36,174 bases of DNA from Acidobacteria bacterium RIFCSPLOWO2_02_FULL_65_29 (GTDB lineage Bacteria > Acidobacteriota > Vicinamibacteria > Vicinamibacterales > CAVVIG01), in assembly GCA_001767435.1 (NCBI GenBank), contig MEKT01000056.1, positions 1 through 36,174 of the forward strand. Reading direction: 5' to 3'. The position numbers and the translations under genes are program-made. A model generated the notes under the pieces. The model was not told where the DNA came from. It made no database searches and was given only the letters and a program-made list of their open reading frames with translations. Positions 1 to 36,174 of this stretch are shown one piece after another (positions within the stretch are counted from its first letter, which is position 1; each line of letters starts with the position of its first letter).

Positions 1-575
1 TCATCGACACGCATGAGGAGAAACGGCACGCTGTCGAGCGCCATCTGCAAGGCCTTCTCGAGCGGGTGGAACCGCGCCGTGTTCAGCCAATACAGCTGTT
101 CCACCGAGTGGTGAACGGCATGCAATCGCCAGAGCGTGTCGTTCTCGTGCGCCGCGCGGTGCAGCCAGTAGCGGAGAAAGTCCACCGCCAGCACCATGAG
201 CACCGCCTGGACCCAGATTGGCCAGCCGTGCGGCCATAGTGCCGCGATGGGCAGATCGAGCGCGCGCGCCGGCCCGATGAGCAGGTAGACGAACAGGAAG
301 CCGACCAGCGGCGGAAGCGCCAGCTGAACGATCGTCATGAAGACCAGGTCCGTCTTGACCTCGCCCGCCGCTGGACGCCATTCACGGCGATAGGGGAATT
401 CGACCTCGAGCCATGTGACGAGCGCGGAGGCGAGCACGACGGGGAGGTAGGTGCTGACGATCAACGACGTGCCGAGCCACTGCAGCCACGCAAACAGGAC
501 GAACACGACGGTCATCACGACCGGGTAGGGCAGCCAGGGGATGAGCGTGCGCAGCCGGTCTGACATGTTGCTCAC
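1..575 (-). CDS. Sterol desaturase / fatty acid hydroxylase family membrane protein (partial, 3' end off window)
   Basis: Reading the minus strand from a GTG at 575 (or ATG at 566, after an in-frame TAA) gives an open frame that runs off the window edge, about 191 residues. The N-terminal part is hydrophobic, with several likely membrane segments. Two of the histidine clusters of the di-iron fatty acid hydroxylase/sterol desaturase superfamily are visible: HRAAH in RYWLHRAAHEN and HAVHH in LWRLHAVHHSVEQ. The third cluster should lie in the missing C-terminus. Members hydroxylate or desaturate lipids in the membrane using oxygen and a His-bound di-iron centre; the substrate cannot be read here. 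It is divergent from the plus-strand hydrolase gene, and a TGCTAACAT extended -10 box lies about 40 bases upstream of the start. Confidence 0.85.
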   Translation of the reverse strand, partial: MSNMSDRLRTLIPWLPYPVVMTVVFVLFAWLQWLGTSLIVSTYLPVVLASALVTWLEVEFPYRREWRPAAGEVKTDLVFMTIVQLALPPLVGFLFVYLLIGPARALDLPIAALWPHGWPIWVQAVLMVLAVDFLRYWLHRAAHENDTLWRLHAVHHSVEQLYWLNTARFHPLEKALQMALDSVPFLLMRVD

Positions 576-613
576 GGCAAATTACTTCGCAGCCCGTATC
601 GCGAAACGGTCGG

Positions 614-622
614 ATGTTAGCA
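614..622 (-). promoter_or_regulatory. Extended -10 box (TGCTAACAT) for the minus-strand hydroxylase gene
   Basis: On the minus strand the sequence reads TGCTAACAT, a TG-N-TANNAT extended -10 element about 40 bases before the start codon. The same nonamer lies just upstream of the tRNA-Met gene at 23517-23525, which supports a promoter role. No convincing -35 hexamer is seen. Confidence 0.5.
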
Positions 623-640
623 CAGCTCAACCCCGCGCCC

Positions 641-669
641 TTGACAGCTGGAGCGGTCGGTTCGAGAAT
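641..669 (+). promoter_or_regulatory. Sigma-70-type promoter for the DUF3089 hydrolase
   Basis: A consensus TTGACA (641-646) is followed after exactly 17 bases by GAGAAT (664-669). The predicted transcription start near 676 would leave a leader of about 17 bases before the GTG at 693. Confidence 0.6.
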
Positions 670-692
670 CGTCGAAACGATTGGGGGAACGT

Positions 693-1901
693 GTGCTGAA
701 GCAGTCTCTGCTCATCGCGGCCGCTACGGCCGGTCTCTTTCACCTGGCACCGACAAACGCTCTGGCACAAGCCACACCCGCAGCGCAGGCGGCAGCCGCC
801 GCTCCGGCGCCGACGCCGAACGATTACGCCGACGGCAAGGCCTGGCTGTGCCGGCCCGGTCGAAACGACGCGTGCACCGTTGACCTCACGACGACCGTGA
901 TCGCCGCGGACGGAAAGCTCACGCGCGAAACGTGGACGCCCGATCCGAACGCGTCGATCGATTGTTTCTACGTGTATCCGACGGTCTCGACTGATCCCAA
1001 TCCCAACAGCGACATGAACGCCGACCCGGCCGAGCTCAACGTCGTCCGCCAGCAGTTCGCGCGCTTTGGATCGAAGTGCCGTCCCTACGCACCGCTCTAC
1101 CGCCAAGTCACGCTCGCGGGCCTGCGGCGCTCGATGGCCGGCGGCGGCCGCGCCGTGCTCGACCGCGGCCTCGGATACGACGACGTGCGCGACGCGTGGA
1201 GGTACTACCTCGAGCACGACAACCAGGGAAGAGGCGTTGTGGTCGTCGGCCATTCGCAGGGGTCGTACGTGCTGGCCGAGCTGCTCCGCCAGGAAATCGA
1301 CGGCAAGCCGGTGCAGGCGCGACTCGTGTCGGCGATTCTGCTCGGGACGACGATCGCGGTGCCAAAGGACAAAGACGTCGGCGGCGCGTTCAAGAACATT
1401 CCGATCTGCCGCGCGGCGTCCCGGACAGGCTGCGTGATCGTGTACGCGTCGTTTCGATCGACGCTGGCGCCGCCAGCCAATACGCTGTTTGGGAAAGTGG
1501 ACGACCCGAACATGGTGGCAGCCTGCACGAATCCGGCGGCGCTCGGCGGGAACGGGAGCGGCGAGCTGCGCGCCTATCTGGACAAGGTCGGCCGAACGAT
1601 CACGAGCACCGCCGGGCCAAAACCGTGGGTGGTCCCTGAACAGCCGATCGACACGCCGTGGGTGAGCGTGCCGGGCCTTCTCACCGCGCGTTGCGCGACC
1701 AACGAGCACGCCACGTACCTGGAGGTGATCGTGCACGGCAATCCGGCCGATCCCCGCATCGACGAGATCACCGGCGACGTCGGCGGCGCCACGCCGCTCG
1801 CGAACTGGGGCCTGCATCTCATCGACGTGAACCTCGCCATGGGCAACCTGGTGGATCTCGTTGGGCAGCAGGCGAGGGCGTACGCGGCGAAGAAACGGTA
1901 G
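693..1901 (+). CDS. Secreted alpha/beta hydrolase, DUF3089 family (lipase-like)
   Basis: The protein is about 402 residues. It begins with a signal peptide (positively charged start, hydrophobic LLIAAATAGLF core, then a probable cleavage after NALA). A G-rich ribosome site just upstream favours GTG 693; an in-frame TTG at 681 is an alternative. The nucleophile elbow GHSQGS lies near residue 190, as in serine esterases and lipases of the DUF3089 family. Paired cysteines (CRPGRNDAC, CRAASRTGC) suggest disulphides, in line with export. A likely catalytic His occurs in GLHLIDVN near the C-terminus, where the family has an N/H-rich end. The role is presumably hydrolysis of an ester outside the cytoplasm; the substrate is unknown. 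Its stop codon directly abuts a truncated gene on the other strand. Confidence 0.85.
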   Translation: MLKQSLLIAAATAGLFHLAPTNALAQATPAAQAAAAAPAPTPNDYADGKAWLCRPGRNDACTVDLTTTVIAADGKLTRETWTPDPNASIDCFYVYPTVSTDPNPNSDMNADPAELNVVRQQFARFGSKCRPYAPLYRQVTLAGLRRSMAGGGRAVLDRGLGYDDVRDAWRYYLEHDNQGRGVVVVGHSQGSYVLAELLRQEIDGKPVQARLVSAILLGTTIAVPKDKDVGGAFKNIPICRAASRTGCVIVYASFRSTLAPPANTLFGKVDDPNMVAACTNPAALGGNGSGELRAYLDKVGRTITSTAGPKPWVVPEQPIDTPWVSVPGLLTARCATNEHATYLEVIVHGNPADPRIDEITGDVGGATPLANWGLHLIDVNLAMGNLVDLVGQQARAYAAKKR

Positions 1902-1902
1902 G

Positions 1903-2052
1903 TGGGTTTCCCCACATTGATCCTTCACGGCATTCGAGGTTGCCGGCCCGGATGCCCTTCACAATGAAGTCGCGGCTCACACCAAACTCCTTTTGAGCCG
2001 TCACATCGCTCAGAGTTGCCCCTTTACGATTCCATTCACCATATTCCGCCAT
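1903..2052 (-). pseudogene. 5' fragment of a small DNA-binding-like (helix-turn-helix) gene
   Basis: A minus-strand start with a purine-rich leader opens a frame beginning MAEYGEWNRKGATLSD and containing a helix-turn-helix-like stretch (VTAQKEFGVSRDFIVKGI). This resembles the N-terminus of a family of roughly 100-residue proteins that continue after WGNP with a Leu-rich coiled-coil tail. Here the homology ends at WGNP, exactly where the sequence meets the stop codon of the hydrolase gene; the frame then continues as antisense of that gene. I read it as a gene decapitated at its 3' end by a rearrangement. The family recall is from memory and needs a search. Confidence 0.5.
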
Positions 2053-2244
2053 GATTCATCTCTCTGACCGAACCGACCGACGAACCAATCCCGAGTAATT
2101 GCATTTGGCGTGTCGGCGAGGTGCTTCAGCAGCCGCGCCATCGGATGCCGCACCGCGATCGATCTTCACCTGACGTCGGACTCCTACAGCCACGTAGTGC
2201 TGATAGGTCGTGACGAGAAGGGTGTGGCCAGAGCAGCTCAGACG
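2053..2244. other. Gene-poor stretch with a possible transposase scrap
   Basis: No complete gene is seen. On the plus strand a short frame ending at 2250 reads AIDLHLTSDSYSHVVLIG, which resembles the N-terminal AIDLH...VV motif of IS110-family transposases, without a start or the rest of the protein. This may be chance. The stretch lies between the truncated gene and the first attC-like site and probably marks the scarred outer edge of the cassette island. Confidence 0.3.
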
Positions 2245-2310
2245 GCATGACGGCTGCGCATCACCAGCGGCGTTCCGTCACTACGTCGGTGTCTGCAACG
2301 CGTGTTAGTC
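2245..2310 (-). other. Degenerate attC-like site
   Basis: On the plus strand the site runs from GCATGAC (a decayed RYYYAAC) to GTTAGTC (a good GTTRRRY), 66 bp. The inner right part GCAACGCGTGTTAG is shared with the attC at 6914-6986. Pairing of the arms is only partial. It lies 55 bases downstream of the stop of the TerB/PH gene, where its attC is expected. Confidence 0.4.
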
Positions 2311-2365
2311 GGCAACACTACCAGCTTGTCGCACTCCACCAACACGCTTACCGTGCGTCGGCGCC

Positions 2366-3460
2366 TCAACGCAGTTTCCTCGCGGCGCCGTCCAGGCACG
2401 CTCCGGCCAGCTCCCAGTCCGAAGCGCCCAGAAAAAACGGATCTTTTCCGGCTTCCTTCTCGATCTGGAGCCCATCTTTGAAGACGGTGAACTTGATGAT
2501 CTTGCCGAGAGGAATACTGACGTTCTTCTTCGTGCCGTCGAAGAATACGCGCTTGCTAGTGACGTACAGATTGCCCGTGTCGAGCTGAGTCATCACGTCC
2601 GTCGTGACCTTCTGAACGGCGATCGAACCGACCCGCCAGCGGACGCCTTTCATGATCTTGATGCTCGCCGTGGGGCCGCTGTAGTTGATGCGCTTCGTAA
2701 TGGTCTTGATCTCGTGATGAGAAGCGGCGCCAGAGAAGTGGCAGACCTCTCCGCGCTGAAGAAGAATCGGGACATCGAGCGAGGGGAGATCGCCGTCTTC
2801 GATCTGACCCATGAGTCTGAACCGTGCCACCAGAGCCACGGTCGATTCGTCATGCTTGATCGTGACACCGAGCGATTTCGCGAGAGCGACGACGTGGGCC
2901 TCTTCATCCTTCGCGTATCGTCGGTCGGCGGTGGCGCTTGCAAAGGCCGCCTGCACGGCGGCGACTGCGGCCGTCTCGTACAATCGCTTCGTCTGGACGT
3001 CGCTCATGCCGAGCGCCTTTGAGGTCGCTTCGAGGCTCGCCTTCTCTTGCTCCGTAAATGTGCCGTCCGATAGCGCCTCGCGCATGGTCCGTTCGAAAAT
3101 CTGGCCCACCGCAGACTCTATGGCGCTGGCAGCCTCAGCATCTGTCAGTTCGAACGCACGTTGAAGAGCGAACAACCCGCGCCGATCGCCATCGCTCAAC
3201 TCGCGGTCCACCGTCACCAGCAAGGCGGCGTGTTCGAAGATCCCAGCCAGTTCCTTTGTGGCGTCCCTGCAAAGCAGCTTGGCCTTCGCCAGCGCCCCGG
3301 CTATGTCGCTCTCGCGAACTTGCTCGAACGGTGTCGCCGCGAGAATGTTGCGCACCTCCACGAAGGCCGTCTCTCGCGGCACTCGGCCGAACAGACGCCC
3401 GAGGATGCCAGCCTTCGGTGCGAGCGCAACCTCGAAGCCGCGAATTGGCTGGTCCGACAT
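2366..3460 (-). CDS. TerB-like helical domain plus C-terminal PH-like domain protein (cassette gene)
   Basis: Start chosen at ATG 3460 (MSDQPIRGFE), which has a GAAGGAG ribosome site; a longer frame would run through the neighbouring attC. The product is 364 residues. The middle part (about residues 60-200) is all-helical with acidic clusters such as VDRELSDGDRRGL and DGTFTEQEKASLE, typical of TerB/tellurite-resistance-like domains that bind divalent metal. The C-terminal 110 residues form a PH-like beta domain (NLYVTSKRVFFDG, then IPLGKIIKFTVF), a fold often used for membrane or protein contacts. No signal peptide or membrane segment. Function is unknown; it is a single-gene cassette between two attC-like sites. 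The domain calls are by pattern. Confidence 0.75.
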   Translation of the reverse strand: MSDQPIRGFEVALAPKAGILGRLFGRVPRETAFVEVRNILAATPFEQVRESDIAGALAKAKLLCRDATKELAGIFEHAALLVTVDRELSDGDRRGLFALQRAFELTDAEAASAIESAVGQIFERTMREALSDGTFTEQEKASLEATSKALGMSDVQTKRLYETAAVAAVQAAFASATADRRYAKDEEAHVVALAKSLGVTIKHDESTVALVARFRLMGQIEDGDLPSLDVPILLQRGEVCHFSGAASHHEIKTITKRINYSGPTASIKIMKGVRWRVGSIAVQKVTTDVMTQLDTGNLYVTSKRVFFDGTKKNVSIPLGKIIKFTVFKDGLQIEKEAGKDPFFLGASDWELAGACLDGAARKLR

Positions 3461-3510
3461 TCTTCGCTCCTTCTCAGCGTGCGCACGCTCCGCCGTCACA
3501 AGCGCTCGCC

Positions 3511-3578
3511 GTCCAACGCCACAAACTGAGTGGCGGCGCACGCAGGCCATGCGCCGTCGGCTCCAGTTGATGTTAGCA
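3511..3578 (-). other. attC site downstream of the FRG gene
   Basis: The 68 bp site reads GTCCAAC (3511-3517) ... GTTAGCA (3572-3578) on the plus strand, with a dyad-symmetric interior (GGCGGCGCA against TGCGCCGTC). On the minus strand the 5' arm carries an extra G and an extra A, six bases apart, relative to the 3' arm. The same geometry is seen in three other sites here, matching the extrahelical bases of folded attC. It starts 12 bases after the stop of the FRG gene. The minus strand also reads TGCTAACAT here, a possible -10 box for the next cassette gene. Confidence 0.85.
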
Positions 3579-3589
3579 AGCCCACATTT

Positions 3590-4354
3590 TCAGCTTTCCG
3601 ATGACAACGAGATGTTTTTCACGAACTCAGCAAGACTGTCAAGGTCAGGGAACAATGTAGCCCGACGGTATCCCAGAGCATTGAGTTCTCCGCGCAGCTC
3701 CTCCTTGGCGCTTCCTAAAATGACGTACTGAATCAGAACTTCTGAAGCCCACGCCTCTGCATTCAAGGGTGTCGGAGTGTTGTGGAGCGTGTACCGACCA
3801 TGTTGGAGAAGCATCCGCAGGTCAATCTCGGTGCCAAGTACGGCCATGCAGGTCTCGGCCCCCGCAGCATCACCGACAGACTGGCCAAACGCCGATTTGA
3901 TCATCCTGAGCGACGACGGATGTGACGGCGCCGGGATTACGCCCTGGCCAATCGTTCTCTGATTGAGGTTAAACGGACCAAGAGACCAAAGCGCGGCGTC
4001 ATTGGATTCATGATTCAAGGTGGCGAAGTAAGCGGCGACCAGAACTGACTCCGTCCAATCCAGAAGGCGAGTGGGTAACCGATAATGCTGGGCCAACTGG
4101 AGCCAGCGATCTAGATCGGTCGGAGCCGGGCACTTCTTGTACCGCGTGGGAGCAAATGCCTGAAACAGAACAAGCAGATCTGGCTCGGAAAGACCCTGGG
4201 GGCGTGGCCGGAACACTCCCGGAACGAGATCATGGGTAACCTGAGGAAGGCCTCTCCACCAAGTAGTCAGGGGAAAGCGCTGACGAGCTTCTGTCGCCGC
4301 TTTGAGCAACTCAGCGAGTGATGAGATCGTTATCGATGAGCGCAGGTTGTTCAT
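3590..4354 (-). CDS. FRG-domain protein (cassette gene)
   Basis: The product is about 254 residues from ATG 4354, which follows directly after the end of the upstream attC; a longer reading would start inside that site. The FRG domain is clear: the name-giving motif appears as WWRGLPQ near residue 30, and AQHYRLPTRLLDWTESVLVAAYFA near the centre matches the conserved QHYGLPTRLLDWT block of the family. FRG proteins are common in mobile and defence islands, but their activity is not firmly established, so no reaction is assigned. Cytoplasmic, no signal peptide. No strong ribosome site is visible, as is common for the first gene position after an attC. Base composition looks less G+C-rich than the core genes. 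Confidence 0.85.
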   Translation of the reverse strand: MNNLRSSITISSLAELLKAATEARQRFPLTTWWRGLPQVTHDLVPGVFRPRPQGLSEPDLLVLFQAFAPTRYKKCPAPTDLDRWLQLAQHYRLPTRLLDWTESVLVAAYFATLNHESNDAALWSLGPFNLNQRTIGQGVIPAPSHPSSLRMIKSAFGQSVGDAAGAETCMAVLGTEIDLRMLLQHGRYTLHNTPTPLNAEAWASEVLIQYVILGSAKEELRGELNALGYRRATLFPDLDSLAEFVKNISLSSES

Positions 4355-4359
4355 GTGCT

Positions 4360-4422
4360 TGCTAACGTTGGCGTTCACCCGCGGCCGCTCACGATCGCAC
4401 CAGCGGCCGTCGGGTGCAACGC
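4360..4422 (-). other. attC site, right part; interrupted by the IS element (last 9 bp at 5893-5901)
   Basis: The plus strand reads TGCTAAC at 4360-4366 and then follows the attC at 6914-6986 closely as far as GGTGCAACGC, ending at 4422. There the match stops abruptly and resumes after the IS with GTGTTGGGC at 5893-5901. Joining 4422 to 5893 gives a 72 bp site against 73 bp for the intact relative. The minus-strand arm again has an extra G and an extra A six bases apart. Confidence 0.85.
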
Positions 4423-4512
4423 CTTGATTCTTATTCAGCCCTCCCCCTGCACCTACCAACTGGGTAGGCTCAGCGCAGGAACATGCGCGTATCCGCGCAG
4501 GAGGAGAGCCGA

Positions 4513-5554
4513 ATGAGATTCTACAACCGTCAGCATCGCCACTATTGCGGACTCGATCTCCACGTGAAGACCACGTACGTGTGCATTCTCGATGTCACCG
4601 GCCAGGTGCTGGTGCACCGCAACGTGAAATCGACACCGGAGGCGTTCCTCGAGATCGTCGCGCCGTACCGCGACGATCTGGTCGTGGCGGTCGAGTGCAT
4701 GTTCACGTGGTACTGGCTGGCCGACCTGTGCGCCGCGGAAGGCATCGCGTTCGTCTTAGGCCACGCTCGCGATGAAAGCGATCCACGGCGGCAAGGCCAA
4801 GAACGACAAGATCGACTCGCACAAGATCGCGATCCTGTTGCGCGGCGGCCTGGTGCCGCAGGCCTACGTCTACCCAGCCGCGATGCGGTCGACGCGCGAT
4901 CTCTTGCGGCGGCGGCTCCATCTGGTGCGAAAGCGCGGCGAGCTCCTCGCGCACATTCAGAATACGCGCGCGCAGTACAACCTCCCGGAATTCAACCGGC
5001 GGCTCGCCTACCCCACGAACCGCGACGGCGTCGGCGAGCACTTTATTGATCCGAGTGTGCGCAAGAGCGTCGACGTCGATCTCGCGCTCATCGACCAGTA
5101 CGAAGGGCTGATCAACGACCTCGAGGTGACCCTCGTGCGGGACGCCAAGCGCCACGACGCGGATGCGTTCCACCGCCTCCGTTCGGTCCCCGGCATTGGC
5201 AAGATCCTAGCGATGACGATCCTCTATGAGATCCACGACATTACTCGCTTTGATCGCGTGCAGGAGTTCGCGTCGTACGCGCGGCTGGTCAAGTGTGCCA
5301 AGGAGTCCGGCGGCAAGAAGCTCGGCACAGGCGGCGCGAAGATGGGCAACGTGCATCTGAAATGGGCGTTCTCCGAGGCCGCTGTGCTGTTCCTGCGTCA
5401 TACGAAGGACGGCAAGAAGATCCTGGCAGGGATCGAGAAGAAGCACGGCAAAGGGAAAGCGCTCTCGATCCTCGCCCACAAAATTGGGCGAGCCGTGTTT
5501 TACATGCTCTCGCGAGGGACGGTCTTCTCGATGGAGAAGTTCCACGCGGCGTAG
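4513..5554 (+). pseudogene. IS110-family transposase (DEDD), frameshifted
   Basis: ATG 4513 follows a strong GGAGGAG site. The N-terminal RuvC-like DEDD domain shows its acidic residues in GLDLHVKTTY, VAVECMFTWYW and, after the shift, KNDKIDSHK. The C-terminal Transposase_20 part contains LRSVPGIGKI and the serine-bearing region ASYARLVKCAKESGGK. Translation is broken near 4762-4770: the first frame runs to GHARD, while the continuation MKAIHGGKAKNDKID is in the next frame. Restoring one GC in the GC repeat of CACGCTCGCG would rejoin them, so a 2-base deletion in a repeat is the simplest cause. Total restored length of about 347 residues is normal for the family. Unless recoded, the enzyme is inactive. 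Confidence 0.9.
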
Positions 5555-5892
5555 CGAGCAAGGGAGCGGGCGAGCCAGACGTCTCACTCGAGCCAGTCGG
5601 GACCGAGCTCGTCACCGATCGCGACCACGCGTGCGCCGCTGAGCGCCACGAGCCGACGATCATGAGCTTGAAGGTCCGGCAGCGAGCAGCTTTGATGGGA
5701 CGTCCGCTCTCTCCCCCGCCATGCACACGCGTTCACGGGATGAGCTGCCCCTCCCCGAGCCTGGCGACAACTGACGCGCGCACGCGACGTCGCTTCTCTT
5801 GAGGAGGCCGGTATGAGGGCCCGTATGAGTTTCTAGGCCGCGCGGGTTACACGACCCTCGCACTTCGCCACGCGAAGCTTGAGCCTCAATAG
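5555..5892 (+). ncRNA. Right noncoding end of the IS; candidate bridge (seek) RNA region
   Basis: About 338 bases without a gene follow the transposase up to the element's right end. In IS1111-type elements this position encodes the structured RNA that pairs with target and donor DNA. The word ACACGCGTT at 5725-5733 equals the minus-strand target sequence across the reconstructed insertion point (GCCCAACAC joined to GCGTTGCACC). Several G+C-rich inverted repeats are present, but I could not fold the RNA. The location is family-based; the RNA itself is inferred. Confidence 0.4.
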
Positions 5893-5901
5893 GTGTTGGG
5901 C

Positions 5902-6081
5902 CCGCACCCACATCGGTGTGGAAGCCTGCTCTGGAAACGAAGACGGCACTGAACGGGACGCGTTGATTCGGAAGCTATTTCTTACGGTCACGCGTCTTCT
6001 TGACTCGACGACCGGACGGAGAAGATCTGCCCACTTGACGCGGGGAGGGCTGATAGGTGGTTAGGCGTCTCGCCAACCAGC
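5902..6081. other. Noncoding stretch between the IS-split attC and the next cassette gene
   Basis: About 180 bases with no convincing gene. A GTTAGGC at 6060-6066 could be one end of another attC belonging to the gene at 6082-6882, but I could not find its partner. A bulged inverted repeat around it (GGTTAGGCG ... CGCCAACC) directly follows the stop codon of that gene and could be a terminator hairpin. A second small hairpin (CCACA ... TGTGG) lies near 5908-5920. Confidence 0.4.
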
Positions 6082-6882
6082 CTAGAATGAGACACCGCCT
6101 TGTTCGTCGGTTTGCTCGCCGGCCTCCGGAAGTACAGCGACGATTTCGATGGTCCGTCTTACCAAGTCGAGCGCGACCAGAACCGAGTTCTGTACGTGCT
6201 GCGGCACTTCTCTGAGCTGACCGATAAAGTGCTCAATGTCAACCGGCTGAAGAATGTGGCGCCCGGCCCGAAGCGTCATCAAGGCCTGGAAGAGCTCGCC
6301 CCACGAGATATGAGGCACCTCGTAGCGCAGCGTACCGTCCGAGAAGGTGCATGCGCGTCGTGCAAGGGCCCACTCGGTTTTGCCGGTCGCCGCAAAGTCG
6401 TCAAACATCTTATACGGTTCCAATTCCTCTGCTGCCGGCCCATCCGCACCTGCGGATTCAATCATGAGGAAGGGGGCGCGCCAATGAAGCGAGAAGGAGG
6501 ATCGTGGCTCCAGGGATGGTATCTGCAGTGGCCTGGTGAAATTGGTCAGGTGTAAACACTCCTGCTGAAACCGTACGTCAGTGAAGTAAGGAAACGCGTA
6601 GAAGACCCAGTCGTGAAACGTCGGCTTCTGAAGGGCGCGAAGCTGTGTCAAGTCCAGACGGAACCGCAGGAGGCCTTCGGCGCCTCGCTGAGGTGACTTG
6701 AACTGCAGCGCAAACACGGCAAACGGGCCGTCGGCCCCATTGAATGCATAGAGTCGGTCGAACGGGTAGACCGCCTCCACGGGCTGGGTGACGGCAGAGT
6801 AGCGCACGCGGAATCCAGCTGCTGTGAAATAATCGGCGATCTGCTTGGACGCCCAATCCGTGTAGAGAGCTTCAGGAAGCAT
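6082..6882 (-). CDS. Hypothetical cassette protein, possible PD-(D/E)XK-like fold
   Basis: The product is 266 residues from ATG 6882 (an in-frame TTG lies two codons earlier), starting 31 bases after the end of an attC. I do not recognise the family. The N-terminal part begins with a helix (WASKQIADYFTAAGFRVRY), followed by YPFDRLYAF and then FAVFALQFKSPQR with a downstream FRLDLTQL; the order helix, D, Q-x-K resembles the core of PD-(D/E)XK nucleases and DUF4365-like proteins, with Q in place of E. The C-terminal half has a conserved-looking PHISWGELFQALMTLRAGRHIL. No signal peptide or membrane segment. The nuclease link is only a pattern inference. Confidence 0.6.
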   Translation of the reverse strand: MLPEALYTDWASKQIADYFTAAGFRVRYSAVTQPVEAVYPFDRLYAFNGADGPFAVFALQFKSPQRGAEGLLRFRLDLTQLRALQKPTFHDWVFYAFPYFTDVRFQQECLHLTNFTRPLQIPSLEPRSSFSLHWRAPFLMIESAGADGPAAEELEPYKMFDDFAATGKTEWALARRACTFSDGTLRYEVPHISWGELFQALMTLRAGRHILQPVDIEHFIGQLREVPQHVQNSVLVALDLVRRTIEIVAVLPEAGEQTDEQGGVSF

Positions 6883-6913
6883 TCTCAACCGCCTGCGTTG
6901 CTAATCTCAAAAC

Positions 6914-6986
6914 GCCTAACGGATAGCGTTCACCAGCGGCCGCTCATGATGGCGCCAGTGGCCGTCTGGTGCAACGCGTGTTAGGC
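6914..6986 (-). other. attC site downstream of the nucleosidase gene
   Basis: This 73 bp site is bounded by GCCTAAC (6914-6920) and GTTAGGC (6980-6986). The arms GCGTTCACCAGCGGCC and GGCCGTCTGGTGCAACGC pair throughout, leaving on the minus strand one extra G and one extra A, six bases apart, in the 5' arm. These are the extrahelical bases that orient an attC, so the site points along the minus strand, as the genes do. It begins 11 bases after the stop of the nucleosidase gene and ends 31 bases before the start of the next. Confidence 0.9.
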
Positions 6987-6997
6987 GGAGCGTTCTT

Positions 6998-7828
6998 CTA
7001 TCGGACCCCTTCTCTTAGATTAGCGACAATTGTCGCTACGAGCGCAGCAGCATTCTCGCTTGCCGTCGCCAGAAACTGTTCGTAGCTGATCAGCGCCTGT
7101 CCGTCAGCGCGATCCGTGATGCTTCTGATGACAAGGCATGCAACACCAAATTGGCGGCAGGTTTGGACAACGGCTGCCCCCTCCATTTCGATGGCGGTTG
7201 CGCCAAGCGTGTCGCGCAATGCGCCCCGTCGAGCGATATCAGCAAGAAACACATCGCCTGTAACGATGACTCCCTCGACGATCCGCGGCGTGTGATCTCT
7301 ACCATCCGCCGTCCGAACTGGCGGCAATCGCAGACCACTGGCGGAGCGTCGCGCCACCTCCAACAGTGCCTCTGGCGCCGGGACGAGAAGCGGATCGAGA
7401 TCGCCTGTTACGGCGTTTCTCATCCCACGCCGCCGTACTCCATCTGTTGTTTGCAGTCCGACGTCGTGCTGTGCCACCGTTGCACCAATCACGACATCGC
7501 CTTGGTTCAGCGCCGGATCGACAGCGCCCGCCGTTCCCGAGAAGAGAAGCGCTGACGGATTGAACTGACCGATCAGCAGCGTGGTAATGATCGCGGCGTT
7601 GACCTTGCCAGCGCCGGAACGCCCGATTACAACCTGCTGTCCATCTAGCGTGCCGACGCGAAATACGTAGCCTCTGACAGAGACTTCACGACTCTCTTGA
7701 AGGCGCTTTTCGATAGGAGCAATCTCGCTAGCAATGCCCAGAATGCCGACGATGGACTGGGCCAGCGCGGTCGTCGGAACGACAAGGAGTAGAAGTGTTG
7801 CCGCAACGAGACGTGCTCTGGGACTCAT
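6998..7828 (-). CDS. Exported MTA/SAH-nucleosidase-like phosphorylase-superfamily enzyme (cassette gene)
   Basis: The product is 276 residues from ATG 7828, with a GGAGG ribosome site, starting about 50 bases after a GTTAGGC box. The first 24 residues form a signal peptide (MSPRAR, hydrophobic LVAATLLLLVV, ALA-QS). The rest fits the PNP_UDP_1 superfamily and most resembles 5'-methylthioadenosine/S-adenosylhomocysteine nucleosidase: IVGILGIASEIAPI (the N-terminal strand with the catalytic-type acid), SGTAGAVDPALNQGDVVIG, and near residue 220 the purine-site block IEMEGAAVVQTCRQFGV followed by RSITDRAD. These enzymes cleave the N-glycosidic bond of adenosine derivatives. Export to the periplasm is unusual for this intracellular activity. 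Substrate specificity cannot be fixed from sequence alone. Confidence 0.85.
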   Translation of the reverse strand: MSPRARLVAATLLLLVVPTTALAQSIVGILGIASEIAPIEKRLQESREVSVRGYVFRVGTLDGQQVVIGRSGAGKVNAAIITTLLIGQFNPSALLFSGTAGAVDPALNQGDVVIGATVAQHDVGLQTTDGVRRRGMRNAVTGDLDPLLVPAPEALLEVARRSASGLRLPPVRTADGRDHTPRIVEGVIVTGDVFLADIARRGALRDTLGATAIEMEGAAVVQTCRQFGVACLVIRSITDRADGQALISYEQFLATASENAAALVATIVANLREGVR

Positions 7829-7876
7829 TCTTACCTCCACCGAACCCTCGCCCGTTTCCAGGTGGTGTGGATTTCC

Positions 7877-8188
7877 GCCTAACGCGTATTGAAGTGGACC
7901 GCACGGCCCTGCGCGCGGCCAACCGCGCCACCCGCCCAAGTCGACTTCACTCCTATGTGTCCGGAGCGGCGGATGTTAGCACGCCGCGGCCCATTGGACC
8001 GTCGTCGTGGTTGACTGCCGCCACGGGATTGGCTGCGGCGGCTGCAGCCAACCACCGACGACGTGCCGGCAGCATCTGCGAGACAAGTGCCGCTGGCGCC
8101 ATAGCTTGACCAATTCAGGCAGGAGAAGGTGGTCGCGCGACTGGCGGCGGGTCTTGCAGCCACCCACCTCCGCCCGGCGTCACAGCCG
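7877..8188. repeat. 310-bp duplicated noncoding segment, copy 1 (with attC-like core)
   Basis: From GCCTAAC to the ACAGCCG at its end this segment is nearly identical to 9978-10287. It contains an attC-like block (GCCTAAC 7877-7883 to GTTAGCA 7975-7981, with TGAAGTGGAC facing GTCGACTTCA) and, further on, a long imperfect hairpin (about 8001-8062) with arms GTCGTCGTGGTTG and CAACCACCGACGAC. It lies between the PH-like gene and the nucleosidase gene, each time adjoining a cassette gene start on the minus strand. No gene is seen inside. The minus strand reads TGCTAACAT at the GTTAGCA box, a possible promoter. Confidence 0.85.
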
Positions 8189-8193
8189 CACGC

Positions 8194-8571
8194 CTACCTG
8201 AGCACATACCCAGCGAGGACCGCCTGAACCTCGTAGATGCTGAGCTTCTTGTTGAACTGCAGCTGAAGTGGGGCAGGCGTGCCTGACAGCCAAATCTTCA
8301 GCTCCGCGTCCCGGTCAAACTGACCAGCGGTTTCCACACTAAACCGAGTAATGCTTCTGTAGGGGATGGACTGGTACTCGACCTTGCTACCGGTAATCCC
8401 CTGCCGGTTAACAAAAATGAGTCGTCGATCCGTGAACAAGAACATATCGCGGATCAATTGGTACGCTTTCTCGATCCGCTCTTGCGCAGCCAAGATCTGC
8501 GCGAAGTCTGCTTGCGCTTTCACGACGTCCACCTCACTCGCATTCCCCATCAGGCTGTCAAGCAACCCCAC
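8194..8571 (-). CDS. Small PH-like domain protein (cassette gene)
   Basis: The product is 125 residues. The GTG at 8571 is chosen because a perfect GGAGGT site precedes it; the internal ATG at 8550 lacks one. After an N-terminal helical part the bulk of the protein is a bacterial PH-like domain of the YokE/bPH type: MFLFTDRRLIFVNRQGITGSK, YQSIPYRSITRFSVE, then alternating strands ending in a C-terminal helix. Such domains occur alone in many bacteria without a settled function; binding of lipid or protein is possible. It has no signal peptide or membrane span. Its C-terminal domain type recalls that of the TerB/PH gene at 2366-3460, though the two are not close in sequence. Confidence 0.8.
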   Translation of the reverse strand: MGLLDSLMGNASEVDVVKAQADFAQILAAQERIEKAYQLIRDMFLFTDRRLIFVNRQGITGSKVEYQSIPYRSITRFSVETAGQFDRDAELKIWLSGTPAPLQLQFNKKLSIYEVQAVLAGYVLR

Positions 8572-8704
8572 GCCGACCTCCTCTCAAGGTGACGTCGTAC
8601 CCATTCCCGCCGTCCGGTAGACGACTCAACGTCGCGGCGACGCGGGGATGCACGGCAGAAGCGTCCCCATCGTCTACGACCTTGCGCATGCGTTTCCCGT
8701 GTCC

Positions 8705-8761
8705 GCCGAACGTTGCGGCTCACCCGCGGCCGCCTGTCGTTCACGCAGCCGCTTGTTGGGC
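8705..8761 (-). other. Probable attC site upstream of the toxin-antitoxin genes
   Basis: This 57 bp site runs from GCCGAAC (8705-8711) to GTTGGGC (8755-8761). GCGGCT and AGCCGC pair, with one extra G on the minus-strand 5' arm as in the better sites; the inner part pairs poorly. It closes the cassette holding the toxin-antitoxin pair when the array is read on the minus strand. In front of it, 8617-8677 holds a further imperfect inverted repeat (GTAGACGA ... TCGTCTAC) of unknown meaning. Confidence 0.6.
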
Positions 8762-8782
8762 TGCACCGCTCGGGTCTAGAAT
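8753..8782 (+). promoter_or_regulatory. Promoter of the toxin-antitoxin genes, overlapping the attC end; probably leaderless
   Basis: TTGTTG (8753-8758) lies 18 bases before TAGAAT (8777-8782). The start codon ATG begins at 8789, six bases after the -10 box, so transcription would begin at or next to the start codon. No ribosome site is present, which fits a leaderless mRNA. The -35 box overlaps the GTTGGGC core of the attC. Confidence 0.5.
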
Positions 8783-8788
8783 GGCCAC

Positions 8789-9034
8789 ATGACGTCGCGA
8801 GCGCAAGAACTTCTTCGAGAAGCCTTGACCTTACCCACCGAGGAACGCGCGGATGTGGCCGCTGAACTCCTTGCGAGTTTGGATGAACCAGCGACGATGG
8901 ATCCGGTGGCAATTGAAGCGGCGTGGGCTCGTGAAATTGAAAGACGCGCCAGGCGTGTGATGGCGGGTGAGTCGGCTGGCGAACCGTGGGAGGACGTGCG
9001 CGCGCGCGTCGCCCGGCGGTTGGCCGAACGATGA
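8789..9034 (+). CDS. Antitoxin of a RelE/ParE-type toxin-antitoxin pair (addiction module component)
   Basis: The product is 81 residues and acidic to amphipathic helical. It matches the small 'putative addiction module component' antitoxin family: the start SRAQELLREALTLPTEERADVAAELLASLDE is typical, followed by AIEAAWAREIERRARRV and a C-terminal part ending in VARRLAER. Such antitoxins bind and neutralise a RelE/ParE-fold toxin and usually repress their own operon. The stop overlaps the toxin start (ATGA). The pair is on the plus strand, opposite to all other cassette genes, and appears to have its own promoter. In integron arrays such pairs are thought to stabilise the array. Confidence 0.9.
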   Translation: MTSRAQELLREALTLPTEERADVAAELLASLDEPATMDPVAIEAAWAREIERRARRVMAGESAGEPWEDVRARVARRLAER

Positions 9035-9348
9035 ACCGCTCCTTCCGTCCCGAGCCTGAAGCCTCCGTCGAACTCGAACACGCCGCCCTGTGGTACGAAC
9101 ACGAACGGCCGGGTCTTGGCGCGGAATTCCTCGATGCCATTGATGCCACGCTCGATCGAATCGCTCAATGGCCTGATGCCGCTCCACGAGTTGGCGGCCT
9201 TCCCTCCGACGTGCCCGCGCGTCGAGCGCCGGTGAGCGGCTTTCCCTACCACATCGCGTACCTGGTGATGCCGGCGGCCATCCGGATCCTGGCATTCGCG
9301 CACGACAACCGAGAACCTGGGTACTGGTTTTCTCGAGTTAAGGGATAG
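9031..9348 (+). CDS. RelE/ParE-family toxin
   Basis: The product is 105 residues from ATG 9031, which overlaps the antitoxin stop. Its signature is that of the plasmid stabilisation / ParE-RelE superfamily: PEASVELEHAALWYEHERPGLGAEFLDAIDATLDRIAQWPDAAP at the start, the basic strand PARRAPVSGFPYHIAYLV in the middle and ILAFAHDNREPGYWFSR at the end. These toxins either cleave ribosome-bound mRNA or inhibit gyrase; the sequence does not tell which. An alternative start at 8986 would lie within the antitoxin gene and is rejected. The attC at 9361 begins 13 bases after the stop. Confidence 0.9.
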   Translation: MNRSFRPEPEASVELEHAALWYEHERPGLGAEFLDAIDATLDRIAQWPDAAPRVGGLPSDVPARRAPVSGFPYHIAYLVMPAAIRILAFAHDNREPGYWFSRVKG

Positions 9349-9360
9349 TTCCCTCAGTCA

Positions 9361-9423
9361 GCCCAACGATACTGGAATTCAGCGGCGGGGCGAAGCCCCG
9401 TCCGCTGCAATTCCGGGTTGAGC
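9361..9423 (-). other. attC site between the toxin gene and the next cassette
   Basis: This 63 bp site is the most regular in the array: GCCCAAC (9361-9367) ... GTTGAGC (9417-9423), arms GGAATTCAGCGG and CCGCTGCAATTCC, and a terminal hairpin CGGGGC-GAA-GCCCCG. On the minus strand the 5' arm has one extra G and one extra A, six bases apart. It starts 8 bases after the stop of the minus-strand gene 9431-9947, so it is that gene's attC. Confidence 0.9.
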
Positions 9424-9430
9424 AGCACGT

Positions 9431-9947
9431 CTACGGAAGCGAGAATCCCTCTCCCGGCTTGATGATCTTGATCCGCGCCATGTCGGCTATCGCCGCGCGG
9501 ACTACGGGGTCGTTGCCTCGCTGGTTGAGCCATGTCTCCACGGCCTCGCACACATCTTCGCAAAAGCAATCGACTTGAAGGGCAAGCCGTGAACCGGAAG
9601 AGATGTTGTGGAGGGTCATTCCGGGTGGAGGGACGATGAAGGTAAAACTGGTCAGCGCCTTTCGGACCATCTGGCCCGATATATCGAAGTCACCCTCGTG
9701 CAGAAACGCGCATCGAAGAGCGTAACAGTCTTCTCCGCTCAGAAACACGACCGTTTCGTCACCCATGTGGACTGTGTAGGTCGGGTCAAGGTACGTACCG
9801 AACCACGAAATGTAACGAGCCGCCGAACCGCCCTGCCGGCCGTCCAGCTTCGCCGCGATATCTGGCAGCGTGAGCGTCGTCGCCAACGCCGAATACCAGT
9901 TCCGCGCAGCGACTGAATCGCGGACGGCGACGATCAACTCTGTCATT
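9431..9947 (-). CDS. Hypothetical cassette protein
   Basis: The product is 172 residues from ATG 9947 (MTELIVAVRDSVAARNWYSALA), with a GAGGAAGG ribosome site. A longer frame upstream reads through the repeated noncoding segment and is rejected. I do not recognise a named domain. Visible features are an N-terminal amphipathic helix, LPDIAAKLDGRQGGSAARYISWFGTYLDP, a Cys-containing stretch (GEDCYALRCAFLHEGDFDI), and a C-terminal helix after DCFCEDVCEAVETWL. It looks like a compact soluble protein of a family spread through accessory DNA, but no function can be given. Its start is about 30 bases after the GTTGGGC end of the attC-like site in repeat copy 2. Confidence 0.75.
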
Positions 9948-9977
9948 CGACCTTCCTCGACTGTGCCGGCTCTGTCT

Positions 9978-10287
9978 GCCCAACGCGTATTGAAGTGGAC
10001 CGCAGGGCCCTGCACGCGGCCAACCGCGCCACCCGCCAAAGTCGCCTTCACTCCTATGTGTCCGGAGCGGCGGATGTTAGCACGGCGCGGCCTACTGGAC
10101 CGTCGTCGTGGTTGACTGCCGCCACGGGATTGGCTGCGGCGGCTGCAGCCAACCACCGACGACGTGCCGGCGCATCCGCGAGACAAGTGCCGCTGGCGCC
10201 ATAGCTTGACCAATTCAGACAGGAATAGGTGGCCGCGCGGTGGCTGCGGGCCCTGCCGCTAGCCACCTCCGCCCGGCGTTACAGCCG
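9978..10287. repeat. 310-bp duplicated noncoding segment, copy 2 (with attC-like core)
   Basis: Second copy of 7877-8188, starting with GCCCAAC and ending GGCGTTACAGCCG. Between the copies there are scattered substitutions and a few short indels, so the duplication is not brand new. The attC-like block spans 9978-10082 and the long hairpin lies near 10102-10163. A second hairpin (GGTGGCTGCGG ... CCGCTAGCCACC, about 10239-10267) is well formed only in this copy. It is the outermost element of the cassette island; 10288-10363 beyond it shows no gene and no integrase. Confidence 0.85.
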
Positions 10288-10363
10288 ATCGAAGGGACTT
10301 CGCAACCGCGACGCTCCCGCGGCCCGCCGCCACGTCGGCCTGGGTCTGGATCGATGTTCTTGT

Positions 10364-10921
10364 TCACCGCATGTACACCAGCCTGATATCGTCCCCCACC
10401 TGAAGCTGCCCGGGAACATCCTCGCCCGAAATGACCTGGCCGAAGACGACGTAGTGGCCGTCGAGCGAGGGTTGCCTGGACAGCGTGATGTAGATCTGGC
10501 TTTCAGCCTTGTTCGGATCACCCATGTGCGCCAGACCCACGGCGCCCCTGACATGCGGGCGTTTCTTGCTGGTCTCGGCCGCCCCCACGGGTTTGCCGCT
10601 TCCCGCCGCGGCGCCGCGACCCCACAGTTCGCGCTTGCCGGGATCGCGGGTCTGCGGATCGCCGAATTGCACGACGAACCCCGGCTGCGCTCGATGCACA
10701 CGCTGGCCGTCGTAGAAACCTGCCCGCACCAGCGCCAGGATGTGCGCCACGGTGATGTGTGCGTCGTTCGGAAACATCTCGAACGAGAAGGTGCCTTTCG
10801 AGGTCTCGACGACGACGATGGGACGATCGACGGTGCGCTGGGCGATCGCCCGGATCGGCAGTCCAGCAACGCAGGCGGCGACCAGGAACGCAACGTACAC
10901 GTGCACCCGTGCGGGCCTCAT
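10364..10921 (-). CDS. Exported cyclophilin-type peptidyl-prolyl cis-trans isomerase
   Basis: The product is 185 residues from ATG 10921, overlapping the nth stop (ATGA). It starts with a signal peptide (MRPARVHVYVAFLVAACVAGLP, cleavage near AIAQ). The mature part is a bacterial cyclophilin: VVETSKGTFSFEMFPNDAHITVAHILALVRAGFYDG, PGFVVQFGDPQTRDPG, then VGLAHMGDPNKAESQIYITL and LDGHYVVFGQVISGEDV. These enzymes speed proline isomerisation during folding of exported proteins. Compared with classical cyclophilin, the RFHRVVPGFMIQGGD and SQFFI segments are recognisable but altered (RVHRAQPGFVVQFGD; SQIYI). It is the last gene of the operon and lies next to the cassette island. Confidence 0.9.
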   Translation of the reverse strand: MRPARVHVYVAFLVAACVAGLPIRAIAQRTVDRPIVVVETSKGTFSFEMFPNDAHITVAHILALVRAGFYDGQRVHRAQPGFVVQFGDPQTRDPGKRELWGRGAAAGSGKPVGAAETSKKRPHVRGAVGLAHMGDPNKAESQIYITLSRQPSLDGHYVVFGQVISGEDVPGQLQVGDDIRLVYMR

Positions 10922-11646
10922 ACGGCCACCTTCTCGCCGGGGGCGGCGGCCGTCGTCCTCGCCGTGCGCGCCACGCCAACGCGCGGGCACCATGCCGTGA
11001 GGACGCACTCGCCGCACCGCGGATAGACGGGCCGGCACACGTTCTGTCCCCACGTGACGAGATACAGGTTGATGGAGGGCCACCAGCGGGCAGCCGTCGC
11101 GCCGTACAGCGCCCGCTCGGTCTCGTCGGGCGTTCGAGTCCTCACCCACCCGAGCCGGTTCGAGATACGGTGGACGTGGGTATCGACGCAGATGTTGCGC
11201 TCGCTCTTGAACGCCAAGATCAGCACGAGGTTCGCCGTCTTCCGGCCTACGCCGGGAAGCGTGAGCAGCTCGCCCATCGTTTCCGGGACACGGCCGCCGA
11301 ACCGCTCGATCAGGAGCCGGCACGTCGCCTTCACATGCCTGGCCTTGTGGCGATAGAAGCTCACCGGGTAGATCAGGCGCTCGATCCGCTTCACGGTCAG
11401 CTTCGCCATCGTGCGCGGAGACTGCGCCACCTCGAAGAGCCGGGTCGAGGCGGCGAGCGTCGTGGCATCCTGCGTTCGAGCCGACAACAGCGTGGCAATG
11501 AGCACGTGAAACGGATCTTCTTTCCGGCTCTCAGAAATCTTCTCGACCGCGGGCAGCTCGAGGCCGTCAATCGCGCGCGCCAGCGCGCGCATGACGGGTT
11601 CCACGTGCTTCGCCCGCGGGCTCATCCGTGATTCGCCCATCTTCAT
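10918..11646 (-). CDS. nth: Endonuclease III (DNA glycosylase/AP lyase)
   Basis: The product is about 242 residues from ATG 11646; ATG 11640 or a later ATG (MSPRAKH) are possible. The HhH-GPD fold is clear: LIATLLSARTQDATT, then the helix-hairpin-helix LLTLPGVGRKTANLVL with the catalytic Lys in GRKTA, followed by VDTHVHRISNRLGW with the catalytic Asp. The C-terminal C-x6-C-x2-C-x5-C iron-sulphur loop is complete (CRPVYPRCGECVLTAWC). The enzyme removes oxidised pyrimidines in base excision repair. It follows the Cys-rich microcompartment gene by 18 bases and overlaps the isomerase gene, so it is probably co-transcribed with both. Confidence 0.93.
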   Translation of the reverse strand: MKMGESRMSPRAKHVEPVMRALARAIDGLELPAVEKISESRKEDPFHVLIATLLSARTQDATTLAASTRLFEVAQSPRTMAKLTVKRIERLIYPVSFYRHKARHVKATCRLLIERFGGRVPETMGELLTLPGVGRKTANLVLILAFKSERNICVDTHVHRISNRLGWVRTRTPDETERALYGATAARWWPSINLYLVTWGQNVCRPVYPRCGECVLTAWCPRVGVARTARTTAAAPGEKVAV

Positions 11647-11664
11647 GCTGTAGGGTAGAGAACT

Positions 11665-11898
11665 TTAATGTCCGTACGACAGGCAGTACCCGCAGTGATT
11701 GCATCGGACGGCTGGCTCGATCAGGCACATGCCGTCACCGTCGCCGCCGCGGGCAAGCGGCACCAGTGTGTGGCTCGCGTGAGCCCTGTGAGCAGAGTCG
11801 AGCGGTGCGGGCCGAGAAGCTGCCGGCGGCTCCGGCCGCATGTGCCGCGCGATCGATTCGCGCACGAGGGCGCGCAGCTCGGCATCAGAGAATTGCAT
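11665..11898 (-). CDS. Small Cys-rich protein of the microcompartment locus
   Basis: The product is 77 residues from ATG 11898, overlapping the end of the preceding shell gene by 14 bases. The N-terminus is one amphipathic helix (MQFSDAELRALVRESIARHM), then a Pro/Ala-rich linker, then a compact C-terminus GGDGDGMCLIEPAVRC followed by NHCGYCLSYGH. The four cysteines include C-x2-C-x2-C and suit metal or iron-sulphur binding. The short N-terminal helix plus linker looks like an encapsulation peptide that would bring the protein into the shell. I do not recognise an experimentally known function; the cysteine motif and the position in the shell operon are the evidence. Confidence 0.75.
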   Translation of the reverse strand: MQFSDAELRALVRESIARHMRPEPPAASRPAPLDSAHRAHASHTLVPLARGGDGDGMCLIEPAVRCNHCGYCLSYGH

Positions 11899-12163
11899 AG
11901 AGGTCCACGCTATCCACGATGCCGACAATCGCGGCGTCCACAGGCGCGGCTTTGCGGCCGAGCGCCTCGCCGGCCGCCCGACCTTCGAGGACAATCAGCA
12001 CTTTCTCGCTCACACCGGCGCCGACGCCGTCAACGGCCAGAAGCGTGCCGCCGCGAGGCGTCTCGTCGAGGTTCAGCGGCTGGACCAGCATGAGCTTCGC
12101 GCCTTCGAACTTGCGGTGCTTCTGCGTCGCGACGACGTTGCCCACCACCCTTGCTATGAGCAT
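11885..12163 (-). CDS. Microcompartment vertex protein, EutN/CcmL family (BMC-P), first of three by position
   Basis: The product is 92 residues from ATG 12163 (MLIARVVGNVVATQKHRKFEG). It has the EutN/CcmL signature: the N-terminal strand with GNVVAT-K, then LMLVQPLNLDETPRGG, LLAVDGVGAGVSEKVLIVLEG, and the C-terminal PVDAAIVGIVDSVDL. Members form pentamers that cap the vertices of the protein shell. It is four bases downstream of the next BMC-P gene. Three different BMC-P genes in one locus is a feature of a subset of microcompartments, such as the planctomycete/verrucomicrobial type. Confidence 0.93.
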   Translation of the reverse strand: MLIARVVGNVVATQKHRKFEGAKLMLVQPLNLDETPRGGTLLAVDGVGAGVSEKVLIVLEGRAAGEALGRKAAPVDAAIVGIVDSVDLYAIL

Positions 12164-12167
12164 GGGA

Positions 12168-12434
12168 TCATCCCACGTCCCAGTGGTCCACGATGCCCAC
12201 GATACCGGCATCGACGGGAGGCTCGGCGGGATAGTACGGAAAGCTCGCTTCTTTCCCGCGAACGAAGAACACGTATTCACCCCTGCCGGCGCCAACCGCG
12301 TCCACGGCGACCAGGGGCCTGCCTGCCGGCTGGCGATCCGCGTTGAGGGGCTGGACCAAGAGAAGCGCGAGACCCGTCAGGTTCTCGTCCTTCCGGGTCG
12401 CCACGACCTCGCCGATCACTCTTGCCAGCTGCAT
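12168..12434 (-). CDS. Microcompartment vertex protein, EutN/CcmL family (BMC-P), second by position
   Basis: The product is 88 residues from ATG 12434 (MQLARVIGEVVATRKDENLTG). The EutN/CcmL pattern is complete: LALLLVQPLNADRQPAG, LVAVDAVGAGRGEYVFFVRG and PVDAGIVGIVDHWDVG at the end. Where its paralogues have a Gly/Ala-rich loop it has KEASFPYYPAEP, so the vertex pore surface differs. The start codon lies at the edge of a palindromic word array (12432-12526), which separates it from the upstream BMC-P gene. No ribosome site is visible because the array occupies that position. Confidence 0.92.
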   Translation of the reverse strand: MQLARVIGEVVATRKDENLTGLALLLVQPLNADRQPAGRPLVAVDAVGAGRGEYVFFVRGKEASFPYYPAEPPVDAGIVGIVDHWDVG

Positions 12435-12526
12435 TGGATAATTTGGTAATCGGGTAATCGAGTAATTGATCGGGGAATTGGCTGGCAATCGAACAATCGA
12501 TTACCCGATTATCCAATTACCCGATG
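12432..12526. repeat. Palindromic short-word array (word GGTAATCG)
   Basis: This A+T-richer junction contains tandem copies of an 8-base word (GGTAATCG, GGTAATCG, AGTAATTG) and then inverted copies (GATTACCC, AATTACCC), so the whole can fold into a stem-loop. Part of the same word family recurs at 23540-23560. It lies between two shell genes and may act as a partial terminator or mRNA stabiliser that sets their relative expression. Confidence 0.85.
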
Positions 12527-12796
12527 CTATTCACTGATATCCACCGTATCGACGATGCCGACGATCGCGGCGTCCACGGGGCAGTCTTTCAGGCCCGACG
12601 CCAGACGTGCCGAGCTGCCGCTCACGATGAGCACCGTTTCGCCGGCGCCGGCGTCGACGGTATCGACCGCAACGAGGTAGGCGCCTTCAGCCTTGCCCTT
12701 CGGATCGACGGCGCGGGCCACGAGCAGTTTGCTGCTGACGAGCCGCGGATCCTTCCGCGTCGCCACCACCGTACCGACGACTTTTGCGAGGATCAC
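12527..12796 (-). CDS. Microcompartment vertex protein, EutN/CcmL family (BMC-P), third by position
   Basis: The product is 89 residues and starts with GTG at 12796 (read as MILAKVVGTVVATRKDPRLVS), six bases after the BMC-H stop. The family blocks are LLVARAVDPKGKAEG, LVAVDTVDAGAGETVLIVSG and PVDAAIVGIVDTVDI. It is similar in length and pattern to the two downstream paralogues, which suggests local gene duplication. The product would occupy shell vertices. Confidence 0.92.
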   Translation of the reverse strand: MILAKVVGTVVATRKDPRLVSSKLLVARAVDPKGKAEGAYLVAVDTVDAGAGETVLIVSGSSARLASGLKDCPVDAAIVGIVDTVDISE

Positions 12797-12802
12797 GCCG
12801 GA

Positions 12803-13096
12803 TCAGGCCTTGGTCGCGGTGGCCTTCCCGATGGGAAGCGTGTCTTCGAGGTTGGCGTGCGGTCTCGGAATCACGTGGACCGAGACGAGCTCGCCCACGC
12901 GCCGCGCGGCCGCGGCGCCGGCGTCGGTGGCCGCTTTCACCGCCGCCACGTCGCCGCGGACGATTGCGGTGACGTAGCCGGCTCCGATCTTTTCCCAGCC
13001 GACGAGCGTGACCTTGGCCGCCTTCACCATCGCGTCGGCGGCCTCGATCATCGCGACCAGGCCTTTCGTTTCGATCATCCCAAGCGCCTCGCCCAT
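12803..13096 (-). CDS. Microcompartment hexameric shell protein (BMC-H)
   Basis: The product is 97 residues. It is a canonical BMC-domain protein: start [26 protein letters not shown], middle [25 protein letters not shown], end [13 protein letters not shown] followed by a short tail. Members form flat hexamers that tile the shell facets, with a central pore for substrate. It is the only BMC-H in the window, and no BMC-T is seen, so further shell genes may lie elsewhere in the genome. It sits between the aldolase gene (42 bases upstream) and the first BMC-P gene. Confidence 0.95.
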
Positions 13097-13138
13097 TACG
13101 TCTCCTTCAGGGACTGGAGGCTAGAGACGCCTCCGCCT

Positions 13139-14029
13139 CTACTTCAAGCTTCGTATCGCGTCTGCTATCAACGCCGACAGCTGGCGGTATGTTAACCGAA
13201 TTTCCGAGTCCTGATCGCCTCTCGCGGCGTCTCCGCGACCGCCGGGACGCGACGTGTTGGACACGTCCGGCACGAGCCGCTGTCCGTCGCCACGCGGCGC
13301 CTGAACGACCTGGCACGTCGTCGAATCCTCGCCGGCGGCCTGGCCAGATCCCCCATCGGCCGGATCGGCGCAAATCGGCGCTGGCGCCTTGATGCCGTAG
13401 GTCCCGCGCAGCTCCTGCAACCGGAGCACCTCTTCGCGGGCGATCAGATTCTCTCGGCCGAGCAGCCGCGCCACGAGGCTGATGTGCGCGAAATGCTCAA
13501 TCGTCTCCATCTTGTAGTACGCGGCAAACAGATCGCCGCCCACCGTGAGAGCGCCATGGTTGGCGAGCAGCATGCCGTCGTGCGCCCTGATGTACTTGCG
13601 CACCGCCTCTGGCAGCTCGCTGGTCGACGGAGTCGCGTACTCCGCGATGGGAATGCTCCCAAGCGTCGTCAGCACCTCGGCCAGCACGGCGCGATCGAGG
13701 GGAATACCCGCCACGGCAAAGCCTGTCGCGATCGGCGGATGCGCGTGCACCACGGCCTGCACGTCGGGCCGCTGCCGGTAGACCTCGAGGTGCATCAGCA
13801 TTTCCGAGGAGGGATTGCGATCGCCCTGGAGCTTTGCTCCCTCGAGGTCGGTGACGCACATCATGTCGGGCGTCATGAACCCTTTGCAGACGCTCTTGGG
13901 GGTCATGACCAGTCGGTCCGCACCCAGGCGCACGCTGATGTTGCCATCGTTCGAGGCCGTGTATCCCCGCGCGTACATGCGGCGGCCGACTTCGACGATG
14001 TCGGCGCGAAGCCGGGATTCGGGGGTCAT
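13139..14029 (-). CDS. Class II aldolase (fuculose-phosphate-type) with C-terminal encapsulation helix
   Basis: The product is 296 residues from ATG 14029, overlapping the upstream stop (ATGA). Residues 1-220 are a class II aldolase/adducin domain: ASNDGNISVRLG, MTPKSVCKGFM, NPSSEMLMHLEVY with the catalytic-type Glu, VVHAHPPIATGF with the zinc-binding His pair, and LLANHGALTVGG. Such enzymes split fuculose-1-P or rhamnulose-1-P into DHAP and lactaldehyde. The last 75 residues are a Gly/Pro/Asp-rich linker ending in an amphipathic helix (IRLTYRQLSALIADAI), the layout of an encapsulation peptide. Lactaldehyde made inside the shell fits the microcompartments known for fucose/rhamnose use. The exact sugar is not determined. 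Confidence 0.88.
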   Translation of the reverse strand: MTPESRLRADIVEVGRRMYARGYTASNDGNISVRLGADRLVMTPKSVCKGFMTPDMMCVTDLEGAKLQGDRNPSSEMLMHLEVYRQRPDVQAVVHAHPPIATGFAVAGIPLDRAVLAEVLTTLGSIPIAEYATPSTSELPEAVRKYIRAHDGMLLANHGALTVGGDLFAAYYKMETIEHFAHISLVARLLGRENLIAREEVLRLQELRGTYGIKAPAPICADPADGGSGQAAGEDSTTCQVVQAPRGDGQRLVPDVSNTSRPGGRGDAARGDQDSEIRLTYRQLSALIADAIRSLK

Positions 14030-14295
14030 GCCGTGCGCGCGCGGTACGCGTCGCGGCACCTGTCGGAACAGAAATACACGTGGCTGCGTCCGTCGACGAG
14101 TGAGACGGCGCGGGCAGGCACGACGAACGTGCCGCATACGGGATCGCGGACCATCTGTACGCCCCTCGCGGGCACGTCAGACGATCGCGCCGAGCGCGAC
14201 CGGCCCGTGTAGCCCTCGATCGCGCCTTCCAGGAGGCGCCAGAACATCCGCGCGGCGATCGTGAGGAGGATCGAGAGGAGGAGGAAGCGAAGCAT
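14026..14295 (-). CDS. Small membrane-anchored YHS/TRASH-type Cys protein
   Basis: The product is 89 residues. ATG 14295 overlaps the TPR stop (TGATG). It has a single N-terminal membrane segment (MLRFLLLSILLTIAARMF), a basic Ser/Arg linker, and a C-terminal metal-binding module with DPVCGTFV and YFCSDRCRDAY, the pattern of YHS/TRASH domains, where three or four Cys bind a metal. It is unlike the longer YHS domains of copper pumps and is probably a regulator or metal sensor of unknown role. It is coupled to both neighbouring genes by overlap. Confidence 0.75.
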   Translation of the reverse strand: MLRFLLLSILLTIAARMFWRLLEGAIEGYTGRSRSARSSDVPARGVQMVRDPVCGTFVVPARAVSLVDGRSHVYFCSDRCRDAYRARTA

Positions 14296-14909
14296 CAGGC
14301 ACCCGGTTTCGGAGCGGCGCCTGTCGGGGGGTGGGCGGAGCGAAGGCTGTCGAGCGCCCGCTTCGCCGCCTGACCTTCGGGCGAGTCGGGCGAGAGCGTG
14401 ATCGCCTGCTGCCACGCCTTCTCGGCGCCGGCGAGATCCTGCTTGCCGAAGGCTTTCACGATGCCGACATTCAGAAGCGTCTTGATGTGCGTGGGATCGA
14501 GCTCGAGCGACACGTCGAACTGCGCGAGCGCCTTATCGGGCTGGTTCGTGTAGTAGTACGACACGCCGAGATCCGTGCTGACATTCACGTCCTTCGGCGC
14601 GAGTTTGAGGGCTGCGCTGTACCACTCGATCGCCTGATCGTACTTCTCGGCGTCGAAGTAGAGGTTGCCGAGCTGTACCCGCGGCGCGGCACTTGTCTCG
14701 TCCCGATCGGCCGCCGATTTGAATGCCGTGACCTTGGCCTGGTCGAGCACGGGCGCCGTAGGCGCCGGCTCAGCCGAGCGGGCGGCTTCCTGCGACGCAG
14801 CGGCCCGGTCAGTCTCGCTGAGCGCGGCCTGCTGCGTGCCCATAATCCAGCCGGCAATCAGCCCGAACAGGACGCCCGCAATGGCGTAGGCAATGGATTC
14901 GGTTCTCAT
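14295..14909 (-). CDS. Membrane-anchored tetratricopeptide repeat protein
   Basis: The product is 204 residues from ATG 14909. An N-terminal membrane segment (AYAIAGVLFGLIAGWIMG) is followed by an Ala/Pro-rich linker and then about three TPR units: PRVQLGNLYFDAEKYDQAIEWYSAALKLAP, VSTDLGVSYYYTNQPDKALAQFDVSLELDP, and a third around NVGIVKAFGKQDLAGAEKAWQQAI. TPR arrays are protein-docking scaffolds. Partners are not evident; the gene is 18 bases downstream of pdxJ and overlaps the YHS-type gene, so it may serve envelope assembly. No catalytic domain. Confidence 0.85.
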   Translation of the reverse strand: MRTESIAYAIAGVLFGLIAGWIMGTQQAALSETDRAAASQEAARSAEPAPTAPVLDQAKVTAFKSAADRDETSAAPRVQLGNLYFDAEKYDQAIEWYSAALKLAPKDVNVSTDLGVSYYYTNQPDKALAQFDVSLELDPTHIKTLLNVGIVKAFGKQDLAGAEKAWQQAITLSPDSPEGQAAKRALDSLRSAHPPTGAAPKPGA

Positions 14910-14927
14910 GACGATGATCGATCAAGA

Positions 14928-15686
14928 TTACACCACACCGCGCGAACCCGTTGAACCCAGCACGGCGCGGTATTCGGCCAGCACGGTCGGGAGCCCGACA
15001 AACACCGCCCGCGAAATGATGGCGTGCCCGATCGAGACCTCGTCCAGATGCGGCAGCTCCCGGAAGACCACGAGGTTGTCCACATCGAGATCGTGCCCGG
15101 CGTTGACGCCCATGCCGAGTGAATGCGCGAGCCGGGCGGCGTCGGCATACGTGGCAAGCGACCGCTCCGCCTCGGATGGCCCTCGCTCGAACGCGCGCGC
15201 AAACGGCTCGGTGTACAGCTCCACGCGGTCGGCGTGGACGGCGGCCGCGAAGCGGATCGCGCTGGGGTCGGGATCGACGAATACACTGACACGAATCCCG
15301 GCCGAGGCGAGTTGCCGGACGACGGCCGGCAGACGCGTCGACTCCGGACCCTGACGCCAGCCGGCCTGGCTGGTGATCTCGCCTGGAGCCACGGGCACGA
15401 GCGTGCACTGATCGGGAACGACGCCCAGCACGAGATCGATGAGGTCGGGCCGCGGATCGCCCTCGATGTTGAGCTCGACGCCGGGCCGATGGCCCTCCAG
15501 CGCTTCGGCGATATCGCGCACGTCCTCGGGCGTGACGTGGCGGCGATCAGCGCGCGGGTGCACGGTGATGCCGGCCACGCCGGCGTCGAGACACGCCGCG
15601 ACGGCGTCGAGCACACTCGGCTGGCTCCCACCGCGCGAATTCCTGAGCGTCGCGACTTTGTTGACGTTGACCGAAAGACGAATCAT
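14928..15686 (-). CDS. pdxJ: Pyridoxine 5'-phosphate synthase
   Basis: The product is 252 residues from ATG 15686 (MIRLSVNVNKVATLRNSRGG), the normal N-terminus of the family; a longer frame would only add the repeat region. Recognisable blocks are VNVNKVATLRNSRG, GITVHPRADRRHV, ELNIEGDPRPD, CTLVPVAPGEITSQAGW, VSVFVDPD, RVELYTEPFA, and LGMGVNAGHDLDVDNL at the end. PdxJ condenses 1-deoxyxylulose-5-P with aminoacetone-3-P to give pyridoxine-5'-P in the DXP-dependent vitamin B6 route. It lies between glmM and the TPR gene in the long operon. Confidence 0.95.
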   Translation of the reverse strand: MIRLSVNVNKVATLRNSRGGSQPSVLDAVAACLDAGVAGITVHPRADRRHVTPEDVRDIAEALEGHRPGVELNIEGDPRPDLIDLVLGVVPDQCTLVPVAPGEITSQAGWRQGPESTRLPAVVRQLASAGIRVSVFVDPDPSAIRFAAAVHADRVELYTEPFARAFERGPSEAERSLATYADAARLAHSLGMGVNAGHDLDVDNLVVFRELPHLDEVSIGHAIISRAVFVGLPTVLAEYRAVLGSTGSRGVV

Positions 15687-15704
15687 GACGCGAATTGGAT
15701 CATC

Positions 15705-15773
15705 GGGGCATTTGATCGTCTGGTCAATCATTGAATCAATGACCAGTTGACTCAATGATCAGATGACCACATG
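15705..15773. repeat. Palindromic short-word array (words TGGTCAAT / TGATCAGA)
   Basis: The junction between glmM and pdxJ is A+T-richer than its surroundings and made of near-copies of an 8-9 base word in both orientations (TGGTCAATCATTGA then TCAATGACCA, CAATGATCA, GATGACCA). The array can fold as a cruciform or stem-loop and reaches the glmM stop codon region. Confidence 0.8.
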
Positions 15774-17111
15774 TCATGAAAGATGACTTTTGACCGCCTC
15801 GACAATCTCCTGCGCCCATGCGCGAATCTCGCGCTCGTCCTGCCCTTCGAGCATCACGCGAAGCAGCGGCTCGGTGCCCGAGTAGCGCACGAGCAGACGG
15901 CCCCGTCCGGCCAGGCGCGCCTCGACGCGCGCGATGGCATCGGCCACGGGCTCTACGCTCTGGAGATCGACCTGTTCGCGCACTCCGACGTTGAGCAGCA
16001 CCTGCGGGTACGTCACCAGGTCCCCGGCCAGCTCGGCGAGCGACCGGCTCGTCAGGGCAATCGTGCGGAGCACGTTCAGCGCGGTACACAGCCCGTCGCC
16101 GGTGAACAGGTAGTCCGAGAAGATGATGTGGCCCGATTGCTCACCGCCGAGCGACAGTCCTCGAGCCAGTATCTCTTCCATCACGTACTTGTCGCCGACC
16201 TTCGTGCGCACGAGCTCGATGCCGCTCTCGCGCAAGGCGAGCTCGAGCCCGAGGTTGCTCATCACCGTGGCGACGACGGTCGCTCGAGCGAGCCGTCCCT
16301 CGCGTTGCAGCTGGCGCCCACACATCAGCAGTACGGCGTCGCCGTTGACGACTTGTCCCCGATGGTCGACGAAGATGGCGCGGTCGCCATCGCCGTCGAA
16401 CGCCACGCCCGCGGCACAGCCACGCTCGACCACTCGTTGGGCCAGCAGCTCGGGATGCGTCGATCCACAGCCGAGATTGATGTTGCGACCGTCAGGCCGA
16501 TTCCCGATCGTCACGGTGTCGAACCCCAGACTGTCGAACAGCGTCGTCGCCACGGGTGCGGTGGCGCCGTTCGCGCAGTCGACAGCCAGCCGGAACCCTC
16601 GGAGACGGGCAGCTTCGGGGAAGACCGCGCGGAGATGATCGAGGTACGCACCAACCAAATCCGCCGAGCCAATCCGCTCCGGCGCCGGAGGCGCGACGGC
16701 CCAGCCACGATCGGCCACGATCGCCTCGATCTGGCGCTCGAGACGCTCGGAGAATTTCTCTCCGCCTCCCGAAAACACCTTGATGCCGTTGTCCTCGAAC
16801 GGATTGTGCGACGCTGAAATGACGACGCCGGCGTCGAAGGCCTGCGTGCGCGTCAGGTAGGCGACGGCCGGCGTTGGCACGACGCCCGCGCTCGTCACCG
16901 CGGCGCCTTCGCTCGATGCGCCTTCGGCCAGCGCGGCCTCGATCCAGGAGCCGGACTCCCGCGTGTCGCGGCCGACGAGCATTCTTGGCGTAGCGGTGCG
17001 CGGCTGCGCGCGCACGAGCGCGGCGCCCAGCCGGCGAATCGTCTGGGGATCGAGCGGGTGGACGCCCGCTCGGCCACGGACGCCGTCAGTGCCGAACAGA
17101 CGCGGTGTCAC
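15774..17111 (-). CDS. glmM: Phosphoglucosamine mutase
   Basis: The product is 445 residues, starting with GTG at 17111 that overlaps the ybbR stop (GTGA). All four family motifs are seen: the substrate-binding N-terminus RLFGTDGVRG, the phosphoserine loop VISASHNPFEDNGIK (Ser about 100), the metal loop AFDGDGDRAIFVD, the sugar-binding GGEQSGH, and the phosphate-binding RYSGTEPLLRVM. It converts glucosamine-6-P to glucosamine-1-P for UDP-GlcNAc and peptidoglycan. The cdaA-ybbR-glmM order is the classic c-di-AMP cluster, in which GlmM can bind and inhibit CdaA. Confidence 0.97.
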   Translation of the reverse strand: MTPRLFGTDGVRGRAGVHPLDPQTIRRLGAALVRAQPRTATPRMLVGRDTRESGSWIEAALAEGASSEGAAVTSAGVVPTPAVAYLTRTQAFDAGVVISASHNPFEDNGIKVFSGGGEKFSERLERQIEAIVADRGWAVAPPAPERIGSADLVGAYLDHLRAVFPEAARLRGFRLAVDCANGATAPVATTLFDSLGFDTVTIGNRPDGRNINLGCGSTHPELLAQRVVERGCAAGVAFDGDGDRAIFVDHRGQVVNGDAVLLMCGRQLQREGRLARATVVATVMSNLGLELALRESGIELVRTKVGDKYVMEEILARGLSLGGEQSGHIIFSDYLFTGDGLCTALNVLRTIALTSRSLAELAGDLVTYPQVLLNVGVREQVDLQSVEPVADAIARVEARLAGRGRLLVRYSGTEPLLRVMLEGQDEREIRAWAQEIVEAVKSHLS

Positions 17112-18040
17112 GGCCGGATGATGCGCACCTGAACGGCCGCTGGCTCGATCCGGACCACCCCCGCATCGGAAGGAGCGTCCACGCGCACATCGAGCGGATA
17201 TTCGCCGGGACCGAGACCCTGAAGCTCGATGTAGGCGGCCACGTCGCGCGCGTCGACGCGGCTCAGCCCCTCCCGGCTGCCGCGCAGCACGATGTCGACG
17301 GTCGAGGGAACCGCCTGCGCCGTGACGCTCGCTCCCATATTGCGCAGATGCACCGGCAGGCCGCGTAGCCGGCGCTCGCTCGGCCCCGGCAGCACCTCGA
17401 CGCGGACCGTCGCCACACTCGAGCCCTTGACCCGTACGGTGGGATCCAGCAGACCAATCGTGACAGTCTCGCTCACGGGTTCGCGGGCGCCGGAGACCGA
17501 CACGGTCTCGGTCAACGCCTCGGTCGTGCGCCCCACGGCGCTCTCGGGCCCTATCACCAGCACGGTGCCCGGCTCCACGGTGACTCTGCCCCTCACAAAG
17601 CCCGGCGCGGGCGTGCCGTCAACGGATGGATTGATCGGCACGGTGTCGGTCACGGATTTCTCGAAGATCAGCGCAATGCTGGCGGGCGTCACCTGCACGA
17701 CCTCCACATCGAAGGGCACGCGAACCTGGTCAGGGGTCAACTGAAACACGCGGCGACCCGGCCGGGCCGCATGCAGATCGAGGACCGCGACGATGTCACC
17801 CGGCCCCACGCGGCTGAGCGTCGTCGAGGCTCCGCGGACGCGCACGTCGACCACGGTGGGCGCCTCAACGGGAAGCTCGAGCCCCTCGGGGAACTGCAGG
17901 AGCTCGAGGGGCACTCGCAGTCCGCGTTCGACGGTCTCCTCGCCGGCCACGATCATCCACAGCGCCACGGCCAGGCCGAGCGACAGCAGCTTCAGGCCGA
18001 ATTGGCGGAAGGGCCAGATGGACGTGAATCCGATCGTCAC
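17108..18040 (-). CDS. ybbR: YbbR-domain protein (CdaA regulator, CdaR-like)
   Basis: The product is 310 residues, starting with GTG 18040 inside the cdaA stop (GTGA). One N-terminal membrane segment (FGLKLLSLGLAVALWMIVAGEE) anchors an extracytoplasmic chain of YbbR repeats: the first begins VERGLRVPLELLQFPEGLEL, with VDVRVRGASTTLSRVGPGDI, and further units contain VPINPSVDGTPAPGFVRGRV, VRVEVLPGPSERRLRGLPV and VDIVLRGSREGLSRVDARDV. YbbR/CdaR proteins sit beside the diadenylate cyclase and modulate it. A longer reading frame upstream overlaps cdaA in another frame and is spurious. Confidence 0.93.
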   Translation of the reverse strand: MTIGFTSIWPFRQFGLKLLSLGLAVALWMIVAGEETVERGLRVPLELLQFPEGLELPVEAPTVVDVRVRGASTTLSRVGPGDIVAVLDLHAARPGRRVFQLTPDQVRVPFDVEVVQVTPASIALIFEKSVTDTVPINPSVDGTPAPGFVRGRVTVEPGTVLVIGPESAVGRTTEALTETVSVSGAREPVSETVTIGLLDPTVRVKGSSVATVRVEVLPGPSERRLRGLPVHLRNMGASVTAQAVPSTVDIVLRGSREGLSRVDARDVAAYIELQGLGPGEYPLDVRVDAPSDAGVVRIEPAAVQVRIIRP

Positions 18041-18849
18041 GTGTACTGCACCCGTGACGGGTGCGGCCTGGCGGGACGTCGCTGTAGCACGAGCGACCGC
18101 AGGCGCGCACGCAAGGCGTCGGCGTCGAACCCGCGTTCGACCAGGCCATCGACGACGATGGAAATGGCGCCGGTTTCCTCGGAGACGACGATGGCGATGG
18201 AGTCGTTCTCCTCGGTGAGCCCGATGGCCGCGCGATGGCGGGAACCGAGCTCCTTGCCGAGCCTCGGGTTCACCGACAGCGGAAGGAAGCAGGCGGCGGC
18301 GGCGACTCGATCGTCCTGGATGATGACCGCGCCATCGTGCAACGGAGACTTGGGCTGAAAGATGCTGAGCAGGAGATCGTAGGTGAGCCTGGCGTCGAGC
18401 GGAATGCCGCCTTCGACGTAGGTGCGCAGGCCGATCTGCCGTTCGACCGCGATAATCGCGCCGATGCGCTGCGTCGACAACATCCCAGCGGCCATCACGA
18501 TCTCTTCGATGGAGTCTTCCGCCGATTCCGCCTTTGCCAGGTAGCGGAAGAACTGCGCGCGTCCAAGATGCGCGAGCGCGCGGCGAATGTCGGTCTGGAA
18601 GAGCACGATCCCGGCAAACACCACGTACCCAGCGAGATTCCGGACCACCCAGTTCACCGTCTCGAGACGGCCCCAGCGCGACAGGTAGAACAGGGCGACG
18701 AACACCGCGCCGCCGAGCGCCATCTGCACGGCGCGCGTGCCGCGAATGAGTGTGAAGAGCTGGTAGATCAGCACCGACATCACGAGGATGTCGACGACGT
18801 CCCACCAGCCCATCGCGGGCCGTTGTAAAATGCTGCTCAGCCAGCTCAT
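18037..18849 (-). CDS. cdaA: Diadenylate cyclase CdaA (c-di-AMP synthase)
   Basis: The product is 270 residues from ATG 18849. Three membrane helices occupy roughly residues 15-90 (VVDILVMSVLIYQLF, MALGGAVFVALFYL, LAGYVVFAGIVLF). The DAC/DisA_N domain follows, with the two conserved motifs DGAVII (near residue 172) and GSRHRAAIGLTE (near 205) that bind ATP, plus FLPLSVNP. It makes c-di-AMP from two ATP at the membrane and controls osmotic and cell-wall balance. It is four-base coupled to ybbR. A CTGCCCTC-type word repeat abuts its start, so no clear ribosome site is visible. Confidence 0.96.
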   Translation of the reverse strand: MSWLSSILQRPAMGWWDVVDILVMSVLIYQLFTLIRGTRAVQMALGGAVFVALFYLSRWGRLETVNWVVRNLAGYVVFAGIVLFQTDIRRALAHLGRAQFFRYLAKAESAEDSIEEIVMAAGMLSTQRIGAIIAVERQIGLRTYVEGGIPLDARLTYDLLLSIFQPKSPLHDGAVIIQDDRVAAAACFLPLSVNPRLGKELGSRHRAAIGLTEENDSIAIVVSEETGAISIVVDGLVERGFDADALRARLRSLVLQRRPARPHPSRVQYT

Positions 18850-18850
18850 T

Positions 18851-18874
18851 CTGCCCTCTGCCCTCTGCCCTCTA
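18851..18874. repeat. Short-word tandem repeat (CTGCCCTC x3)
   Basis: Three head-to-tail copies of an 8-base unit, CTGCCCTC, fill the gap between the start of cdaA and the stop of folP and include the folP stop codon. Unlike the larger arrays, no inverted arm is present. Confidence 0.85.
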
Positions 18875-19762
18875 CGTCGCGCCCCCCGCCCGTCTCGTCT
18901 CTTCCGCCACCCGCACGACCTGGATCATTTCCGCGACGGCGTGGACGCGCACGATGTGCGCGCCGACCAGCACGGCGGCCGTCACGGCGGCGGCCGTGCC
19001 CCAGTCGCGGTCGGGCGCCGGCCGCAGGCCGACGGTCTCGAGCAGAAAAGACTTGCGAGAGGGTCCAGCGAGGACCGGTCGATCGAGCGCGGTCGAGATC
19101 TCGCCGAGCCGCGCCAACACACCATAACTGTGGGACGGGCGTTTGGCAAACCCGATGCCCGGATCGACCAGGAGACGATCCATCGGCACGCCGGCCGACG
19201 TGGCGCGCGTGACCGCGTCGCGGAGCTCGGCGACCACCTCGGTCATCACGTCGGTGTACACGGCCTCCTCGTACATCGCCTGCGACCGGCCGCGCGTGTG
19301 CATCAGCACGAGCGCCGCGCCACCCGCCCGAACGACGGCGGCGAGCTCGGAGTCGTACTGGAGGCCGCTGATGTCGTTGACCATCACCGCCCCTGCACCA
19401 AGGGCCGCCCGCGCGACGACGGCCTTGTAGGTATCCACTGAGATCGGCACCCGCACTCGGCTGGCCAGGGCCTTGATGACCGGCACCACGCGCGATGTCT
19501 CCTCGTGGGCCGAGACGGGATCGGCGCCGGGCCTGGTGGATTCGCCGCCGACGTCCAGCAGATCGGCGCCCGCAGCCTCGAGATCGAGACCCGCCTGTAC
19601 GGCTCGCTCGACGTCCACCGAACCGGCGTGGACAAAACGGGAGGCGTCGCCAAAGGAGTCAGGGGTGACGTTGAGGATCCCCATCACGAGACAGCGCTCC
19701 CCAAGAGCCAGGACGCGCCCGGACGGCAGAGTGACGCGATAGAAGCGGCGCGGAGGGAACAC
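18872..19762 (-). CDS. folP: Dihydropteroate synthase
   Basis: The product is 296 residues, starting with GTG 19762. The pterin-binding TIM barrel shows its usual motifs: GILNVTPDSFGD near residue 28, GADLLDVGGESTRPGA, VPISVDTYKAVVARAAL, MVNDISGLQYD, LVLMHTRGRS, LLVDPGIGFAKR, LAGPSRKSF and, at the end, HIVRVHAVAEM. It joins p-aminobenzoate to the pterin pyrophosphate in folate synthesis and is the sulfonamide target. It follows ftsH after a palindromic word array and precedes cdaA after a tandem word repeat. Confidence 0.96.
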   Translation of the reverse strand: MFPPRRFYRVTLPSGRVLALGERCLVMGILNVTPDSFGDASRFVHAGSVDVERAVQAGLDLEAAGADLLDVGGESTRPGADPVSAHEETSRVVPVIKALASRVRVPISVDTYKAVVARAALGAGAVMVNDISGLQYDSELAAVVRAGGAALVLMHTRGRSQAMYEEAVYTDVMTEVVAELRDAVTRATSAGVPMDRLLVDPGIGFAKRPSHSYGVLARLGEISTALDRPVLAGPSRKSFLLETVGLRPAPDRDWGTAAAVTAAVLVGAHIVRVHAVAEMIQVVRVAEETRRAGGAT

Positions 19763-19766
19763 GGTC

Positions 19767-19847
19767 AGTCGATAGTCGTGAGTCGATAGTCCATAGTCAA
19801 GGCCGCGACCAACGACTAACGACTATCGACTCACGACTAGCGACTAT
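19767..19847. repeat. Palindromic short-word array (words AGTCGATAGTC / TAGTCGTGAG)
   Basis: Tandem words in the left arm (AGTCGATAGTCGTGAGTCGA) are repeated inverted in the right arm (TCGACTCACGACTAGCGACT), with a 19-base exact inverted match and a loop of about 15 bases between. It fills the junction of ftsH and folP and could form a long stem-loop in the operon mRNA. Confidence 0.88.
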
Positions 19848-21755
<1,908 letters not shown>

Positions 21756-21837
21756 GCGGAGCCTCCCCAACCTTTCTTGATCGTCCCCTTCGCGCCTTGC
21801 TCGTCCTGTCGCACGGGGTTTCGAACCCGCTCCGATG

Positions 21838-23355
21838 TCAGACCTGTTTAAGTCTCAAGATTACCACGGCTTGCGCGGGGTCTGTCACCCGAAACCGATC
21901 GTCGATCGCATGCCCGCCGACCCAGACGATGCGATCGGAACGGTCGACGACCAGCGGCACGGCGCCTCGCGTCGGCCGCGCCACCTTACGGTCCACGAAG
22001 AAGTCCTGCAGCTTCTTGCCGCCGCCAAGCCCCATCGGGCGGAACCGGTCGCCGGGACGGCGGTTTCTGACCGCCAACGGACCCTCGGGCCGGTCCAACT
22101 GGACGACTGCGACGCCCCTTTCAACGCCTTGGCTGCTCGCCGCTGCACGGGCCGCCGCGGCCGAGGACGCCGGTTCGGCCGATACCGCGCAGCCGGCCTC
22201 GGCGATGCGAACCTCTCCAGGGATAGACAACGGATACCAGAAAAAGTTCTCAAGGCCCTCGGGGTGCCTGCGGATTCCGCGCTGCCCGACGGCTCTACTG
22301 GTTAGGACGACATCCGGGCCGATACGTTCCACCCGCTGGCCGGGCAGGTCCACGGGCGGGCCATCGTCGCGGGCCAGCCGGAGGGCGTTTTCCACGTGGG
22401 CGAACGACACGGCGCGTCCGCCAGAGCGTTCGTCGAGGACGCGTCGCAGCACGAGGCGGGCGAGCGCGGTCGGAAGGGCCGCGAGTGTGGCGGCGTTGAG
22501 CCTGGACCGCGCGCCGTCGGAGCGGGATGTGTTCGCAACATCCCGGGCCGCGTGCGCGGCCCCATGCCGGGACGCGTTCGCCTCATTCCGGGACTCGTGC
22601 GCGGCCCCATGCAGGAGGCGCTCGGCGGCCTCGCCGGCCACCGACTCCATCCACCGCCACTCCTCACGAGCGAGATCGGCTTCGTCGGCCAGAACGTCGA
22701 CGATGGAGGGGTTGAAGCGCTGCTCGAGAAACGGCAGCAGTTCGGCGCGCACACGGTTGCGCGGCACGCCCACGTCCTCGTTGGACGTGTCGTGGACGAA
22801 GGACACGCCGTGCGCCTCGAGGTACGCCCGAAGCTCGGTGCGCCGGCAGTCAATCAAGGGACGGACCAGCGCCGCCTTGCGCGGATGCATGGCCGCCAGC
22901 CCGCGCGCGCCGGCGCCGCGCAAGAGACGCAGAAGGAAGGTTTCGGCCTGGTCGTCGCGCGTGTGGCCGAGCGCCACGACGTCGGCGGCGACCTGCAGGC
23001 GCGCGCGCTCCAGAAACGCGTGGCGCGCGTGCCGCGCCGCGTGTTCAATCGATCGATGCTCGCGCCGCGCCAGCTCCGCCACGTCGCCCCGGTCGGCGGA
23101 AAACCGACGCCCGACCGACGCGGCAAGCTCGGCGCAAAATAGCTCGTCGGCGTCGGCCGCCGCCCGCAGTTGATGGTTGAAATGGGCCAGGCCGGCCACG
23201 TGCAGCTCACCGGAGCGATCGAGCTCCATCAAGAGGTGCACGAGCGCGACCGAGTCGGAGCCCCCCGACACCGCGACAACCACACGGGTGCCGGGCGGCA
23301 GCAGGTCGTGCCGCCGGATCGTGCGCCGGACGCGGTCGAGCAGTGCATGTTTCAT
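21838..23355 (-). CDS. tilS: tRNA(Ile)-lysidine synthase, with a 15-residue tandem repeat
   Basis: The product is 505 residues from ATG 23355. The N-terminal PP-loop ATPase domain begins [18 protein letters not shown], with [22 protein letters not shown] and [15 protein letters not shown]. The C-terminal TilS domains contain [14 protein letters not shown] and [12 protein letters not shown]. TilS converts C34 of tRNA-Ile2(CAU) to lysidine and is essential. Between the two parts (residues about 249-278) lies an unusual repeat, two copies of HGAAH-x-x-R-x-x-A-N-x-SR. It is the first gene of the tilS-ftsH-folP run. Confidence 0.95.
22522..22611. repeat. Two 45-bp tandem units inside tilS
   Basis: Units at 22522-22566 and 22567-22611 share GTGCGCGGCCCCATG at the same phase, and each codes for 15 residues beginning HGAAH on the minus strand. 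The unit is in frame. Inside the units, C/G-rich words (CGGGAC, CCGGGC) recur, resembling the word arrays between genes. Confidence 0.85.
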
Positions 23356-23356
23356 A

Positions 23357-23412
23357 CGGGTCGGGCAGGTCGGGCAGGTCGGGCAAGTCGGGTACCTACC
23401 TGACCTGCCAGG
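23357..23412. repeat. Short-word array (GGTCGGGCA x3, then inverted copies)
   Basis: Three or four copies of a 9-base word (GGTCGGGCA) are followed by partial inverted copies (CTGACCTGCC). It lies between the start of tilS and the 3' end of the tRNA gene and could work as a stem-loop at the end of the tRNA transcript. Confidence 0.85.
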
Positions 23413-23428
23413 CTCACCCGATCGAAGG

Positions 23429-23505
23429 TGGTGCCGGAGGACAGATTCGAACTGTCGACCCCGCGCTTATGAGACGCGTGCTCTCACCAACTGAGCTACT
23501 CCGGC
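23429..23505 (-). tRNA. tRNA-Met (CAU)
   Basis: The minus strand gives a complete cloverleaf: acceptor GCCGGAG with CTCCGGC, D arm GCTC/GAGC, anticodon stem CGCGT/GCGCG with loop CTCATAA (anticodon CAU), T arm GACAG-TTCGAAT-CTGTC, discriminator A and encoded CCA. The features GTAGCTCAGTTGGT and GGGGTC resemble elongator tRNA-Met; tRNA-Ile2, whose CAU is modified by the neighbouring gene tilS, is an alternative. A TGCTAACAT box lies 12 bases before the 5' end. Confidence 0.92.
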
Positions 23506-23516
23506 CGGAACTTTTG

Positions 23517-23525
23517 ATGTTAGCA
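23517..23525 (-). promoter_or_regulatory. Extended -10 box (TGCTAACAT) of the tRNA gene
   Basis: The minus strand reads TGCTAACAT 12 bases before the tRNA 5' end, the right distance for a start just upstream of the mature tRNA. The flanking 23537-23560 region carries words of the 12432-12526 type (GATTATCC, ACTACCCG). Confidence 0.6.
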
Positions 23526-23553
23526 CGAGGCATCACGTGAATCGATTATCCAA

Positions 23554-24507
23554 CTACCCGATTCTGTCCCGATCGATGATGGCCGCCGCAAGCAGCGGAA
23601 TCATGATCTCGTGATGCCCGACGATCGAGTAGCCGCGTCCGGAGCCCGCCGTGGGACGCGTCACGACGTTGGTCTCCGGCCGATACAGGCGCACGAAATC
23701 GAGATTCACGGTCGTCAGTTCGGCGAGGGCGATGCCGCGGTTGCGCGCCAGGGCGACGGCCTTCAGAAACACTTCGGGGAGCACGACCGCCGACCCGCAG
23801 TTCAGGTACACGCCGCGATCGAGACGGGCCACATTCGAGGCCAGATACCGGAAGTCGCGCAGGCTCCCTTCGCCGAGCGCCGCCCCCGAGGCCGCCGGAT
23901 GCATGTGAATGATATCGGTGCCGATGGCCACGTGCACCGTCACGGGAATGCCGAGGCGTTGGGCCGCGGCGAGGAGGCTCACGCGCGAGAACTGCGGCTC
24001 GCACCCGGCGAGAAACGCGCCGACCGACTGCCCGATGCCGAGTCCGCGCGCCACGCCATTTGAAATCGCTTCGTTCAGCAGCCGGCCGGTTTCCTCGGCC
24101 ATCCCGAAGCGGCCCGGCCCGAGCGACGCCTGAACGTCTTCCGACGTCGCGCCCGCGAGCGCGATCTCGAAGTCGTGGATGACCGCCGCGCCGTTGGTGG
24201 CGATGGCGGACACGAAGCCGCGCTCCATCAAATCGATCAGAACGGGTCCAAGGCCCGTCTTGACGACGTGCGCGCCAAGGCCCCAGACAACGCCGGCATC
24301 CTGCCGCCGAGCGGTGACGACCGCGGCGACAACGGCCTTGAAGTCGCGGGCGGCGAGCATGTTGGGCAGCGAGTCGAGCAGAGACCCGACGGTGGCTCCC
24401 GGCTCGAGCGGGCGCGCGAAGTCTTCAACGCGCGCCTTGCTCGGCCGCGACTTGAGCGGGTACGTCTGGACGCCTGACAGATCGAATTCTTCGTAGGGAA
24501 AGGCCAT
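23554..24507 (-). CDS. Conserved protein, probably deoxyhypusine-synthase-like
   Basis: The product is 317 residues from ATG 24507. Segments such as VVKTGLGPVLIDLMERGFVS, AIATNGAAVIHDFEIALAG and VPVHVAIG-like IPVTVHVAIGTDIIHMHP followed by GAALGEGSLRDFRYL resemble the Rossmann-like deoxyhypusine synthase superfamily, in which a Thr/Ala-Gly-rich loop is followed by ED-F and an active-site Lys. Here the loop reads ATNGAAVIHDFE, and no clear counterpart of the catalytic Lys motif is seen, so the activity could differ from eIF5A modification, for which bacteria lack the classic substrate. Role unknown; it lies between tRNA-Met and queA. The family link is from motif memory. Confidence 0.5.
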   Translation of the reverse strand: MAFPYEEFDLSGVQTYPLKSRPSKARVEDFARPLEPGATVGSLLDSLPNMLAARDFKAVVAAVVTARRQDAGVVWGLGAHVVKTGLGPVLIDLMERGFVSAIATNGAAVIHDFEIALAGATSEDVQASLGPGRFGMAEETGRLLNEAISNGVARGLGIGQSVGAFLAGCEPQFSRVSLLAAAQRLGIPVTVHVAIGTDIIHMHPAASGAALGEGSLRDFRYLASNVARLDRGVYLNCGSAVVLPEVFLKAVALARNRGIALAELTTVNLDFVRLYRPETNVVTRPTAGSGRGYSIVGHHEIMIPLLAAAIIDRDRIG

Positions 24508-24524
24508 CGTGAGAACAGATCGTT

Positions 24525-24648
24525 GAAGTCAACGGTTGACAGTCGGTCGTCAACAGTTCATCGGATTCGCCGCAGCTCGCCGCGAGCGTGCACTCCGAAC
24601 TGGTACGTCGACCGTCAACTGTCGACTGTGAACTGTCGACTGTCAACT
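24525..24648. repeat. Palindromic short-word arrays flanking a spacer (words GTTGACAGTC / AACTGTCGACTGT)
   Basis: A left array (GTTGAAGTCAACGGTTGACAG) and a right array with words CAACTGTCGACTGTGAACTG are inverse to each other over about 35 bases; an unrelated G+C-rich spacer (about 24562-24600) separates them. The whole 120-base junction between queA and the DHS-like gene may fold into one long hairpin. No gene is seen here. Confidence 0.85.
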
Positions 24649-25731
24649 CTAAACGATCAGCATCGCATCCCCGTAGCTGTAGAACCGGTACCGCTCAGCG
24701 ATCGCCCGCCGATACGCCTCCAGCACCCGCTCGGGGCCGGCCAGCGCCGACACGAGCATCAGGAGCGAGGACTGCGGCAGGTGGAAGTTCGTCAGGAGCC
24801 CCTGGATGACGCGAAACTCGAAGCCCGGATAGATGAACAGCTCCGTCCAGCCGCCGCCCGCCACAAGACGACCGGCGTGCTCGCGCGCCACCGCTTCGAG
24901 CGTTCGCGTGGTGGTCGTGCCAACGGCCACGACCCGCCGGCCCTGATCGAGCGCCTGGTTCACGGCAACCGCGGCGTCTTGCGCGATCTCGTAGCGCTCA
25001 GGATCGAGGCGGTGATCTTCCACGTGCGCGACGCGCACCGGCTGAAACGTGCCGTATCCAACGTGCAGCGTGATGCGCGTCATCTCGACGCCGCGCGCGC
25101 CGAGCGCGTCGAGAAGCGCGGCCGAGAAGTGAAGGCCCGCGGTGGGTGCGGCCACCGAGCCGCGTTCCCGCGCGAACATGGTTTGATACCGCTCGTGGTC
25201 GGCAGCCGAGTCGCTGCGTCTGATATAGGGCGGCAGCGGCACGTGGCCGATCCTGTCCACCGCCTGCTGCACAGAGGATCCGTCATCGGTCCACAACCGA
25301 ATCAGCCGCCGCCCGAAATAGCGGCGCTCCAGCACTTCTCCATGGAGTGTGGCAGAACCTTCAAACACGACCCTCGCCCCCGGCTTCAGTTTCTGCCCAG
25401 GATGCATCAGCGCTTCCCACACCTCCGAGGGGTCAGAGTGGGGTCGGAGTGGGGTCTGACCCCACTCCGACCCCAGGCCGACCAGCAGGCACTCGACGGC
25501 GCCGCCGGTCGGCACCCGCCGGCCCAGCAGCCGGGCTGGAAACACCCGCGTGTCGTTCACCACAAGGAGGTCGCCGGGTCGAAGGAGGCCCGGTAGCGAG
25601 GAAATCCACGCGTGAGTGACCGCACCGGTCGACGTCGACAAGTGCAGCAGGCGCGCGTCTCCGCGATCGGGAGCCGGGACCTGGGCAATCAGCTCGGGTG
25701 GGAGATCGAAGTCGAACTCGCGGACGAGCAT
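24649..25731 (-). CDS. queA: S-adenosylmethionine:tRNA ribosyltransferase-isomerase
   Basis: The product is 360 residues from ATG 25731 (MLVREFDFDLPPELIAQVP), the family's normal N-terminus. Diagnostic blocks include RLLHL, GDLLVVNDTRVFPARL, APTAGLHFSAALLDAL, TLHVGYGTFQPV, RVVAVGTTTTRTLEA, FIYPGFEFRVIQGLLTNFHLP, and the end RFYSYGDAMLI. QueA adds the cyclopentene ring of queuosine, using SAM as ribosyl donor. A segment of about 15 residues (GSEWGQTPLRPHSDP, near residue 87) is encoded by an inserted palindrome and is absent from the usual family core. The -10 box TGCTAGGAT lies only ten bases before the start. Confidence 0.95.
   Translation of the reverse strand: MLVREFDFDLPPELIAQVPAPDRGDARLLHLSTSTGAVTHAWISSLPGLLRPGDLLVVNDTRVFPARLLGRRVPTGGAVECLLVGLGSEWGQTPLRPHSDPSEVWEALMHPGQKLKPGARVVFEGSATLHGEVLERRYFGRRLIRLWTDDGSSVQQAVDRIGHVPLPPYIRRSDSAADHERYQTMFARERGSVAAPTAGLHFSAALLDALGARGVEMTRITLHVGYGTFQPVRVAHVEDHRLDPERYEIAQDAAVAVNQALDQGRRVVAVGTTTTRTLEAVAREHAGRLVAGGGWTELFIYPGFEFRVIQGLLTNFHLPQSSLLMLVSALAGPERVLEAYRRAIAERYRFYSYGDAMLIV
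25429..25474. repeat. In-frame palindromic repeat inside queA
   Basis: A word GGGGTC(A/G)GAGT (11 bases) is repeated twice, then GGGGTC, then perfect inverted copies; 25440-25474 is a 35-base inverted repeat with 17-base exact arms and one T at the centre. It stays in frame on the minus strand, so it adds residues to QueA without breaking it. Confidence 0.92.
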
Positions 25732-25741
25732 CCGGAGGTCG

Positions 25742-25750
25742 ATCCTAGCA
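25742..25750 (-). promoter_or_regulatory. Extended -10 box (TGCTAGGAT) of queA, nearly leaderless
   Basis: The minus strand reads TGCTAGGAT, ending ten bases before the queA ATG. The transcript would have a leader of about four bases. No Shine-Dalgarno sequence is seen between. Confidence 0.45.
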
Positions 25751-25795
25751 AATAGTCCCGAACAGAGAGCATGTGAGTAGGGATTGAGGACGGCT

Positions 25796-26728
25796 CTACA
25801 GATAACGACCGAGGTCGAATCGACGACGGCTGTCGAGGAGCGGCTTCCAGAGATCGCCGAGCGCTCTGACGCGAGCAGGCACTTTCGCCACGGTGAAGTC
25901 CTCGATACGAACGCCGCGGGCGACGTCCACCCAGGTGACGGGCGTGGAGACGGTCGCATCGGGCCTGGGACGCACCGAATAGATCGACGCCAGGGTCCGA
26001 CCCCAGGCATTCTGGTTGTAGTCAAGAAGCACCCGGCCATGGGGCCGTTTGGCGACGCGGTACTCGGCCGTCATGAGCGCCGGGTGCCGAGACGCAAGCT
26101 CGGTGGCCAGCGCCTTGGTGAACAGCCAGACGTCCTGCTGTTCCGGTCCACGCACGATCGGTACGCAGACGTGCATGCCCTTGGACCCTGTCGTTTTCAC
26201 GAGTGAGGGCATCTTCAACCCGGCGAGCGCCTCGTGGACGACGATCGCCGTCTCGCGAACTCGATCGAAGGTCGCGCCGGGACCTGGGTCGAGGTCGAAG
26301 TGGAGGTAGTCGGGCCGGTTGACATCGTCTTTGCGCGCGTACCACTGATTGAGATCGATGCAGCCCAGGTTGACGATCCAGAGCAGCGAGGCGCGATCCT
26401 GAACCATCGGAAAATCGATCACGCCCCTGGATCCGTGATCGATCGAACACAGCTCGATCCACGCCGGTCTGGGGCTGGGCGCGCGCTTCATGAAGAACGA
26501 TTCACCGGCGGCGCCATTCGGGTAGCGTCGCATCACCATCGCACGGTCGCGCAGGTGCGGCACGAGGATGGCCGACACGTCGGCGTAGTACTGGAGGAGG
26601 TCGCCCTTGGTGAGCCCAAGCTGGGGCCAGAAGATTTTGCGGAGGTTGGTCAGGCGGACTTCCCGGCCATCCACAGCCAGCACGACGTGGTCATGACCGC
26701 GGGGAATCAGAAGACGGGACGCTGACAT
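25796..26728 (-). CDS. ligD: Stand-alone LigD-type primase/polymerase domain protein (NHEJ-related)
   Basis: The product is 310 residues from ATG 26728. It matches the polymerase (archaeo-eukaryotic primase-like) domain of bacterial LigD: LTNLRKIFWPQLGLTKGDLLQYY at the start, MRRYPNGAAGESFFMKRAP, IVNLGCIDLNQWYARKDDVNRPDYLHFDLDPGPGATF with the metal-binding DLDPG, then KTTGSKGMHVCVPI and the RVLLDYNQNAWGRTLASIYSVR block. These enzymes fill in and add (ribo)nucleotides at breaks during non-homologous end joining. No ligase or nuclease domain, and no Ku gene, is present in the window. Its start overlaps the end of the upstream unknown gene by 22 bases. Confidence 0.92.
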   Translation of the reverse strand: MSASRLLIPRGHDHVVLAVDGREVRLTNLRKIFWPQLGLTKGDLLQYYADVSAILVPHLRDRAMVMRRYPNGAAGESFFMKRAPSPRPAWIELCSIDHGSRGVIDFPMVQDRASLLWIVNLGCIDLNQWYARKDDVNRPDYLHFDLDPGPGATFDRVRETAIVVHEALAGLKMPSLVKTTGSKGMHVCVPIVRGPEQQDVWLFTKALATELASRHPALMTAEYRVAKRPHGRVLLDYNQNAWGRTLASIYSVRPRPDATVSTPVTWVDVARGVRIEDFTVAKVPARVRALGDLWKPLLDSRRRFDLGRYL

Positions 26729-27360
26729 TGCAACGGGGGAAGCTTCGGCGGCCGCGTCCCGTGGAGCACCGCGCCCGCGACAGGCGCGTACTTCAGTTCC
26801 TCGCCGCTGGCCGCGCGGCGTAGGAGCAGACCGCCCCGGCTCATGTCGCCGCGGCCGACGAAGTCGACCGGAAACATCAATCGATCTCCGAAGATTGCAA
26901 GCAGGATCTCCACGTATTTCGGCGACGCGACGCTGCCGAGGAGCACGACGTCATCCTTCAGGCCGATCTCTCGGGCCAGAGAGCGCGCGCTCGTTTCGAG
27001 CGGCCGCCGATAGGCAGCATTGCGCGGATCGACGTCCTCCGCGGCGAACGCGCGCACGGCGTCGGCCGTGACCCGGGTGTCGGGATCGCGCAGGCCCGCA
27101 TTCGGGGTGATGATATGCACGCCCGAGCCGACGAGGAGACTCGAGTCGGACGGCGCGGCGAAGCGGCGCGCGTAGGCCAGCTTTCCGCGAAAGTACAGGC
27201 CGCTCACGTGGGCGAAGACGTCGCCAAGCGGAGCGCCGCGCCGCGAGCGCAGCGCGGCCGCCAGCGGAGCGCTCGCGTGTGGCCACAGCATGGCGTGTGC
27301 GCGCTTTCCGCGGCAATTGGCTGGCGACAGCAGGAACACCCGGGCGCTTTCGGGGATCAA
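26707..27360 (-). CDS. Conserved hypothetical protein overlapping ligD
   Basis: The product is 217 residues from ATG 27360. I do not recognise the family. Visible motifs are RVFLLSPANCRGKRAHAML at the start, SGLYFRGKLAYARRF, and, further on, HIITPNAGLRDPDTRVT and DVVLLGSVASPKYVEILLAIFGDRLMFPVDFVGRGDMSRGGLLLR. The first motif, S-P-A-x-C-x-G-K-R-A, and the DMSRGGLLLR motif look catalytic or nucleotide-binding but are not assignable. The 22-base overlap with ligD argues for translational coupling and a joint role, possibly in DNA repair. Confidence 0.65.
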   Translation of the reverse strand: MIPESARVFLLSPANCRGKRAHAMLWPHASAPLAAALRSRRGAPLGDVFAHVSGLYFRGKLAYARRFAAPSDSSLLVGSGVHIITPNAGLRDPDTRVTADAVRAFAAEDVDPRNAAYRRPLETSARSLAREIGLKDDVVLLGSVASPKYVEILLAIFGDRLMFPVDFVGRGDMSRGGLLLRRAASGEELKYAPVAGAVLHGTRPPKLPPLQCQRPVF

Positions 27361-27381
27361 TGTCCTTGAGACACCCTTCGA

Positions 27382-28362
27382 TCAGAAACCCCAGCGCAGC
27401 AGAACGGTGCCGATCGTGAATCCCGCGCCTACCGAGGCGAGCAGCACGAGGTTGCCTTTCTTCAGACGGCCCGAGCACAGCGCGTCGTTCAGGGCAAGCG
27501 GGATGGTGGCGGCTGTCGTGTTCCCAAAGCGCTCGATGTTGATGATGACCTTGTCGGGATGCACGCCGAGCTTCTCGGTGGCCGCCTGGATGATACGGCG
27601 ATTCGCCTGGTGCGACACGAACAAGTCGAGGTCGGCCGGCGTCAGGCCGTTGCGCTCGAGCACGCGCCTCGAGATCTCCTCGGTCTTGCGGACGGCGAAC
27701 TTGAACACCGCCTGCCCATCCTGCTTGACGTAGTGCAGGCGCTGGTCGACCGTCTCGTGCGATGCCTGGCGCAGGCTGCCGCCGGCGGGCATGCACAGCG
27801 CCGGACCGCCGCCACCGTCCACCTCGTGCTCGAAGTCCAGAATGGCGCCGTCGCCCGGGTGCGCCGCCGACAGCACGACGGCGCCCGCGCCATCGCCGAA
27901 CAGAATGCAGGTCGACCGATCCGTGTAGTCGATGATGCTCGACATGACGTCGGCGCCCACGACGAGGGCGTGCTCGTGGGCACCCGACGCCACCATCTGG
28001 CTGGCCGTCGTCAGCGAGTAGGTGAATGCCGAGCACGCCGCGCTCAGGTCGAAGCCCCATGCGCGATGCGCGCCGATCTTGTGCTGGATGAGGCACGCCG
28101 TGCTCGGGAAGAACATATCGGGCGTCACGGTGCCGACCACGATGACGCCGATGTCGTCGGGCTCGAGGCCGGCGTTCTTGATCGCCTTGACGGAGGCTTC
28201 CTGGCCGAGGTCGGACGTGGCCACGCCCGGATCGACGATATGGCGCTCGCGGATGCCGGTGCGCTTCAGGATCCACTCGTCGCTCGTATCGACCATCTGT
28301 TCCAGGTCGGCGTTGGTCAGGAGCCGCGGCGGCACGTAGGTCGCGAGCGATGCGATTTTCAC
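27382..28362 (-). CDS. fabH: 3-oxoacyl-ACP synthase III
   Basis: The product is 326 residues when started at GTG 28362 ([12 protein letters not shown]), which fits the family's N-terminus; a start at 28413 adds a tail unlike FabH. The thiolase-fold catalytic triad is seen as Cys in [12 protein letters not shown] (near 111), His in [12 protein letters not shown] and Asn in [29 protein letters not shown] is typical. FabH condenses acetyl-CoA (or a branched acyl-CoA) with malonyl-ACP to start fatty acid synthesis. It stands alone from other fab genes, between ligD and ruvB. Confidence 0.95.
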
Positions 28363-28406
28363 GGGGCGTCCGCCGACGCGCGACGCCTTGCGGACGACGC
28401 CGGACG

Positions 28407-29423
28407 CTACCACAACCGCGAATCCCTTCCGGGCGCCTCGAGCCCGAAGTAGCCGTAGGCACGGGACGTGGCGACGCGACCGCGCGGCGTCCGATCCAGA
28501 AAGCCGATCTGGATGAGGAACGGCTCGTAGATGTCCTCGATGGCGTCCTTCTCCTCACTGATGGCGGCTGCAATCGTATTGATGCCGACCGGACCGCCCC
28601 CGAACTTGTCGATGATCGTCCGGAGCAGCTTGCGATCGATTTCGTCGAAGCCGTGTTCGTCGACTTCGAGCAGCTTCAAGGCCGCCTGCGCGACGTCGTT
28701 CGTGATCGTCCCGTCGGCCCGGACCTGCGCATAGTCGCGGATGCGGCGGAGCAGCCGGTTCGCGATGCGCGGCGTGCCGCGCGATCGCCGCGCGATCTCC
28801 TGCGCGGCATCTCCGGAGGTGGCCACGCCGAGGATGCGCGCCGACCGGCCGACGATCTCCTCGAGGTCGGCGACGGTGTAGAACTCGAGGCGGTGGACGA
28901 TCCCGAAGCGGGATCGGAGCGGAGAGGTCAGCAGGCCCGTTCGCGTCGTGGCACCGATGAGCGTGAATTTCTGGAGCGGCACCTTGACCGAGCGCGCGCT
29001 CGGCCCCTGGCCAATCACGATGTCGAGCTCGTAATCCTCGAGCGCCGGGTAGAGAATTTCCTCGATCGTCGGCGACATCCGGTGAATCTCGTCGATGAAC
29101 AACACGTCTCGCTCGGCGAGGTTGGTCAAGATCGCGGCCAGATCGCCGGGCCGTTCGAGGACCGGGCCCGACGTCGCCCGCACCGTCGAGCCCAGCTCGT
29201 GGCCGATCACGTACGCCAGCGTCGTCTTGCCGAGGCCGGGCGGGCCATACAACAGGACGTGGTCGAGCGCTTCGTGTCGCTGGCGCGCCGCGGTGATCGA
29301 CACGTGCAGGTTCTCGCGGACGCGATCCTGACCGATGTAATCGTCGAGCGTGCGCGGGCGAAGGCCCGCCTCGTACTGCGCGTCTTCGTCGACGCGCGCC
29401 GCCGTCACAATCCGGTCGTCCAT
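28407..29423 (-). CDS. ruvB: Holliday junction branch migration ATPase RuvB
   Basis: The product is 338 residues from ATG 29423. Motifs: [12 protein letters not shown], Walker [15 protein letters not shown], Walker [11 protein letters not shown], sensor [20 protein letters not shown], and the C-terminal winged-helix with [15 protein letters not shown]. RuvB hexamers drive branch migration with RuvA. A tandem word array lies directly before the start codon, so the normal ribosome site is absent. It forms a ruvC-ruvA-ruvB run with yebC, in the order yebC first. Confidence 0.97.
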
Positions 29424-29454
29424 CAGTCGCAAGTCACGAGTCGCAAGTCGAATT
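29424..29454. repeat. Short-word tandem array (AGTCGCA / AGTCACG)
   Basis: Four head-to-tail copies of a 7-base word (AGTCGCA, AGTCACG, AGTCGCA, AGTCG) fill the whole gap between the ruvA stop and the ruvB start. No inverted arm is present. It takes the place of the ribosome-binding site. Confidence 0.85.
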
Positions 29455-30048
29455 TCATTTCGCCAATTCCCGCAGCGCCTGCTTCAGCGTCCGCTCGAAA
29501 TCGCCGCCTGGCGCATTCATCAACGCCGCGGCCGCGGCTTTCTCTGCAAGGGGCCGATGATACCCCAGGTTCATCAGCGCCGAGAGCACGTCGTCTCTGA
29601 GCGCTGGCGGTTCAAGCGAGGTTCCCGCCGGCCCGGCAGCCGGCGCGCGCGGCAGCCGATCCTTCAGCTCGAGGACGATGCGTTCGGATGTCTTCTTGCC
29701 GACGCCAGGAATCGCCGTGAGCCTCGCCAGATCGGCCCGCTCGATCGCCCGAACCAGATCCGGCGGCTCGATGCCCGACAGCACCGCGAGCGCCACCTTC
29801 GGCCCGATGCCGCTCACACCGATGAGGCACTCGAACAGCTGCTGCTCGATTCTCGTCGCGAAGCCGTACAGCGCCAGCGCGTCCTCGCGCACGCGCGTGT
29901 GAATGTGCAGCGCGATCTCGCTGCCCGGCCCGCCGAGCCCGTAGAAGGTCGAGAGCGGCACCGACACGTCGTAGCCGACGCCGGCCACGTCGACGACAAT
30001 CCGGTTGGGCTGCTTCTCGAAGATACGTCCGTGCAGATGCGCGATCAC
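29455..30048 (-). CDS. ruvA: Holliday junction DNA helicase subunit RuvA
   Basis: The product is 197 residues from GTG 30048, which overlaps the ruvC stop (GTGA). The start [28 protein letters not shown] is the OB-fold domain I; the two helix-hairpin-helix motifs are [18 protein letters not shown] and [23 protein letters not shown]; domain III closes with [15 protein letters not shown]. It binds four-way junctions and loads RuvB. Longer frames upstream only overlap ruvC. Confidence 0.96.
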
Positions 30049-30599
30049 GACCGTGCGGGCCGGTAATGCCGCCAGCTCGTCGCGCTTCTCCCCCGCCCGC
30101 CGGCCGTGGCTGCGGCGGCGACCCGGTGTAGCGCCGCAGAGTGCGCGTGGCAGATCGCCACGGCCAGCGCGTCGGCCGCGTCGTGCGGCGAAGGCGGCTC
30201 GGGAAGCCCCAAGATGAGCTTCACCATCTGCTGAACCTGGTGCTTCTCGGCGCGACCGTAGCCGACGACGGCACGCTTGATTTCCGCGGGGGTGTATTCG
30301 ACGATCGGCAGACCGGCTTCGACCGCCGCGAGCATCGCCACGCCGCGCGCGTGCCCCAGCTTCAGCGCGCTGCGCACGTTCACGGCGTGGAATAGATTCT
30401 CGATGGCCACGCAGTCGGGCCGGCACTCGGCGATCAGTACCGACAGCCGGGCGTGAATCCGCAGGAGCTTTTCGGGAAACGTCGCGAGCGCCGGCGTGGC
30501 GATCGCGCCCGACAGAACGATGCGATGGCGTGAGCCGTCGGTCTCGACGCAGCCATAGCCGGTGCGGTCCGAGCCGGGATCGATGCCGAAAATCTTCAC
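30045..30599 (-). CDS. ruvC: Crossover junction endodeoxyribonuclease RuvC
   Basis: The product is 184 residues from GTG 30599, overlapping the yebC stop (GTGA). The catalytic acids are in place: KIFGIDPGSDRTGYG (Asp), VAIENLFHAVNVRSALKLGHARG (Glu), and PHDAADALAVAICH (Asp pair). YTPAEIKRAVVGYGRAEKHQVQQMV is the family's central block. RuvC resolves Holliday junctions as a dimer. The C-terminal tail is Arg/Ala-rich and longer than usual. Confidence 0.96.
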   Translation of the reverse strand: MKIFGIDPGSDRTGYGCVETDGSRHRIVLSGAIATPALATFPEKLLRIHARLSVLIAECRPDCVAIENLFHAVNVRSALKLGHARGVAMLAAVEAGLPIVEYTPAEIKRAVVGYGRAEKHQVQQMVKLILGLPEPPSPHDAADALAVAICHAHSAALHRVAAAATAGGRGRSATSWRHYRPARS

Positions 30600-31345
30600 G
30601 CCAGCGAAGCCTCGATCTCCTTCTCGGAAATGTCGAAGTTCGACCACACGTGCTGGACGTCGTCGTGCTCGTCGAGCCCTTCCATCAGTCTGATCATCTG
30701 TTGGGCGGTCTTTCCTTCGAGCTTCACATAGTTCTGCGGGATCATCGACACCTGCGCGCTCGCCGGCTCGACACCGAGCTTCTTCACGGCCTCGTGCACG
30801 GCCGGAAACATGTCTGGAGGGCTCAGCACTTCCCAGTTGTCGTCATCGTCCTGGAGGTCGTCGGCACCCGCCTCGAGCACGGCGCCCATCAGCTGCTCTT
30901 CCTCCGCCTTCGCCTTCTCGATCACGATGTAACCCTTCTTGTGGAACATCCAGGCCACGGCATTCGGCGCCGCGAGATTGCCCCCGTGCTTTTCGAGCAG
31001 ATGACGGATCTCGCCGGCGGTCCGGTTCTTGTTGTCGGTGAGGACATCGATGATGAGCGCCGCACCGCCCGGCCCGTACCCCTCGTACTGAGCTTCCTCG
31101 TACGACACACCCGGCTCTTCGCCCGTGCCCCGGCGGATCGCCCGCTTGATGTTTTCCGCGGGCATGTTGTTCTGCTTGGCGTCGGCGATGATGGTTCGGA
31201 GGCGCGGGTTCATGTCGGGATCGCCGCCGCCGGCGCGGGCCGCGACCGTCAGCTCCTTGATGATGCGCGTGAAAATCTTGCCGCGCTTGGCGTCAAGGGC
31301 GCCCTTCTTGTGTTTGATCGACGCCCACTTGGAATGGCCAGACAT
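30596..31345 (-). CDS. yebC: YebC/PmpR-family regulator
   Basis: The product is 249 residues from ATG 31345. It starts with the family hallmark MSGHSKWASIKHKKGALDAKRGKIF, followed by IIADAKQNNMPAENIKRAIRRGTG, YEGYGPGGAALIIDVLTDNKNRTAGEIRHL and the C-terminal domain ending in a helix. YebC proteins are DNA- or ribosome-linked factors; recent work on the family ties some members to translation through difficult motifs, others to transcription. Linkage to ruvC is very common. Full-length, with no oddities. Confidence 0.96.
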   Translation of the reverse strand: MSGHSKWASIKHKKGALDAKRGKIFTRIIKELTVAARAGGGDPDMNPRLRTIIADAKQNNMPAENIKRAIRRGTGEEPGVSYEEAQYEGYGPGGAALIIDVLTDNKNRTAGEIRHLLEKHGGNLAAPNAVAWMFHKKGYIVIEKAKAEEEQLMGAVLEAGADDLQDDDDNWEVLSPPDMFPAVHEAVKKLGVEPASAQVSMIPQNYVKLEGKTAQQMIRLMEGLDEHDDVQHVWSNFDISEKEIEASLA

Positions 31346-31396
31346 GTTGAAACCCCCGGCAAAGCAACGTCAATCACCGAGATCGGAGTGAAAATC

Positions 31397-32224
31397 TTAC
31401 ACCCTTTTCGCGAGGATGATCCACACGTCCGCCCGCTCGTCCCACGGGCGGCCCCGGTAGTCCCCCAGGACGGCGGAGACGGCGAATCCGGCGCGTTGCA
31501 GGCGCTCGACCATCGCACGAACCGGAATCGTGCGAAATGTCAGCTCGAAGCGATGCTCGGAGGTGTGCTGTCCCCGGCGCTGCTGATAGCACTGCTCGAA
31601 GATCGTGAGGCGCCGCCGGCGATCCTGACGAACCGATTCAACCAGCGTGACGTGCGCCCCGCTGGCGGCCGGGCCGCGAAGAGGAATGCGGTTCCGATAC
31701 TCCTGCCAGGCGGGCACGTCGGGCACGAGGTCGACGCCGAAGATGCCGCCCGGCGCGATCACCCGAGCCACAGCGTCGAGAGCCGCGGACAGGTCGCGAG
31801 GGCGCACGAGGGATTGCAGCACCCCGTAGGGGGCGAGCACCATGCGAAATCGGCTGACGCCAAACGGCAGGGCCCGAATATCGCCGCGGACGAGCAGCAG
31901 ACGGCCAGCCCAGCGGCCGCCTCGCCCTCGTCTCGCGCGCTGAACCTTCTGACGCGCGCGCGCGAGCATTGGCGCCGATCGATCGACGCCGACGAGCGAA
32001 ACGCCTGCGCGCGCGAGAGGCAGCGAGATACGGCCGGTGCCGCATCCCAGCTCGAGGACAGGTCCACGGGCGCCGAGCGCAATCCGCTGCCAGAACGCGA
32101 CGTCCGCCCGCCCGACCGTGCGGGCGTTCTCCCAATCGTAGAACGGCGCGTACTGGTCCCAACCGTGCCAGCCCTCACGAGGGAGTCTGGAGGCCGGGGA
32201 CTTGGGACGAGAAGACACGCGCAT
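31397..32224 (-). CDS. Class I SAM-dependent methyltransferase
   Basis: The product is 275 residues from ATG 32224. The N-terminal stretch GWDQYAPFYDWENARTVGRADVAFW precedes the SAM-binding motif I VLELGCGTGRISLPLARAG, motif II VGVDRSAPMLARA, and LLLVRGDIRALPF; then APYGVLQSLVRPRDLSAALDAVARVIAPGGIFGVDLVPD. The C-terminal half has beta strands with SEHRFELTFRTIPVRAMVERL. It resembles broad-specificity small-molecule methyltransferases; the substrate is unknown. It stands 51 bases downstream-side of yebC in the same direction. Confidence 0.88.
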   Translation of the reverse strand: MRVSSRPKSPASRLPREGWHGWDQYAPFYDWENARTVGRADVAFWQRIALGARGPVLELGCGTGRISLPLARAGVSLVGVDRSAPMLARARQKVQRARRGRGGRWAGRLLLVRGDIRALPFGVSRFRMVLAPYGVLQSLVRPRDLSAALDAVARVIAPGGIFGVDLVPDVPAWQEYRNRIPLRGPAASGAHVTLVESVRQDRRRRLTIFEQCYQQRRGQHTSEHRFELTFRTIPVRAMVERLQRAGFAVSAVLGDYRGRPWDERADVWIILAKRV

Positions 32225-32262
32225 GGAGTCTACGGCATCGGCATGCAACAGTCCGAGAGCTG

Positions 32263-32973
32263 TTAGTCGGACACAGCAAGCTCGCCAGGCACGATGGGCC
32301 GCGTCCGCGGCAGTCGCCCGAGCCGCGCGAGATGGCCGACGAAGGCGAGGATGCCGATGAAGACCGCGAGCTTGAAGACGTCGGAGGCGCGGTTCTGCGG
32401 CAGCGCTCTCCACATGAACCACAGCACGGGCTGGGCCCAGCAGACGGCCCACACAGAGCCGTAGAAATAGCGCCGCTCGTGCCCCTCGCCTTTCGTCGAG
32501 GCTTTCACGCGGGGCAGGAGTCCGAACGCGCCGAGGGCCCAGATCGATCCGGCGAGCGGAAAATACGCCACGCGATAGATCTGCTTCAAGTACCACTGCC
32601 CGGTGACAATCGCCACGACGAGGCCGCTGATGTTCAGCACAGCGAAGGTGATGACCTCGCTCCATGCAAACGTGTAGCACACGCGCCGGTAGAGCGGATT
32701 GGGGCGATCCTCGGTGAACCGGATGATGTACGGTGTGGGCTCGACGCCAGGCAGCCGGCCGCGCGCGCCCGCCATCCCGGTGCCGGCGAGCACGGCCGCA
32801 AGCCAGAGCGCCATGCGCGCGTCGAACCCACGCTCGAACAGATCGAAGGTCAGCGGCCCTGGAGCGATGAAAAACACGAAGATCCAGATCGGCCAGTGAT
32901 TGAATCGGTAATGAAGCTTGTTGCGCTCCCGAATCTTGCGCTCGGATGCGTACTCGACAGGAATCGCCGCCAC
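32263..32973 (-). CDS. Hypothetical multi-pass membrane protein
   Basis: The product is 236 residues from ATG 32973. After a charged N-terminus (ERKIRERNKLHYRFNHW) there are about six hydrophobic segments, starting with PIWIFVFFIAPGPLTF and MALWLAAVLAGTGM, and ending with VFKLAVFIGILAFVGHL. No signature of a known transporter or enzyme is visible. The loop between segments 2 and 3 (RGRLPGVEPTPYIIRFTEDRPNPLYRRVCYTF) is well structured. It ends the minus-strand block; the region beyond switches to plus-strand genes. Confidence 0.7.
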   Translation of the reverse strand: MAAIPVEYASERKIRERNKLHYRFNHWPIWIFVFFIAPGPLTFDLFERGFDARMALWLAAVLAGTGMAGARGRLPGVEPTPYIIRFTEDRPNPLYRRVCYTFAWSEVITFAVLNISGLVVAIVTGQWYLKQIYRVAYFPLAGSIWALGAFGLLPRVKASTKGEGHERRYFYGSVWAVCWAQPVLWFMWRALPQNRASDVFKLAVFIGILAFVGHLARLGRLPRTRPIVPGELAVSD

Positions 32974-33210
32974 GTGCGCTCTTGTTTACGCGAGATCGGA
33001 CTGCCGCGTCAATCCTGACCGACGGGACAAGACGACGCCGCTCGGATGAACCCAGGCCAATATCTCTTGACAGCTTTCCTCCGACGATGGCATCGTCGTC
33101 GAAAGGCGCCGTTTTTCTCCCATCAGAGCGTCGTTCTGCAGACCGCCCGCATCGATCTCCGACCCTCCGCACTGTTCGTCTGACCGCTCCTGGGCTACCA
33201 TTGGCCGCTC
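32974..33210. promoter_or_regulatory. Divergent intergenic region with a promoter-like TTGACA and a 17-bp palindrome
   Basis: This 237-base gap holds TTGACA (33067-33072) and, 10-26 bases downstream, the near-perfect palindrome CGACGATG-G-CATCGTCG (33082-33098), which covers the space between -35 and a -10; it looks like an operator. A second promoter candidate is TACCAT (33196-33201) preceding the HupE-like ATG by 9 bases. A run of five T follows at about 33111. Confidence 0.4.
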
Positions 33211-34293
33211 ATGAAGCGGCTCGCGGGCCTCGGACTGTTCGCAGCGCTGGCCAGCGCCGCACCGGCTGCCGCGCACCCGGTTCCCTTCAGCTTCGTCGAC
33301 GTTCGTGTGGAATCGGGCGCAGTGCTCGTCACTGTGGTCGCGCACGTGTTCGACCTCGGACACGACCTCGACGTGGCGCCGCCCGAGCGGCTGCTCGAGC
33401 CGGCCGTACTCGGGGCCAAGGCCGGCGACGTGGCCGATCTGGTGCGGACTCGACTGCGCCTCGCCAGCAACGGACGCGACCTCGCGTCCGGCGAATGGTC
33501 CGCGCCCGAGGCCCTGCCAGAGCGGCAGTCGATTCAGGTGCGCGGACGGTTCAGCCTCGAGTCGGCGCCCGCCACCGTGACCCTGTCGACGCTCATGTTT
33601 CCGTACGACCCGGCGCATCAGACCTTCGTCAACTTCTACGAGGGCGACGAAGTGACCTCGCAGGCGATTCTCGATCGCGGCCGCACCCGCATCGAGTACT
33701 TCGCGGGCACGCGGCAGGGCGTGTGGGCGGTGATGCGCCGATTCGTCCCGGAAGGCGCTCGTCACATGCTCACGGGGTCCGAGCACCTGGTGTTTCTGTT
33801 CGGCCTACTGCTGCTCGGCGGGTCGCTCCGCCATCTGGCATTCGTCGTGACCGCATTCACGGCGGCGCACGCGCTGACGCTCGCGCTGGCGGCGTTGAAC
33901 GTGATGACGCCCTCGCTGCAGTTCGTCGAGCCGGGAATCGCGCTGAGCATCGTCTACGTTGGCGCCGACAACCTGATGGTCCGTGGCGGCCGCGACGTGC
34001 GCGCGTGGATTGCGGCAGGGTTTGGATTCATCCACGGCTTCGGGTTCGCCGGCGTCCTGCGTGAAATGGACTTGTCGCGCCGGGCGCTCGGCTGGTCCCT
34101 TTTTTCGTTCAACGTCGGCGTCGAAGTCGCTCAGCTACTGGTAGTTGTGGCCCTGGCGTGGGCGTTGGCGGCGCTTCGAGCCAGAAGCGAACAGGCCGGC
34201 CGGCGGGTGGCGTTTGCGGGCTCGATTGTCGTCATCGGTGCTGGTACACTCTGGTTCGTTCAACGCGTCTTCTTTCCTGGAGGCATGGCATGA
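33211..34293 (+). CDS. HupE/UreJ-2 family exported membrane protein
   Basis: The product is 360 residues from ATG 33211. It has a signal peptide (MKRLAGLGLFAALASAAPAAAHP), an extracytoplasmic beta-rich domain to about residue 180 (VPFSFVDVRVESGAVLVTVVAH; FPYDPAHQTFVNFYEGDEV), then a HupE/UreJ-like membrane region of about seven helices: GSEHLVFLFGLLLLGG, HLAFVVTAFTAAHALTLALA, IALSIVYVGADNLMV, FGFIHGFGFAGVL, FNVGVEVAQLLVVVAL. The His-rich HLxF, HAL and HGFGFAG motifs are typical of the family, which is linked to nickel or other metal transport, but no hydrogenase or urease genes are nearby. Its stop overlaps the next start (ATGA). Confidence 0.88.
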   Translation: MKRLAGLGLFAALASAAPAAAHPVPFSFVDVRVESGAVLVTVVAHVFDLGHDLDVAPPERLLEPAVLGAKAGDVADLVRTRLRLASNGRDLASGEWSAPEALPERQSIQVRGRFSLESAPATVTLSTLMFPYDPAHQTFVNFYEGDEVTSQAILDRGRTRIEYFAGTRQGVWAVMRRFVPEGARHMLTGSEHLVFLFGLLLLGGSLRHLAFVVTAFTAAHALTLALAALNVMTPSLQFVEPGIALSIVYVGADNLMVRGGRDVRAWIAAGFGFIHGFGFAGVLREMDLSRRALGWSLFSFNVGVEVAQLLVVVALAWALAALRARSEQAGRRVAFAGSIVVIGAGTLWFVQRVFFPGGMA

Positions 34294-35198
34294 AGCGGGC
34301 CGTCGTTCTCGGTTCATTACTGCTGGCCGGTGCGTTCTCCCTGGTCGCATCCGGGTACCAGCAGCCGCCAGCGGGCGGCGGTCGCGGCGGCCAGCCGCAG
34401 GGTCCGCCGGTCGTCGAGGTCGAAAAACTCAAGGACAACCTGTTCGTTCTGAGGGGCGGCGGCGGTAACACCGCGGTCTTCGTGATGGCGAACGGCGTCA
34501 CCGTGGTCGACGCGAAGAACCCGGGATGGGGCGCGCCGATTCTCGCCAAGATCAAGGAGCTCACGCCAAAGCCCGTGACGGTGCTCATCAACACACACAC
34601 GCACGGCGACCACGTGAGCGGCAACGTGGAATTTCCGGCCACCGTGGACGTGGTCGTTCAGGAAAACACCAGGACCAACATGGAGAAGATGGACATCTTC
34701 AAGAAGAACGCCAATCGCGGGATGGCGAAGCGGACGTTCACGGATCGGATGACCATCGGCAGCGGGGCGGATCAAATCGAGCTCCATTACTTCGGCCGCG
34801 CGCATACGAACGGCGATGCGTGGATCGTATTTCCGTCGCTGCGCCTCGTGCACGCCGGCGACGCGTTCTCGGGCAAGAACATCCCCATCATCGACGCGAA
34901 CAACGGCGGCAGCGGCGTCGCGTATCCGGAGACGCTGATGAAGGCTCACGCGGGCATCAGGAACGTCGACACGATCATCACCGGGCACAGCACGCAAATG
35001 ACGATGAACGACCTGCGCGAGTACGCCGACTTCAACCGCGACTTCCTGAACGCGGTGCGCGAGGCCAAGAAGGCCGGCCGAACCGTCGACGAGGTCGCGG
35101 GTAGCTGGAAGATTCCGGCGAAGTACGCCGGCTACGCGGAGCCACAGGCCATGCGGCTCCGGACCAACGTGCAAAACGTCTACAATGAGATTCCTTAG
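34290..35198 (+). CDS. Secreted metallo-beta-lactamase-fold hydrolase, first of a tandem pair
   Basis: The product is 302 residues from ATG 34290, coupled to the HupE-like gene and with a GGAGG site upstream. A signal peptide (MKRAVVLGSLLLAGAFSLVASG) is followed by a Gly/Pro/Gln-rich linker. The fold's zinc ligands are visible: HTHTHGDHVSGN, then the later His in FGRAHTNGDAWIVF, the Asp in LVHAGDAFSGK and the final His in IITGHSTQM. This resembles the 'quinoprotein relay' / glyoxalase-II-like subset of metallo-hydrolases. Substrate unknown. Close paralogue of the next gene, so it arose by tandem duplication. Confidence 0.9.
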   Translation: MKRAVVLGSLLLAGAFSLVASGYQQPPAGGGRGGQPQGPPVVEVEKLKDNLFVLRGGGGNTAVFVMANGVTVVDAKNPGWGAPILAKIKELTPKPVTVLINTHTHGDHVSGNVEFPATVDVVVQENTRTNMEKMDIFKKNANRGMAKRTFTDRMTIGSGADQIELHYFGRAHTNGDAWIVFPSLRLVHAGDAFSGKNIPIIDANNGGSGVAYPETLMKAHAGIRNVDTIITGHSTQMTMNDLREYADFNRDFLNAVREAKKAGRTVDEVAGSWKIPAKYAGYAEPQAMRLRTNVQNVYNEIP

Positions 35199-35208
35199 GA
35201 GGCGGGGC

Positions 35209-36156
35209 ATGAAACGAATCGTCGTATTGGGTGCGATCGTCGCGGCCGGCGCGCTGTCGATTGGCGTCTCCGCGTATCAGCAGCCGGCACGCGGGGGCCA
35301 GCCGGGCGGAGCGCCGGCGCCGAGAGTCGTCGAGGTCGACAAGCTGAAGGACAACTTCTTCGTACTGAGGGGCGGCGGCGGCAATACCGCCGTGTTCGTG
35401 ATGACCGACGGCATTACCGTGGTCGACACGAAGAACCCGGGCTGGGGAGCGCCAATCCTCGAGAAGATCAAGGAACTGAGCACCAAGCCGATCGTCAGGA
35501 TCATCAACACGCACACGCACGGCGACCACGTGAGCGGGAACGTAGAGTTCCCGGCGACTGTCGACGTCGTCACCCACGAGAACACGGCCGCGAACATGAA
35601 GAAGATGGCGCCGGTGACCGGCCTCCAGGCGCCGCCGCCTGGACCGACCATCTTCGAGCAGAACCAGGGAAGGGGTCTGTCGAAGCAGTCCTTCAAGGAC
35701 CGCATGACGATCGGCAAGGGTCCCGATCAGATCGACCTGCACTATTTCGGCCGCGGGCACACGAACGGCGACGCGTGGGTCCTCTTCCCCGCCCTTCGCA
35801 TCGTGCACGCGGGCGATATCTTCTCGGGCAAGAACCTCCCGCTGCTCGACGCCAACAACGGCGGCAGCGCCACCGAGATTGGCAACACGCTGTCGAAGGC
35901 TCACAGCGCGCTCAGCAAGAGCGCCGACACGATCATCACGGGCCACAGCACCCAGATGACGATGAGCGATTTGCAGCAGTACGCGCAGTTCAATCGCGAC
36001 TTCCTGAGCGCGGTGCAGACGGCGAAGAAGGCCGGCAGAACGGCGGACGAGGTCGCGAAGAGCTGGACCATCCCGGCACAGTACACCGGCTACGCGGCGC
36101 CGCAGCCCGCAAGACTTCAGTCCAACGTGCAGATTGTGTATGCCGAAACCAAGTAG
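35209..36156 (+). CDS. Secreted metallo-beta-lactamase-fold hydrolase, second of a tandem pair
   Basis: The product is 315 residues from ATG 35209, which has AGGAGG nine to ten bases upstream; a start at 35185 would lie in the preceding gene's end. It has a signal peptide (MKRIVVLGAIVAAGALSIGVSA). Metal motifs mirror its neighbour: NTHTHGDHVSGN, FGRGHTNGDAWVLF, VHAGDIFSGK, IITGHSTQM. It differs by an insertion rich in Pro after residue 130 (GLQAPPPGPTIFEQNQG), near the zinc site and likely to alter the substrate pocket. It lies 10 bases after the first copy, so one operon with HupE-like protein is likely. Confidence 0.9.
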   Translation: MKRIVVLGAIVAAGALSIGVSAYQQPARGGQPGGAPAPRVVEVDKLKDNFFVLRGGGGNTAVFVMTDGITVVDTKNPGWGAPILEKIKELSTKPIVRIINTHTHGDHVSGNVEFPATVDVVTHENTAANMKKMAPVTGLQAPPPGPTIFEQNQGRGLSKQSFKDRMTIGKGPDQIDLHYFGRGHTNGDAWVLFPALRIVHAGDIFSGKNLPLLDANNGGSATEIGNTLSKAHSALSKSADTIITGHSTQMTMSDLQQYAQFNRDFLSAVQTAKKAGRTADEVAKSWTIPAQYTGYAAPQPARLQSNVQIVYAETK

Positions 36157-36174
36157 GGGCTCGGGACTCGGGAC
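36157..36174. repeat. Short-word tandem repeat (CTCGGGAC x2), cut by the window end
   Basis: Directly after the last stop codon comes GGGCTCGGGACTCGGGAC, two copies of CTCGGGAC. It matches in type the word arrays at other gene junctions and may continue beyond the window. Confidence 0.7.

What the first reader, a model, noticed from the sequence alone, without database searches (positions are those of the whole stretch)
4360..5901. IS110/IS1111 element inserted exactly inside an attC site
Seen: the sequence up to 4422 follows the attC at 6914-6986, stops at GGTGCAACGC, and resumes at 5893 with GTGTTGGGC. Excising 4423-5892 restores a 72 bp attC against 73 bp for its relative. Known: IS1111-attC elements target attC sites of integrons at one specific position. 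Inferred: this element belongs to, or is analogous to, that group, in a phylum where such insertions have not been common knowledge. Its presence independently supports the attC calls.
Basis: partly seen in the sequence, partly recalled or inferred. Interest (0 to 1): 0.8.

Follow-up and report, generated by a model that had tools for sequence, protein, structure and literature searches.

The report
RNA-guided jumping gene inside an attC

Summary
The core reading holds: an IS1111-type element (DEDD transposase, sub-terminal inverted repeats, long downstream non-coding region) sits in an attC of a cassette array in an acidobacterial MAG. The right boundary is wrong. 'GTGTTGGGC' at 5893-5901 is not the attC resuming. 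It is a conserved internal segment, most likely the seekRNA/bridge-RNA guide, which copies the element's right tip plus the target. It recurs inside 55 of 71 relatives with enough downstream sequence; the real right end lies about 120-170 bp further on. Corrected element: 4427-6057 (1,631 bp), 13-bp sTIRs (12/13 paired), 7-bp and 3-bp terminal extensions, TG core on both sides, then the true attC box GTTAGGC at 6060-6066. All seven left ends found in this genome lie at the same point of attC-like palindromes, between the L'' and R'' boxes. 13 of 13 distinct acidobacterial sites pass the same test (95th percentile of controls). Relatives (50-86% transposase identity) occur in many phyla. The window copy has a 2-bp frameshift and is probably inactive. 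Verdict: a new member of a known kind (IS1111-attC), with a corrected structure and an unexplained excess of attC specificity.

The parts
4360..4426 (.). left part of the interrupted attC: R box TGCTAAC (4360-4366), L box GCGTTCACC (4371-4379), loop, L'' box GGGTGCAACGC (4412-4422, holds the extra base), spacer, TG core (4425-4426)
   Evidence: palindrome score 32 against a control 99th percentile of 28
4427..4433 (+). 7-bp left terminal extension ATTCTTA
4434..4446 (+). left sub-terminal inverted repeat TTCAGCCCTCCCC
4513..5554 (+). DEDD (IS110/IS1111) transposase gene, broken by a 2-bp (GC) deletion near 4764-4767; intact in relatives (347 aa in L026)
5555..6034 (+). long downstream non-coding region, inferred to encode the seekRNA/bridge RNA
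5883..5900 (+).
5898..5926 (+). hairpin directly after the guide
5933..5946 (+). GGAAACGAAGACGG: candidate second guide strand (AAG pairs with CTT just left of the core), weakly supported
6035..6040 (+). TTGACG, -35-like box next to the right end, as for a circle-junction promoter
6042..6054 (+). right sub-terminal inverted repeat GGGGAGGGCTGAT (12 of 13 pair with the left one)
6055..6057 (+). 3-bp right terminal extension AGG
6058..6066 (.). TG core and the remaining attC box GTTAGGC (R'' in cassette orientation)
6914..6986 (-). intact attC of the next cassette, unoccupied control
9361..9423 (-). further intact attC in the same array

Best explanation
An IS1111-family element of the attC-targeting type. 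Its transposase, guided by an RNA from the ~480-bp region downstream of the transposase gene, excises the element as a circle and inserts it at the dinucleotide NG between the L'' and R'' boxes of integron attC sites, always in one orientation (antisense to the cassettes). One guide strand (GCCTCAATAXGTGTTKGG) copies the element's right tip, the TG core and the attC box, so it can pair with the right junction in the donor and with the GTTRGGC box of an empty attC. Insertion pushes R'' 1.6 kb away from L'' and should stop that attC from folding, which would fix the cassette in place. Shown here: ends, core, target, conserved RNA region. Inferred: RNA guidance, circle, effect on the cassette. 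The window copy itself is probably inactive because its transposase gene is frameshifted.
For: Transposase domains PF01548/PF02371 and NF033542; 347-aa intact homologue. sTIRs plus 7/3 extensions. Non-coding region downstream of tnp, as in IS1111 (PMC11187229). Empty against filled attC in Pseudoalteromonas: GAC-TTG-TTAGG against GAC-TTG-ATACTCATTGAGCC. Own-genome empty attCs. 7/7 own-genome left ends in attC; 13/13 acidobacterial sites at or above the 95th and 12/13 at or above the 99th control percentile. 46 right ends resolved, all followed by GTT within a few bases. Guide motif in 55 of 71 copies. Its variable base X equals the base at the element's own right tip in 43 of 46 copies over all four bases. 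ISKpn4 and ISPst6, which target attC, use a seekRNA that matches the target (PMC11187229).
Against: No RNA or transposition data. Rfam has no match. RNAalifold on a sequence alignment gave only 3 pairs. On the transposase tree the X co-changes are few (8 changes in the guide, 5 in the right tip), too few for a significant independent-pair test. The guide explains only ~7-8 bp, yet the genome has 197 TGTTRGGC sites, so something else must direct the element to attC. The right-end search gave a small bonus to candidates followed by GTT.
Confidence: 0.88

Rival explanations
1. One reading: the element ends at 5892 and the attC resumes at 5893.
For: Excision 4423-5892 gives an attC-like string of about the right length.
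Against: The next ~150 bp are conserved after the same point in copies at unrelated places and in other genomes, and a true inverted right end with GTTRGGC follows 120-170 bp later in almost all. No sTIR exists at 5892.
Confidence: 0.02
2. The element targets the short sequence NTG-TTRGGC through its guide alone, and attC sites are hit only because they carry it.
For: The guide covers TG-TTRGG; some distant relatives have left flanks that do not score as attC.
Against: 197 TGTTRGGC sites in the genome, most presumably not attC; all 7 own-genome left ends are in attC. A further determinant in L'' or in the folded attC is needed.
Confidence: 0.12
3. The repeated attC junctions come from duplication of an IS-bearing cassette rather than repeated insertion.
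For: C25 and C135 share nearly the same attC, and the C93 and C16 sites share upstream cassette sequence.
Against: At least five clearly different attC sequences carry it in this genome, and other genomes show different attCs again.
Confidence: 0.05

Closest known systems
IS1111-attC group (Tetu and Holmes 2008; Post and Hall 2009): ISPst6, ISKpn4, ISPa21, ISPa25
   Same: IS1111-type transposase, downstream non-coding region, insertion at one end of attC (PMC11187229; ISPa21 disrupting attC in PMC11616780)
   Different: Host is Acidobacteriota. Transposase identity to those members could not be measured. The founding 2008 paper is not held in the library; the 2009 paper was known only from citations.
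seekRNA of IS1111 elements / bridge RNA of IS110 elements (PMC11187229, PMC11208160)
   Same: RNA region downstream of tnp; a segment equal to the target's top strand lies 5' of a candidate bottom-strand segment, the order reported for IS1111
   Different: Here the 5' segment also copies the element's own right tip, so donor and target halves are contiguous; IS621 uses two separate loops.
IS621 (IS110 group)
   Same: DEDD recombinase, two-base core; weak sequence similarity
   Different: IS621 has its RNA upstream of the gene, short sTIRs and another target.

Membership tests
IS1111 family | DEDD transposase with C-terminal PF02371 domain, 330-350 aa | tested here: met
   (347 aa in intact relative L026; window copy frameshifted)
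IS1111 family | sub-terminal inverted repeats of 11-13 bp | tested here: met
   4434-4446 and 6042-6054, 12 of 13 pair
IS1111 family | terminal extensions of 7 bp left and 3 bp right | tested here: met
   ATTCTTA and AGG, with the TG core taken as target
IS1111 family | long non-coding region downstream of tnp | tested here: met
   5555-6057, about 500 bp, against 86 bp upstream
IS1111 family | GL-P----S(t)G motif in the transposase | tested here: inconclusive
   window has RLVKCAKESG: SG kept, G and P replaced (motif)
IS1111-attC group | insertion at one fixed position and orientation in attC | tested here: met
   7/7 left ends in this genome, 13/13 distinct acidobacterial sites
IS1111-attC group | transposase falls in a clade with ISPst6/ISKpn4/ISPa21 | not testable with these tools
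   no reference sequence found in the plasmid collection
IS1111 seekRNA | NCR-derived RNA with target-matching segments | tested here: inconclusive
   conserved target-like segment that co-varies with the element's tip; no RNA data

The most novel reading that the evidence does not exclude
A lineage of RNA-guided transposases specialised on integron attC sites and spread over many phyla, whose guide reads donor tip, core and target on one contiguous strand, and which recognises a further attC feature (L'' or the folded hairpin) beyond base pairing with GTTRGGC.
Probability: 0.3. Interest if true: 0.6.

Novelty: new member of a known kind. Interest (0 to 1): 0.4.

Why it matters
It extends attC-targeting IS elements to Acidobacteriota and, through relatives, to Nitrospirota, Planctomycetota and others. 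It gives exact ends and a core for the group. It shows a trap for boundary calling: guide sequences copy the junction. The excess of attC hits over guide-matching sites turns the question of what else the transposase reads in attC into a testable one. Such insertions should freeze cassettes in integron arrays.

Tried and rejected
A pattern for empty attC with a 2-base spacer gave no more hits than its control. With a 3-base spacer the total was also not above its control, but most of the hits, read in context, are real attCs. A first attC score on L boxes alone did not separate sites from controls and was replaced. Retrieving ISKpn4 or ISPa21 through plasmids and papers failed. Covariation by RNAalifold was uninformative on a sequence-based alignment. 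A plasmid relative in Pseudomonas aeruginosa (34-35% identity) is not in a recognisable attC.

Full report
What was checked. The window is contig C56 of a 5.5-Mb genome bin. Two of the 'same family' genomes (G015, G017) gave loci with the same matches as records named Acidobacteria, so the host is taken as Acidobacteriota. The transposase at 4513-5554 is of the IS110/IS1111 type. In the window it is split by a 2-bp GC deletion near 4764-4767; other copies in the genome read CACGCGCTCGCG where the window reads CACGCTCGCG.

The right boundary is wrong. Aligning copies in other genomes and elsewhere in this genome shows the same sequence after that point, so it belongs to the element. About 120-170 bp further on, each complete copy has an inverted copy of the left sub-terminal repeat, a TAX trinucleotide and then GTTRGGC or a close variant. 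In the window this is GGGGAGGGCTGAT-AGG|TG|GTTAGGC (6042-6066). The element is therefore 4427-6057: ATTCTTA, then TTCAGCCCTCCCC, ending in GGGGAGGGCTGAT, then AGG. The 7-bp and 3-bp extensions and the 13-bp repeats (12 pair) match the definition of the IS1111 family given in PMC11187229. Because the window's right core is followed by one more G than in most copies, the right end is certain to about 1 bp only.

Core and target. In Pseudoalteromonas, where near-identical attCs occur filled and empty, the empty site reads GAC-TTG-TTAGG and the filled one GAC-TTG-ATACTCATTGAGCC, with TG again before TTAG at the right end. So the insertion point is a dinucleotide NG, usually TG. Some acidobacterial relatives carry GG or AG instead. 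Empty attCs of the host read GCTGCAAGCGCTGTTGGGC, GGTGCAACGCGTGTTAGGC and similar.

Position in the attC. The arm beside the left end of the element carries one extra base against its partner in all seven sites of this genome (read by eye). By the usual convention (own knowledge) that is the L'' arm, so the element lies between L'' and R'' and the cassettes run on the minus strand. That agrees with the minus-strand genes at 3590-4330, 6082-6888 and 6998-7939.

Specificity. All seven left ends in this genome lie at this point of attC-like palindromes with a [CT]AAC box upstream. Two pairs (C25/C135; C16/C93) share cassette or attC sequence, so at least five sites are clearly distinct. Over acidobacterial copies, 13 of 13 distinct left flanks reach the 95th percentile of control positions and 12 the 99th. 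Over all 73 relatives it is 46 and 35. The score misses short attCs, so the rest are undecided, not negative.

The inferred guide. It copies the right tip of the element (ATAX), the core and the attC box. Its base X equals the base at the element's own right tip in 43 of 46 copies (T 22, G 10, A 10, C 1). On a transposase tree the right tip changes at least five times and the guide eight times; supported independent pairs are too few for significance, so this is suggestive. In the acidobacterial guides, G at the R position could pair with both GTTGGGC and GTTAGGC (by wobble); this is inference. The order, top-strand segment 5' of a candidate bottom-strand segment, is the order reported for IS1111 seekRNAs.

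What remains unexplained. The genome holds 197 TGTTRGGC sites, yet every intact left end found lies in an attC. Base pairing over 7-8 bp cannot account for this. Recognition of L'' or of the folded attC is the simplest addition, and is untested.

Novelty. attC-targeting IS1111 elements are known (PMC11187229; PMC11616780 for ISPa21 disrupting attC), and acidobacterial attC sites are known (PMC8352920). No paper seen in the held library reports such elements in Acidobacteriota, but the founding paper is not held. Relatives at 50-86% transposase identity were found in records named Acidobacteria, Nitrospirae, Deltaproteobacteria, Planctomycetota, Gemmatimonadetes, Chloroflexi and Gammaproteobacteria. 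Many of these are MAG contigs and could be mis-binned. This is a new member of a known kind.

Noticed in passing
G000 contigs C127:24957, C70:9804, C101:96808 (loci L106-L108): Three integron-integrase genes in the bin, all looking damaged: C127 loses its C-terminal end after TTMIY, C70 has an internal TAG, C101 is split and near a contig end.
   Followed up: partly
L002, L004, L171, L172 (contig ends of C16, C48, C25, C135) and L007 (C50): Contigs of the bin break inside copies of this element, so its true copy number is probably higher than seen.
   Followed up: partly
L094 around the right end: The right end is repeated in tandem (GAATAAGGCTCATATGTGACGGGAATAAGGCTCATATGTGTTAGG), as if one insertion was followed by a partial second one.
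   Followed up: no
plasmids CP114559.1 and CP114554.1: Candidatus Manganitrophus plasmids carry unannotated members of this lineage with the same guide segment.
   Followed up: no
window 3590-8571: Cassette genes encode an FRG-domain protein, an unknown protein, a PNP/UDP phosphorylase-like protein and a bacterial PH-domain protein.
   Followed up: no
L029 3725: A relative with an internal deletion of about 300 bp yet both ends present.
   Followed up: no

What the first reader, a model, noticed from the sequence alone, without database searches (positions are those of the whole stretch)
5725..5733. Candidate target guide of a bridge (seek) RNA in the IS right end
Seen: the 338-base noncoding right end contains ACACGCGTT, which equals nine consecutive bases of the reconstructed attC on the minus strand and spans the insertion point (AACAC joined to GCGTT). 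Known: IS110-family recombinases use an element-encoded RNA whose loops pair with target and donor; in the IS1111 group it lies downstream of the transposase gene. Inferred: the word is the target-binding segment. Caution: the word contains the palindrome ACGCGT, so a chance match is not negligible.
Basis: partly seen in the sequence, partly recalled or inferred. Interest (0 to 1): 0.75.

Follow-up and report, generated by a model that had tools for sequence, protein, structure and literature searches.

The report
Bridge RNA of integron-targeting insertion sequence

Summary
The word ACACGCGTT is at 5725-5733, but it is not the target guide. The noncoding right end is about 502 nt, not 338, and the correctly joined attC lacks the word. 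Close relatives in other attC sites keep the word. From about 75 distinct insertions I mapped a two-loop bridge/seek RNA: right target guide 5581-5587, left target guide 5689-5694, right donor guide 5825-5829, left donor guide 5889-5895. The left target guide covaries with each copy's own left flank (z 6.7; held-out copies z 4-5); donor guides covary with the ends (z 10.4 and 5.0); the target loop's basal stem has 8 of 11 pairs with two-sided changes. ISEc11, with a published seekRNA, shows the same order. A new member of a known kind (attC-targeting IS1111 with bridge/seekRNA). The copy here is decayed: a 2-nt deletion in the transposase gene and a degenerate right target guide.

The parts
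4425..6059 (+). IS1111-type element inserted in an attC; body 4427-6057 with core TG at 4425-4426 and 6058-6059
   Evidence: 12-bp perfect subterminal repeats; same ends in about 50 relatives; empty and filled paralogous attCs in L187 give core TG
4435..4446 (+). left subterminal inverted repeat TCAGCCCTCCCC
6042..6053 (+). right subterminal inverted repeat GGGGAGGGCTGA
4513..5554 (+). DEDD/Transposase_20 transposase gene, broken by a 2-nt deletion at about 4768
   Evidence: Pfam PF01548 and PF02371; alignment with intact relatives; start codon inferred from an upstream AGGAGG
5555..6056 (+). noncoding right end encoding the bridge/seek RNA
5561..5712 (+). target-binding hairpin; basal stem 5561-5571 with 5702-5712
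   Evidence: 94.7% of cells paired, 8 of 11 pairs with two-sided changes; own-partner stem energy z -22 in relatives; folds of short relatives z -3.2 to -4.1
5581..5587 (+). right target guide, here GTCTCAC (family GTCTAAC/GCCTAAC), complement of the attC box GTTRRRY on the top strand
   Evidence: near-invariant TAAC in relatives; opposite the left target guide in one loop; covariation not significant
5689..5694 (+). left target guide plus core, GCTTTG, read against left flank GCCTTG (4421-4426), one G-U
   Evidence: covaries with own left flank z 6.7, best register in unbiased scan, held-out z 4.1-4.9
5825..5829 (+). right donor guide ATGAG, complement of the left end CTTAT (4430-4434) with one G-T wobble
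   Evidence: covaries with left end, z 5.0
5829..5938 (+). donor-binding multiloop closed by GTTTC 5829-5833 / GAAAC 5934-5938
   Evidence: fold_alignment A2; also in the minimum-energy fold
   Evidence: covaries with own right end z 10.4
4360..4424 (-). larger part of the interrupted attC
   Evidence: compare the intact attC at 6914-6986
6060..6067 (-). remaining attC box GTTAGGCG (CGCCTAAC on the cassette strand)

Best explanation
The element is an attC-targeting IS1111-type insertion sequence whose about 500-nt right end encodes a bridge (seek) RNA in two folded parts. [quoted passage not shown] 3' part: a multiloop with the right donor guide (pairs with the left IS end) and then the left donor guide (identical to the right IS end plus core). 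The RNA is proposed to bring the IS circle junction and an attC together at a shared TG core so that the DEDD recombinase exchanges strands there. Shown here: ends, core, guide positions, covariation of three of the four guides, and the target-hairpin basal stem. Inferred: transcription, binding by the protein, strand exchange. The window's copy is probably inactive in cis. The word 5725-5733 has no guide role.
For: Ends: repeats; uniform ends in about 50 relatives; own copies with attC left flanks. Core: filled TTATTTATTAGCTTG|ATACTAAT and CATATG|TGTTATAT beside empty TTATTTATTAGCTTGTTATAT in one array. Left target guide: z 6.7, best register in an unbiased scan at z 7.3 with the next unrelated at 4.6, 26 held-out insertions p 1e-4. 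Donor guides: z 10.4 and 5.0, including rare changes such as L045 TAC/TAC and L055/L056 ATACA/ATATA. Stem. Positive control ISEc11: its noncoding region has CAGTATTTT (complement of right target) followed by GTGAAAATA (left target), the order published for IS1111 seekRNAs (PMC11187229). Guide definitions follow PMC11208160.
Against: The right target guide does not covary measurably with the right flank, since both are nearly fixed. The left guide covaries at only about 3 variable bases, and identical attCs in the same array stay empty. In the window's copy the right target guide has a mismatch (TCAC for TAAC) and the attC has an extra G. The fold of the whole region is no more stable than shuffles (z -0.23). 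There are no RNA data.
Confidence: 0.9

Rival explanations
1. The word 5725-5733 is the target guide of the RNA.
Against: The junction was rebuilt from a wrong boundary; the word is absent from the true joined flanks; relatives in other attCs keep it; it lies outside the target hairpin; no covariation signal there.
Confidence: 0.02
2. Guide-flank and guide-end matches reflect shared ancestry rather than function: the IS ends and the noncoding region drift together, and attC flanks look alike.
For: Donor guides and ends are inherited together; many relatives are close.
Against: Left flanks are not inherited with the IS, yet the match holds in held-out insertions and within the gamma clade alone; the register is unique in a full scan.
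Confidence: 0.05
3. The protein recognises the folded attC directly and the conserved RNA-like region is a regulatory leader or terminator rather than a guide.
For: attC sites fold; the IS always lands beside the same invariant box.
Against: Donor guides copy the IS ends precisely and the left guide varies with the spacer; ISEc11 with the same layout needs this region in cis or trans (PMC11187229).
Confidence: 0.04

Closest known systems
seekRNA of IS1111 elements (ISEc11; ISKpn4 and ISPst6, which target attC), PMC11187229
   Same: Noncoding region downstream of the transposase gene; top-strand complement precedes bottom-strand complement; checked on the ISEc11 sequence
   Different: Noncoding region about 430-560 nt here against a 270-bp fragment sufficient for ISEc11; transposase of the clade only about 31% identical to ISEc11 over the aligned part; donor guides also mapped here
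Bridge RNA of IS110 elements (IS621), PMC11208160
   Same: Two loops with left/right target guides and left/right donor guides around a shared dinucleotide core
   Different: Guide order within each loop is reversed, the RNA lies in the right end, and the core is TG
IS1111-attC group (Tetu and Holmes 2008; Post and Hall 2009; known here only through citations)
   Same: IS1111-type elements at a fixed position and orientation in attC
   Different: Sequence relation to ISKpn4, ISPst6 or ISPa25 not tested; close relatives here are in Acidobacteria, Nitrospirae, Deltaproteobacteria, Planctomycetes and marine gammaproteobacteria

Membership tests
IS1111 family | DEDD plus Transposase_20 recombinase | tested here: met
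   PF01548 and PF02371, split by a 2-nt deletion
IS1111 family | 11-13 bp subterminal inverted repeats inset about 7 and 3 bp | tested here: met
   12 bp perfect; uniform heptamer TNCTNAT left and TAN right in relatives
IS1111 family | long noncoding region downstream of the transposase gene | tested here: met
   5555-6056
IS1111 family | circular intermediate with junction promoter | not testable with these tools
   a TTGAC motif lies just before the right repeat; no experiment
IS1111-attC group | insertion at one fixed position of attC | tested here: met
   attC flanks in own copies and most relatives; empty/filled pair
IS1111-attC group | transposase in one clade with ISKpn4/ISPst6/ISPa25 | not tested
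   those sequences were not retrieved
bridge RNA / seekRNA | left target guide matches and follows the target | tested here: met
bridge RNA / seekRNA | right target guide matches and follows the target | tested here: inconclusive
   constant complement TAAC to GTTA; covariation p 0.02-0.75 depending on positions
bridge RNA / seekRNA | donor guides match and follow the IS ends | tested here: met
   z 10.4 and 5.0
bridge RNA / seekRNA | guides in internal loops of a conserved structure | tested here: met
   target loop well supported; donor loop with weaker support
bridge RNA / seekRNA | RNA transcribed and bound by the recombinase | not testable with these tools
   no RNA or protein data

The most novel reading that the evidence does not exclude
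A broad clade of RNA-guided, attC-targeting IS1111 elements, in several phyla, keeps the right target guide fixed on the only invariant attC box while the left target guide drifts to follow the variable attC spacer, so each lineage is naturally reprogrammed to a subset of integron cassettes. The relaxed first core base (T, G or A on the right junction) would follow from the right guide not pairing with it.
Probability: 0.5. Interest if true: 0.55.

Novelty: new member of a known kind. Interest (0 to 1): 0.4.

Why it matters
It corrects a wrong element boundary that a guide RNA can itself cause: the donor guide copies the IS end plus target start, so an internal stretch looks like a junction. 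It also gives about 75 natural insertions in which the target guide can be read against the actual target, useful for working out pairing rules of IS1111 bridge RNAs and for seeing how these elements disrupt integron cassette sites.

Tried and rejected
Rfam gave no match to the right end. A scan of viral contigs found no relative. Searching more Acidobacteria gave few new copies, so marine gammaproteobacteria were used for held-out copies. Right target guide covariation was tested and is not convincing. Folding the whole 431 nt is uninformative. A P. aeruginosa plasmid element (L206) and a second own-genome element (L031) were considered as attC-group comparisons but are a different IS1111 type with repeat TAGCCGGCC. 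The Tetu and Holmes paper is not held. The possibility that 5892/5893 is a nested right end was rejected because L006 and all close relatives carry the same stretch internally. The window's own row in the stem-energy test used a wrong 5' anchor because its right guide is degenerate; its stem was placed directly on the sequence.

Full report
Observation. ACACGCGTT is at 5725-5733. That join is wrong. A perfect 12-bp inverted repeat pairs 4435-4446 with 6042-6053; a second copy in the same genome (L006) is 90% identical from 5784 to 6059 without a break at 5892 and is followed by an attC box, GTTGGGC; and close relatives have the same repeat about 490-512 nt after the transposase gene. The right end is thus about 502 nt. 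The true joined flanks do not contain the word.

What the element is. The gene at 4513-5554 encodes an IS110/IS1111-type DEDD transposase (Pfam PF01548, PF02371), interrupted by a 2-nt deletion near 4768 relative to intact relatives. All own-genome copies with a readable left end are flanked by attC sequence, and those with a right end by an attC-type box. About 50 relatives share the end design: flank ..CTTGA, heptamer TNCTNAT, subterminal repeat, and on the right repeat, TAN, then a box such as GTGTTAGGC. In one array (L187) a filled site and matching empty sites show the core: empty TTATTTATTAGCTTGTTATAT, filled TTATTTATTAGCTTG-ATACTAAT on the left and CATATG-TGTTATAT on the right, so the shared core is TG.

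Guides. Comparing each noncoding region with its own junctions gave four stretches. (1) About 30 nt into the region, RYNTAAC, complement of the attC box GTTRRRY: right target guide, window 5581-5587, here GTCTCAC. (2) About 130 nt in, NNNTTGAT, the sense of the left flank: left target guide, window 5689-5694. (3) About 275 nt in, ATNAG, complement of the left IS end: right donor guide, window 5825-5829. (4) 120-170 nt before the end, ATAxGTGTT, identical to the right IS end plus core: left donor guide, window 5889-5895. Permutation tests: left target guide against own left flank z 6.7 for the three bases before TTGA (n 47); a scan over all registers and both orientations picks exactly this register (z 7.3; next unrelated 4.6); 26 insertions not used in discovery give z 4.1-4.9, p 1e-4, and the gamma clade alone gives z about 6. 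Left donor guide z 10.4, right donor guide z 5.0, with the caveat that ends and guides are inherited together. The right target guide does not covary convincingly, since both partners are nearly fixed.

Structure. The target guides face each other in one internal loop of a hairpin. Its basal stem (5561-5571 with 5702-5712) pairs in 94.7% of cells, against 78.7% when shuffled, with 8 of 11 pairs changed on both sides and covariation 0.501 against 0.204; RNAalifold finds the same stem and leaves most of both guides unpaired. Three relatives with short hairpins fold with z -3.2 to -4.1. The donor guides lie in a multiloop closed by GTTTC/GAAAC, with weaker covariation. The word 5725-5733 lies between these two domains.

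Control. ISEc11, whose seekRNA was sequenced and whose target is GTGAAAATACTG (PMC11187229), was read from a plasmid record (L208; a short stretch with transposase genes around it). Its noncoding region has CAGTATTTT, complement of the right target, then about 26 nt later GTGAAAATA, the left target: the same order as here and as published.

The left donor guide copies the IS end plus core, so 5889-5901 (ATAGGTGTTGGGC) looks like an IS end followed by an attC box. It is identical over 13 bases to the real right junction of L006.

Mechanism, shown and inferred. Shown by sequence: ends, core, guides, covariation, stem. Inferred from the published IS110/IS1111 systems (PMC11208160, PMC11187229): that the RNA is made, binds the recombinase, and brings circle junction and attC together at TG. 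The window's copy is likely inactive in cis.

Noticed in passing
L187 (G688:C1:744400-758000): Three IS copies spaced 4335 and 4334 bp apart with the same cassettes between them: a tandem triplication of an IS-plus-cassette unit in an integron array.
   Followed up: partly
L031 (G000:C49:3123-3875): A second, different IS1111-type element in the same genome (repeat TAGCCGGCC), resembling one on a Pseudomonas aeruginosa plasmid (L206); apparently not in attC.
   Followed up: partly
L002-L005, L010, L011 (own genome): At least six further left ends of this IS lie in different attCs of the same genome, several cut by contig ends, so the element is multicopy and breaks the assembly.
   Followed up: partly
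window 3590-9423: Integron cassette array on the minus strand with intact attCs at 6914-6986 and 9361-9423; cassettes encode an FRG-domain protein (3590-4459), a nucleoside phosphorylase-like protein (6998-7939) and a bacterial PH-domain protein (8194-8571).
   Followed up: no
window 6060: The attC box right of this IS has one more G (TGGTTAGGC) than relatives (TGTTAGGC).
   Followed up: no
L012 and L025: Both have TCAC in place of the near-invariant TAAC of the right target guide; could be shared decay or a real variant.
   Followed up: no
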